From assembly GCA_039707465.1 (NCBI GenBank), contig CM077646.1:83290715-83354714 (forward strand): DNA of 64,000 bases, written 5' to 3'. The stretch is from Rhabdophis nuchalis (lineage: Eukaryota > Chordata > Lepidosauria > Squamata > Natricidae). Below the pieces are notes generated by a model, which was not told where the DNA came from, did no database searches, and worked only from the letters and a program-made list of their open reading frames with translations. The position numbers and the translations under genes were made by a program. Below, piece after piece: positions 1 through 64,000 of the stretch. How positions within the stretch are numbered: the stretch's first letter is position 1; each line of letters starts with the position of its first letter.

Positions 1-241
1 AGATCTTCCTCATGCAATTCATTCCCTTCTACAACAATTGTGCCTAATTTATTTAAACAGGAGAATTCTGTATTGTAGGTTATAACATGATCAATTATTA
101 AATAATCTTTAATTTTCTCTTTCATTTGAAAGATAAACGTACGTATCAATATGACTTTGCATTTATCCCTTTAATAAATTGTTCATTTCTTCCATCCAAA
201 TACTTTGGTTTATTTAGCATTAGACAGGTATCATTCAGGAA

Positions 242-600
242 ACAGGTAGTCCTTGAGATATGATGATGCTAATGGAGGCTGCCGGTTACGGTTTATGTCG
301 TGACTGTTGTAAAATGTGTCAATCAAGGGCCTGACCAACTTGGCTTTTTTGCAGTGGTTGTTAAGCAAAAGAGACAGTTGTAAAATCGTAGCAGTCATAA
401 AGTGAACAAGGTGGTTGTAAAGTGAACACTGCAGTCATTAAGCAAACTATGGGTACAATTCTGCCAAAAACCACAAGTAAGTGCCAAGTTTTGGCACAGT
501 TTACAATGTGGTCATATGACTGCAGGATATTGCAAGCGCTATAAATGAGGCCATATTGCAGATCATTTGAAGTCCAGTCATATGACCACAGAGGAGGTTG
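242..600 (+). repeat. diverged squamate repeat (GTAGTCCT / TTGTTAAGC type)
   Basis: Starts CAGGTAGTCCTTGAGATATG and carries repeated 'gttgttaag', 'gttgtaaa' and 'cagtcattaag' phrases. These resemble the better preserved copies at 3415-3805 and 63665-64000. Old copy, boundaries approximate. Confidence 0.5.
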
Positions 601-689
601 GACTGTTAGAATTTCAGATTCAAGTTCTAAGTATCAAGGACCGCCTGTACTGGAAAATTAATAACATTAATGTTAAAATCCATAACAGT

Positions 690-1165
690 AGGTTTATGTT
701 TGTTGTATGAATGGTTGCAGGAACTGGGTATATCTAGTTTAATGAAAAAAAGGACTTGCATGATAGCAGTATTCCATTATCTAAGGAGCTACCACAGAGA
801 AGAGGAGGTCAACCTGTATCCAAAGGCAGGACAAGAAGCAAGCGTGAAAACTAAAGAAGGAAAGAACAAAGGAGCAATTTCCTGACAGTTAGAACAAATA
901 GAGGAACGATCAGCTGCCAGAAATTGTGGGTGCTCCAACATTGGAGGTTTTTAAGAAGAGATTGGACAACTGTTTGTCTGAAATGGCATAGAATTTCCTG
1001 TTTGAGCAGGGAGTTGGACTGACTAGAAGACCTCCAAGGCCCTGAGACCTTGAGATCCAAGGAAAAGATCCTATGGTTTTTGGTATCCTGGATGCTAAAA
1101 TATACATTTGCATAGCCTTTCCAGCCTGATGCCTTACATTAGACAATTCCTGCTATATTTATTAT
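690..1165 (+). repeat. CR1-type LINE 3' end, diverged
   Basis: Follows the order of the better copies at 40518 and 47788: GCATGATAGCAGTATTCCATT, then 'tttcctgacagttagaac', 'gaggtttttaagaagag', 'gtttgtctgaaatggcat', and the CR1 tail 'ggactgactagaagacctcc'. It encodes the degraded C-terminal end of CR1 ORF2. Lies in the partial left-most intron. Confidence 0.75.
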
Positions 1166-2031
1166 ATTTTATAGACAAAGAGAAAGGCCAATAGGGTCTC
1201 AGAAGGTAGGCATCCTCCAAAATATTCTTAAGTTTAGATAATGAACCTCAACATCCAGAGAGACAAGAGAAAATGTTGTCTCTACATGCTACCTTTGAGG
1301 GTGATAATGTTAACTTGAACTGAAAATTAGAATTCAGTGTATAAGGCAAGACCAAAGAAGCTATAATGTTTAATAAATGCTATCTCTAGCACTTTGTTTT
1401 TTAGTTTAAAGCAAAATATTACCAGTTTTTAACTGTAAGATATTATTTTCCTTGGCAAAATTCATAGAAATAAAAGAAAGGTGACTATAAATAATGGAAA
1501 TGAAAAACTATAAAGTACTAGAAGGGACAGGATATGTAGTTAAGAGGAATTGAGTTTAATTAACTATGTCAAGCCCTGAAAGTGTGCGGCCTATAAAATA
1601 AAGTTGTAAAACATTCTTATAAAAATACAAAAAACAATACAAAAAGCTAATTCTACTCTGTCAATTTAAATAATCCCCTAACATTTTTTAGGTTTCAATG
1701 ATTACTTTAACTGTTTCCTGGTTTGCAATTATTTTCCAATACATTTATAGTTATAAATATTTTATATTTATTTATTTAAGACTTTTGGAGGCTGATTGAC
1801 TCCAGAATGACTTTGGATGGGTTACAAACACATTCCTTGTAACATAAAATACAAATGACAGGGGCTTTACAAGTGTCCCACTTCAAGGAGAGCAGCTAAG
1901 TTGTTACATAGAAAGGAATACTGTAGCTTTTAAATACCCCCAATCTATTATAATATATTCCAGAAGCTAAATGGGTTGGTTTGCAATTCAAGAATGCTAC
2001 AGTTTTATAACAATGCTGAATGGTCACCAAC
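1166..2031. other. intronic sequence, nothing recognised
   Basis: AT-rich, no long frame and no repeat that I can name. It belongs to the partial intron downstream of exon 26. Confidence 0.5.
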
Positions 2032-2206
2032 CTGTCTTCTGAAATTCTTCCAACAGCTCACTTGGCAATTCTTTGATAGCAGCCATTGCAGATTTAAAGG
2101 CACCTTTAAGTCGCTTCCCAAGCACCATATGATCAGGTTCTGCTCTCAAACGGATTCCATACTTATCTTTATCAGTCGATAAAGTCACTTTGCGGACATT
2201 AAGTTC
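2032..2206 (-). CDS. IARS1: IARS1 exon 26 (residues 874-931), last exon in window
   Basis: Encodes [40 protein letters not shown] and [18 protein letters not shown]. Acceptor AAG ends at 2207, donor GTTGGT from 2031. It ends with one base of the next codon; the remaining exons lie left of position 1. Confidence 0.97.
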
Positions 2207-4270
2207 CTTCATATTTAAGAACATACACATATCCCCCGCAAGGAAATAAAAAGAACAAAGAAGAATATGTTGTGATTTTGAAACTGCAACAAATGTTGTA
2301 CAGAAAAGACAAGAGAAGAATATTAAACAACTGTTTGTGCATAATTCTAACCCTGTGTGGTTATATTTAATAAAAAAATATTGAATCAACCTATTCAATA
2401 TAAGAAAAACTTTTAGCAAAAGATTAACCAAACATTCTGATGTATATCTATTTCCAGTTAACTCTGGAATTAAACTTTGCTTGTACTAGACATCTATTAG
2501 AGTAGGTCGCCCTTTTTCAGGTAATACAGTCTTTAATCACTTTGGAAAGGCAATGATCATGTAGAAAGTAATTAGTGCCTTAATAACTAAGTTTTCTACA
2601 ACTAAACTGTAATCAAATATATATGTTTATATAAAGTACAATATTATAATATGAGGTAATTTAATTCAGCCTAGTGAAACTGATTTGATACCACTATTTC
2701 TGACAAATGGAGCTGTCTGTTAAATATACTGCATTTCCTATTTTACATCCCAAAGTTGTTCTAGTATACTTATGCTAAAATACTGCTGCTGTTAGGAGAT
2801 AACAGATTAACAGAGTTGGAAGGGACCTTTGAGGTCATCTAGTCCAACCCCCTGCCCAAGCAGGAGATCCTACATCTGCCTCTATCTAGGATTGAACTCA
2901 CAACCTCCTGATTGGGAGGCAAGAGCTCTACCTCTAGGCCACAGCAGCAGGTGACCCTCTGTTTGGCCAAGCAAATGTATAAACAATATTATAAAGAGTA
3001 TCTATAACTTTAATGACCTTTAAGAATCTAATACACAAAGCCACAGAGGGTCACTCTGCCTGGTGGACTACATTCAAATTTCTTAAGCAAATAAAAATCC
3101 CAGTTGGCTTATTTTCCAAAGCAGAACATCAGTTTATAAGCAGATGTTTGAAACAATGCTTTCAACACAAAGTATTTTTTGCTGTTTCCATTTATTTCTC
3201 GGGTAGAAAACTCCACACATTGGGTTTTACTTCATTTATAGTTTAATCAATTGTGAAAGCAAATGGGACTGAATGAATGAAAAGCATGTCAATGGGCAAC
3301 AATAAATAGTTTATTTTATATTCCCATCAGACTTATTCCAAAGGAATATACATATTATAGTTTAGATTCCCAAGAGAAACTCAGACTATCCACTGCAATC
3401 TTCCTTTAATTACATGTAGTCCTCAACTTACGACCACAATTGAGCCCAAAATTTATGTTGCTAAGTGAGAAATTTGTTAAGTGAGTTTTGCCCCATTTTA
3501 TGACTTTTTTGCCACAGCTGTTAAATGAACCAGTGCAGTTGCTAAATTATTAACATGGTTGTAAGTGAATCTGTCTTGCCTACTGACTTTGCTTGTCAGA
3601 AGTCACAAAAGGGGATCACAAGACCCCAGGACACTACAACCATCATAAATATGAACCAGTTACCAAGCATCCTAATGTAAATCACATGACCATGGGGAAG
3701 CTGGGTCATTAGTGTGAAAAATGGTCATGTCACTTTTTTTCCAGTGCCATTGTAATTCTGAACGGTCACTAAGCGAAGTGTTGTTGTGAGAACTGTTTTG
3801 TGCATATATATATATGTAGATTTTGGTTTATTCGGGTCTTTTCCCGTGTAAAATTAAAGGTGTTTTTGCAACATTTCGATGGGATCACCCCCATCATCAT
3901 CAGGCTTTGGCCTTGGCTATATGTTAGTTTTATGAGCTGATCAATAAATTAAATTAGAAGAGACCAGGATAGATCTATTTCGAGCTTATCAGCTCTCATC
4001 AGCTGGCCATACCCCTTACTGGGATTCGAACCGGGGCTATGTTGCATGCAAGGCGAGGAACCTCACACTTAAGCCAAACCAGTTCCCCTATTACATCAGC
4101 TTAGACAGGGTATATTAGTATAGGTAATTCACAACAACCTGTTATTATTAGGCCCCAATTAAAGGGAGGAGACATACTGTTTCCCTTACTGCTCATCGGC
4201 TCATCGCTAGAGACCATCCAAACAGCAAGCCAAGAATATACATACATACATACATACATACATACATACA

Positions 4271-4305
<35 letters not shown>

Positions 4306-4617
4306 GTTTTCGTAGATTTTCACGGGTGTAGGTATGCTGGCATTGCTGGCTTCGGGGATTTTCCCGTGTATAACAGACAGAAGCCTGCCTGATAATGACA
4401 AGTGAGATCTTGTCGAAACGTTGCAATAATATTTCTATGCCTTATACATGGGAAAATCCCCGAAGCCAGCAATGCCAGCATATATATATTAGATTTTTAA
4501 GGGCTGAAAATAAAGAGACCTGGATGATCTCTAGGTTGAGTCGAAGGGCAGAGAGGGATGACGTTAAGTCTCCTCCCCTTAAAGGGACCTTGAACAGGAG
4601 CTGTGAAAATATTCTCT

Positions 4618-4672
<55 letters not shown>

Positions 4673-7600
4673 GTCTCTTGTGATGAGCCGAAAGACAGAA
4701 AAGAAAAGCAGCTTGCTTCCTCCCTTAATTGGGGCTTACCAGGGTATTGTGACACAAGTATATACTTATTCCCCTGACTCAGCTGATCAGGAGGAGAACC
4801 TGGTGGCTTAGTGGCTAAAACATCTGCCTAACATGTAATACAGCCCCGGTTCAAATCCCAGTAACTATGGGATTTGGCTAGCTGATGAGAACTAAATAGT
4901 TTGAAATAAATCTATACCAGTCTCCCTTGTTTATTTATTTATCAGCATAAATGTAAACATATATATTTCAACTGTTGTCACTACATATATAAAAAACGAA
5001 AGAAAATGTCCTAAAATGAAAAGACATAAAGAATATGAAAGTATTGTTTGAAAAATAAAACGCAACAGCACATGTAGCTAATCTGTCCCCTTTAAATTTC
5101 TGTAGAACTTCTGAAATCTACATTACATTGAAAAGTTCTGATACAATATTCATGATCTGTATTTATACATTGCAGGAACATGCATGCTTCAAAAATAATT
5201 TGGAGAAGTGATTGAAACACTGCCTAAGCCCAGTACATCACTTCGTTAGGACAGTGTCTGTTTAGCTTTCTAAGCAAGCCAGGAAAAAGGAGCGGCTTCT
5301 ATTAAGAGGGCACTCATTGGCATGGATGCTTGCAACTCCTGCAGTAGTGTGGGGATAAAAGAGGCTCCTTTAATGAAAACCAGAAAGGTCTTTTGCTCAG
5401 GCAATCCCCAGAGAACTAGTTCAAATAATTTCCAATGCATGCACAAGTCTCTTAAATCTTGTAGCAGAAGAGTCAAAATAGGCTGTCGCAGCCAAAAATC
5501 AAAAGGAAACTGGAAGCCCTTTTTCATTTGCCTCTTATTTACATTTGTTAGTCTGAAATGGTACTATCAGAGTCCCTTTAATAAATAGGTAATTCTGGGG
5601 AAAAAAGTGAGGTCAAATATCTGTGTCCTTATCATGCATGATATATATCAACCTCAGAATTTATTTTAACTTGATAACTTAAACCTTAAATACTCTCCTA
5701 TTGGACTCCTATATAGGTAACAGCTATAGCTTGCTAAACTGCTAATTATTACAAGATAATCTTTTTCACAATATACACATAAAATCCATACTTCACACAC
5801 TTTTTCCACACAAATATGTGTAGCTTTGGATCATTTTCTTAATAAATAAATGAACAAGGACAATGTTGGTGACTCATTTCTTTAATTAAGTGCTTTTTAT
5901 TTTGTTTAGGGCTTGTGTGAAAACAGATCACATTTTAGGTCATACTATGGAAAAATATTGAACGCCCTGAGTCCGTTTGGAGAAGGGCGGGGTATAAATT
6001 TAATAATAAATTTAATAAAATAAATAAAATTCAAAAGGATTCAAAAACTTTTAAGCCCCACTGATACTGCCTATTCCTTAGAGCTGTGATGGTGAGGGTG
6101 GCACGTCGAGCCATATTTCTGAACTTCTGATTGGCCCGTTGTGCCTGTTTTTTGCCCTCCCCAGGCTCCGGAGGCTTTCTTCAAGCCTGGGGAGGGCAAA
6201 AACAGCCTCCCCCAGCAGAAGGCAGGAACGGAACATTTCCAAACTTCCGGTCAGCCTGTTGGGTCAGTTGTTCTCCCTCCCCAGGCTCAGGGGCTTTCCT
6301 GAAGCCTGGGAAGGACAAAAAACAGGCACAACGAACCAACTGGAATTTCTGAAATGATCCATTTACGCCTTCTGGAGGTCCTCCGCGGGGCGGAAGAGGC
6401 TGTTTTCGCCCACCCCAAGCTTCAGGAAAGCCTCTGGAGCCAAGGGAGGATGAAAATCCTTTTTAAAAAATCCACACTGGGGGTTGCACACGTACGCGTG
6501 GAAGGGCACACATGTGCGGGGGGGTGCATTTGCAGGCGGGTGGGGCACATTCAATTGTGAGTCTGAGTAACACACGTGCGCACAATTTTGTCATGCCTTT
6601 AGAAAAGGGTTAGCCATCACTGCCTTAGAACATCTCCAGCAATTGCATAGTATTAAAATTCAATATAATTCAAAATAATAATCATAATTTATTTGCTAAT
6701 ACCATCTCAAATGTTACTATGCATAGGAATGTTATTATCATGGACCTAGTGCTAGTAATATCAGTGTATATATGGTTTTTTGGGGGGGAGGAATACTTTA
6801 AGTGATATAATTGAAAAAGCCCTCTTTCTGATCAATTCCAAATTAAGAACTACAACATATGGCATAATCATCAGGGCTTTTGATGAAGATCAGAATAGTC
6901 TGACTGATTTATTTGGGAAAAGAAGTTATCTCAGGTATTGTTGTTTTAAATATTTAGGGCTTCACAGATTAATACCAGAATCTTAAACTTGGACAAAAAC
7001 GTAGCAGCCACTTTCAACAATACTGTTACCAACAAGGGCTCTTCCCATGAAACACATTATTGTATTATTTCTTGAAATAGAATTATTTTTAATTCATTAT
7101 CTTTGGAGAAGAAAATTCTAAGTTAGGTTCATGTTATAGATTTCTAGTCAACACTGGTAATTGCTCCTCGGTCAAGATTTGACATTCTCCTTCTGTTTTC
7201 AACCATCTATTTTAATCTAAACAAAGTCAGGTTACAGTTGATTAGGATATATTCTTCCTTTTGATCCAGCAAACCTTTCAACAGATTTGTCATTTTGGAC
7301 ATGCTATATAGATTTAGACAATTCTTTAATTATCATGAACCTATTTAAAGCAGGACTACTAGCATCATGTGCAATATGGACAAAGCATTTAACAGTCAGT
7401 GAATAACTACAATAATATCATTGCTATTTTTGCATGTGAACTATCATTATCACCGTCTGTGCTTTTTGATTGGGCTAATTTGAACAGAAATGAGAGAGTT
7501 TTTAATATACTTGTTCATCTTACCTCAAGAATATACTTTTCCAAGGACTTGATATCTTCCAGTGCTTGAGAATCCTGATGGATGATCACCACTTCTTTCA

Positions 7601-10600
7601 ATGGATACTAAAATCAAATTCAAGAACTTTAGTCCCAGAAAAGAAAATTGAGCAGCATTGCAAAATGCCATGTTGTCTATTTAATGTCTATATCAGGGGT
7701 CTGCAAAGTTGGCTCTTTTAAGACAGGTGGACTTCAACTCCCAGAGTTCCCCAGCCAGCATAGCTGGCTGGGAAACTCTGGGAGTTGAAGTCCACCAGTC
7801 TTAAAAGAGCCAACTTTGCAGACCCCTGGTCTATACAATCCTCTTTCTGGAGTTCATTGATTTACTTCTGAAAATGGAAAACATCTTACCTTTACTGGAA
7901 TGGTTTTCCTATCTCTGATTACACGTCCCAGCTCAATAACAGACTGCATCCGAGAAACAGCGCTTTCTATGTTTTTGTCGATCAGGTCTTCCCTAGATTG
8001 AAAGAGCAAACAATTTTTTATCTCAATGTATGCTGAGTTCAAGAAACCAAGAACACATAGGATTAAAATAGTGCAAACAAACTGAAAAAATAATATGAAA
8101 AAAAGATCAGACATTAAAGCAATAGAACAAAACCACCAAATATAAGACCATTCATTTTCCAAGTATATACATACATCACATAATTGCTAAAAATTGGACA
8201 TATTCCTCATTCAAATAGCACAGAAAAAAATAACCAATTTGTTACAAATGTAAAACAAAGATTTACATGCTCAGGACCAAGGACCAAGACTTTACAACCA
8301 AGTTATTATTAAATGTGGAGAGGAAGAGAAATGGGATATACAGTGGTACCTCGGACCACGAACGCCTCTCATCACGTCCAATTCGCTTCACGACCAAAAA
8401 TTTCCCAAAAAACGTGCCCCGGTTCACGAACACCGTTTCGCTGCACGAACGGAAAAGTTCGTAAAAAATGCTCCGCTGCACGAACTCTGCCTCACTTCAC
8501 GAACTCCGCCTCGCATCACGAACTCCGTCCTCGCATCACGAACGGAAAAGTTCGTAAAAATGCCCGGATTCACAACCTCCGTTTCGCTTCACGAACCGGA
8601 GCCGCGGACATTTTAAAAACAAGGTCAGAACGGATTAACTGGATTTACATTGAACCCTATGGGAAACTGTGCCTCGCATCACAACCAAAAAACAAGGTCG
8701 GAACGGATTAATCGGATTTACATTGAACCCTATGGGAAATTGTGCCTCGCATCACAACCAAATCGGATCGCGACCAGAGTCATTTCACGAATTAAGTTCG
8801 TGATCCGAGGTACCACTGTATATCCTATTATTATCATAAACTCTAGAGGAGGGAGGACTCTTGGTTTATTACAAATTTTCTATTGAATACAAGTCAAAGG
8901 AAGTCAATATACAGTACTTTTTAATTATTTTCACAAATGGTAATATTAGGCATCATTAATTAAAAAAATAAGACAACTAAACTCTATAAGTAACCATAGA
9001 GCTTTCTAATACACACATAATAATATTTCAAATGCATTTGAACAAGCTACACAGCACAAGCTACATGCGGTGTGGCAGCCATCACCATATTTTTACAATT
9101 TAAAAATTCATAACACTGAAAGAAAAGGTTTTTCTTCTCAATAATATCTTTTTATATCTTGAGAAATTCCTTTAATAGCCTTCATTACAGACTCAAATGT
9201 GCAAAACAAATAGCACAAGCAAGAATGAGACACACCCAAAACAAACAAATACTTTTTGCCAACCATATCAATGACACAAGCATCACAGTTTCAGGCAATA
9301 TTTCTAAATAGCTTAACTTGAAACAGCTAACATCCTGCAACAACACCTTTAACATCATCCAACAAAAACTTCTGTCTACCCCAGATCCTTGGGCTTGATG
9401 GGTGAATAAAAATGTCAAATAAAGTCTATATATCTGGACCAAACATAATAATGTTTGGCCATTGATATAGTTCAGCCTCACCTTTCAAGGCTGCTGGTTT
9501 TGCTGGTTGACTTCTATACAGGTCCTAAAGGGCAACTACTATAGCTAGAAGAATGAATAAGCCAAGCTCTCACTGTAAACGTTTCCACCTTCTCTAAATT
9601 GATGCTTTGAGCCTTAAGAAAGTCCTTACTTTCTTTAACATATCCCCACAACATAGGCACTATCTCCATTATAGTCATCAGGACTGGATATGCAATATGT
9701 AATCAATAAAAGGTTGATTAGTTTTAACATATTTATTTGGCCATGACTACATAACTGCAATATATCTTCTATAATTTACCATACTTGATTATTTATTAAT
9801 GGAAACTCTGTTCTGCCAATCAGAAGGTATTGTCGATAATTTACGTACTATACATAAAAATGTAATAAAGCATCTACCGGTGAGCTTTAAAAATAATTAA
9901 TTAACCCACATCGCCTGTTACTCAATCTGTTAGCACTAGGCTGCACAGCTGATACAGGAAATACCAAAAGTAAAAACTAAATCAATTCAATCCCAAAATC
10001 TGGGCTGCCTATATTATTACTACAACGGTTAAGCTAGTGTCTTTAGCAATGATCTATTTCAAAAGAATTAAAAGGCCTCAAAGTTTTTTTCAGGTTATCA
10101 ATGACACACGCACAGAATTCCAACAGTACAGAATAAATGCAAGTTAAACACTAAACTAAACTGGTAATTACACAATTGCTCACCTAACTTGAGGAAGCAT
10201 GAGGTAGTGAATACTATCAGTATTCTTCTCCTGAACACAAGCAGGATGAATAAGAGCCTTCAAATTCTGGTACATTAGTTCGGTAATAAACGGAGTATAA
10301 GGTGCCTGAAATGACAATATGTTCTTAACTCATATTATGCTGCATATTCTAAATTCTTGATTGATTATAAATTTTATTGAGAAGGTTATTGAATCTCATC
10401 TACGTCATTTCTACACTGAATGCTAACAGAATTTACACAATGAAAAGACAATTGTGCCAGCAATCAAAATTGTACTTTATTCATCTGTTTTCCCTCTATC
10501 AGAAACTGTAAGACAGATGGAGCTCTATTACATTATCTTTTTTCCATCCAATGGCTGGACTCCAAGTTTCAGTATAACATAAATCAATCTAATGAACAAC

Positions 10601-13600
10601 ATGGGAACACAAAATGTTATAGCTCATCTGATAGCACCTGGTTCTCTATAACTGCTCTATGAGCAATCATCCTGAGAAATCAGTAAGAACAGGATGTACA
10701 TTTATTCTATTTTGTACCAGCTAAGATATATTAGAAGAGGGCTGGTCCTCTAACTTCTAGTTTATGCTGGACAGCCACAATATTTCCTCCCGAGGCCTTA
10801 AATTGCCTAACGAGATGTCCAAGGCTACTCCACACTTACAGTTACTTATATACCGCTTCACAGTGTTTTACAGACCTCTCTAAGGGGTTTATAGAGTCAG
10901 CACATCACTCCCAACAATCTGGGTCCTCATTTTACCGACCTCAGAAGGATGGATGGAAGGCTGAGTCAATCTTGAGCTTGGTAAAATTCGATCTGCCAAA
11001 CTGCTGGCAGTCGGCAGTCAGCAGAAGTAGCCTGCAGTACTGCATTATAACCACTGCGCCACTGCGGCTTATACCATATAGTTACATTCCCACTAAAAGG
11101 GAAGAAAAAATAGCAGCAAAATCTTTCCCTCTCAGAAATCTTTTGCACAATCTTTTGCCGTTTCTCCTGTGGATATTAGAAGTACAAATGCAATTTGTTC
11201 TTGTTCTCCAGTGAGTTCTGACATAATTATTACTTTGCCTTTCCTGCCTTCCCTTTCTTTGCAATTTAGTTTCCTTTTAGCATAGCTTATTTAGATTGTA
11301 GTATAGAAGTTCTGCATTCGATTGTTACAAGTCATAGTGTTTAAATAAAACTCAATTTTGATAAAAAGCTACATTAATAACAAACTGTGAGTCAAATATG
11401 GCTGATGTGTAGTAAAGAATACTTCAAATGCAATTATTAGCTTTAGAATTATCTATATTGAATGTTGGTCTGACTACAAAGGGAAATTATTAGTAATGCT
11501 TTGGTCAGAAAGAGTGCAGTTTTTTTTTTTTAATGAAATTCTTTAAAAAAAATGAATTTGGTCATATAACTATACTCCACCAGAATAGCTTTGGCTACAA
11601 CATCCTTCTATCTAAGGCAGGGGTCTGCAAAGTCGGCTCTTTTAAGACTGGTGGACTTCAACTCCCAGAGTTCCCCAGCCAGCATAGCTGGCTGGGGAAT
11701 TCTGGGAGTTGAAGGCCACCAGTCTTAAAAGAGCCGACTTTGCAGACCCCTGATATAAGGTAATATTAGAATCAATGCAGATTGTAATATATTCTCACCA
11801 TAAGTCTGCACATGGAGTGGAGGACGCTAAATAAGGTTTCTAAGGCCATAATGCAGTCTTCTGTTCCACTCTCACCCTATCCATGTAGAGACAAAAGAGT
11901 AATTAGACATTTTTTATTTTTTATTTGTTCATATATTTTAAGCAAAATAGCAATCAGGTTTGAATAAAATATTAATTCCATCAAAAGAATCTATTTTTAA
12001 GACACTTGGATTTATTGTTTCTCTAAATAAACCAACATAAAAGCAACTCAAATTAATAAATGTCATGAATATATAAATTGGGGAAAAATTAATTTACCTT
12101 TAACCTCCTTCGATTCATTCTGACATACCAATTGGTTAGAATGTCTACAAATTTAACCAGTCGAGGAACTACTGTGTACAGTCTGTAGGCTAAGAATTAA
12201 AAGGGGGAAATGTGTAATAGTGTTGTTGTTTTTTCATTTCAGTCTCTTTTTCTCATACAATGATTTGGTTAATACTGCAACAATGTTGTGACAAAATAAT
12301 TAAAAAAGAGGAAGCAATTCTTTTAAAATTTAACTTTGCAAATCCACTACCAATCCCAGATTCAAACTTGCATTAACAATCATTGTTGATATGGTTATAA
12401 ACCCAAAGCTAATTTTTGCTTAAGATCAGTGACAGAAAAATAGCAATTAAATCTACACTGAACCAGAATATGGGGATTCATTTATAGGGCAGTTTCCATA
12501 AACGCAGCAGTCTCTGAGAAGATGGTCCCCTGAGTTTCTGCCAAATCCAAAGCATTTGCATTTTCTTTATTGCTGTCTATGTTGCAATGAAGGGATACTC
12601 ACAGATACACACACAGAGACTGGCAGACAGATCACTGTTAAGAGCTTTAATCAATAAGACTTTTCTGATTAAACAAATGGAAGAAATAATTATTTCAGCA
12701 GCAAATCACATTTTGGGATGGATTTCTACTTTCTGCTTATGACTGATATGATAAATATATGTGAAAGGTATTTATTTTAACAGTGTTGGCTATCTACTGG
12801 TCATATCTACTCAATCCATTAGAGCAGAGAGGCAGGGAATGCTGTGGGTTCCATCACCAAGAGAGATACACCTGGTGGGACTCAGAAGAAGGGCCTTCTC
12901 CATTGTGGCTTCCTCTCTCTCTGGAACATCATTCACCCAGAGATTAGAATAGCCCCCACACTAATACTCTCCTGGAAGGCACTGAAGACCGGGTTCTACC
13001 AGTGGGCCTGGGGAACCCAGAGTGGATGGAGCCCATTAAATGGCTCATGTGAGCTGATGGGGGGGGGGGGGGGGTTATTATATTAATTTATCTTATTCTT
13101 TTATTAGTTTTATTTTTTTTAACGTGGTTTCAAATTATGTAAGCCACCTTGAGTCGGGCAAAGAGGCGGCAATATAAATTTAATAATAATTTAATAAATA
13201 AATATTTTACCATTATATTTGTTCAGTTTCCACTGAACACACAAGGCAACTAACATTTAAAAATAAACATATTAAACAAAAGATAAAAGCAAAAACTTGA
13301 CCTATTAAAATGCGATGTTTTGAGGGGAAAGAGGGAAATGGCAGCAATGAAAATGAGGAATTTTTATACCAACATCTCCTTTCCTAACTCTCTGGACTAG
13401 ATGTACACAAAGGAAAACAACATTGAAGCTGCTAAACAGAACTGGGTTGTGTCCATTAAGGTAGCCAACGAGTTTTTAAAGAGCATACATAAAATATGTC
13501 AATACCTGGCAAAGTAACTCTCTACAACAGTGATAATTCCCCCCCCTCCAAAAAAACTGCACAAAAAGCCAATGAATTTCACTCAATATTCAACAAACCT

Positions 13601-16600
13601 GTATAATTTTATGCCTAAACAGATTGAGCATGCATGTGGATCACAAGGCTAATTTGATCATGAAATACTGATAAAATGTACGCACCAGCCATCTCAGCCC
13701 TGAAAAACTGAATCAGTGATTGTGTGAAGGAAAGGATCCATTTATCCATGATGTTGTTGCTTTCTTTAATTGTATTCTCGTTATAAAGGAATTCCTTCCC
13801 ATCTTTCTGTGAACATGCATGAAAAATAAAACAAGGAATATAGTTTTGTTGCTATATTCTTGGAAAATGCTCTTAATTAAAACTTCGGGGGACGTAACCA
13901 AGGACTGAAAACTAGCATTTTTGCAACAAATATACATAAAGATATGACTCCCGATTCTTGCAACTCATGTAGAGCCAGTAATAAATTTCATTGTTCTTAG
14001 GACAAGTTCTTCCATACATAAACAACTGCTAATATCCTGTATATCTGAGAATAAACGATACCTCTTGAATGGTATTCAAAAGCCTTGTTTACCTTACAAC
14101 TATACCATCATGCCATGATAATTTTCTATCTGGTCCTTCAGTTCAAATAGTTTGGCAAGGATATCATATCAGTTTCAATTACATTAATAAGTCTAGAGAC
14201 CTTTAAAATTAGATGTTTCATAGATGCTTTCAAGATTCTCATTTAAGGACCTTTTATCCCATTATAACATTTATTCATGAATAAATAATTTTATTGGAAT
14301 AATTGCCAAAGCACTTATACAAATACATTTTCTAGGCAATGAGCACAATTATAATGAGATCAATATTTCAGTACCAAAATGCAGTTCAGTGATTGAATAT
14401 TTTTTTAAAAGTAAAATATTAGGGCAAACTTGAGTTGCTATATTGTGAACAGTGCCTGGGGAGAATCAGAAATAGCTGATTAATTATAAAACTTTGAAGC
14501 TTTGCCTGTAAAGGTGACTGCTAAAAAAGTAAAGCAATTTTGTTTTCTACTTTTTGAAATCTGCTGCCTTTATTACAAGGTCTCCAAAGTTATTCTGAAA
14601 GCTCAGATATTATAAGAGGTGTATTTATTTATTTATTTAATTCGATTTATATCCTGCCCTTCTCCACGAGGGACCCAGGGCGGCGCACAGGAATTTAAAA
14701 CATATAAAACAAAATATACAAAATTTAAAAGCATATTAAATTAAACAATCCTATGCTAAAACCAAATTAAAAGCCCAATTTAAAACTATCTAAAATAGCC
14801 CCAGCGGGAGGTTAAGCTAGGCCAGCTTGCTGAAAAAGATGTGTCTTTAGACACTGGCGGAAGAGGCGGAGGTCTGAGATGGTACGAAGTTCTGGAGAGA
14901 GGTCGTTCCAAAGGGCAGGGCCCGCCACAGAGAAGGCTCTTCCCCTGGGTGTCGCCAGACGGCATTGCCCGGCCGACGGCACCCTGAGAAAGCCCTCTCT
15001 GTGGGAGCGGATCGGCCGTAGGGATGTATGGGGCAGGAGACGGCCATGTAACTAGGCCCCGAGCCATGGAGCGATTTAAAGATGTTATAATTACAAGATC
15101 TTCAAATGATCCATTTCTCACAAACAATATCATGTATTTAAGAGTATATCTGTGACAAAGTTTTCCTTACCAAATAACTATCGGTTAGTTTCTCTGCACA
15201 ATGACTTTTCTGAGATGCAATAGTAAGTAGCTGAGAGCACAGATTAAATTTTGCGACAGGTACAAACATGCATTGCATCAGAAATCATCAATGAAGTTCT
15301 CAAATACAGTGAGAGTGAAGCCAATATTTTATTACATTCTAATAGATATAAACAGCTGATGTTGTTGCAGCTGCTATTAGTGCTGTTGCTATTAAATTCC
15401 AAAGATTGATCCCAGAGGCAGAGGGCATATCCCTATGATATTGGTGGGAAGGGAGACAATTTGCCATTTACATGTCTTGGTGGCTTCTCATGGTGGCAGT
15501 GATTTTTCTTTATGATAGTTTTTTTTTAACAAATTCATCTCAATGGTTACAACAAAAGATATTCAAATATGGCAAAATTATCAATTAAGGACTTTGACAA
15601 GAACAGAGAGGGGTTTCGATTCCGTAGATTAAGAAAAGTTTCAGCCATCAGAATTTGGATCATGAAGTTTCAGAAGCCTTTGAAGACCCTGCTGTATTAT
15701 TATAGTCAACCAATCTAGGACACAGATAAGTTTAAATTTAAACCCTACAATACTTTTATTATATCTGTGCACAGGGTTAAAAGCAGCCTAAAAGCAATTA
15801 TTCCAAAGCCATATTCTGAAGCAACCCAATGAACTATTTTTAAATCCAAAGTACTACTTCTGATTTCTGCTCTCAAGGGTATTTCTATTAGTTAGATCAA
15901 AGTTGGCTCTTTTTTAAGACTGGTGGACTTCAACTCCCAGAATTCCCCAGCCAGCCAGCCAGATATATTTTTGTTGGGCATCCTACTGGAAAAATATGAT
16001 AAAAAGACTATGTATCTGGTTTTACATATACTAACAGCAGCCAGAATTGTATTTGCAGAACAATGGAAAAATGATGAGATTCCGTCAGATTATACAATAC
16101 AATACAATAGCAGAGTTGGAAGGGACCTTGTAGGTCTTCTAGTCCAACCCCCTGCGTAGGCAGGAACCTTATACCATTTCAGACAAATGGCTATCTAACA
16201 TCTTCTTAAAGACTTCCAGGGTTGGGGCATTCACAACTTCTGGAGGCAAGCTGATTAGAATGTAATTAAGAAAATACCAGAATTCGCAGAAATGGATAGA
16301 CTGATGCTTATTATTAAGGATAAAGAAGAAACTGAATATTTTTTGATGTGGGATGTATTTTATCAATGGTTAGACAATAGAAGCACAACTTAGAAAGGAC
16401 GAGATATAAAAAGAGGAAATGTTAATGTGGAGAGAATTTGAAGACAAAGATGTTATGTATTATTGTAATTATATTATTATACAGTTATATTATTATTGTG
16501 ATGAATATAACAACAAATATGTGACTAAGAATAACATAAATATAAACCATTAAAAAAAGAAAGCAGATAGTATTTAAAATTTCCGTTTAACAATGGCGGA

Positions 16601-19600
16601 AACATTCCCTCCCAATGTGCGTTCATTGGCAATATTTGAAAGTTTTATACCTTGAGTTGCAGAATGACAACATTCTGAATCAGAAAGCGATAGGCATTAT
16701 ACCAGGGCAGGAAGACATCTTTCAGCACATCTCTTACACCTTCCTCCTTGAATCTTAAGTTTTCCGCTCTTACAACTGGAGAATTGATAAGGTACAACCT
16801 ATAACAGCAAACAGAAACAGAGAGAAAACTTTTTCTGCTTTCAAATGTTCAGAAGCCACTTTAAACATGTGTACTTTGAACATTCTGACAATTCTTTAAC
16901 TTGTATCCGGGAAAGATGGGTTGATGTTGCTTAGCAACTTTGTGAACATGCAATGTTCCCTATTCAATGGTGTCTTAATCAATGGTGTTAATCTAATTGC
17001 AAGCCTTCCCCACACAAAACTTACTGTAGCTACATAAAAATGTATTAGCATTTACAGAACAGCCTAATAGACTTAGGACATTTTATTAATTGCAATCTTC
17101 AGAAAACCATTTGAAAAGACTTTGTTCTCAACTCATTCATTTCCCAAACATAAAATGTTCTTAATAGCTGATTATGGCATATCACTGATTCAGAAGTTGC
17201 TCAATAAACGTACTAGTCATATTCACATGACAGAGCTGACTCAGCTACCCTGGGTCCAGTCACCTGATTCATATTGGTGCACAAACATCATACAATCTAT
17301 AATCCTCAAGTTAACTATATGTATTTTTTTTCTATTTTCTACTACTGTAAATTTACAGCAATAGCAACAGCACTTATATTATATTATATATTATATTTAT
17401 TAAATTTCTATCCCGCCCTATCTCCCAGAAGGGACTCAGGGTGGCGCACAGGAACTTAAAATCCACAAATACAAACAATACAAAAATACTACAAAAATTA
17501 AAACTACAATTAAATAATTTAGCCCGTGCTAAATTAGAGTTATATATCTCTTCACTGTGCTTTACAGCCCTCTCCAAGTGGTTTACACAGTCAGCATTTT
17601 GCTCTCAACAATCTGGGCCCCTATTTTACCCACCTTGGAAGGATGGAAGGCTGAGTCAATCTTGATTGAGCCTGGTGAGATCCGAGCAGCCAAATAGCAG
17701 GCAGCCAGCAGGCAGCAGAATAGCCTGCACTCTAATCACTGCGCCACCACAGCTCATTTTTAAAATATAAAGAACTTCCCATTATTACCAGCCAAAATGG
17801 CTGATAGCCATGCTACCCCAATATATCCTGAGGGCATCAAAGACTCACAGAAATTAATGAGGAAGAGAAGACGAGCACATTCATACCTCAGGGCATCAGC
17901 TCCATAAGAATTGACAATTTTTGTTGGATCTGGGTAATTCTTCTTTCGTTTGCTCATCTTTTGCCCATCACTAGAAGGGATTAAACATAGGAAATATAAC
18001 AAAACACACCTTTTTTGGCAGTTTTCACATTAATTCAACTGCCCATGAGAAATCTGTTCAACATCTGGCAAAAGACAAGAAGATCTATATTTTAAAAATG
18101 CTGATAATGTGCTGGAAAATACAGATGGGAAAAAACCAACCATTACTTTGGCAATCCACATTTAATAGTTTAGATTTATGGTTAAATCTCACTACCCAAA
18201 TCATTTTCAGTTTTTTTTACCCCTCTGAAATTATAGTTGAATTTGAATCCTTATTGAAGGAACTGTTATTTAATTTTAAGGAGCCCAATGAATACATAGT
18301 TTATGACTCTCACCTTCTTGACCTTCTGGAAAAGCCTGAAGACTTGTCTCCCCCAATTTGCTTGGGCCCCCAAGGGGGAGGGGGAACCACACTGGAGATT
18401 GGTCAACTAATAGCAGCTCTCACTTTACCACCACCAGCACCTACATTTTGCTTCTTTTGTACATATTCATAATATTATTATCTTTTAGTTTTAGTTATAA
18501 TTTGTATTTTTGAATAATTTATATACTCTGTTTCCCTGAAAATAAGACCTCCCTGGATAATAAGGCCAATCGGGCTTTTGAGCGCATGCACTAACATAAG
18601 CCCTCCCCCAAAAATATTGCAACACAACAGTAGCCATAAGCTGACCATGGTCACCACCTCCTACACCTCCAAAATAATAAGACCTCCCCAAAAATAAGGT
18701 TAAGCGCTAATTTGAGGGGTCAAACACAGTAACATGATACGTATATATTTATGGATTTAGCTTAATGTTGTAAGCCACTCAGAATCGTTTTGCAGTGAGA
18801 TGGACAGAAACAAATTTAATAAATAATAATAATGACACCAAGACTGACCCATGGAAAAATATTCAATATAGGCAGCAGAAATTTAATAAGGAATAAAATA
18901 TTATTATACTTGCCTGGCAAGAACTAGGCCATTTACAATTACATTTTTGAAAGGAGGCTTTCCGAAGAGGGCTGACGATAACACCAGCAAAGTGTAAAAC
19001 CTGGGAGAAAAAAATGATACTAGCTAATGATCTAGGCCGGTTGTTGTTAAAATAATACAGTTACATTTTTGTAAACCTATCATTTTTAATTAAACCAAGC
19101 CAATTCTTTATAGTACATTTGAAAGCATGAAGATATTAAGAACTTTTCATTTCCCAAAATTATATTCTACTTAACTTCTGGAAAATATGAACTTGAATTA
19201 TTATCTTGAATTACTGGCTTCTAATATATATCCTGTTTCCCTGAAAATAAGACTCCCCAGATTATAAGACCAATTGGGCTTTTCAGCGCATGCACTAAAA
19301 TAAAGCCTCTGCCGAAAACAAGCCCTCCCCGAAAATATTGCAACACATCAACAGCCATGAGGTGATCACTCTCGCCTCCTCCTGCACCTCAAAAATAATA
19401 AGACTTCCCCGAAAATAAAGCCAAATGCTTGTTTCAGGGTAGGGGCTCAAAAGAAAATAAGGCCCTGTCTTATTTTCGGGAAACACGGTATGTGTCTGAA
19501 CCATTTGTGGGTATCACTATAAATAATACTTAAATATTTATATACTGTATTTTTCGGACTATAAGACGCTTTTTCCCTCAAAAAAGAGGCTGAAAATCTG

Positions 19601-21701
19601 AATCTGTATACACTGAATACAGCATTTTTTGCCTCCTGAAACCCCGTTCCTTCACCAAAATGGCATAGCCAGAGTGGTCCTGGGGGCTGGGGAGGGCAGA
19701 AAAACGGGCTGGTTTTTGCTCAGTTTTTTGGGGTGACACCCCCCCCCGAGCACTCTACAAGCCTCCTAAAGGCTATTCATGTCCTTTTTTTGAAAAAGGA
19801 AGTGGGCCCGTTTTCGAAAAAAACGGGCCATTTTGGGGAGGTCTGAAGAGTGGAAAAACTTTTTTTTAATTTGCCTCTTCAAAATCTTGGTGCGTCTTAT
19901 AGTCCGGTGCATTTTATACGCCAAAAAATACGGTATTTAAACCTTTGTATTTTACCCATCTTGTGTGACCCAGGAAGCTTGTCTGCCCTCTGGAATGATA
20001 TTCATCCAAGCATCCAGATGGCTTTATCCTGATGTTACTGATGTCACTTCAGGAAGCTAGTAAAACTCTATCTACCGTATTCTCCTAGCTCTGAGGCAAA
20101 AATGAAGTTCAGCCTGTGAGATTCTTTGGTTATGTGTTGTTTTGGAGGCTATTCACAATTTTTTTCTTTTTTTATATACTTTTAATTGACAACTGCCCAG
20201 AATTATTGGGAGTCAGACAATCTATCAATTGTAAATAAATAATCCTTACCCACCATAATACCATGACTGAGGCAGGCTGCCTTACTTTGGCTCAGAAAGA
20301 TGCTTTTTTTAAAGAAACAAATTAGTGGAAAAGGCAAATGATCTGAACAATAGTGCCCTGATAGTCAGTCAACTTATAATGGGTGAAATTAATTCTTGTT
20401 GCTTGCCTAGTTAACTTTAACCGTTGTAATATCTAGGTAAGGTTTCTCTTTTTATTTTCAATACTTATCTTCTTATCTTTTCCCCTCCCCTCATCTTCAA
20501 TTTTATTTTCCTCTTTTTTTTATCAGTATATCTAACCAATCGCATGTTTTCCTTGTCTTCTCTTTTCCTGTTTCTGTTGAAAGGAGGTTTTGCTTATAGT
20601 AGTTTTAAATGAGTCAAGGCTCATAAAGCCAGATGTGAAACCAATTCATTGTACATATTTTTTTACAAGCAATTAATATTGATACATAATACAATTAATT
20701 AATTTATTATTTTTGTATCATCCTTGTCCTTTTGGGTACTGTGGTTTCAGGCACATATATATGTACATGTTCATAGTACTATTATCTACACATTTACAAG
20801 TGTGTTACAAATACACGTTCACTAGGGCAAAAAGTTAAGGATTGCTTTCAGTTGGACTATGCTAAGTTAAAAGCAATGTGTAGGATTTTGGTTTGACCAC
20901 ATAATCAAACATATGTATAGACTGGATTTGACATTTTTATTCATTTTTACTTAGTCCTTCATAAGGACCTGGGAAAGGTAGAAGTTGTGTGATCGGTATT
21001 TAATATATTGTTGCACGATGTTCAGCTACAACGCTACTTTTGTAATTACCTGGTGAGTTTGGCAATGCAGGTGGTGTTTAAGCCACAGATATTTTGAGAT
21101 TATTATTTATACTTCCTTTTCAAAGGATTGTCTTAGATTTGGGGTCCCCCTTTTGTATAAAAAGCAGTGCTATTTTAAGAAAAGAATTCTCAACACACTA
21201 CTGCATTTATGAAGTCTTGCATAGAATAAATAATAAAACTGTTACCATCCTCTGGTTTGGTCAATGCCTTCAGCTATGAAATCAGCAGGAAAAGCATCTT
21301 CAAATTCTCTCTTATTCTCAAACGGATAATGGACTTGGGCATAAGGCATACTTCCACTTTCAAACCAGCAGTCAAACACTTCTGAAACACGATGTAAGAC
21401 ACCTTTGCCACAGCATGAAGGGATAGTTATGTGATCAACACTAAAGAGAGAGAAAAAATCCAGTAACTGATACTGAATATTTATTTCAGAAGTAATAAAT
21501 TCAGAAGTAGTAATGCAGCCCTCACTAAAGCTATCTCATAATATTTTTCCCTAGAGTATAGACACCATCAGTTTTGGTGGTTTTATAGTTTCAATTAACA
21601 CAGATATTGTATTATTCATACTGTTGATGTTTGCTTTTGCGAAAAACTGCTGGGAACCAATTAATTGAAGCCTGTGTTATTTAATTTTAATAAATAAATA
21701 A

Positions 21702-21777
<76 letters not shown>

Positions 21778-24700
21778 GTTGTGGCTTCCCTAAAGTCAGC
21801 CCTAATGCAAGACAGCAATTTAAAAAAAAGCTGAGCAGTGGAGTTTGTGGGGCTCCTAAAGAGGGAAAAGCACCAACTTCTTTAATCAATCAAGGCCAGG
21901 GCTTCATGTAGGAGAAGAGCTCCTTGAAGGCTTGCTCTTTGTCCGAAACAATTCTCTTTTTTCCTGATCTATATTGTCTAGCTTCAAGTTCTTAGTTCCT
22001 TTTGACTTTCTGAGCTATGGATTTATCCCCAGCTTTCAATCCTTAGGTTACGTGCCATTTCAGTTTCTGAAATTTCAGACTGCCAGGCTTTATCTCCCAT
22101 TGTAAGTTCACCTATTGACTTACTCTCTGGTTCCAGTCTGCAGGCAAAAATTCTCTTAATATGACTTTTGCTGTACGGCTGCCTTAGTCTCCTCTACAAT
22201 CTTCAGCCTGAGTGTTATATCTATTTCACATTGAACTGATCCACAGCTAAACTAATAAAGCACTTAAAACCAACACACCAATTCATTCCTTCTTGTGAGT
22301 CTTGAACAGGGATGATTGCTGAAAGTTACCATGCTGGCTCATTCATTCAACAAGAGCCCGAGGAAAACACTTCAAACACTTTCTCCCAGTATATCCAAAC
22401 TGATAAATGGACACACCAAGGATGATTCACACATGATGGCTCATATATCTTCTAAAATGAAGTTTGTGGGGGTTTTAAATAATAATTCAAAGTGGACAAG
22501 CGATAAGCTTGATGAATCTTTACTTGCTTCAAGAATAATCACAAACCTTTCTCTGTGGAGATCAGTGATTTTCACTCCTGACAGTTCTTTCAGTTCTGCT
22601 ACAGACCCAATACAAACCACCTGTCAACATTCAATACATTTGCATATTTATTTATTTATTTTCAAAAAATAAACAATTTCTAAATTAAAAGTAGAAGCAG
22701 TGATTGCAAAATAGGAACTGATATCGTAGGTTTCATTTTAAATGTGTGTTTAATTTTAAATGTGAAAACATCATTTTTCAAAATCAAATACTGTATCCTT
22801 TTAATGAGGGCTATATATAGTCTGCAGTGACAAAGGCGATTCTCAAACAAGACTCAGAAATTAAATGCACCAAAAGCTACTTATGGTAGGGTTGGCTATC
22901 TTTATAAAACAATTTAGGCTAATACAAATCAGCAAGAACTTCATATCTGAACATGAGCAAAAAATATAGAAAGTACATTTATATAAAACATAATATATAA
23001 AATATAAGCTATCAAGTTATTTAGTTCATAAGAATTAGAATACAAAGTTCATTCTCGTATTGCCTTTTCTTACCTACCTCTTCAAAATCATCACTGACCC
23101 ACAATGGAATAGGTGTTCCCCAATAACGGTTTCGTGAAATAGCCCAATCCCGTGCATCTCTCAACCAGTTGCCAAACCGCTTCTCTTTCACAAAGTCAGG
23201 AACCCTAATCATTTTAAAAAAGATTCTTAATTATGCACTGTTATGTGTACATTCTATTCTGGGTTGGCTGACATTTTCTGCTCATTTAACCATAGTTAAC
23301 TGTCAGGAGAAATTTTCTCTCCTAGCAATAGCAATAGCACTTAGACTTATATATCGCTTCACAGTGCTTTACAGCCCTCTCTAAGTGGTTTACAGAATCA
23401 GCATATTGCCCCGAATAATCTGGGTCATTTTAACCAACCTTGGAAGGATGGAAGGCTGAGTCAACCTTGAGCCTGGTGAGATTCGATCTGCCAAACTGCT
23501 GGCAGCCAGTGATCAGCAGAAGTAGCCTGCAGTACTGCACTCTAACCACTGCGCCAATGCGGCTCTACTGAAATTTCATCCCAGTAACTTCAGCCATTAA
23601 GACTTACATTTCTACCAACCTTAATTCTTAGCACTGGCCCATAAGGAGCATTATCCCTCTCCCAGTGCACTATTTGTTGTTCTTTTATATTTCGTTTTTT
23701 CATTGGGCTACTCAGTGGTAAGTGCGGTCTTGTTCTATTCAGTGGCTATGCAAGATTCTTAATGCATGCCTCATTTTTTATTGTTATCTCTTGAAAGTCC
23801 CCATTTTTCAAAGAATATTAAATAGTAACAGTTAATTTTCTTGGACAAGAATCAGTCAAAAGAGAAATTCATTCCACATTTCACTTTATAAAATAAGGGT
23901 TCACATTAAAATAATCATGTTTTTGAACATATTCATTTTCATGCCCTATGAGAATGTCTTCAAAGATTTTAGAATATGAACTTATTAAATTGCACTGTTA
24001 ATGCTGACATAGGTCGGAATCTTTAAAATCACAAATGGAATACTGAATTAAGATAAAAGAGTAACTGAGCAAGATATGGATGAGTGGCATCTTCCTTTCT
24101 GAGTATAGAGAAATATATTCCAATTTAATTTGCTAAGTAGAAATTCAGAAAGGAAACAATATAAGCAAAATTATATATTATTTTGCAACATGCTTTATAT
24201 TTTTTTCAGAGTTTGAACATCACTATTTTTTAAATCAAGCACGGAGTACAATACAAAAATATTAAAAAGCAAAATATATAGCAATTGCATTCCCTGCTTA
24301 AAGAGAAAACTTCTGAACAGCTGCAATATAAAGTATAAAATATAGAGAAATTCCCCATAAGGCATTGTAGAGAATAGATTGCTGTTCTCTGATTGATCAA
24401 TTGATTATGTGTCATCAAGCTGTTTTAAATTCCTAGCAATCACGTAGCCTGTTCTCTAGAAACAATCAAAAGGGAAAGGATGTTGTAAGTATTAATATCC
24501 AAAGACATGCCTGGGCAACATCTCTGCCCCCATGTAACAACAATAAAGATACAAAGTCCCACCAGCATTTAAAAAAAAAACCAAATCCATACCTTGACAT
24601 AATTACAGCCTTTCCCAGCTAGTTATTTTTCCAGATTCATTTTGAGCCAGCCGAAGTTTCTAGAGCAATTTCAAAATGTAATTTGTCTCGCCCATCCCAA

Positions 24701-27700
24701 AGAATATGGATCTAAACCAACTGTGCTTTAAGATATAGGACTGTATCTTTCAATAGAGGTTGATTATCACTTGGTCTACGGCTGTCATCTAGTCTATTAC
24801 CAATTTCAAATTACTGATTCATATATCTACTGCCATAGCTAGGCTTAATGAGAAAAAGAAGTACCGCTAGGTATGATCTAGGAATCCTACAGCCTACATG
24901 TCACATATGGTATTCTTACCTATAAACCTTGGTGTATACAACTTCTATTAGTTACTCGCAGGTGTAATGAAATCACATGAATAATTTGGTTCTTTCTATC
25001 TCCTTCATCCACTACGTACTGAAATGAGGCTGGGTAGTTTGCAGTGCAGCGTGATGTGATGGCATGGTATGAACCTGGCCATCATATCATGGCTATTAAT
25101 AGTAGTGACATGGTTTTGCTTGGGCACAGCACATTACATGAATGTGACCACTATATTTTGTTAACCTGGTTTAACAAGTTTCACTCAGCCACCTACTAAT
25201 CTATATAAATAAAAAAATAACGATGAGTTTGTTCAAAACCGCTAATCTCCAAAACGACTGCACCAATCGCCACCAAATTTTCACACAACGTTCCTTACAT
25301 GTGCAGCACCAATGATACGTACATATTGTGTGGCTGGCACACCGATGCCACCTGCACGCCATACAAATGTCCAACTGCGGCTCTGCTCACTCGTTCCCTC
25401 GCCCCCCTCCCCTTCGCGGCCCCTCCCACCCGGCCGCTTTCCACTCACATCACTTGCATGCGCCGCCTGCGTCACACCTGCGACGGTCGTCTCCTCAGCA
25501 GCCGCTCTCTCCTCTGCTGCTGCCCGCCGCCCCAGACCGCCCCCGCCCCCCGTCTGCCCCCGCCTGCCTCCGCGGCCATTTGGTCCCCCCGCCTGCCCCC
25601 GCCTGCCTCCGCTGAAGTTTCTGACACCCCCCCCGGACACCCCCTGCCTGCCCTGCCTGCCTCCGCAGCCGTTTTGGACCGCCGCCGCCCCCCCCTGCCT
25701 GCCCCCGCCTGTGCCCACCCCCGCCTGTGCCCACCCCCGCCATTGCCCAGACCCGCCTCTGCCCAGACCGGCTGCTGCCATGACCCATCTGTGCTCACCC
25801 CCGCCATTGCCCAGACCCGCCTCTGCCCAGACCGGCTGCTGCCATGACCCATCTGTGCTCACCCCCGCCTTTGCCGAGACCCGCCGTTGCCCAGACCCGC
25901 CACTGCCCAGACCGGCTGCTGCCAAGACCCGCCTGTGCCCACCCCCGCCCATGCCCACCCCCGCCATTGCCCAGACCCACCTCTGCCCAGACCGGCTGCT
26001 GCCAAGACCCACCTGTACTCACCCCCGTCTGTGCCCACCTCCGGCGCTCCCCAGATCTGCCACTGCCCCCCCTGTGCTAACCCCTGCCAGTGCCTGCCCG
26101 CTGCCCAGACCAGTGTCTGCCCAAAACCACCGGGAGGGAGGGAGGTAGAGGGATAGAGAGAGAGAGGGAGAAATACAGGAGGGAGGGAGGGAGGAAGAGG
26201 GATAGAGAGGGGGGGAGAAATACGGTAGGTAGGTAGGTAGGTAGGTAGGTAGGTAGGTAGGTAGGTAGGTAGGTAGGTAGGGTAAGAAAGGGAGGGGACA
26301 GGGAGGGGAAACCGAGGCAGAGAAGGAAGGGGGTTGCTGAGAGGGTATATGAGGGGAAACTTTTTCATTTAACCAAACTTGGCCACAGCAACGCATGGCG
26401 GGTACAGCTAGTCACTGAATATATTTTTTCATGTGTCTCTCCCCATACTCAGGAATACTCAGGAATAATTATCTTGAATGTAAGGACTAGATCAGAAGCA
26501 ACCAAAACTCTTCTGATACAAAGTGTTACCTAGCCTAATAATGAAATACCTGCAAGAAAATAACTAAGCCCAGAACTTACTAGTTCAACCCTGAGCAACC
26601 TCTAATATATAACAATTATGGGCAAAAAATGTTTCAGAAGGCATGCACATGGGAGAAATGAGCGGGCAGGCAAACCCTTATAATAATGAGTAAGATAATC
26701 CCTGCATACAAGCCTGACATTGACAAACATTCATCTCTTTCTTATATCTCTTCTTCCTTTTTTCCAAATACCATTTGGGTCTTAAAACAACAAGTTCTTG
26801 AGCCTTCAACATGAAATCCCAGAAGGACTGTAACTCACAAGAACTCTGGGAAATCTCAAAGTCTCTCCCAGTTGTAAATCTGCCATGAATAAGATTTGCT
26901 TGGAAGCTCACACTAGTTTTATTTCATAATATAACAATAGTTCCTTTTCCGGCATACACTGCAAGAGTACCACCGAGTGAAGTGCAGCCTCTGGTGCAGA
27001 CATTCCTATCTATCTCTTAAATCTTTTTTTCTCTATTTGTTTCTTTTAGTAAACCTAAATATTACCTTTATATTTCTTGTTATTACTTTTTAATAAATAA
27101 GAGAGAGAGAAAAAAGGAGCAAACCGCAAAGATAACACTGATGGAGATGATATTACATTGTCAGAGTAGAAAAAACACAAAAAAGTGAAAAAAATATGAC
27201 AAAATAAAAATGTGTCATTATAACAATACTTAGAATTATATATATACACTTGTCTAATATAAATACTATTCACGTACATATACATTCCTAATACATTTAT
27301 TGGACTCCACTTCAATATCTTGCCCGCAGATGCAAAACTGGCCCCCGGTCTCCTGGTCCTTCCAAATGAGCATGAAGACCTAGCTCTGCCAACTGATGCG
27401 AGGATGAAAGATGGGCACACAATCCTGGGGCAGTTGGTGGCCTGAGATTGCTCTCTCTGCCTTTTAACCTATCTTTTATCCTTGCTTTTATCTGTTTGTC
27501 AACGTATTTTTATTATTTTATTTGTAAACTGCCTAGAGTCTTTTAGATGGATGGTACGCAATTATGCTTACATACAAAGGACTATCAAGAACAGTACTTT
27601 GTTGGAGATGTAATAAGGATAATGCTTCTTTAAAACGTATGTTTCTACAATGTCTGTACCAAGTTTGGAGAGAAAGTTATGTATTATATAAATATGGTTA

Positions 27701-30700
27701 TGCAACAAAAGTTAAAATTTTCAGAGGATTTTTTTTTAACTATATACCTAGTGTATGGAATTTGTCAATTGGACAATGTAAATTGATTCTCTGTGCCCTT
27801 ACTCTGAATAAAAGTCTGACATTGTGGCATTGGAAAGATAAATATATGGCTCCATTTATTCAATGGTTTGAAGACCTTATTGTAGTATACAGACTTTGTA
27901 TAGCAAGTATAATAAAAGATGTGACTCATTTATACAGAATATAAAAGACTAAAGAAAAAAAATTACCTTACCAAATAAACTATGGTTAGTGTATATTGGC
28001 TCTTAACAATAACCAGTCAACCAAACAAGAGAATAGTTTTAAAAAGAATTTGTATTTACCTTACAAATTTTGCAAGTTGCTTAGCCCTACAGGGACATAC
28101 ATAAGGAATGTATGTGCACTTCTGGTTTTATATTCTACCAGGAGATACTTTAGAAAAGCAACTATTATATACTGCCATCTAGTTTTACAGTCTTGTTATG
28201 GCTTGCTTACAATATGTTCTTTTGTAAAATTATAATAAGTTCTAAAGTATTGGACCATAAAACCTGACTAGTTCAATCTGCACTAAGTGGATGGGATCCC
28301 TATTAGTCAACTCACCACTTACAACTTGCTTTGGACCAGTGTCCCAAACAGTGAGGTGTATCTCTCTTAGGGAGGTGCCAACAAAACATTTTAGCTGTAT
28401 ATTGTTCCAATAAAACCACTTTTCCCAAAGTTTCCTTGTATTGTTTTCCTGGTTCATTTTTGTTCATTTTGTTCTTTGGAATTTTAGAGGACGTACTTAC
28501 ATTTAGACTGCATTAAAGGGAGTTATGATGGTGAAAAGTTTAGGAATCTCTGCTTAGTTAAATCAGTTGTTGTTAGTTGTGAAGTCATGTCCAACCCATT
28601 ACAACCCCTTGGACAATGTTCCTCCACGCTTTCCTGTCCTCTACCATCCCTCAAAGTCCATTTAAACTCACACCAACTGCTTCAGTGATTCCATCCAGCC
28701 TCTGTCGTTCCCTTCTTCTTTTGCCCTCAATCTTTCCCAGCATGAGGCTCTTCTTCAGTGAGTCTTTCCTTCTCATTAGGTGGCCAAAGTACTTGAGTTT
28801 CATCTTCAGGATCTGGCCTTCTAAAGAGCAGTCAGGGTTGATCTCCTCTAGGACTGTCCGGTTTGATTGCCTTGCAGTCCAAGGGACTCCCGGGAGTCTT
28901 CTCCAGCACCATAGTTGAAAAGCTTCAATTCTTTGGCGCTAACCCTTGTTATAGTCCAACTTTCATGGCACAGTAAACTATAAATCACAGAACCGAACTC
29001 CAATCTTTCTCAGATAATGGCACCTCTGAGAACATTTTATAACCACTCTCCAAAACAGATGCTATTGGAAAAGGTTGCCCTTTCACCAAATGATTGTAAT
29101 GGACATCCAAAGGGAAATACGCCCATTGACCAGCAGGACAACTGATGAGGAAGTGCATTTCCCTTTTTGTCTTTTTTTTTTTTTTTAAAGCCCTTTGGCT
29201 ACCTCAACTTATGCTTGCTTAGATTTTCTTTTCTGGGAAGAGAGGAGCAATCCCAAGTAAATTTTAAGAAAAAATTATAAGGAACTTTTAAAAATGAGAG
29301 TGAGCAGCCGTTGGCTTTTGAGATATCTCAGAGCCCAAGGGCACCGCACAGAGAATCTCTCAGTCCTTCAAGATAGACAATATCAAAACAAGACGCTGCA
29401 TAAACCTAAAATTATTCTTATTAAAATAGCTCACTTATTAAAATGGTTCACTGGAGAAGAGCCTAATGCTGGAAAATATTGAGGGAAAAAGAAGAAGGGG
29501 ACAACAGAGAATGAGGTGGCTGGATGGAGTCACTGAAGCAATAGGTGTAAGCTTAAATGGACTCCACAGGATGGTAGAGGATAGGAAGGCCTGGAGGAAC
29601 GTTGTCCATGGGGTCGTGATGGATTAGACAAGACTTCACAACCAACAACAACAACATAGTAATGGAACCTTGCAAGCCTAAATAACCTTTTCTTCCTCTC
29701 TCTTTTATATTGTTATGAATAATGGAATGCTGCGGTGGCATGGTGGTTAAAATGCAGTACTGCAGGCTTCTTATGCTGACTGCAGCTGACTGCAATTTGG
29801 CAGATCAAGTCTCACCAGGCTCAAGGTTGATCCAGCCTTCTATCCTTCTCAGGTCAGTAAAATGGGGCCCAGATTGTTGGAGGCAATATGCTGACTCTGT
29901 AAACTGCTTAGAGAAGGCCGTAAAGCACTGTGAAGCGGTATATAAGTCTAGTGCTATTGCTTAGTTGTTTCATAAATCTCTATCTTTGTATAGGCTTAAC
30001 CCAAATCTGTTTGTTGCCTCGCTCCATCAATGTACTCCTTAATACTTTCTCAAGAATTTCAAATTGTAGGCACAGTTGCTCTTATTGATAAGGAAACAGA
30101 ACTTCAGATATATGTCATTTATAAAATAAATACTATTTATGTAAAGCATTTGTATGTCAGTTCTCATTTTATATATTCCAATTTGTTTATTTGGATTGTT
30201 TAAACTCACCATTTTAAAGGAATGCTTTTTGGTTCTTTCTCTTTGACAGTTCCATTTAATTTAAGATTACAGACTAATTGCACTTTGTTCCTTCTAATAA
30301 GTAGTTAATTGGAATCTTGATTTTTAGTTAGTAAATTATCTAAATATAATATAGGAGGGAAAACAATTTTTTTTTTAATGATGCTACAGTTCCTATTACT
30401 AGAACTTATGGTTATTCATTTTTAAATGATCAGCAAGATCGTAGTTCATCATAGTTTAAGATCAGCTATTCCTAAATCTTAAAATATGTCAGTTCAAAAG
30501 TACATTAGTATTAAGTTATCTCATTAAAAACTAATTAGCAATTCAATTATGTTATCAAATTTGCCAAATCATATTTAATCTAGTTCATCACAGAAAACAC
30601 CTATAAGGAATAAAAAGGATTCCTAAGAGACATTGAGTCCTATCAATCAGCAATTATTCTAGTCAGTGCAAGCATCACGGCAAATTCCAAAGATTTTATA

Positions 30701-33700
30701 GAATCCACAAGTCTTTGGTCCTCCAGAGTTTTTATACTTGGAACACAGCAAATTCCTCAAAAGTCTTGGCTGAATTAACGAACAGTGGCTTTGTATCTTT
30801 GCATGGTGCCAAAGTGGAACAAACTGTAGATATTTTGAGCATTCTCAAAATTTTCGATGACATTTAATCCAAATATCAATATCAATACACATACACACAC
30901 ACATTTCAAATGATGATGTAAACATAAAACACATTTTAAAATACCATATTAAAGGGTCAAAATGTGGAAATCAAGTCTGATATAGATGCCAATTAACATA
31001 CAAGATAGTTTAATACTATTACTTTTCCCATTGGCATATTAGTACTGCAGTATGTATAAAAGGCTTTACTTTGTATACTCTATAAAAGCCTAAATTCCTT
31101 CACCTGCTTATCATAAACTAGTGAATAGAACTTGACAGAGAGCATTTCTTTACATTTAGCTGAAAAAAAAGTTTCTATCACTATAAGATGCTATTCTCAT
31201 CTACAGATGAACTTTTAGATTTAAAAAACCCCTTCATTTTTAATGTCATGAACATAAACTGCAATTTGATCCTCTTGCATTAATGATCTTTCCAGAGCCA
31301 AAACAAGCATTATGCTAAAAGATTTGAACAGCAAGATATCACTGAACAAGTTCTGTTCAGTAAGACTATTGCCTATATTTATTTTGCATATTCTTTATAA
31401 GTAGCATATGCTTTTGTTTTTAATTTGATTATGAATTGTCAAAACAAAGATTATGTTTACAAAGCTTGCTAAAAGACATTCTCCTGGGCATTCCCAAGTC
31501 AAGAATTCAACTGCACAAAATTAAAATAAGGCAGTGTTTAAGTTCACTTGGCAAAATACACATATCACATTCCCATGCCACTGACTGCCCATGTTTAAAA
31601 CAAAAGGGAAGGGAAGGGAAGGCAGAAAGCTTTATACAGTTCTACAACATGCAATATCATGAAAGTATTTTTGGAGGGTTAAAACTTCCTCCCTATTAAT
31701 TTAATGCATGAATGCTGATTTGTTGTATGCAGAATGCAGACTCAGAATGTCCCAGCATTCCTTAGAACATTTTGGTTTTTCTCCCATAATGTTCCAGTTT
31801 GGCCTTTTGGGGATGGTTACTTCATTTCCAAAAAATGAATTTTCCCATACAGAAAGCGGTTTATAGCGTTGTAGATGTTGTCTACGGTGGCTCGATAGTT
31901 AAAGTCACTGAGCTTGTCAGCTTGGAAGCTGATAGCCTGGGCTCAAGGGCCGAGTGCCGCGTAACGGGGTGAGCTCCCATTACTTGCCCCAGCTCCCACC
32001 AATCTAGCACTTTGAAAGCATGCAAAATGCAAGTAAATAGGCACCACTTTGGTGGGAAGGTAAGTTTTCCAGTGCATTTTAGCGTATAGTCATGCTGGTC
32101 ACATGACCACAGAAAAGTCTTTGGACAATGCTAGCTCATCCAAGATAAGAAACAAAGATGAGTACCCCTCCCTAGAGTTGAACATAGCTGGTCAGGGGAA
32201 ATCTTCACCTTTACCTTCGATGATGTCTAGTCCTGAAACTCAGTCTGGCTCCTTTCTAATAAGGTTGACTTCAGAATGTCAAATGACTATTTATTTGGGG
32301 GAATATCTATATGACTATTCATTAAAAGTATATGCCATCCATCACAGTATAAGGCAACTCTTAACATCCCAGCATTCACAAGAATATCAAGGTGATGTTA
32401 CAAAACTGTGTGGGGCTAAATATTTCTGACCAATTCTTTCGTTCATCTTTATGTCCAGTCTTTCGCTAGTCTCCCCACAATCTCTCACAGGAACCATCTT
32501 TGAAGAGTAATACGTTGGTCTTTATGAATTAAGTGTTACCTATTGATTAGTGCACCTCTTTCCTTCTTTGGAATCAATTTTGTCAACACATGAATATTTT
32601 TAAAAATAAATAATGCATGTTGATGGATATAGTGTACAGATATAGAAAATATTATTTCTGATCTACATGGGAAATTAAAAAGGAAAGAAGGACAGAGAAC
32701 CGATGGCAAAATGCAACACTTAAACCCTTTTAAAATTCCTACTAAAACAATTAAAAAGCACACTCAAAAGAATATTGGGGTGGGGTGGGGGAATCAATGA
32801 ACACAGAACTATATTCAGACCTTAAAAGAATAAAGCATGATCTAACATCAGCACCTTTGGAGAACTGTGATTTTGTTAACGATTTTGTTTTTATGACTCA
32901 AAGAACATTCTACTAAGTAAGACAGAAAAACAAGATGAAAGGAGATAAAACATGAACTAAAAAACTAAAGAATGACATCTGGGTATTTTGTGAGCTGATC
33001 ATAATGAACCACCGGCAATACCTCTTTAAAAAAGCATCTGATTGCAACCAGACTTTAGATTTAACTAGATATTTAAGCAATTCATTGTTAAACAGGAAAA
33101 AAAAGTAGATCACAGTACCAATAACATTGAGAATTGTTTTCCAGCAACTTTTCCACCATGTGTTCCACACGAACAAACCAACTTGGAACAGCTTTATATA
33201 TCAGAGGTGTATCTGACCTGAAAGAAATTGAATAGACAGAAAAAAATGTGGTTTTTTTAAACTATCCTGCAAAGTTTGAATGACCATATTTGGTTTCCAT
33301 CTAAAAGTTAATGGATAGATTCCAAGTGATCTTGAGTGGAATATTATTGTATCTGTTGCACCCAAAACTAGCTAAATAGTTTATATAAATGTTTTAGTAC
33401 ATCATAGACTCTTCAATGAAAACTATCAAAGGGCTAAATTCATTATGCCAACCTTAGAAATATTCATGAGTTTCTATATCTTGCAAACAAATGTATTTAG
33501 CTACAGCTGACTTAATTTTACTGCCACACATAAACCAACAGACCCCAGTTCCCCACTTTTCTATGTCTTGCCCATGATTAACAATAGTTCCTTTCGCATT
33601 GCTACATGTTATTACTAGATGAGCATGAATGACAAAAAGCTCTTAAATAGCCTCTTGTTTCATGAATAATTCTGAACCTTTTAAAATCAGTAATGGAACT

Positions 33701-36700
33701 TGTATACTAGAGGCAGAAGCAGTAAATATTGCAGTTAAAAGAATGAACCACATAGAGAGACTAGACACTAGACCAGCTGAATTTTCCAAATGCTCTTCAA
33801 GGACAGACCCATGTAGAATATGTGACAATAGTCCAAATGAGAGGTGACTAATGCTTGAATGACCATGAGCAGTACTTCCTGATCTAGGCAAAACTGGTGC
33901 ACAAGGCTACAATTACAAATCATTTCCTAGCCATGGCTGCTGTGAACGGAAACCACATGTCCAGGACAATATCCAAATTGCTCAATGGCATCACTTCAGA
34001 GCCAAAGCTGAGATATATGCTGATGATACTTGACCCCATGTTGACAGATGATCTCAGCCAACGATTTCATGTTGTTAAATAGGAAGCCCAAGGAGAGCAA
34101 CATTACATTAAACATTTTTGTGTTTGCTGTGTGCGCACCCAAGTAATGCAATTGCAGAAGTAACACCATCTTCATTGGGTTAGTCTGTTGGTTAACGGTA
34201 TTTGCGCAGTGCACATTCACGGTCTTGTTTTACTTTTGATGCTGAAATTCAGGATATCTATGAGGTGAAAAGGTAACCTTCAGAGGCACAGGCTACCCAT
34301 GCACCCCTACATTGACTAAGCCATCGTTAACACAGTAAGTACGGTACTTTATGATTGACGTTAAATATCTCTGTTCATTTGTTTTCATTATGTACATGTT
34401 GCTCTTTTATTTGTGGAGGAATCAGAATAAATTTTAAAATGTCGGAGTCTATACCAGTTGTCCTGCTGAGCTCGGCGGGTTTGCTGTGGTATTCTATGGA
34501 GCATTGTGCTACCAAGACTAGAAAGGAACTGTGTTTTTTTTCCCCACTGATTTTGTTCGCTGCAGTTTTCTTTAGCAATGCAAATAGAAAAAGAAGAGTT
34601 GTTTTGATCAGCAAGAGTCCGTGCATGACTCATCACTGCTCTTTTCTCGGGTATGCCAGAGAGTATTGAGGATGTACATGCAATTTTATCTAGAACATCA
34701 ATGCTGGAAGCCATGAGGGGAGGGAGTAATATTTTTTTAATTTTATTTTCTCAGGCCCTTTTCTCTCAGCAGGTTTTTTCCCCCCTATTGTATCCGGAGG
34801 TAGAAACTGCAGGGTTTCTTTTGTGGGGGGGGGGGGGGGGGGTTGTTTGGGGGGGAGGTTGGCAGTCAGCAAGAATAAAATGAAAACCCTTAAATACAAT
34901 GGTGGAGGGAGATAGCACATTCCTGAATATCTGTAACAGTAATGGTGAACCTTTTTTGGCTCATGTGCCAAAAGCGGGGGGAGCACAGGAGGGTCGTGCA
35001 GAGGCATGCCACACCCATAATGCTTTGCGCACGACCCCAGTGCACATGCACCCACAACCAGTGCTCCTCCATTTTTAGCGTGCTGTTTTCACTCACTCCA
35101 GGCTCCCGAGGCTTTATAGGAGTCTGGGGAAGGTGAAAACAACCCGCCCCGCCCCTCCCGGAGACCCTCAAGGGGCTTCAGAAGGTTCCCTGAAGTCTAC
35201 GGAGCGTGAAAAACCAGTCCCACAGGCAAACCGGAAGTTTGGGGATGGACTTCCAGTTTTCTCGTAGGGTCGGTTTTTGCCCTCCAGAGCCTTTAGAGAA
35301 GCCACCTGAAGGCTCCGGAGGGCTAAAACCGGCCCTACAAGCAAACTGGAATTCTGTTCCTGAGTTTCTGATTTCCCTGTAGGGCCGTTTTTTCGTGCTG
35401 CAGAAAATGGCGAAAAATGGCCTCAAAAGGCCGAAATCCGCTGGCTGGCCAGCTGACAGGGCAATGCTTCACGTGCCCTGACAAATAGCTCCACGTGGCA
35501 CCTGTTATAGATTCGCCATCACGGATCTATAAGGTTACATTTAAACATAGTTTTAGAAGAGGAAGTTTGTTTTATTTTTGCCATTTATTAAAATTACACT
35601 TTAATAACTGGGATTAATGTAATGTTTTCTACCAGGAAACCTTCATGTCTTTGAGAAGGTAACTGACTGAAAAGGTTACCTTTTGTTTTAGAAGTCAAAA
35701 ACCTAGAGCCAGCTTATCTATTCTTGCCTCACACTCCTCTCGGTTATTATATCTGTATTTCCCTGGTTGGTCTACTGCAAAAGGCAACTGCTAACACTAT
35801 CAGATTTGGGGTGTAAAAAAAAATTAGATTCCATGTGTTTAGTTTGAGGGGGCAGGAATGGTCTCTGCCCTATTCATCAGGATCTCATTTCAATATTTCT
35901 ATGCCATTAAATTGAGAAAGTTTACTATTTTCAAAGTATTTTGAAAGCTGAAGCAAGATGAGAACCCAACAATAAACATAATATTTAGACCGAGAGCAGT
36001 TTTTTTAAAAAGTTCTAACTTTAAATGTATAAAAAAGACCTACATAATTGTGTGTTTGGATGATATTCTTTGAATTAAAGAATTTATCTGATCTCTGCTT
36101 TATTGAATGATCCCCCCCTCCCAATCTCCAGCTTTTAAAAATCAACTGGCTGTAAAATTCCAGGTGATCATTAAATGCCTGGAAATTATTGAATTTTTTG
36201 TACCTCGGCTGCTGTCGTGTGATCATCTATTTTTTTGCAGAAAAGGTTAGGTTTCATGTAGGAAATGGGAATTCCAAAACTGATTGATGTTTTGTTTCAG
36301 CTGAAGCAAGAATAAACAAATCATTCTAGGTTTTCCTCTGCCAAGACTATGGTTGGCCCAAAACAAGTTGGCACCTCTGAAATGAAGTGTGTGTCTATGT
36401 GTGTGTGAGCGTGTCTGTGTCTGTGTCTGTTCCAGCATAACTCTAGAATGCCTCTCGCTATTTCAACCAAACTTGGAACACAGATGATTTACTCTCTGGA
36501 AAAAAATAGTGTGGGGGTAAGACACCCCTAAGACCACTTGGGATGTGTGTTCTGTTAAGATACAGCCTGTTGTGCCTTAAAATGGCTTCTACTGTACAGT
36601 GCAGTGGAGTTGACATGGTAACAGCTTCACAATACTCCACAAAGGGACTTCCTCCGCTAAGAGGGAAAATCCAACATTAGAAATTATATTTGGTCTGGAT

Positions 36701-39700
36701 ATTTTCCCCCTATAAATAAATACCGACAACACCGGGTTATCAGCTAGTTTGAGATGAAAGTGGAAGAGAACCAGTTTGATGTAGTAGTTAAGGCATCAGG
36801 CTAGTTGGATAACCCTGGCCTCACTCTCAGCTCTAGGAAGCAGGCAATGGCAAACCACTTCTGAAAAACCTTGTAAAGAAAATTATAGGTATTCATCCAG
36901 CCAGGTACCAGAAATCAATACTGGCTCAAAGGTATTTTCCCCCATTCCCCATTGAGATAAAGCACTTTCCATTTCATGTACACCTATATTAGTATTCTAC
37001 TTGTAGACAGGTACATATATTTGAATACAATTTTTAATTTTTGAATAAGAATAAAGTAGTATGATTTTTTCCAAAAATAAGTTGATTAAGCAGGACGCTC
37101 ATTTTAAACTCGTGTTGCACTAAAATGTCTTACCTCCAGCAGAAAGGATAGCTATGCTTAAAAGTGCTGATATGGACCAATCTTCCTCGTTCCTTTAGCG
37201 CTTTGATTATATTTTTATCAGCGTCCTAACAAAACAAGTTGTTAATTTTAACATGAAGCCAAAATATCTCAGAGAAAAGTAATTTGTAAATTGGTAGCCA
37301 TTTTCACTGTATTACACAATGTAACTGAGACTTATTGAAAAGTAGTGTTGTATTTAAAAAATCAAATTCTGAAAAATAGACACTCTAAAGCCGATTTTAA
37401 AGTTCTTGAATGCAGGTAAACTACACTATATCTCAGGGGTCCCCAACCCCCGGGCCGCGGACCGGTGCCGGTCCGTGGCTGGATGGGAGCCGGGCCGCAG
37501 GGCTAGAGAGGAGGAGGAGGGAGGAGGAGGCAGCCCCCTGAGCACAGCGCGCGGGAGAACGCAGGCGCGGCTGTTCGCGCCGTTGGAGTGTGCCTCTTCC
37601 TCCACCCTCGTCGACGGAAGGATTCCTGGACGCCGGCGGACCGGCCACTGATTCCCTCCCCTGCTGGCATGCCGGCCACTCATTTTCTTCCAGGAACTGC
37701 GGAGGCTCTGCGGGCTGGGGAGGGAACTGGCGGGTGGCTCCGGCGGCGCACAGGAGTCCCTCCGTCGACGAGGGTGGAGGAAGAGCCCCCACCATCCTCC
37801 TGCGTTCTCCCGTGCCCGTTCTCCCCAATGGGCTGCCCCCCTCCCTCCTCCTCCTCTCCAGCCCGGCACCTATCCAGCCACGGAGCCTGAACGAGCGACC
37901 AAGCGTGGCAGGCGGGATGAGGAGGCTGGGGGCGGGGGGACGAGACGACGATGACGACGACAGACACACATAGAGAGACAGAGGGAGGGAGGGAGAGAAA
38001 GATAGACAGAGACACAGAAGGAGTGATTGAATGAATGCAAGACAGACAGACACACGCGCACACACACACACAGAGTGACAGAAATGGGCGGATGAAGGAG
38101 AGACACAAAGAGAGAAAGAAAGAAAAAAGTGGGAGAGAGAAAGACAGACAGAGAGAAAGAGACAGAAAGGAAAGAAAGAGACAGGAAAAGATACAGAAAG
38201 AGGGAAAGAGAAAAAGAAAGAGAAAGAAATAGAGAGAAAGGGAAAGAGAGAAAGAAAGAAATAGCGAGAGAGAAAAAGAGAGACAGAGACAAAGAAAGAG
38301 AAAGAAAGAGAGAGAGAGAGAAAGAAAGAAAGAACTTATGACCACAGTTGAGGCCAAAAGTTTGGTTGCTAACCAAGATCATTGTTAAGTGAGTTTCACA
38401 TTTTCAAAGTTGGCCACGCCCACCCAGTCACATGACTGCTGAGCCCCTCAGCCGGTCCGCAGAATTTTCTTTAAAATGAAACCGGTCCCTGGTGAAAAAA
38501 AGGTTGGGGACCCCTGCTATATCTCATCCAGCTATTTCCTCAGAGTGCTTGGGTTCATACATAACGGTTCATTTTAGGTTGAACAAAATCAACAACATCA
38601 CTGTGAACGAATTTAAACACCCCAGTAGGCCAAAAAGAAACATTATGTGCAAATTCAGTGAATGTAAAGGATCGTTTATGAAGCTATTGTTGCAGAGCGG
38701 AGAAATCTGGTAGTTTGTCTCAAGAACAAGAGACTTAAAGGCATGGCCAATTAGACTGGAACTAGGATATGGAACCTAAATATGAAAACACAGAATAGGT
38801 ACAGCACAGATTATAGAAGATTTTTTCAAGCAAAATTCCTAGTTTATTCAGGACCACTAACCTTGACGTACTGTCCAGAGAAATCTGTCACTTCTGCTGT
38901 GAAGCATCCTGAAGCATCAACAGGACAAACAGGCACTGAATCCTTCTGAATAATATTAAAATCCATGCATACCCTGTAATCATCCTATAAGAGTAAAGAA
39001 ATACAAAATAACTGAGGGTTTATGGCGGGTGGGTTGGCTTTTGAGGTAGACTTTTACAGTTCAGAATAGTAACTAAATTATATAATACTATCATGGCTAA
39101 TATGTTCTTTACATTCTGAAATGTTTTTGTAGAATCAGAATATTTTTTGTGAAAGTTCTGTTCTAAAATATCTAATATTTAATCATATCAAAAACTGATT
39201 CAATGTGCACATTTATTGCTTTTGGAGTGCAATATCAACTGGTGATTTGGATGTGTCACTAACTTATCACAATGAAGCCACAACTGTTTGAACATAATAC
39301 ACTGAAACATTTTATGGTTTGATTGGTTTTGCACCTTACTGTGCAAAAGCATCATAGTTATTCAAAGAATGCATTAAACAATCCTAAAATGTTTATGATG
39401 TTCAGCTTCATATATTCTGGAATGAGTTAATATCAAAGCTCACCTAGGTTCCCAGCACTGTTTAAAAAGCAGAATATCCAGTGATAAAACTAGATACAAT
39501 AACTTAATTTAAGATAGCTTTCCATGTATCAAGAGAATAAGAAACATCTCTTCTAGATGTACCATGCATTTTTACCCTTCTTGACGTGCATATGTAAAGC
39601 ATACAGAGTATAGCATCTTACCATTACAATTGAAAATACATGTCAGATCAAGAGCCACATTCTACACTATTCTATGCAGATGCCCTTCTGCCAAAAATCC

Positions 39701-42700
39701 ACCCTTGACATATGTACCAGGTAATACAAAATTCATTAATCGGCTAATTTGATTAAATGTCTTCAAGTAGCTGTTGATGCCTAGCAACCACATAAGATTT
39801 TCTGATGATCTCGTCCTTCAGATATTCCAATTGTGCACCAATAAGCACTGCAACTGAATCTACTCACAGTGCTGCTAGTTGTCCTCTTATCTTTCCTTCC
39901 CTCCTCCCAGGATTAGATCCACCCTATTATTTTACACATCCCATTGCTACATGGTTTCTTGTAATCAACAGGGAATAGATCTTGAATCACTCATAATGAA
40001 AGTCCCAATGACAAGCTTTCTTAAAGTCCCAATGACATATAAGCATATATCTATAAAGCTACGATAAATATGGATGCTTTTTGTACCGTATCAGTACAAG
40101 ATAGAAAAGAGTCGCACAGAACAGGTTAGAAATTAGTAGGTCAGAAAGAAATTCAGAATCTCAATAAGGAAGTGCCAGAAGGAGAGCTACAATAAAGTCA
40201 TCAGCAGTTCTAAACTTACAGCACCAAAGTAAGGAGCTTGATGTACAACTCCTGTACCTTCTTCTTCCTTCACATAGTTGTCAGTCACTACAGAAAAAGC
40301 ACCATTTTCTCTGCACTGGAAGAAAAATACATTTGAGTTTTCAAAATGCAGAAAATAACAATATGGAAAAGATGTGAAAACATCACAGAACATCACAGAA
40401 TGTTAAGATCCTGATTTCTCCATCTCTCCCTTCCTTGCTGCAAATGTAATTCTAGCCTTTTGTCCAATATGGACACTTCTAGATATTTAGCTTTGTCATT
40501 AGAAATAGCAAATGATCAGGGGAGACATGATAGCAGTGTTCCGATATCTCAGAGGGTGCCACAAAGAAGAGGGAGTCAAACTATTCTCCAAGGCACCTGG
40601 GGGCAGGACAAGAAGCAATGGGTGGAAACTAATCTAGGAGAGAAGCAACTTAGAACTAAGGAGAAATTTCCTGACAGTTAGAACAATTAACCTCTGGAAC
40701 AGCTTGCCTCCAGAAGTTGTGAATGCAATGCCCCAACCCTGGAAGTCTTTAAAATGATGTTAGATAGCCATTTGTCTGAAATGGTATAAGGTTCCTGCCC
40801 ACGCAGGGGGTTGGATTAGAAGACCTACAAGGTCCCTTCCAACTCTGCTATTGTATTGTATTGTATTGTATTATTAACCATTAAAGTATTTTACCTTTAT
40901 AAAGTAATTGAAAAGAGGCTTGTATTTCTTCCCTTTTAGTGTAACACCAGGAAACCTGAAATACATAATATCAAATTAGTTGTCGTTTACAACTTTTAAG
41001 TCTTTCCATTATTTATAAATGCTTTTCTGCAAAAAGAGAACACCAAAACCATCAGATGATAAAAATTATAATAAAATAGGCATTTATATATGCACATACA
41101 GTATATACATGTACATATCTTGATACATTTCAATTCAGTAACATTAATGTCTAATTACTGAAGTAGCAACACTTGGAATAGTTATTGGCTCATAAAATTC
41201 TAGAAAAGTTTCTGAAAGCTCATGGAAAAATTAAACTATATAGTTTCTTAATAAAAACAGGTACATGCTTTAAAGTAAAAATAACTGCCCTTTAGTTCAG
41301 ACTTAGATATTTCTGAAATCCAAACAATTAAATATGAACTCAGAACTTGCAGCAGACAACTTAATTGTGGGTTTTTTAACATTTACTTATTTAGTTATTA
41401 AAGTGATATGCTCTTGATATAACTGCCAGTAACTCTGAGTACTTAACAATTGCTAAAAACATTAAAACAAGAAAACAACACAATACAAAAAAAGGTGGCA
41501 GAGAGAGGAAAACCCAGAGGTCTGTCTGATGCAGAGGTTTTTTTATTCTTTTTTTCCCTTTTTTTAAAAGTAGACTACATCCCAATTTTGTCTTATAAAT
41601 ACCAGAGAAAACTATTATCAGGAAAAGCAAATGAATATCATGAATCAGATCCATGCTGGAAGAAACTATCCCACAAAGTTGATAGTTTAGTGAAACTTAC
41701 AGTTGTTTCAAAATATTGTTCGTGTGTGTGTGTACGCGCGCGTGCATGTGTGTTTCACAGCTTTAATATAATTGGGAAGCAAAAACAAATAGTGCTGCTG
41801 TTATTCTTCACAAGCAGGGGAAGCCTCACTTTGGTTTCATAGATAGTACCTAAGATTCCTTCATTAAAAGAAATGTTGCCCCAAAGAGAACAAGATAGAT
41901 CCACAAAAGAATTACTAAAGATAGAATCAAAATTGTGGATTCTTCAGTTCTATTCAGGGAAGGGGGAAGAAGATGGTTCAAAATGACAGAGATTTTCACA
42001 TGCTGAAATCTGATCCATTTGTAAGAGCAAGCATCAAAATTTGATGAAAGCAAAAGGTTTAATTGCTGCTGCAGACAATGCAGTTCCTATTTCGTTTTCC
42101 AAAAGAAATTTCAACACTTTAACATGATTGATAGCAGATACATAAAATGAAGTCAGCACTTCGCTACAGATAAAATTTCCAACTTAATGCAATCATCAGT
42201 TCTGAGTATCAAACCTGTTGAGGGTACTGAACATGCATGTACTTTCATATGTCAATCTACAGAGCAGATAAATCTTGCCTTTTCCATAGCAATTATTTAT
42301 AAATTACATGATTTTAAAAAGCACACAATAATCTATTGACTTGCCTGTCAAGTACTTCATATTCACTTTCAGATTTGTACAGAGATGCCAATCTAGCTTC
42401 CATCAATATGAATTTTTCCCCAGTATTTTGGTCTGAAAAAAAATGTTAAGATTCAGTTTCTGCACTATAATAGAAATAGCAATATAAATATGCAATGTTA
42501 ATGTTAATAATGGAATACTGTTAAATCCCAGACAGGCAATAAAAAATGAAAATGTAAATAATGACATCAGGACTATATTTCTATTTAAGTTTAAGCAAGA
42601 ATTTATCTTTATTCTATTGTACATAAATGGCGAAGAGGTGGAGAGGGTTGGTAGTTTTACATTTCTGGACATTTATATCTCAGAGGACCTCTCATGGACC

Positions 42701-45700
42701 ATGAATGCTAACATGCTTGAGAAGAAGGCACAGAAGAGGCTGTACTTCCTGAGAATGCTAAGGAAGATAAATCTATCTCAGCATCTACTTCTGTGCTACT
42801 ATCGCAGCAGAATGTCCTGACATATGGCATTCTTGCATGGTATGGGAGCAGCTCTGCAGCAGACAAAAAAGCTCTACAGAGAATCATTAAAACTGCCCAG
42901 AATATCACCAGGCTCCAGCTACCAGCCCTGGATGACATCTTCACATCTCCCTATTTGAGGAAGTTGCATAACATTCTCAGAGACTCTTCCCATCCTGCTT
43001 ACAATCTTTTTGGACTATTGCTGTTGCGATTATCATTCCAGGTTTTGGCAGTTCAGTAGGTTTTAAATTAGTATAGGCTTTAAACCATTGTTAGGCCACT
43101 GAATGAACCCTGAACCTAGGAAGCACACGTCATCTCGCCTGACAAAGGCTAACAAAGGCTAGTGTGTACCATCACCCAATTCTTGAAGCAATACACAAAA
43201 TGTAACTAAATGTATTTTGCTAGATAGCTGAATGTATTTTCCCAGGCTATTTTCCCAGGCTATTGAATGCGTTTTACCAAGCAACTGTATGAGCCAATCA
43301 AACTATACTAGAATGTAAGTTTCACTTTTGTGCCAATAAAAGAGCCCACACCGAGCTAGTCGGGGCGCGCTCATTTGGAGGAAAATCCCATGTGTTTCGT
43401 TCTTATTTTCCCACCGGAGCAGCCCGCCGTCTGTGGTATCGCGTTCCCTCAATAGGGGGCGCAATTTCACCACAAATGGTGACCCTCGACCTGATATCGG
43501 CTATCCTGAACACGAAGTTCTTGCCTCCGGTATAGGTATTATGTTATGTTATGTTGCTGTATTCAATGCTTGCTTTCATTAATAATGATGTTTAAAGATT
43601 TTATTCCAAAGGTGTAATCAACAACAGATAAATGTCATGTATTCTGTAGATACCATCATGGAAAAGACATCTCTTCTATTATTAGATTTTGAAGGTAAAG
43701 ACCACTGCTTTCCGTATCAACCTTGGATGAGGTGGAGTCGGATGACCCAACCCAGAAGGAGAGCTCTATTTCTCACCTACAAAAATCTCTGACATCCCTA
43801 TGTTTGATTTTTCCCCATGGCTTACAACCCTTGTTAGTGCCCTTGTTGGACCTCTGATTATATTGCTGCTTATATGTATTGTAGGACCTTTTGTATTTAA
43901 TCATGTAATGAATTTTTTGAAAACTCATTTGTCTACCATGGAAGCAATGCTCCTTGCTCACTCGCCTGAAAAAGAACCTTTTCTGCCAACAGAGGACGAA
44001 AAAGATATCATTGCAAAGGACTTAAAACGCCCGTATGCAATAGGTAGTGATGAGGAGCCAGATTGGTAGAGGGCACCTCCTTAAAAAACAAAAAACAGAG
44101 GAGATGTTGCGATTATCATTCCAGGTTTTGGCAGTTCAGTAGGTTTTAAATTAGTATAGGCTTTAAACCATTGTTAGGCCACTGAATGAACCCTGAACCT
44201 AGGAAGCACACGTCATCTCGCCTGACAAAGGCTAACAAAGGCTAGTGTGTACCATCACCCAATTCTTGAAGCAATACACAAAATGTAACTAAATGTATTT
44301 TGCTAGATAGCTGAATGTATTTTCCCAGGCTATTTTCCCAGGCTATTGAATGCGTTTTACCAAGCAACTGTATGAACCAATCAAACTATACTAGAATGTA
44401 AGTTTCACTTTTGTGCCAATAAAAGAGCCCACACCGAGCTAGTCGGGGCGCGCTCATTTGGAGGAAAATCCCATGTGTTTCGTTCTTATTTTCCCACCGG
44501 AGCAGCCCGCCTTCTGTGGTATCGCGTTCCCTCAATAGGGGGCGCAATTTCACCACATATTGCCTTTTGGCAGAAGATATAGAACAATTAAAACTAGGAC
44601 CACACGCCTTCTGAATAGCTTTTAACCCAGAGCTATAATTGCACTCAACAATGAACTAAAGTGCCACCATCAGTGAGCTATTGGACAGAACTACTTGGTC
44701 TGTTGTGTGGATGTTTGGGAGGTTTAGGGTCGGGGAATTTTTTGGTGGGTGGGAGGGTGTTTGGAGTTTTTTGTGTGTGTTGGGCCTGGTCTCTGGGTAT
44801 TATGTGAATTTCGTTGTATGTGTAAACTGTATATACGTAAAATGATAATAAAGTAAAGTAAATATAGTATATAGATATTAAAAGTTTTAACTGATTTATT
44901 AGCTATTCCTTAATCAAAAACTACTATTTAGGGCAGATATATAACTAGCCTTGTCACCTGAATTAATGAACCTTAACAATGGATTTCTCTACATGCCTAC
45001 AGTACATGAATGGGGCTTTTGTTGGTGGCTCCTTTAACTCATTAACCAGGATTGAGACCTTGTTGTTACTTCCCTTCAGAAAATCTCTGGATAGAAGTCC
45101 AGGTATAGCAACACTCTGAATTCAACGCAGAGCACTGAAATCACTAAACATGTATTTATTAGAAAAAGTTATTCCCTTTAAACCAGTGTTTTTCAAACTT
45201 GGCAATTTTAAGGTGTGAACTTGAACTCTCGGAATTACCTAACCAGCATGCTGAGACAAGACATCTTAAAATTGTTAAGTTTGAAATACATTGCTTTAAA
45301 CAAATTGAAAGTTCATTAACATTTCCAAGGGGTGTTTGATGTAGGATGTGAAGTACAATGAACTCAAGAAAGCAAAGATAACAGCTGATCTGACAACTGA
45401 ATAATTTTTTAATTATCTGCTGAGAACATTTTACTATATTCTGAGTTTCCTTTGCATCAAACTCAATTCATGCAATAATTGGCAAAAGGACAGACATGAT
45501 TTGCTATGTTTCTTCTGAAATATTTTTAGAAATCTCATTCTGGCCCTCTGGTGGACACCCATCCAATTATTAACCAGATTGGACTCTGCTTAGCTTTCAA
45601 GATACGTTAAGGTTGATTAGGTATTTTCACCTGTAAAAATTGGTGGTATTTTCTCCAAGGATAGAAGAACGGGAGGGTGGCCTCAAGCTTAGCCAACATG

Positions 45701-48500
45701 CAAAAGCTTAAAAGTAAAATGCTTTAAATTTCTATAATACAAACACTGCTTCTCATTTTTGCAATTCAAAAGTGCCCTTACTACTCATATGTCTAGACTC
45801 AATTATATGCATTCTAAGTCTGATTATAGTAAATAATTCTATTTTACTTATTTCTGATCCATAATTTCCAAGTACATAAAATGAAATTACCCCTAAAAAT
45901 GAATTACAGGAATTATCAAAGGAAACTGTTGAGTATCAGCTGTTCACTGTTTTGCTCACAGCATTTAGTGGACCAAAAACAACTGTACTTGACAAGGTCA
46001 AAGTTGTTTGCTTCTTACAGTCATCTTTGTGTCATTACAATGCCATGTAAATCATCATGTATAGGTTAATCAGAAGATGTAAAAGGAAAACCCATTATAT
46101 AACTATTGCTAATTATCTACTTTTCATTAGATTTATTATGACAGCAGCTAGATGTTCCTGGGAGAAAGGGTGTTAAATGAAGATAACAAAACAAATATAC
46201 AAAGTCAATCAGCCTTGAAGTTAGCTACTTGTTCATGGGCCTATAGACAGCCTGTCCTCCTGCCAAACAGTAACTATTCATTCATGGAGTACAGCTACCC
46301 ATGCAAGAAAGGACAAAAAACATTTTAAAATCAAGGGATTTAAATAGCAATACTGACTGTATTAGAAGTATTCCAGGGATGTTCCAATCAGGTGATCCAA
46401 GCTCAAAACAATACCTGAAATACCTGAATCAAATTAGAAACAGGGCCATTTCTAGTTTAAAACGCTTCCAGAATAGTTAGCATAGCATCTGAGTGCTGGT
46501 TAAGTTTGGAAAAGTTAATTTCAAACTTGAAACAACTACCATGTTTCCTTGAAAATAAGACAGCGTCTTATTTTCTTTTGACACCACCACCCCCGAAAAA
46601 AAGCGCTTGGCCTTATTTTCGGAGAAGTCTTATTATTTTTGAGGTGCAGAAGGTGGCGAGCATGGCCACCTCATGGCTGCTGCTGTGTTGCAATATTTTG
46701 GGGGAGGGTTTATTTTCGGGGCAGGACTTATTTTAATGCATGCACTCAAAAGCCCAATTGGGCTTATTATCCAGGGAGGTCTTCTCTTCAGGGAAACAGG
46801 GTATTTTGTGGATTTTAAGAGCAAGATATTTCAAAATTCTACATGGTTGAATTACTCTCCTTAATACAGTATCTAGAATCTTATACCCTCTTACTTGATG
46901 AGCAACATTCATTGAACTAAGTAGGATATTTTTTTTCAAATAAAGATATTATGTGCATTTGCTAGAAGAAACCAATAATTATATGCCATCTCATGTTTTA
47001 CACTTGCCTTTCACTTTCACATACTGTAAATCTGGATTAACACACAGGGCTAAATTGCTAGGCAGAGTCCATGGAGTTGTCGTCCAAGCAACAAGAGAGA
47101 TATTTTCATCATCTTCCAATGGAAAGGTGACAATAACTGAGGGATCTTGAACATCCTTCAATGTAAAAATTTGGGAAAAGTGAAGTCAACCAGAAAAAAA
47201 ATTAAAGTTATTTTACACTTATAGAAATAATCAAGGAATAGTATTATTACAACCAATAATATTTGCATTATTTATGACTATTCATGAATCACATCAAAGG
47301 CAGACAAAGTTTTTAAAAGTGAATTAAACTGATGGCCCTGTGGTAAAATAAAAACCTTCTATGTTAATTTTCTAAATATTGACAGAATTTTCAAATCCGA
47401 AGCAAAAATAGTAATTTAAGTTACAGGCACAGACGTTTGCATTGATTTAAATGATCTACAACATAAACGTAAACCCAAGAAATCTTAATGCAGTCTTAAA
47501 ACCCTACGTATCAAAAATAGATTTTACTTGTTGTGCTTAATCCTTAATCAAAAACTGATCCACTATTCTACAAATAATTATGCAAATAATTCCTACTATT
47601 GCAGAGTCCCTAGCAATTAGAACTGAGATTTGAAAAGCATTTTCTGAAATCCTAAAATGTCAAGAAAGCGTACAAGCACCTCAAAATGATATAGATGCCA
47701 TATACCAGAGGTCTCATTCCCGCGGCCAATTGCGGCCCGCAGGATGGTATCTTGTGGCCCCCACCGTGATATTAAAGTATAATATCCAGGGGAGACATGA
47801 TAGCAGTGTTCCGTTATCTCAGAGGGTGCCACAATGAAGAGGGAGTCAAACTATTCTCCAAGGCACCTGGGGGCAGGACAAGAAGCAATGGGTGGAAACT
47901 AATCAAGGAGAGAAGCAACTTAGAACTAAGGAGAAATTTCCTGACAGTTAGAACAATTAACCTCTGGAACAGCTTGCCTCCAGAAGTTGTGAATGCCCCA
48001 ACCCTGGAAGTCTTTAAGAAGATGTTAGATTGCTATTTGTCTGAAATGGTATACGGTTCCTGCCTATGCAGGGGGTTGGACTAGAAGACCTACAAGGTCC
48101 CTTCCAACTCTGCTATTGTATTGTATTGTATTGTAATATTAGTATTAATATTAATATAAGGAATCCCTTATGCAGCCCAGTCTCACCCAGACTCTGCCTC
48201 CAGCGGCCCCCAGGTAAATTGAGTTTGAGACCCCTGCCATATACCAAGTTCTAATAAAACCCCAAATTCTTGTTTTGGGGTCTTCTAAGTTTTCTAATAT
48301 ATTTCTTTCACACATTTTATTTTTATTTTTAAATTCTCAACTTGAACTGTAAATCCATCAGGTTTTTTTAATCCCATAAATCCCATAATAGAAGAAAAGA
48401 ATTAAGAAATACTCCTTTCTTATTTCTTGCCACGAGATTAGCTAGAATAACAATATTTGCAGTTATGTGGTAAGCCTTTCTTATAGATTTTTGTTCTTAG

Positions 48501-48544
<44 letters not shown>

Positions 48545-51500
48545 ATTTTTATGAGCTGATCAATAAATAAATGAGACTAGGATAGATCTATTTCGAGCTT
48601 TTTAGCTCTCATCAGCTAGTTCTGGTTCGAATCCAGTAAGAGTATGACTAGCTGATGAGAGCTAAAAAGCTTGAAATAGATCTATCCTAGTCTGATTTAT
48701 TTATTGATCAGCTCATAAAAACTAACACACACACACACACATACATATACAACTTCTTATAATCTGACTCAAGTGTTTCAAAGTATGTGGCATATAAATG
48801 TATGTATAAATAAGGGAATAGGTTTATTACAAAAGAAACAATGTTCCCCTTTTGCAAACTACAAGTGTTTTCTGTTATCCTTGATTCTAATACAACACTA
48901 AGAAATAAAGTATATGTTTCTCCTAAAAGATAATTTAATCACAATAATTCGAAATTCTTCCAATTAAAATCTGCCACCAAGTAAAATTGATGGAGAAAAA
49001 TCATTTGGCCAAAAATGCCAAATTTGTCCAGCATCTCTATCATTTATATCAGATCTTAACTGTGGCCAAAATATAAGTCCTAGAGCTTTACAAAGGCAAA
49101 AAATGTTTCATTGCATACAAAATGCAAATCTGCAACTCCTTTAAGCAGCTGTGACTTGTCTCAGACTTGCAAGCTCCAGTTATCAGGCTGGCTGCTCAGA
49201 GTCACCTTGAACTGTCAGATAGGCAGCAAATAAATTTAATAATAAAAAATATGTAAGTCAAATGCATGTGGTTGCAACCAGCCATGGCTTGTTTAAAACA
49301 TTTACCAAACAAGGGATAAACGTCATATTCACACATGACATTAAGGGAAGGGTAAGCAAGTTACATCATGGCTTCAACTTCTGCAGTTGCAATGGTTTCT
49401 GAAAAATAGGCGCATCCGCAGCTGAAATTCCTCATTCTACACTTTAAAAAAAAATGAAGTCCTTTTCTCATTTGAATTTTGTCATCTTGCCGATTCTTCC
49501 TGATTCTGAATATACATTTTTTTCAATGTTGTCTTAATTTTTATAACTAACTCAATGCAGTGAATTGTCCTCCTTCCTTCTTTTTTCCCCACAACAACAT
49601 TGTGGTATGAGTTGGGATGAAAAAGTGACTAGCCCCAAAGTCATTCAGCTGGCTTTTATGCCTATGCAGGACTAGAACTCACATCTCCTGGTTTCTACCT
49701 TACCTTAAGCACTATACCAAACTAGCTCTCCATATGTTAACTTTGAGTAATATTTATTGGAAACTGAAGCTATTCGTGGCAGAGTTGAGGGTTTCCTTAA
49801 GAGGTTTCTGTGAGCTCAAAACAAAATCAACAACCAATTTTCTGGTTGTTATATGATTTCCAATTGCACACACTTCTCAGCAATTCTGTAAGCTGCAAGC
49901 CACCTTGATTGAGTTAAGAAACACCAAATATAGTTGCGCATTTATTGCGCATATTGCGCAATTAATGCCATTTTTGTAGCAATGTCTATGAGCTACAGTA
50001 TTTTTCTTTTTGCATGTCTCCTCCCAAAATAAGCGAGTTTTCAAGAACACAGTGTGCGTCAAAATAAGACAATAGTCATTTGTGCACATTGTATTCCAAC
50101 AAAAGCTATTTTTAGAAAGAAAAGCCCAGCTTTGAATAACTCATTTTGAGAAGGTCAAAGTCATCACAAGCTTGTTGAATAACTCATTTTGCTATTTCAC
50201 AGAAGAAAAACCTGGCAGCAATCAGGTGAGTCCTTTCTTCTCTTTTTTTTCCTCTCCCTTCAAGATTTGCTGAATTAGCTGGACACTCTGCCTACTCTCC
50301 AGTTATTACAAGAAAAGCCTTCCAGAGGCTAGGGATGGGTATGTCAGAAGATGTTGAGCATCTTTTTTTAAGCAAATAAAAGATTTCTTTTTTTCTTCCC
50401 AAAATTAATTGAGAAAAAAATGCTTAAGATATTCAGTTCAAGCACTTGAGGCATCTAGGAACAGTTCACAAGAAGTCTTATATTAAACAAACTTTGGTGG
50501 GGAGACAGTTCTCGCGTACTGACCACTTGTTCGGTGACTGAAGTTACGACAGAACTGAAGGAGTAATGCTTACAATCAGTCCTTGAAGTTCCAGATATGC
50601 ATATTATGAATATTTGCAGACAACTTCCATGTAAAGAAAGGCAGATATGTGCAGCTACCGTGAGAAGATTCACAAAATGGTTGTCATGACAGGTAGCTTC
50701 CCACAACCATAGTTGTAAAGCTTGTTTCCTAGCACCTGTTTTCGCTTGTTATACTCTTTCTGTTCACCTTATATTTATCTTTCTTCATGGATGAATAGGC
50801 ATACTTCTAAGCAAATCACTGGACTGCTGCACTTTAATAATGTTCTCTAATAAGATCTCTGGGGCCGGAAAGGAACCCCAAGGCATTGTTTTAAATAAAG
50901 ATGTAGCTAAACATTGGCATTTTGGTTTGAATATGCCATACCTGTATTCCCATTAATTTTTTATTATTATTTTTTAAAAAGCCAGGCACAATGGCAGTTG
51001 CCACAGGCACAATGGTTCTCACATACAAGACCGCTAGCAATACATTTTAGCTTAATTAAAGGTTCACAAAATCTCAATAAAACCCCAACAGATATGACAT
51101 AATGAACAAAACAAATAAAAGCAATTTATTAAGGAACCAGAATTCAGAATATGCGAAAATATAAAGGCTTTGCATCAAATGAACAGCTGTAATAGTTTGA
51201 AACAGCCTTTAGCTCAGCACACAATTGGCAGACCCTGGTTTAGAATCTAAAACTCTCTTACGCCTAGACATCAAATGTCTAAAGAAAGTGGTCTGGTATG
51301 TTGAAGTACCCTCAAACAATGATAGTTGACAATTATGTGACTTTGCCACTATACAGTTCCATCCAAAATATAAAGCACTGTACCTTATAATTCTGGTGAG
51401 ACTCAAAGTTGGAAAGGGGTGTATTACATGCAGTTGAGAAGGGCATAACTTTAACTCCTCGGTATACCAATCCTTTGTCATATAGCTGTTTGAAAACCCA

Positions 51501-51684
51501 CCTACAAAAAGAACATAATTGAAATATTCAAAAATAGAACAAGATTTGTCAGCTTAAAAGAAATAATAGAGAACGTATAGAAGACAAATTCATAATCTCT
51601 TCCAAGAAAAAGTTTTTTTCTCAACAGATTTAATGCTGATTTCATGTTTAATGTTTTCTTAAAAACTGCATTTATCACTTCAGT

Positions 51685-51759
<75 letters not shown>

Positions 51760-54700
51760 CTTTTTTCCTCTAAAAAGAGGCTGAAAGTCTGGGTGTGTCT
51801 TATACATCGAATGTGGCATTTTTTTGCCTCCTGAAGCCCCGCCCCTTCACCAAAATGGCCGTGCAGACTCTTATGGAGGCTTACAGAGAGCTCCTGGGGG
51901 CTGGAGAGGGCAAAAATGAGCAAAAAATGGGCCGTTTCTTGCCCCCAGCCCCCAGCAGCACTCTATAAGCCTCCATAAGGCTATGCATGCAATTTGTTTG
52001 ACCAAAAAGGTCAGTTTTTGCAAAAATGGGTCGTTTTTTGCTCTTTTTTTGCCCCCACCCCCTCAGAAGCACTCTCCAAGCCCCCCCCCAAGGCTATTCA
52101 TGCCTTTTATTTGAAAAAAACGGGCCCATTTTCACAAAAAACAGGCCGTTTTGGGGAGGTTTGAAGATTGCAAAAAGGGGGTTTTCCCTCTTTTGGAAAT
52201 TTGTTTAGTTAGAGTGGCTGATGAGAATTACGTTCACCAAGTGCTATGCCAGCAGAAACAAGGTTTTAGGTGCTACAGTGATTTTCTTTTCCAGCACATG
52301 GGTAAATACACCTGGAAACATCTACCTACCTACCTATCTACTCTCTCTCCCTCTCTCCTTACCTATCTACTGTATTTCTCTCTATTTCTCTCTATCCCTC
52401 TACCTATCTACCTATCTACACTCTCTACCTACCTACCCTACTGTATTTCTCGCTACTTTTTTCTCTCTATCCCTCTATCCCTTTATCTACCTACCTAACT
52501 ACTCTCTCCCTACCTACCTACTGTATTTCTCTCTCTTTCTCTCCCTCTCTCTCCCTCTATCTACCTATCTACTTTAAAAAAAATTTGCCTCTTCAAAACC
52601 TGGGTGCGTCTTATACTCTGGAAAATACGGGGGGGGGGGGGTATCTTCAGTACCATATCTTCCGAGAAAGAACAAACATGATATTGGGTATATAAGAGCC
52701 AAGTTAGTATAGTAGAGAAAGCATTGGACCATGTCCATCCAGGTCAGTCATGGAACACCATCAGCAGGATTTTCTTGTCCTATTCTCCTCAGTTTATAAA
52801 TGTCTCGTGTGTCATTAGTTCAGTTGCTTGTGTGATTGGTTGTTACTTTGGTTCAGGCTATCCTTTCAGCACAAATGATTTCACAAGATTCTTATGGGGA
52901 AAAGCTGAGGGTATAAAAGCTACCCAGTATTTTCTGGAACGACCTACCCCCCCAACATTTGTACCATCACGGACCTGCACCTCTTTCGCCAGGAGCTTAA
53001 AACTCACTTTTTCCATCTGGCTGGCCTGGCTTAGACTTTATTAACAAATTGTGGGGATTTTATTAAGGGTTTTTAGTTGGTTTTAAAGATGTTTTTAGCA
53101 CGGGTTTAAATTTAATATATTTTTATTGTAGTTATATTGTATTTTGTATTCCTTTTGTATTGTTTTTAATATTTGCCTTTGCGCTGCCCCGAGTCCCTTC
53201 GGGGAGATAGGGAGGGATACAAATCCAACAAACATAAACATAACATAAACATATTTTGGAACAAAAAGTAGTACTGCATATAAATATAACATAGGTTTAA
53301 TATCTTTAATTTTCAAATATCTTAAACGAAAGTATGAGTGCTAGGAACAGCAACATTTCTCATCTTACAATGACATGACTGCTGATATGGTCAGGAAGAA
53401 CTTTGTTTTTATGTCAGTTCTGTTATTTTTTTAAAAATGCCATTGTTGTTTTCAAAAGTAAACGCTTTTCCTCATTCTGCTGACCTAATTCTGTAGCCTT
53501 GGATAGAAGTGTTGTCAAGTCCATGCCTATTTCAATTTTCTTCATATCTCGAGTCCTATCATATCCCTTTGCAGAATTGCTGCTTTGCCCTCCATATCTC
53601 AACTTTCATTTCACTCTTATAATTTGTTTTCTGCTACTTTTCTTCTTTTGCCTTATTCTTCTTAAATAGGAAAGCATATTCCCACTTGCCCTCTGCAGCC
53701 ATCCTAGAATGAATTAATGGTAAAGATAACCTGGCCAAATTTAAGGCAGCAGAGCACATTGTTAATAGGCCTCCAGTTTAAACCTATGTGAGGTGAACAT
53801 AGGTGGTAAACTATGAGCTGTGAAGTGAGCTGGAAATGAGGCTTTTATTGATGGCACACATAAAAATGGTGAAAGAATCTGCATAAACTGCTTTCAATAA
53901 GCATTAAACATTTCTTTGCATGTATTATTCAGATTTTATTTAATAGACAGAGCTGCTAAAGATGATGGTGACTGCCAGCCATAGAAAGGTAATTCGACTG
54001 CTTCTTCTCCTTCGTAATGCTCACAAAAATAGAGATCCTCCAAACTCAAAGTGTGGTTGATTGGGATTTTTTTTCCCCTTAGGACTATAGCTGGAGAAAT
54101 TAAATCTCCTTCCCATGCCTGTTGTAATCCAGATAAGCCTCCTACTGTTTAATGCTATTTGCATTTAAAATGCTGATCCCTAAAAGCACACTTACCTGTT
54201 TTATATTTTGTTAATCACACACTGCAGCAGTAAATTACCATTCCAAAGCACTATGAACAACAGTCCAATATACCGTATTTTTCGGAGTATTAGACACACC
54301 TAAAAGTGGGTGGAAATTATAGGTCTTATAGACCGAATACGGGCATTTTTGCCCCCCCCCAACCCTCAATGCATTACGTTTTCATCCTCATGGGCCTCCA
54401 GAACCACTCTGCAGTTCTGCATGTCTCATTTTCGCCAAAAACAGCGCCGATTTTGGGCTCCCAAGCCCTCCGCAAGTCACATTTTCACCCACCCAGACCC
54501 CCAGAAGCACTCTGCAGGCCAAAAATAGGTGCATTTTTGGCGAAGGCAGGCCATGCGGAGCACTACAGAGTACTTCTGGGGGCTGGGGAGGGTGAATATG
54601 CAACCTGTTGAGGCCAAAACCTTTTTTTCTTGTTTTCCTCCTGTAAATTTAGTTCAAAAAATACGGTACATTTATGAAATATGATGGTGATTTTATGTCC

Positions 54701-56133
54701 CTTTTCCAAAGAATAAATGGCTACTCGAGTGAAAATAAAAGCATAATATAATAGGATACTGAAAGGCTGAATTGTAGCAATGCATGAATTTAATTCAACT
54801 AGTCCCTCTTGTGGAATTTTCTCCCAAGTACATGAATATGAAATGCCACACCAATTATTTTAACATTTGAACTCACTTGTAATACTGTATATAATAACAA
54901 TACCAGAATAAAGTGAGATTTGCAAAAACAGGCTGTCTGACAAAGACAGAGATATGTGAGCCAGTTTAGTGTAGACCAGGCAAGAAATGAGGAAACCGTG
55001 ACCTCTAGTTCCATCTTAGGTCCAAGAAAGGTTGTTGAATTTGGGCCAGACACTGCCTTAGGAATGAAGCAAGGGCAAACCATTTCCAATATCTTACTAA
55101 AAAAGGACTTGTCCAGGCAAGCAGCAGGAATCATCAACACACTCAAAGGGAGGATACCCACACAAGATATAGATATTTGTGCCTATCCCTGCAGTTTTCT
55201 TGGCAGCAGTTTTGGAGGTTTTCCATTGCCTTATTTGTTTATTTTACAAGTAATTTGTTTGTTTATATATTAAACTTCTTAATCTCCCTCACAGAGAGGC
55301 TCTGGAGAGGTGTACGATTTAATCCCGTTGTGGTGAACCTATGGCACAGGTGGCACGCGGAGCCATTTCTGAGAACATGTGAGGCCTTGCCCTGTCAGTT
55401 CCAGCACACATTCGGGAACAGACTTCCAGTTTGTGTGTTGAACCGTTTCTCACCTTCCCCAGGCTCCTAGAAAGCCTCTGGAGCCTGGGGTGGGCGAAAA
55501 ACGGACCTACCAGGCCCACTGGAAGTTGGAAAACGGGCCAATTCTGGCCTCCAGAGGGTCTCGGTGGGGGGAGCTGCTTTCGCCCTCCCCAGGCTCCAAG
55601 AAAACGGTGAGCACATACGCGGGGCAGCGGGGGGGGCACGGTTTACACATGCGTGCACAGGGGGCATGGTACAGAAAAATATTAAGTTATGGGGTAGAGT
55701 TAAAGTATTGGGAAAGGATTAAAAATTGGCTAGAGTCAGTAACAGGAGACAAAATAGATTGGAAACAAGAAGTTTTTCTACTAGGAATAATGACTGTGAA
55801 ACATAAAAAAGAAATCCAGTGTTTAATTTTACACGTAATTAGGGCGACGAGGATTGCCTTCGCTCAGAAATGGAAAAATAAATTAATACCAAACGAAGAT
55901 GAAATAATAAGAAAGGTTATGGACTGTGCCGAAATGGACAAATTAACAAAAGAAATCCAGGGGAAAGAAGGAGCAGAATATTACCAGATATAGGAAAAAT
56001 GGTATAGGTGGATGGAGGAAAGAAACAAGGATCAATGAAAGAAATAAACTCCAAAAATAGTAGTTAAGGAGAATTAACATACATACATATACATACATAC
56101 ACATATACATACATACATACATACATGCGTGCG

Positions 56134-56164
<31 letters not shown>

Positions 56165-56821
56165 TACAACACCCCGTTAAGCCCCAATTAAAGGAGGAAG
56201 CATACTGCTCTCCTTTTCTGCCTTTCGGCTCATCACCAGAGACCATCTAGACAGAAAGCTATGAGTTCCGTTGTGTACTTATTTTTATAAGTGTGTTAGG
56301 TTTTTGAGCTGATCAATAAATAAGGGAGACTAGGATAGAACCAGTAGTCTAGTGGCAATTATAGCTGCCTCATATGTAATACTTCCCTGGTTCGAATCCC
56401 AGAAAGGGTATGGCTAGCTGATGAGAGCTAAATAGCTCAAAATAGATCTATCCTAGCTCCCTGATTTATTTATTGATCAGCTCAAAAACCTAACACACAT
56501 ATAAAAAAGTACACAACGGAACTAATAGCTTTCTCTCTAGATGGTCTCTGGTGATGAGCCGAAAGGGAGAAAAGGAAAGCAGTATGCTTCCTCCCTTAAT
56601 TGGGGCTCAACAGGGTGTTGTGACACAAGCATATACTTATCCTCCTGTCTCAGCTGATCAGGATAAGAACCAGTAGTCTAGTGGCAATTACAGCTGCCTC
56701 ACATGTAATACTTCCCTAGTTCGAATCCCAGTAAGGGTATGGCTAGCTGATGAGAGCTAAATAGCTCAAAATAGACTATCCTAGTCTCCCTGATTTATTT
56801 ATTGATCAGCTCAAAAACCTA

Positions 56822-56861
<40 letters not shown>

Positions 56862-59800
56862 TGGTCTTGTTGTATTTGGGTGTTTTCCCATGTAAGAATG
56901 AGATTGTTTTTGCAATGTTTCGGCAAGATCTCACTTGCCATCTTCAGGCTTCGGTCTGTGACCGAATACATACATACATACATATATATGCAATCAAGAA
57001 ACTTTTATTTATTAGAAACTTTTAAATTTATTAGAGGTAATCACCCAATATAGTAGATAGTTGAGTAAATAAGAGGGTTAAATATGGTAAAATGTAAATG
57101 AAATAAACTAGAAGGGGAAATAACATGAGAATTGTATCGATTTGTAATTGCTATTAGAAAAAACAAGAAGTTCCTGTTTGTACTGTATTGTGGAAATGTA
57201 GTGTACGTCTAAGTTTTGTGTGTGTGTATTTTGTATGTTCGTAAATAAATAAATAAATTTTTTTTAAAAAAAAATTATGGGGGTGGGCACGCAAGCATGC
57301 ACAATAGCACACACACGTGCTTTTGGCACCCGAGGTGAAAAAGGTTCGCCATCACTGATTTAATCAATACAATAAAACATTGAAATTTTTTAAAAGATAA
57401 AACAACATTAGAAAATTGCAAGAGATTGAGATATCCAAGATGAGGAGACTGAGTTGTTAATATAGGGAGGGGAAGGACTTCCTGGGGCCAAACAGCCCCA
57501 TGACTATGTGGGCACCTGTGTTTTCCAGGCAAGACTACGCAGCCACGTTTTGACCCCTTTACGGAAGGCCAAAAGATTTGGGGCTTTCCTCACATCCGAG
57601 GGCAAGATGTTCTACAAAGCAGGGCAGCAGCAAAAAAGGTCCTCTTCTTTGACCATGCCAGTCTGAATTCTCTGATTGACACGCCTTCCCTGCCTGAATG
57701 AGTGAAACAGACTAATGTAATGGGGCAAAGCCAGCTCCATAGGCAACCTTGCCCTGCCATATAGAGCTTTATAGGTAATGACCAACAATACTTTGAATTG
57801 GACTCTTCTGCTAATACTATTTCCCCTTAAAGGAAAAGCCATCAAGTAACCAGTCCCAGAACATTGCTGATGGAGGAATTTGACTTTAAAAGGCACATAA
57901 GCACAACATAAACCATTCAAGAAGTTGAAGAATACATACCAGACAGACTCCATGAATTCTGGATAAAGAGTTTTATAATCATTGTCAAAATCAATCCATC
58001 GCCCAAGTCTTGTAACACAGGTCTGAAAAGACATTAAATACAACTTACATCCCAGTTCAACATAGCATGTATGCTTAATTATTATTATTATTTTCTTTCT
58101 GTTAAAGAAAAAGGGAGAGACCAATTTTCTTTGGTGGTAAAATAAAAATATTTTTAGGAACAACTTCTGTTTTGAAATGTTAAAAAATAAATTCACAAGG
58201 TATGCAGTGTTTGTAGAATCAGGCTATATTGCAGCATAATTCTTGACAGAGGAGCAGAATGGTGTCCAATGCTCTTATCCCACTGAAACTATTACAAATA
58301 GTAATGATGCCATAATAATTAACACCCAACAATCAGACCTCAATGAAACTGAACATGGATTTCTAACAACTGGATAATTTTATGCAACCAGAGGTTTTTG
58401 GTTTCTGTCTTTGTGTGTGTGTGCTGCATGATGCACAAGCGTACAAGCACAAGCCACAAGCACATGCAGGCGTGCATACCTGCAAAATGTTTAACATTTA
58501 GCAGCTTACAGTTCGACACTTTTGAAAACAGGGAAGACTACAGAAGTAATCAATCTCCTATAAGTCATGCTTTTTGAATCCTTAATAATAATCTAAAATA
58601 GGATAAAGAATAGGAAAATATCTGCAATAGTATAAATATCAACATTTTTTCTTACTCTCCATTCTTGAGAATATCTCATCACAATTCCTCGACAGTTGCG
58701 ATTATATTCTGCAATCCCCATTTTTGCAACATCTTCTGGTCCTTTGATGCCTAGTGCTTTATCAATTTCATACTCCTAAGGAAATCAAAAGCATGATTTC
58801 TTGAATGAAAAATAGAATAATCAGATAGACAGTCACAGACAGAATTAATAGAGGAAGGGAGAGGGGGAGCGGGAGGGAGAGAGATGTCCAACAGACAGTA
58901 AAACCTGGTCAATATAAACAAAATGTTTTTACTGCTTTTGGAGGTGGGGGGAGGCTGTAAATATGCAGGCTATCTGGCACACAGCTCTTATAAAAGACTA
59001 AGCTAAATTAAGACTACACAAAAGTTCTACAAAGCTAAAATAGTTACAAAATCAGTAACATTTGATGGTGGTACAGTGGTGATGGGGAGGCCGCAATTCC
59101 CGCTGCCTGGAACAGCTGGTATTCCAGGAGGCAGATCCAATTGCCAATCAGCGGTTCGTGCTAAATCACACTGTGCGGAAGCTGAACAGGCTATTTGCTG
59201 CAAGGTAGATAGATAGATAGATTTTATTTTTCTATACCGCGTCCTCTCCCCTGGGGGACTCGGAGCGGTGCACAGGGAAAAATTAAAACAAACATAAAAT
59301 ATATACATAAATAAATACAATAAAAACAGATTAAATCAACTGTCCCTGCACTAAAATCCCCATTTTTAAAATTAACATTCCCTAACCCCTGAGGTAGAGA
59401 CTAACCTAGGCCGGCCAAGCAGAAGAAGTGAGTTTTTAATTTCTGACGGAAGAAGCGGAGGTCCGTAGTTGTTCTAATGTCGGGGGGAAGGTCGTTCCAG
59501 AGGGCTGGGCCCGCCACAGAGAAGGCCCTTCCCCTGGGCGTCGCCCGCTGACAAAGTCTAGTGGACGGCACCCGGAGAAGTCCCTCTCTGTGGGAGCGAA
59601 TCGGCCGGGAGGATGTATGGGGCAGAATCCGATCCCGCAGATAGCTAGGTCCCGAGCCATGGAGCGCTTTAAAGATGAGAACTAGCACCAGATGGTAAAT
59701 TGCTGGAAGGCAGAGGCAGCAGCATTTTTTTTTCTTATTTTTCTCCCCAAAAGCTAGGTGCATCCTTTAGATCAGAACGTCTTATAGTCCGAAAATACGG

Positions 59801-60456: not shown

Positions 60457-60463
60457 CCTCTTC
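60338..60463 (-). CDS. IARS1: IARS1 exon 2 (start codon, residues 1-39)
   Basis: Acceptor AG at 60465-60464, donor GTAAGA from 60337. The ATG is at 60456-60454, preceded by GAAGAGG, which puts A at -3 (good Kozak context). It encodes [18 protein letters not shown] and continues through a [11 protein letters not shown] segment typical of the animal IleRS N-terminus. It ends with the first two bases of an Arg codon (R40). Confidence 0.98.
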   Translation of the reverse strand, partial: EEDDSASPREHQLSRGRRENIAALEHTKLLSRMSQAVKKQT

Positions 60464-61268
60464 CTACCCAAAAGAAAGCAGTACTCAAAAAGTTAAAATA
60501 TCTCTATATAATTTTTGCATGTCAAGTAAATTGACAATAATTCAGATGTGCATTTAAAACTGCTACATCACAATATAACATGTCTAGTCAGAAATAAGTC
60601 CTACTACATATGGAATTAATTATTGACTGTTTGCTTAATTATCTTTCTCCTTAATGTTTAGGACTGCAATTCCCAAAGTGGGCAAAATGAGCTAATATAC
60701 AACTGGCAATTAATATTAAATATTAATATTATTAAATGGTTAAATATTATAAGCAAAAAAATGTGAGTACTTAAGACAACAATGCTGTGTTAACAGTATG
60801 TTACAGGAACTGTGCTGGCAATCTTTTTGCAGGTACTGTAATACAAAGCCAGCATTATTCATTGTAAATATGTACCATTGCATTCAGAATCTGTACTTGT
60901 TATGAATGAACAAGTGTAGTGTCACATGCTGAATGTTACTCCAACTTGTGTTGCCTAGGAACTTGGCTTGCCTACATGCAATGCTGTGCCCATCTAATGA
61001 TTCTATGAAGCTCTAGAGCTTCACCCACATGTTGCTAGATACTAAAATAATTTACCACCATTTAGCACCAATGTGTTCAGGTCTTCCCCCAAATGAATGC
61101 TCAAGCCGTTCACCAGTTTTTTAACATGATAACACATGCTGAAAATTAGCTAGGTCCATCCACTTCTACATGATTCCACCCCCACGCCCCCAACAAAAAA
61201 CAAGTCCAGGCATTAGCTGCACATTTTAGTACTAAATAAAACCAGGAAATCTGGACATTTTGTATATG
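60464..61268. other. intron 1 segment, nothing recognised
   Basis: AT-rich sequence without named repeats. Confidence 0.45.
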
Positions 61269-61273
61269 GGTGT

Positions 61274-61402
61274 GGTATGTATGTATGTATGTATGTACGT
61301 ACGTACGCACATACATATATATATGTTAGTTTTATGAGCTGATCAATAAATTAAATTAGAGAGAGATTTATTTAATTTATTGATCAGCTCATAAAACTAA
61401 GC
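61274..61402. repeat. (TGTA)n and short palindrome of the ribozyme-repeat tail
   Basis: TGTA/CGTA units at 61276-61310. Then the tail 'gttagttttatgagctgatc' (minus) and its inverted partner 'gatcagctcataaaactaag' (plus) face each other across ~20 bases; the tRNA and ribozyme parts are missing. Confidence 0.7.
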
Positions 61403-61429
61403 TCATAACTATATATATAATTGTTCCAC

Positions 61430-61724
61430 AACATCCCAATTAAGGGAGGAGACATACTGTTTCCTTTTCTGCCTTTCAGCTCATCACCAGAGACTGTCTA
61501 GACAGAAAGCCATGAGTTCTGTTGTGTGAATTTTTTAATATGTGTGTTAGTTTTATGAGCTGATGAATAAATAAATCAGACAGACTAGTATAGATCTATT
61601 TCGAGCTTTTTAGCTCTCATCAGCTAGCCATACCCTTACTGGGATTCGAACTAGTCTGTCTGGTTTACTATTACTGGGATACTAGTCTCTCTGATTTATT
61701 TATTGATCAGCTCATAAAACTAAC

Positions 61725-61760
<36 letters not shown>
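61430..61760 (-). repeat. tRNA-like / hammerhead repeat, copy G, with monomer junction
   Basis: Minus strand order: box B-like GTTCGAATCCC, hammerhead (61629-61583), tail, then without a break the 5' domain of a next monomer (61550-61430). An extra plus-oriented tail at about 61664-61715 starts with CTAGTC, i.e. at the predicted cleavage point. (AC)n follows. Confidence 0.72.
61583..61629 (-). ncRNA. hammerhead ribozyme candidate, copy G
   Basis: Minus strand: GGCTAG, CTGATGA, GAGCT/AGCTC with AAAA loop, GAA, ATA-GATC-TAT, cleavage base A (AUA triplet), CTAGTC. Core intact; AUA is permitted by the NUH rule but usually slower than AUC. Confidence 0.7.
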
Positions 61761-61762
<2 letters not shown>

Positions 61763-61764
61763 CT

Positions 61765-62739
61765 CAAACTAGAATTCCAAGCCTGTCACTTGACAGAAAT
61801 TGGAAGCAAAAGCTGACTTCATATTCCAACTTCTTAGAAAACAAATAAACCAAGGATTCAAGGTGAATGTCAAGCGTATCACAAACCAGCAATGGAAATT
61901 TCCTGTTTCATTTAATCAGTTTTTAACTAAGACCATCAGCAGGAGAAAGACCAAACAGATTGAATTGTTTGGCATGCCAAAGCACACTTGCAAGGGCTTT
62001 AGCGCTGCACACCAAAGCAAATACGATGCAGATGTTCTTCTCACAGCACTCCTTCATTACAGTTTTTAGATATACTGGTTTGATCTCAAATATCCCTATA
62101 TTGCTTACGGCAAGGATTTTCCCTTCCTGAAAAAAAGCAAACTAAACACACACATGCACAGCTCTTAAGTGATTCACTGCTCTTGCCGCAGTAAGGAACC
62201 GCACCTGTAGCAGAAAAGCAATGTAACAATGACCGGGCTATAGAGGCTGCTAAAATATCAGACTCCATGCATATGCCAGAGTATTTATTTTTGGCCCATT
62301 TCTACCAACTGAAACACTGCACTGAGACAACAGTATTCAGGAACCACAGGGCACATTTTAAATATAATAAATATCAATGCAATGCGATGCAATGCAAAAT
62401 AAGTTCAGAGGTAATTATTTTGTACGTCTTTTAGCGGACTATTTAACAGGACATGTTGTGTATGGGCTTGGATGAGCCATGTATCCATTAACCCTTGCGA
62501 CACTTTTGTCCGATCTGATGCGTCAGAATTTAATTCCCACAATTTTCAATCTGCACGATTCTAGAGTTAGGAGTCTATTGAAGGTTATTGTTGTATTGGA
62601 TTCTCAAGAAGGAATGTACATTTCAGCTCTTCTTCAAAGCCGTATAAAGGAGTGCTCGAATTTTTCTACAAACTCCGGAGCCAGCGCCCCGTAATACAAT
62701 CCTCATGATCAGCAGTTCTTAACCTACCTTTCGACAAGC
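61765..62739. other. intron 1 segment with two unexplained frames
   Basis: Frames of 89 codons (61800-62069, plus) and 71 codons (62479-62694, plus) show no family that I recognise and have no promoter or splice context. The interval may hold old repeat remnants. I do not call a gene. Confidence 0.35.
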
Positions 62740-63190
62740 GGTTTTCCTAACAGAAGACACAAAATAAAGAAAACCGCCGCCGCCGCCCACTCTTTTTCCC
62801 CGCCCACGCCCACTCCTCTCTTTCGGCTTCTCCCAAGCGCTCCTCCAGTTAAGACACCGATGGCCTCACCTGCTTCTAGGCCCAGCAGCTGCAGCCTGCG
62901 ACCGGCTAGAAATGATGCAACTCCAGAGCAAGCGAAAGCATGACAGGAAGTCGAGAAAGAACTCCACCACCTATCCACTCGCGGCTGCTCCGATCTCTCC
63001 CATCATAGGCTGCAAATAAGGCGGCCCCGGATTGGGTAGGGCAGTCCGTCCCCGAGCAACTGTTAACTCCTCTCAGCCAGGAGGAGGAGGACATCGAACG
63101 GCGGCTCGCACCCGAAAGGCGTCGCCTGCTCCTTCCGTTTTGCTCGCCGGGTTTGCGTTGAAGAGGATGCGCGGAGCGGGCTGAGTTAGC
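62740..63190 (-). promoter_or_regulatory. CpG-rich promoter region of IARS1
   Basis: This block is rich in CG dinucleotides, unlike the AT-rich surroundings. It includes a run of GCC repeats near 62774-62790 and many CGs at 62970-63180. A CCAAT box in minus-strand orientation lies at 63035-63031 and an ETS-like ACTTCCTGT on the minus strand near 62945. No TATA box is evident. The composition fits a housekeeping CpG-island promoter. The exact start site cannot be read from sequence. Confidence 0.7.
62870..62985 (-). other. IARS1: probable non-coding first exon of IARS1
   Basis: Exon 2 has an acceptor only 7 bases before the ATG, so an upstream 5'UTR exon must exist. On the minus strand a strong donor (GAAGCAG then GTGAGG) falls at 62870/62869 at the edge of the CpG-rich block. 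The exon 3' end is therefore supported. The 5' end (transcription start) is a guess from the CpG-rich context and is not visible as a sequence signal. Confidence 0.55.
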
Positions 63191-63242
63191 GGGTAGAATA
63201 TGGTCAATGGAACGTGGAGACATTCCGAACGTTCGGTTACGT

Positions 63243-63372
63243 CAGGGGTCTGCAAAGTCGGCTCTTTTAAGACTGGTGGACTTCAACTCCCAGAATTCCC
63301 CAGCCAGCTGGCTGGGGAACTCTGGGAGTTGAAGTCCACCAGTCTTAAAAGAGCCGACTTTGCAGACCCCTG
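63243..63372. mobile_element. palindromic hAT-like MITE with perfect target duplication (130 bp)
   Basis: Ends CAGGGGTCTGCAAAG / CTTTGCAGACCCCTG. Identical 8-bp flanks GGTTACGT at 63235-63242 and 63373-63380. It is just upstream of the CpG-rich IARS1 promoter and is the best preserved copy in the window. Confidence 0.92.
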
Positions 63373-63404
63373 GGTTACGTCATTTGACAATCCTGATTTT
63401 TTTG

Positions 63405-63570
63405 TCCGGATTTTTATTTTATTTTATTTTATTTAGCTCGTTTGTCAAACATGTATAAGACAGCAGGTATAAGCATAAACATGAACATGAACAAAGGAAA
63501 TGAATACAAATAAATGTAGACAGTAGGACAGAGACGGTAGGCATGCGGGGGTGCTTATGCACGCCCCCTT
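63405..63570 (-). repeat. LINE-like 3' fragment with (ATTTT)n
   Basis: (ATTTT)n, 'ctcgtttgtcaaacatgtat', 'gacagtaggacagagacggt' and 'tgcttatgcacgcccccttt'. I take it for a common squamate interspersed sequence; exact family not known. Confidence 0.5.
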
Positions 63571-63664
63571 TATTATGTTTTATTAATTTTATATATTATA
63601 TGGACTAGTAAATTCTGAGATCTATCCCAAATGCCCCCAAGAGAGGGAAAAAATCATATTTGCA

Positions 63665-64000
63665 GGTTGCCAGAGAAGCCTCTGTTGCTTTAGTGACACG
63701 TTGATGTTACCACGACACTGAAAAAAGTGACCCATAGCCATTTTTCACACTTACACCATCTGTGTGATGACGTGATCAGAATTCAGATATTTGGCAACTG
63801 ATTCACCTTAATGGTGGCGGTGGTGTCCCAGGGTCATGTATTTTGTGACCTGACAAACTCAATGGGAAATTCAGATTCACTTAACATCCTTACTACTAAC
63901 TTCACTTCACTTAATTGGCAAGAAAGATTGTAAAAGGGGGCAAAATTCACTTAAAATGTTTCACTTAGCAACAGAAATTTTGGGCTCATTTGTGGTCGTA
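63665..64000 (-). repeat. squamate interspersed repeat (TACGACC family), runs off window
   Basis: Reverse complement of the 3415 family: 'cacttagcaacagaaatttt' + 'gggctcatttgtggtcgta' at the right end equals the family's start 'tacgaccacaattgagccc'. Continues past 64000. Confidence 0.7.

Follow-up and report, generated by a model that had tools for sequence, protein, structure and literature searches.

On the minus strand of the window, the 64 kb of DNA analysed here, positions 3962-4008 have the look of a hammerhead ribozyme, and the question raised by this locus is what that ribozyme belongs to and by what means it came to lie there. The earlier note on this DNA gave an account of the ribozyme alone, leaving out the tRNA-like boxes, the hairpin, the tail, the head-to-head copies and the neighbouring fragments of Penelope-like elements (PLEs) that are described below. 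The motif belongs to a repeat some 328 nt long, comprising a tRNA(Val)-like region with A and B boxes, a hairpin and an AC-rich tail. We regard this repeat, with moderate confidence, as a retrozyme-like SINE that is likely transcribed by pol III, is predicted to cut itself mainly as a dimer and was likely inserted by a PLE enzyme.

The window as a whole reads as the IARS1 gene of a vertebrate, and a SNORA84 snoRNA (62219-62352, minus strand, 101 bits) lies near exons of a class I tRNA synthetase. Elsewhere, positions 31957-32108 (plus strand) match at 77.9% over 113 nt (E 1e-17) an approximate consensus of the squamate ACA SINE, a clue that the vertebrate host is a squamate, and an open frame at 43746-44069 (plus strand), which by eye resembles the C-terminal tail of a retroviral Env, is probably a fragment of an endogenous retrovirus.

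The hammerhead and the paired change in its stem I

Read on the minus strand, the segment runs GGCCAG, CTGATGA, GAGC, TGATAA, GCTC, GAA, ATA, GATC, TAT, C and CTGGTC. As had been claimed, every position of a type I hammerhead core fits; C17 falls at 3968, the predicted cut lies between 3968 and 3967, and the ribozyme is of the retrozyme or PLE sort. A full descriptor, requiring the core, a stem I of 5 bp or more, stem II, a stem III of 3 bp or more and U16.1-H17, gave four matches in the 64 kb, this copy, which we call copy A, among them, and none in 100 dinucleotide shuffles. The window holds seven hammerhead copies (A, B, F1, F2, C, D and G). Four of these satisfy the full descriptor, with the core CUGANGA...GAA, A15.1-U16.1, H17, three helices and an open stem I, and three do not; both hammerheads of C and D (56412-56458 and 56741-56786, plus strand) have G12 changed to A in the core, and stem I contains a single mismatch in copy B and another in copy F1.

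Against the Rfam covariance models, with which the earlier note had proposed to check copy A, the copy scores at best 30.1 bits, to HH9 (RF02275), whose cut-off is 52, and none of the seven window copies reaches an Rfam gathering cut-off. HH9 is also the top hammerhead model for G (27.9 bits), F2 (27.8) and F1 (26.9), and with a window maximum of 30.1 bits none of them passes the threshold of this amniote family; RF00163 (cut-off 34) is the top hammerhead model for D (29.7), C (27.4) and B (19.0). Around F1/F2 and G some microRNA models outscore the hammerhead models, yet stay below their own cut-offs; we attribute these scores to the tendency of inverted repeats to give them. Outside the window, at least nine genomic places pass RF00163 among the 73 of 227,684 candidates that were scored, and seven of the eight passing places that were fetched are copies of the hammerhead SINE-like element. 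The top RF00163 match among the scored candidates (38.1 bits; L001:1501-1543, or G000:C4:77436078-77436120) is a separate hammerhead-like sequence and not the ~328-nt element.

As a monomer, copy A has a three-helix hammerhead fold of -8.0 kcal/mol, against an energy minimum of -14.2, and stem III costs 1.7 kcal/mol. The three-helix fold described earlier is, for the monomer, not the energy minimum, and its stem III is marginal. When two strands are folded together, the predicted minimum is a double hammerhead with a palindromic 10-bp stem III (-37.0 kcal/mol, against twice -14.2), in line with the earlier suggestion that the palindrome favours a dimer. The hammerhead is predicted to cut itself mainly as a dimer, and a dimer is also what amphibian retrozymes are reported to need in the accessible part of PMC7229834. 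No same-strand copy lies near copy A in the window, so that its own transcript could hardly form a dimer in cis; diverged by about 26% from the C-D unit, copy A is probably a fossil with an intact core.

What had singled out copy A is a double change in stem I, from U-A to C-G, and all six other window copies indeed keep U-A. The statement that most other copies read GGCTAG and CTAGTC holds for D and G (2/6), which carry both strings, whereas the remaining four differ at other pairs. Pairing statistics drawn from the window are only suggestive for stem I, with two double changes, a number equalled by 26 of 500 shuffles. In the 1.918-Gb host genome, a core pattern that leaves stem I free except for one base has 7,886 exact matches (3,844 + 4,042), and 14,048 with stem II left free as well; the control gave none in either case. 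The genomic sample used below is made up of eight Rfam hits and the 100 places that head the list of matches, which lie scattered along contig C1; it is not a random one. Among its 103 distinct copies, stem I pair 4 is UA in 69, CG in 30, UG in 2, CA in 1 and UU in 1, and all six stem I pairs are intact in 88. Since 29 of the 30 C-G copies share the loop AATA, the change to C-G appears close to one ancestral subfamily event inherited by many copies. Counted over 23 distinct stem I combinations, there are six double changes against 2.9 in shuffles (38 of 2,000 reach six), and overall pairing is not clearly above the shuffles (177 of 2,000 reach it). Stem II shows no double change in 136 genomic copies, so that of copy B stands alone. 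The view that the paired change reflects a maintained RNA fold therefore holds in part: the change is real and stem I covaries at pair 4 genome-wide, but essentially through this one event, and the C-G pair is best read as a subfamily marker.

A 328-nt unit with tRNA-like boxes

One unit of 328 nt, from cleavage site to cleavage site, lies between C and D at 56453-56780 (plus strand), within a partial tandem of about 1.5 units (56332-56830) whose boxes are at 56345-56398. Copy A extends over 3922-4230 (minus strand), from unit position 76 to 43 across the cleavage site, with A and B boxes 44 nt apart at 4023-4076 and the conserved hairpin of its 5' region at 4184-4230; copy B occupies 4671-4965 (plus strand), with boxes at 4804-4857 and its hammerhead at 4876-4922. 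Four of the 10 same-strand core spacings below 700 nt in the genome sample measure 337-347 nt. Non-coding, between 150 and 450 nt long, present in tandem, furnished with type I hammerheads and free of an LTR, the unit has the make-up of a metazoan non-LTR retrozyme. Its GC content is 39%. Folded as a circle, the unit reaches -79.5 kcal/mol (z -1.3), a stability at least equalled by 20 of 200 shuffles; the highly self-paired circle reported for retrozymes is thus not apparent here beyond what shuffles give.

The A and B boxes lie upstream of the hammerhead and are the window's only three box pairs, all 44 nt apart, where shuffles gave a mean of 0.01. The same arrangement recurs across the sample: a B box occurs no more than 60 nt upstream in 58 of 104 genomic cores (55 of them at 28 or 29 nt), compared with 1 of 101 control stretches, and 40 of these 58 also have an A box, most commonly at a spacing of 44 nt, the control covering the B box only. 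The likeness to tRNA-Val comes from ARAGORN, which at a lowered threshold calls copy D tRNA-Val(cac), one copy in four, its other calls being spurious, and from a match of 69.6% over 56 nt (E 0.13) to an approximate tRNA-Val query; the Rfam tRNA family is absent from the lists at E<=10 that cover copies A, B, C and D.

A run of four T residues is a pol III stop. No sense-strand TTTT occurs in the 1,811 nt of window copies (joint shuffle P 0.006), its absence from any single copy being weak, with chances in dinucleotide shuffles of 0.72 for the unit, 0.39 for A and 0.30 for B. Of the 57 genomic copies that are 250 nt or longer, 48 lack TTTT on the sense strand, and a single one lacks AAAA.

The hairpin at unit positions 76-122 also shows paired changes, less striking genome-wide than in the window, where 4 of its 14 pairs covary in four copies. 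Across 68 distinct genomic copies its pairing is 95.0% against 94.3%, a small gain that none of 500 shuffles reaches, with eight double changes against 1.4 in shuffles and one pair with 11 G-G mismatches. We considered a second, type III-like hammerhead in this 5' region (GUGAUGAGCYGAAAG) and rejected it, as the GAG pairs in the conserved inner stem instead. At least one further subfamily is visible among the genomic loci, reading GTTCAAATCCCAGTAGAAGGAGTATGG near unit position 267 after a different upstream part. Exact patterns had no match in viral contigs (three patterns) or prokaryotic genome contigs (one pattern), which is little informative.

Head-to-head copies, clustered 3' ends and Penelope-like neighbours

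The window contains ten copies of the element in both orientations, forming four tight head-to-head pairs and the loose pair A/B, whose members are 440 bp apart and only 71% alike. F1 (48548-48619, minus strand; hammerhead 48575-48621, core intact, outermost stem I pair open) lies head-to-head with F2 (48622-48731, plus strand; hammerhead 48646-48692, core intact). Copy H (56160-56338, minus strand) starts 5 nt ahead of the cleavage site, crosses the tail, continues into the 5' region and ends in ACACA beside (GT)n. The tail-only copies E- (61316-61363, minus strand) and E+ (61372-61400, plus strand) are again head-to-head, as are G- (61435-61654, minus strand), which includes T-arm, hammerhead (61583-61629, H17 = A), tail and 5' region, and G+ (61679-61728, plus strand), which starts 3 nt before the cleavage site and ends in (AC)n; E+ and G- are tail-to-tail neighbours. 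F1 and F2 are 97.3% identical over 74 nt, above the match of either to other loci at comparable length, and among the window pairs only this one argues clearly for a single event on sequence grounds. The E and G pairs (100% over 29 nt and 96% over 50 nt) do not, because short matches between loci are equally good: copy A matches E- at 100% over 41 nt, and F2 matches G+ at 97.5% over 40 nt.

In the genome sample, 85 of 86 segments supplied 264 copies for a count of this layout. Neighbours separated by 60 nt or less are arranged -+ in 69 cases, +- (tail-to-tail) in 31, ++ in 12 and -- in 11, and the head-to-head excess is absent at 61-500 nt (-+ 12, +- 16, -- 17, ++ 9). Head-to-head inverted copies with partial tandems are the layout typical of PLEs, the excess here being limited to gaps of up to 60 nt.

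In the window, 8 of 10 3' ends fall within one 16-nt span, 36-51 nt past the cleavage site (0 of 100,000 random draws), while heads are scattered, and 6 of 10 touch an alternating microsatellite, compared with 1.9% of random positions. Among the 264 genomic 3' ends, 128 lie at unit positions 33-64, 63 of them exactly at position 47 within ACACACA, and 89 at 145-192. The first group runs into an alternating microsatellite at 85 of 126 ends examined, for a null of 6.9%. With 31 of 88, the second group is less clean, and breaks between subfamilies may account for part of it. Several 3' ends at 169-176 run into (TCTA)n or (GATA)n and not into AC or AT repeats. Alignment breaks between subfamilies account for some copy ends, above all heads at 241-288, and a stop of reverse transcription at the tRNA T-arm was rejected for these heads since many of them are such breaks. 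An enrichment of heads near the cleavage site was suggested by the ten window copies, four of which start within 13 nt of it (binomial 0.006), but did not recur in the genome sample (25 of 262).

Beside these copies lie three PLE fragments, each with a 3' limit set by eye: P1 (3816-3905, minus strand), in which a minimal hammerhead overlapping the start of an open reading frame is followed by a tail; P2 (4387-4478, plus strand), with G8 of the core changed to A; and P3 (56860-56949, minus strand), which abuts the (AC)n tail of copy D. P2 sits within a long inverted repeat at 4333-4480 (CTGGCATTGCTGGCTTCGGGGATTTTCCC and its complement, by eye). In the minimal hammerheads of P1-P3, four of six stem II pairs show compensatory changes (7 of 500 shuffles reach that), the open frame begins at stem II and the 3' ends fall, by eye, about 54-56 nt past the cut in the three blocks. 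A Pfam scan of 10 window ORFs found no reverse transcriptase, and no autonomous PLE came to light there. In the genome sample, 40 PLE blocks occur in 26 of 86 segments; 33 of the 40 lie within 200 nt of an element copy, for a null of 0.285, and at 60 nt or less there are still 16, for a null of 0.106. Neighbouring PLE blocks are arranged -+ in 10 cases and -- in one, 12 of 18 contacts between PLE and element are 3' to 3', and a microsatellite flanks only 16 of the 40 PLE 3' ends.

It is chiefly because both families share layout and sites that we propose a PLE as the partner of the element. Within a partial tandem, transcription would start at the tRNA-like promoter of one unit and continue across the following one; cutting by the hammerheads would leave RNA of unit length, which a host ligase may close into circles. 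A PLE protein would then bind the RNA near its tail and cut both strands of AC/AT-rich DNA, and two cDNAs, one per DNA end, would begin internally at the AC-rich site and later join head to head. Insertion ends in AC-rich sites past the hammerhead appear to fit the internal start of reverse transcription known from the Anolis PLE PAc, which in vitro cuts and extends both DNA strands and starts at two internal sites, most often an AC-rich stem loop (PMC11167929). The two-ended priming is our own inference; PMC3846280, in its accessible part, reports that inverted PLE copies are most often head-to-head and explains them instead by self-priming on an antisense template. The tail of the element, which has no demonstrated homology to the PLE tail, counts against the link. 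Nor need each insertion have had an active ribozyme of its own: C and D share the core-killing G12 change, which suggests that theirs did not, and since hammerhead mutants left PAc insertion in vitro unaffected (PMC11167929), cutting is possibly not obligatory. More tentatively, the element could be called a SINE of Penelope elements: a pol III repeat whose hammerhead and AC-rich tail would form the entry signal for the PLE reverse transcriptase, whose RNA would be trimmed or circular, and whose copying from both ends of a break would yield the head-to-head pairs and 1.5-unit tandems.

Several of these features would also be expected of an ordinary tRNA-derived SINE moved by a LINE, with the hammerhead as a passenger or as a trimmer of RNA ends: the A and B boxes keep tRNA spacing, SINEs usually have 5' ends that vary, 3' ends that cluster and a tail of simple repeats, and known squamate SINEs depend on LINEs (PMC7983390, accessible part). 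We nevertheless consider a LINE unlikely, given that the head-to-head arrangement prevails among close neighbours (69 -+ against 31 +-) and that H, G- and C to D run from the tail into the next unit, both of them PLE traits, and that PLE fragments occupy the same sites. That three of seven window copies fail the full descriptor, C and D with a dead core, would suit a fossil passenger ribozyme spread by DNA recombination or as a satellite, its intact cores reflecting the youth of some copies, and inverted duplications can originate at the DNA level. Such a history seems quite improbable beside 7,886 exact genomic cores, the 100 listed being scattered along contig C1, the six intact stem I pairs kept by 88 of 103 copies across the subfamily change, and the clustered 3' and scattered 5' ends, which point to reverse transcription. 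The tail-only pair E (61316-61400) resembles a foldback element, but a foldback or MITE-like DNA transposon with the tails as inverted terminal repeats is very improbable, as H, G- and C to D continue past the tail towards the next unit's 5' region, and as only the 3' ends cluster, the 5' ends being variable, where DNA-transposon termini should be fixed at both ends. Finally, that the host gene has domesticated an intronic ribozyme, as with HH9 in RECK, is scarcely credible: copy A does lie among class I tRNA-synthetase exons (IARS1 by our own reading), and HH9 is the top hammerhead model for four window copies (26.9-30.1 bits), but copy A is one of thousands of genomic core matches, and the window holds ten copies in both orientations.

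Comparison with known systems

The retrozyme-like SINE that we favour bears on a gap in the retrozyme literature: according to the accessible part of PMC7761336, retrozymes seem to be without promoters and no motif reveals the autonomous element that mobilises them, with PLEs as likely candidates. The present data supply, from one genome with thousands of core matches, sequence evidence on both points, with tRNA-type boxes and a scarcity of sense TTTT for the promoter and PLE-type geometry for the mover. Should the more tentative reading as a SINE of Penelope elements be correct, an amniote would provide both the promoter and the autonomous partner whose identity has escaped the authors working on retrozymes. 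The element, a non-coding template that has a hairpin and a covarying stem in its ribozyme, could also serve as direct test material for PLE biology. tRNA-hammerhead SINEs are already known in Schistosoma (PMC2770079, PMC4918200, accessible parts) and retrozymes in amphibians (PMC7229834, likewise), and none of the papers listed by searches of the open-licence literature, at most 40 per search out of up to 21,156, is on a hammerhead SINE in reptiles; as far as those papers show, a Val-like tRNA-hammerhead repeat with PLE-type insertion structure is new in a reptile.

Among squamate repeats, the LINE-dependent SINEs Squam1-3 share the tRNA-like head and the variable simple-repeat tail, whereas the element studied here has a head-to-head, PLE-like layout, and the word 'ribozyme' is absent from the main texts of PMC7983390 and PMC10702118. 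The intronic hammerheads HH9 and HH10 of amniotes and those of Xenopus repeats, as far as the available text of PMC3088659 describes them, resemble the element in that HH9 is the top hammerhead model for four of the seven window copies; the element differs in being a multicopy repeat that scores below the HH9 cut-off, and the family may be relevant to how the intronic hammerheads that amniotes have kept arose. Schistosoma Sm-alpha resembles it in combining a tRNA-derived region with a type I hammerhead in a SINE-like repeat; there, however, the tRNA is tRNA-Gln and the host a flatworm, whereas here it is Val-like and in a vertebrate, and the likeness is one of architecture, as described in the accessible parts of PMC2770079 and PMC4918200.

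The non-LTR retrozymes of the axolotl, with repeats of 330/350 bp, come closer: by the accessible account in PMC7229834 they share the type I hammerhead with a short palindromic stem III, a unit of about 330 nt with some tandems, a GC content below 50% (39% here) and PLE fragments in the same genome. The snake element departs from metazoan retrozymes, as described in the available part of that literature, in its many head-to-head copies, and from retrozymes generally (PMC7761336, in part) in its tRNA-like boxes. The Poseidon PLE of Anolis, PAc (PMC11167929), in turn has a hammerhead followed by an AC-rich start of reverse transcription, and it cuts and extends both DNA strands, as we propose here; like that of PAc, the start codon of the P1-P3 fragments lies at stem II. 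Compared with PAc, the element is non-coding, has a full three-stem type I hammerhead and carries a different tail sequence.
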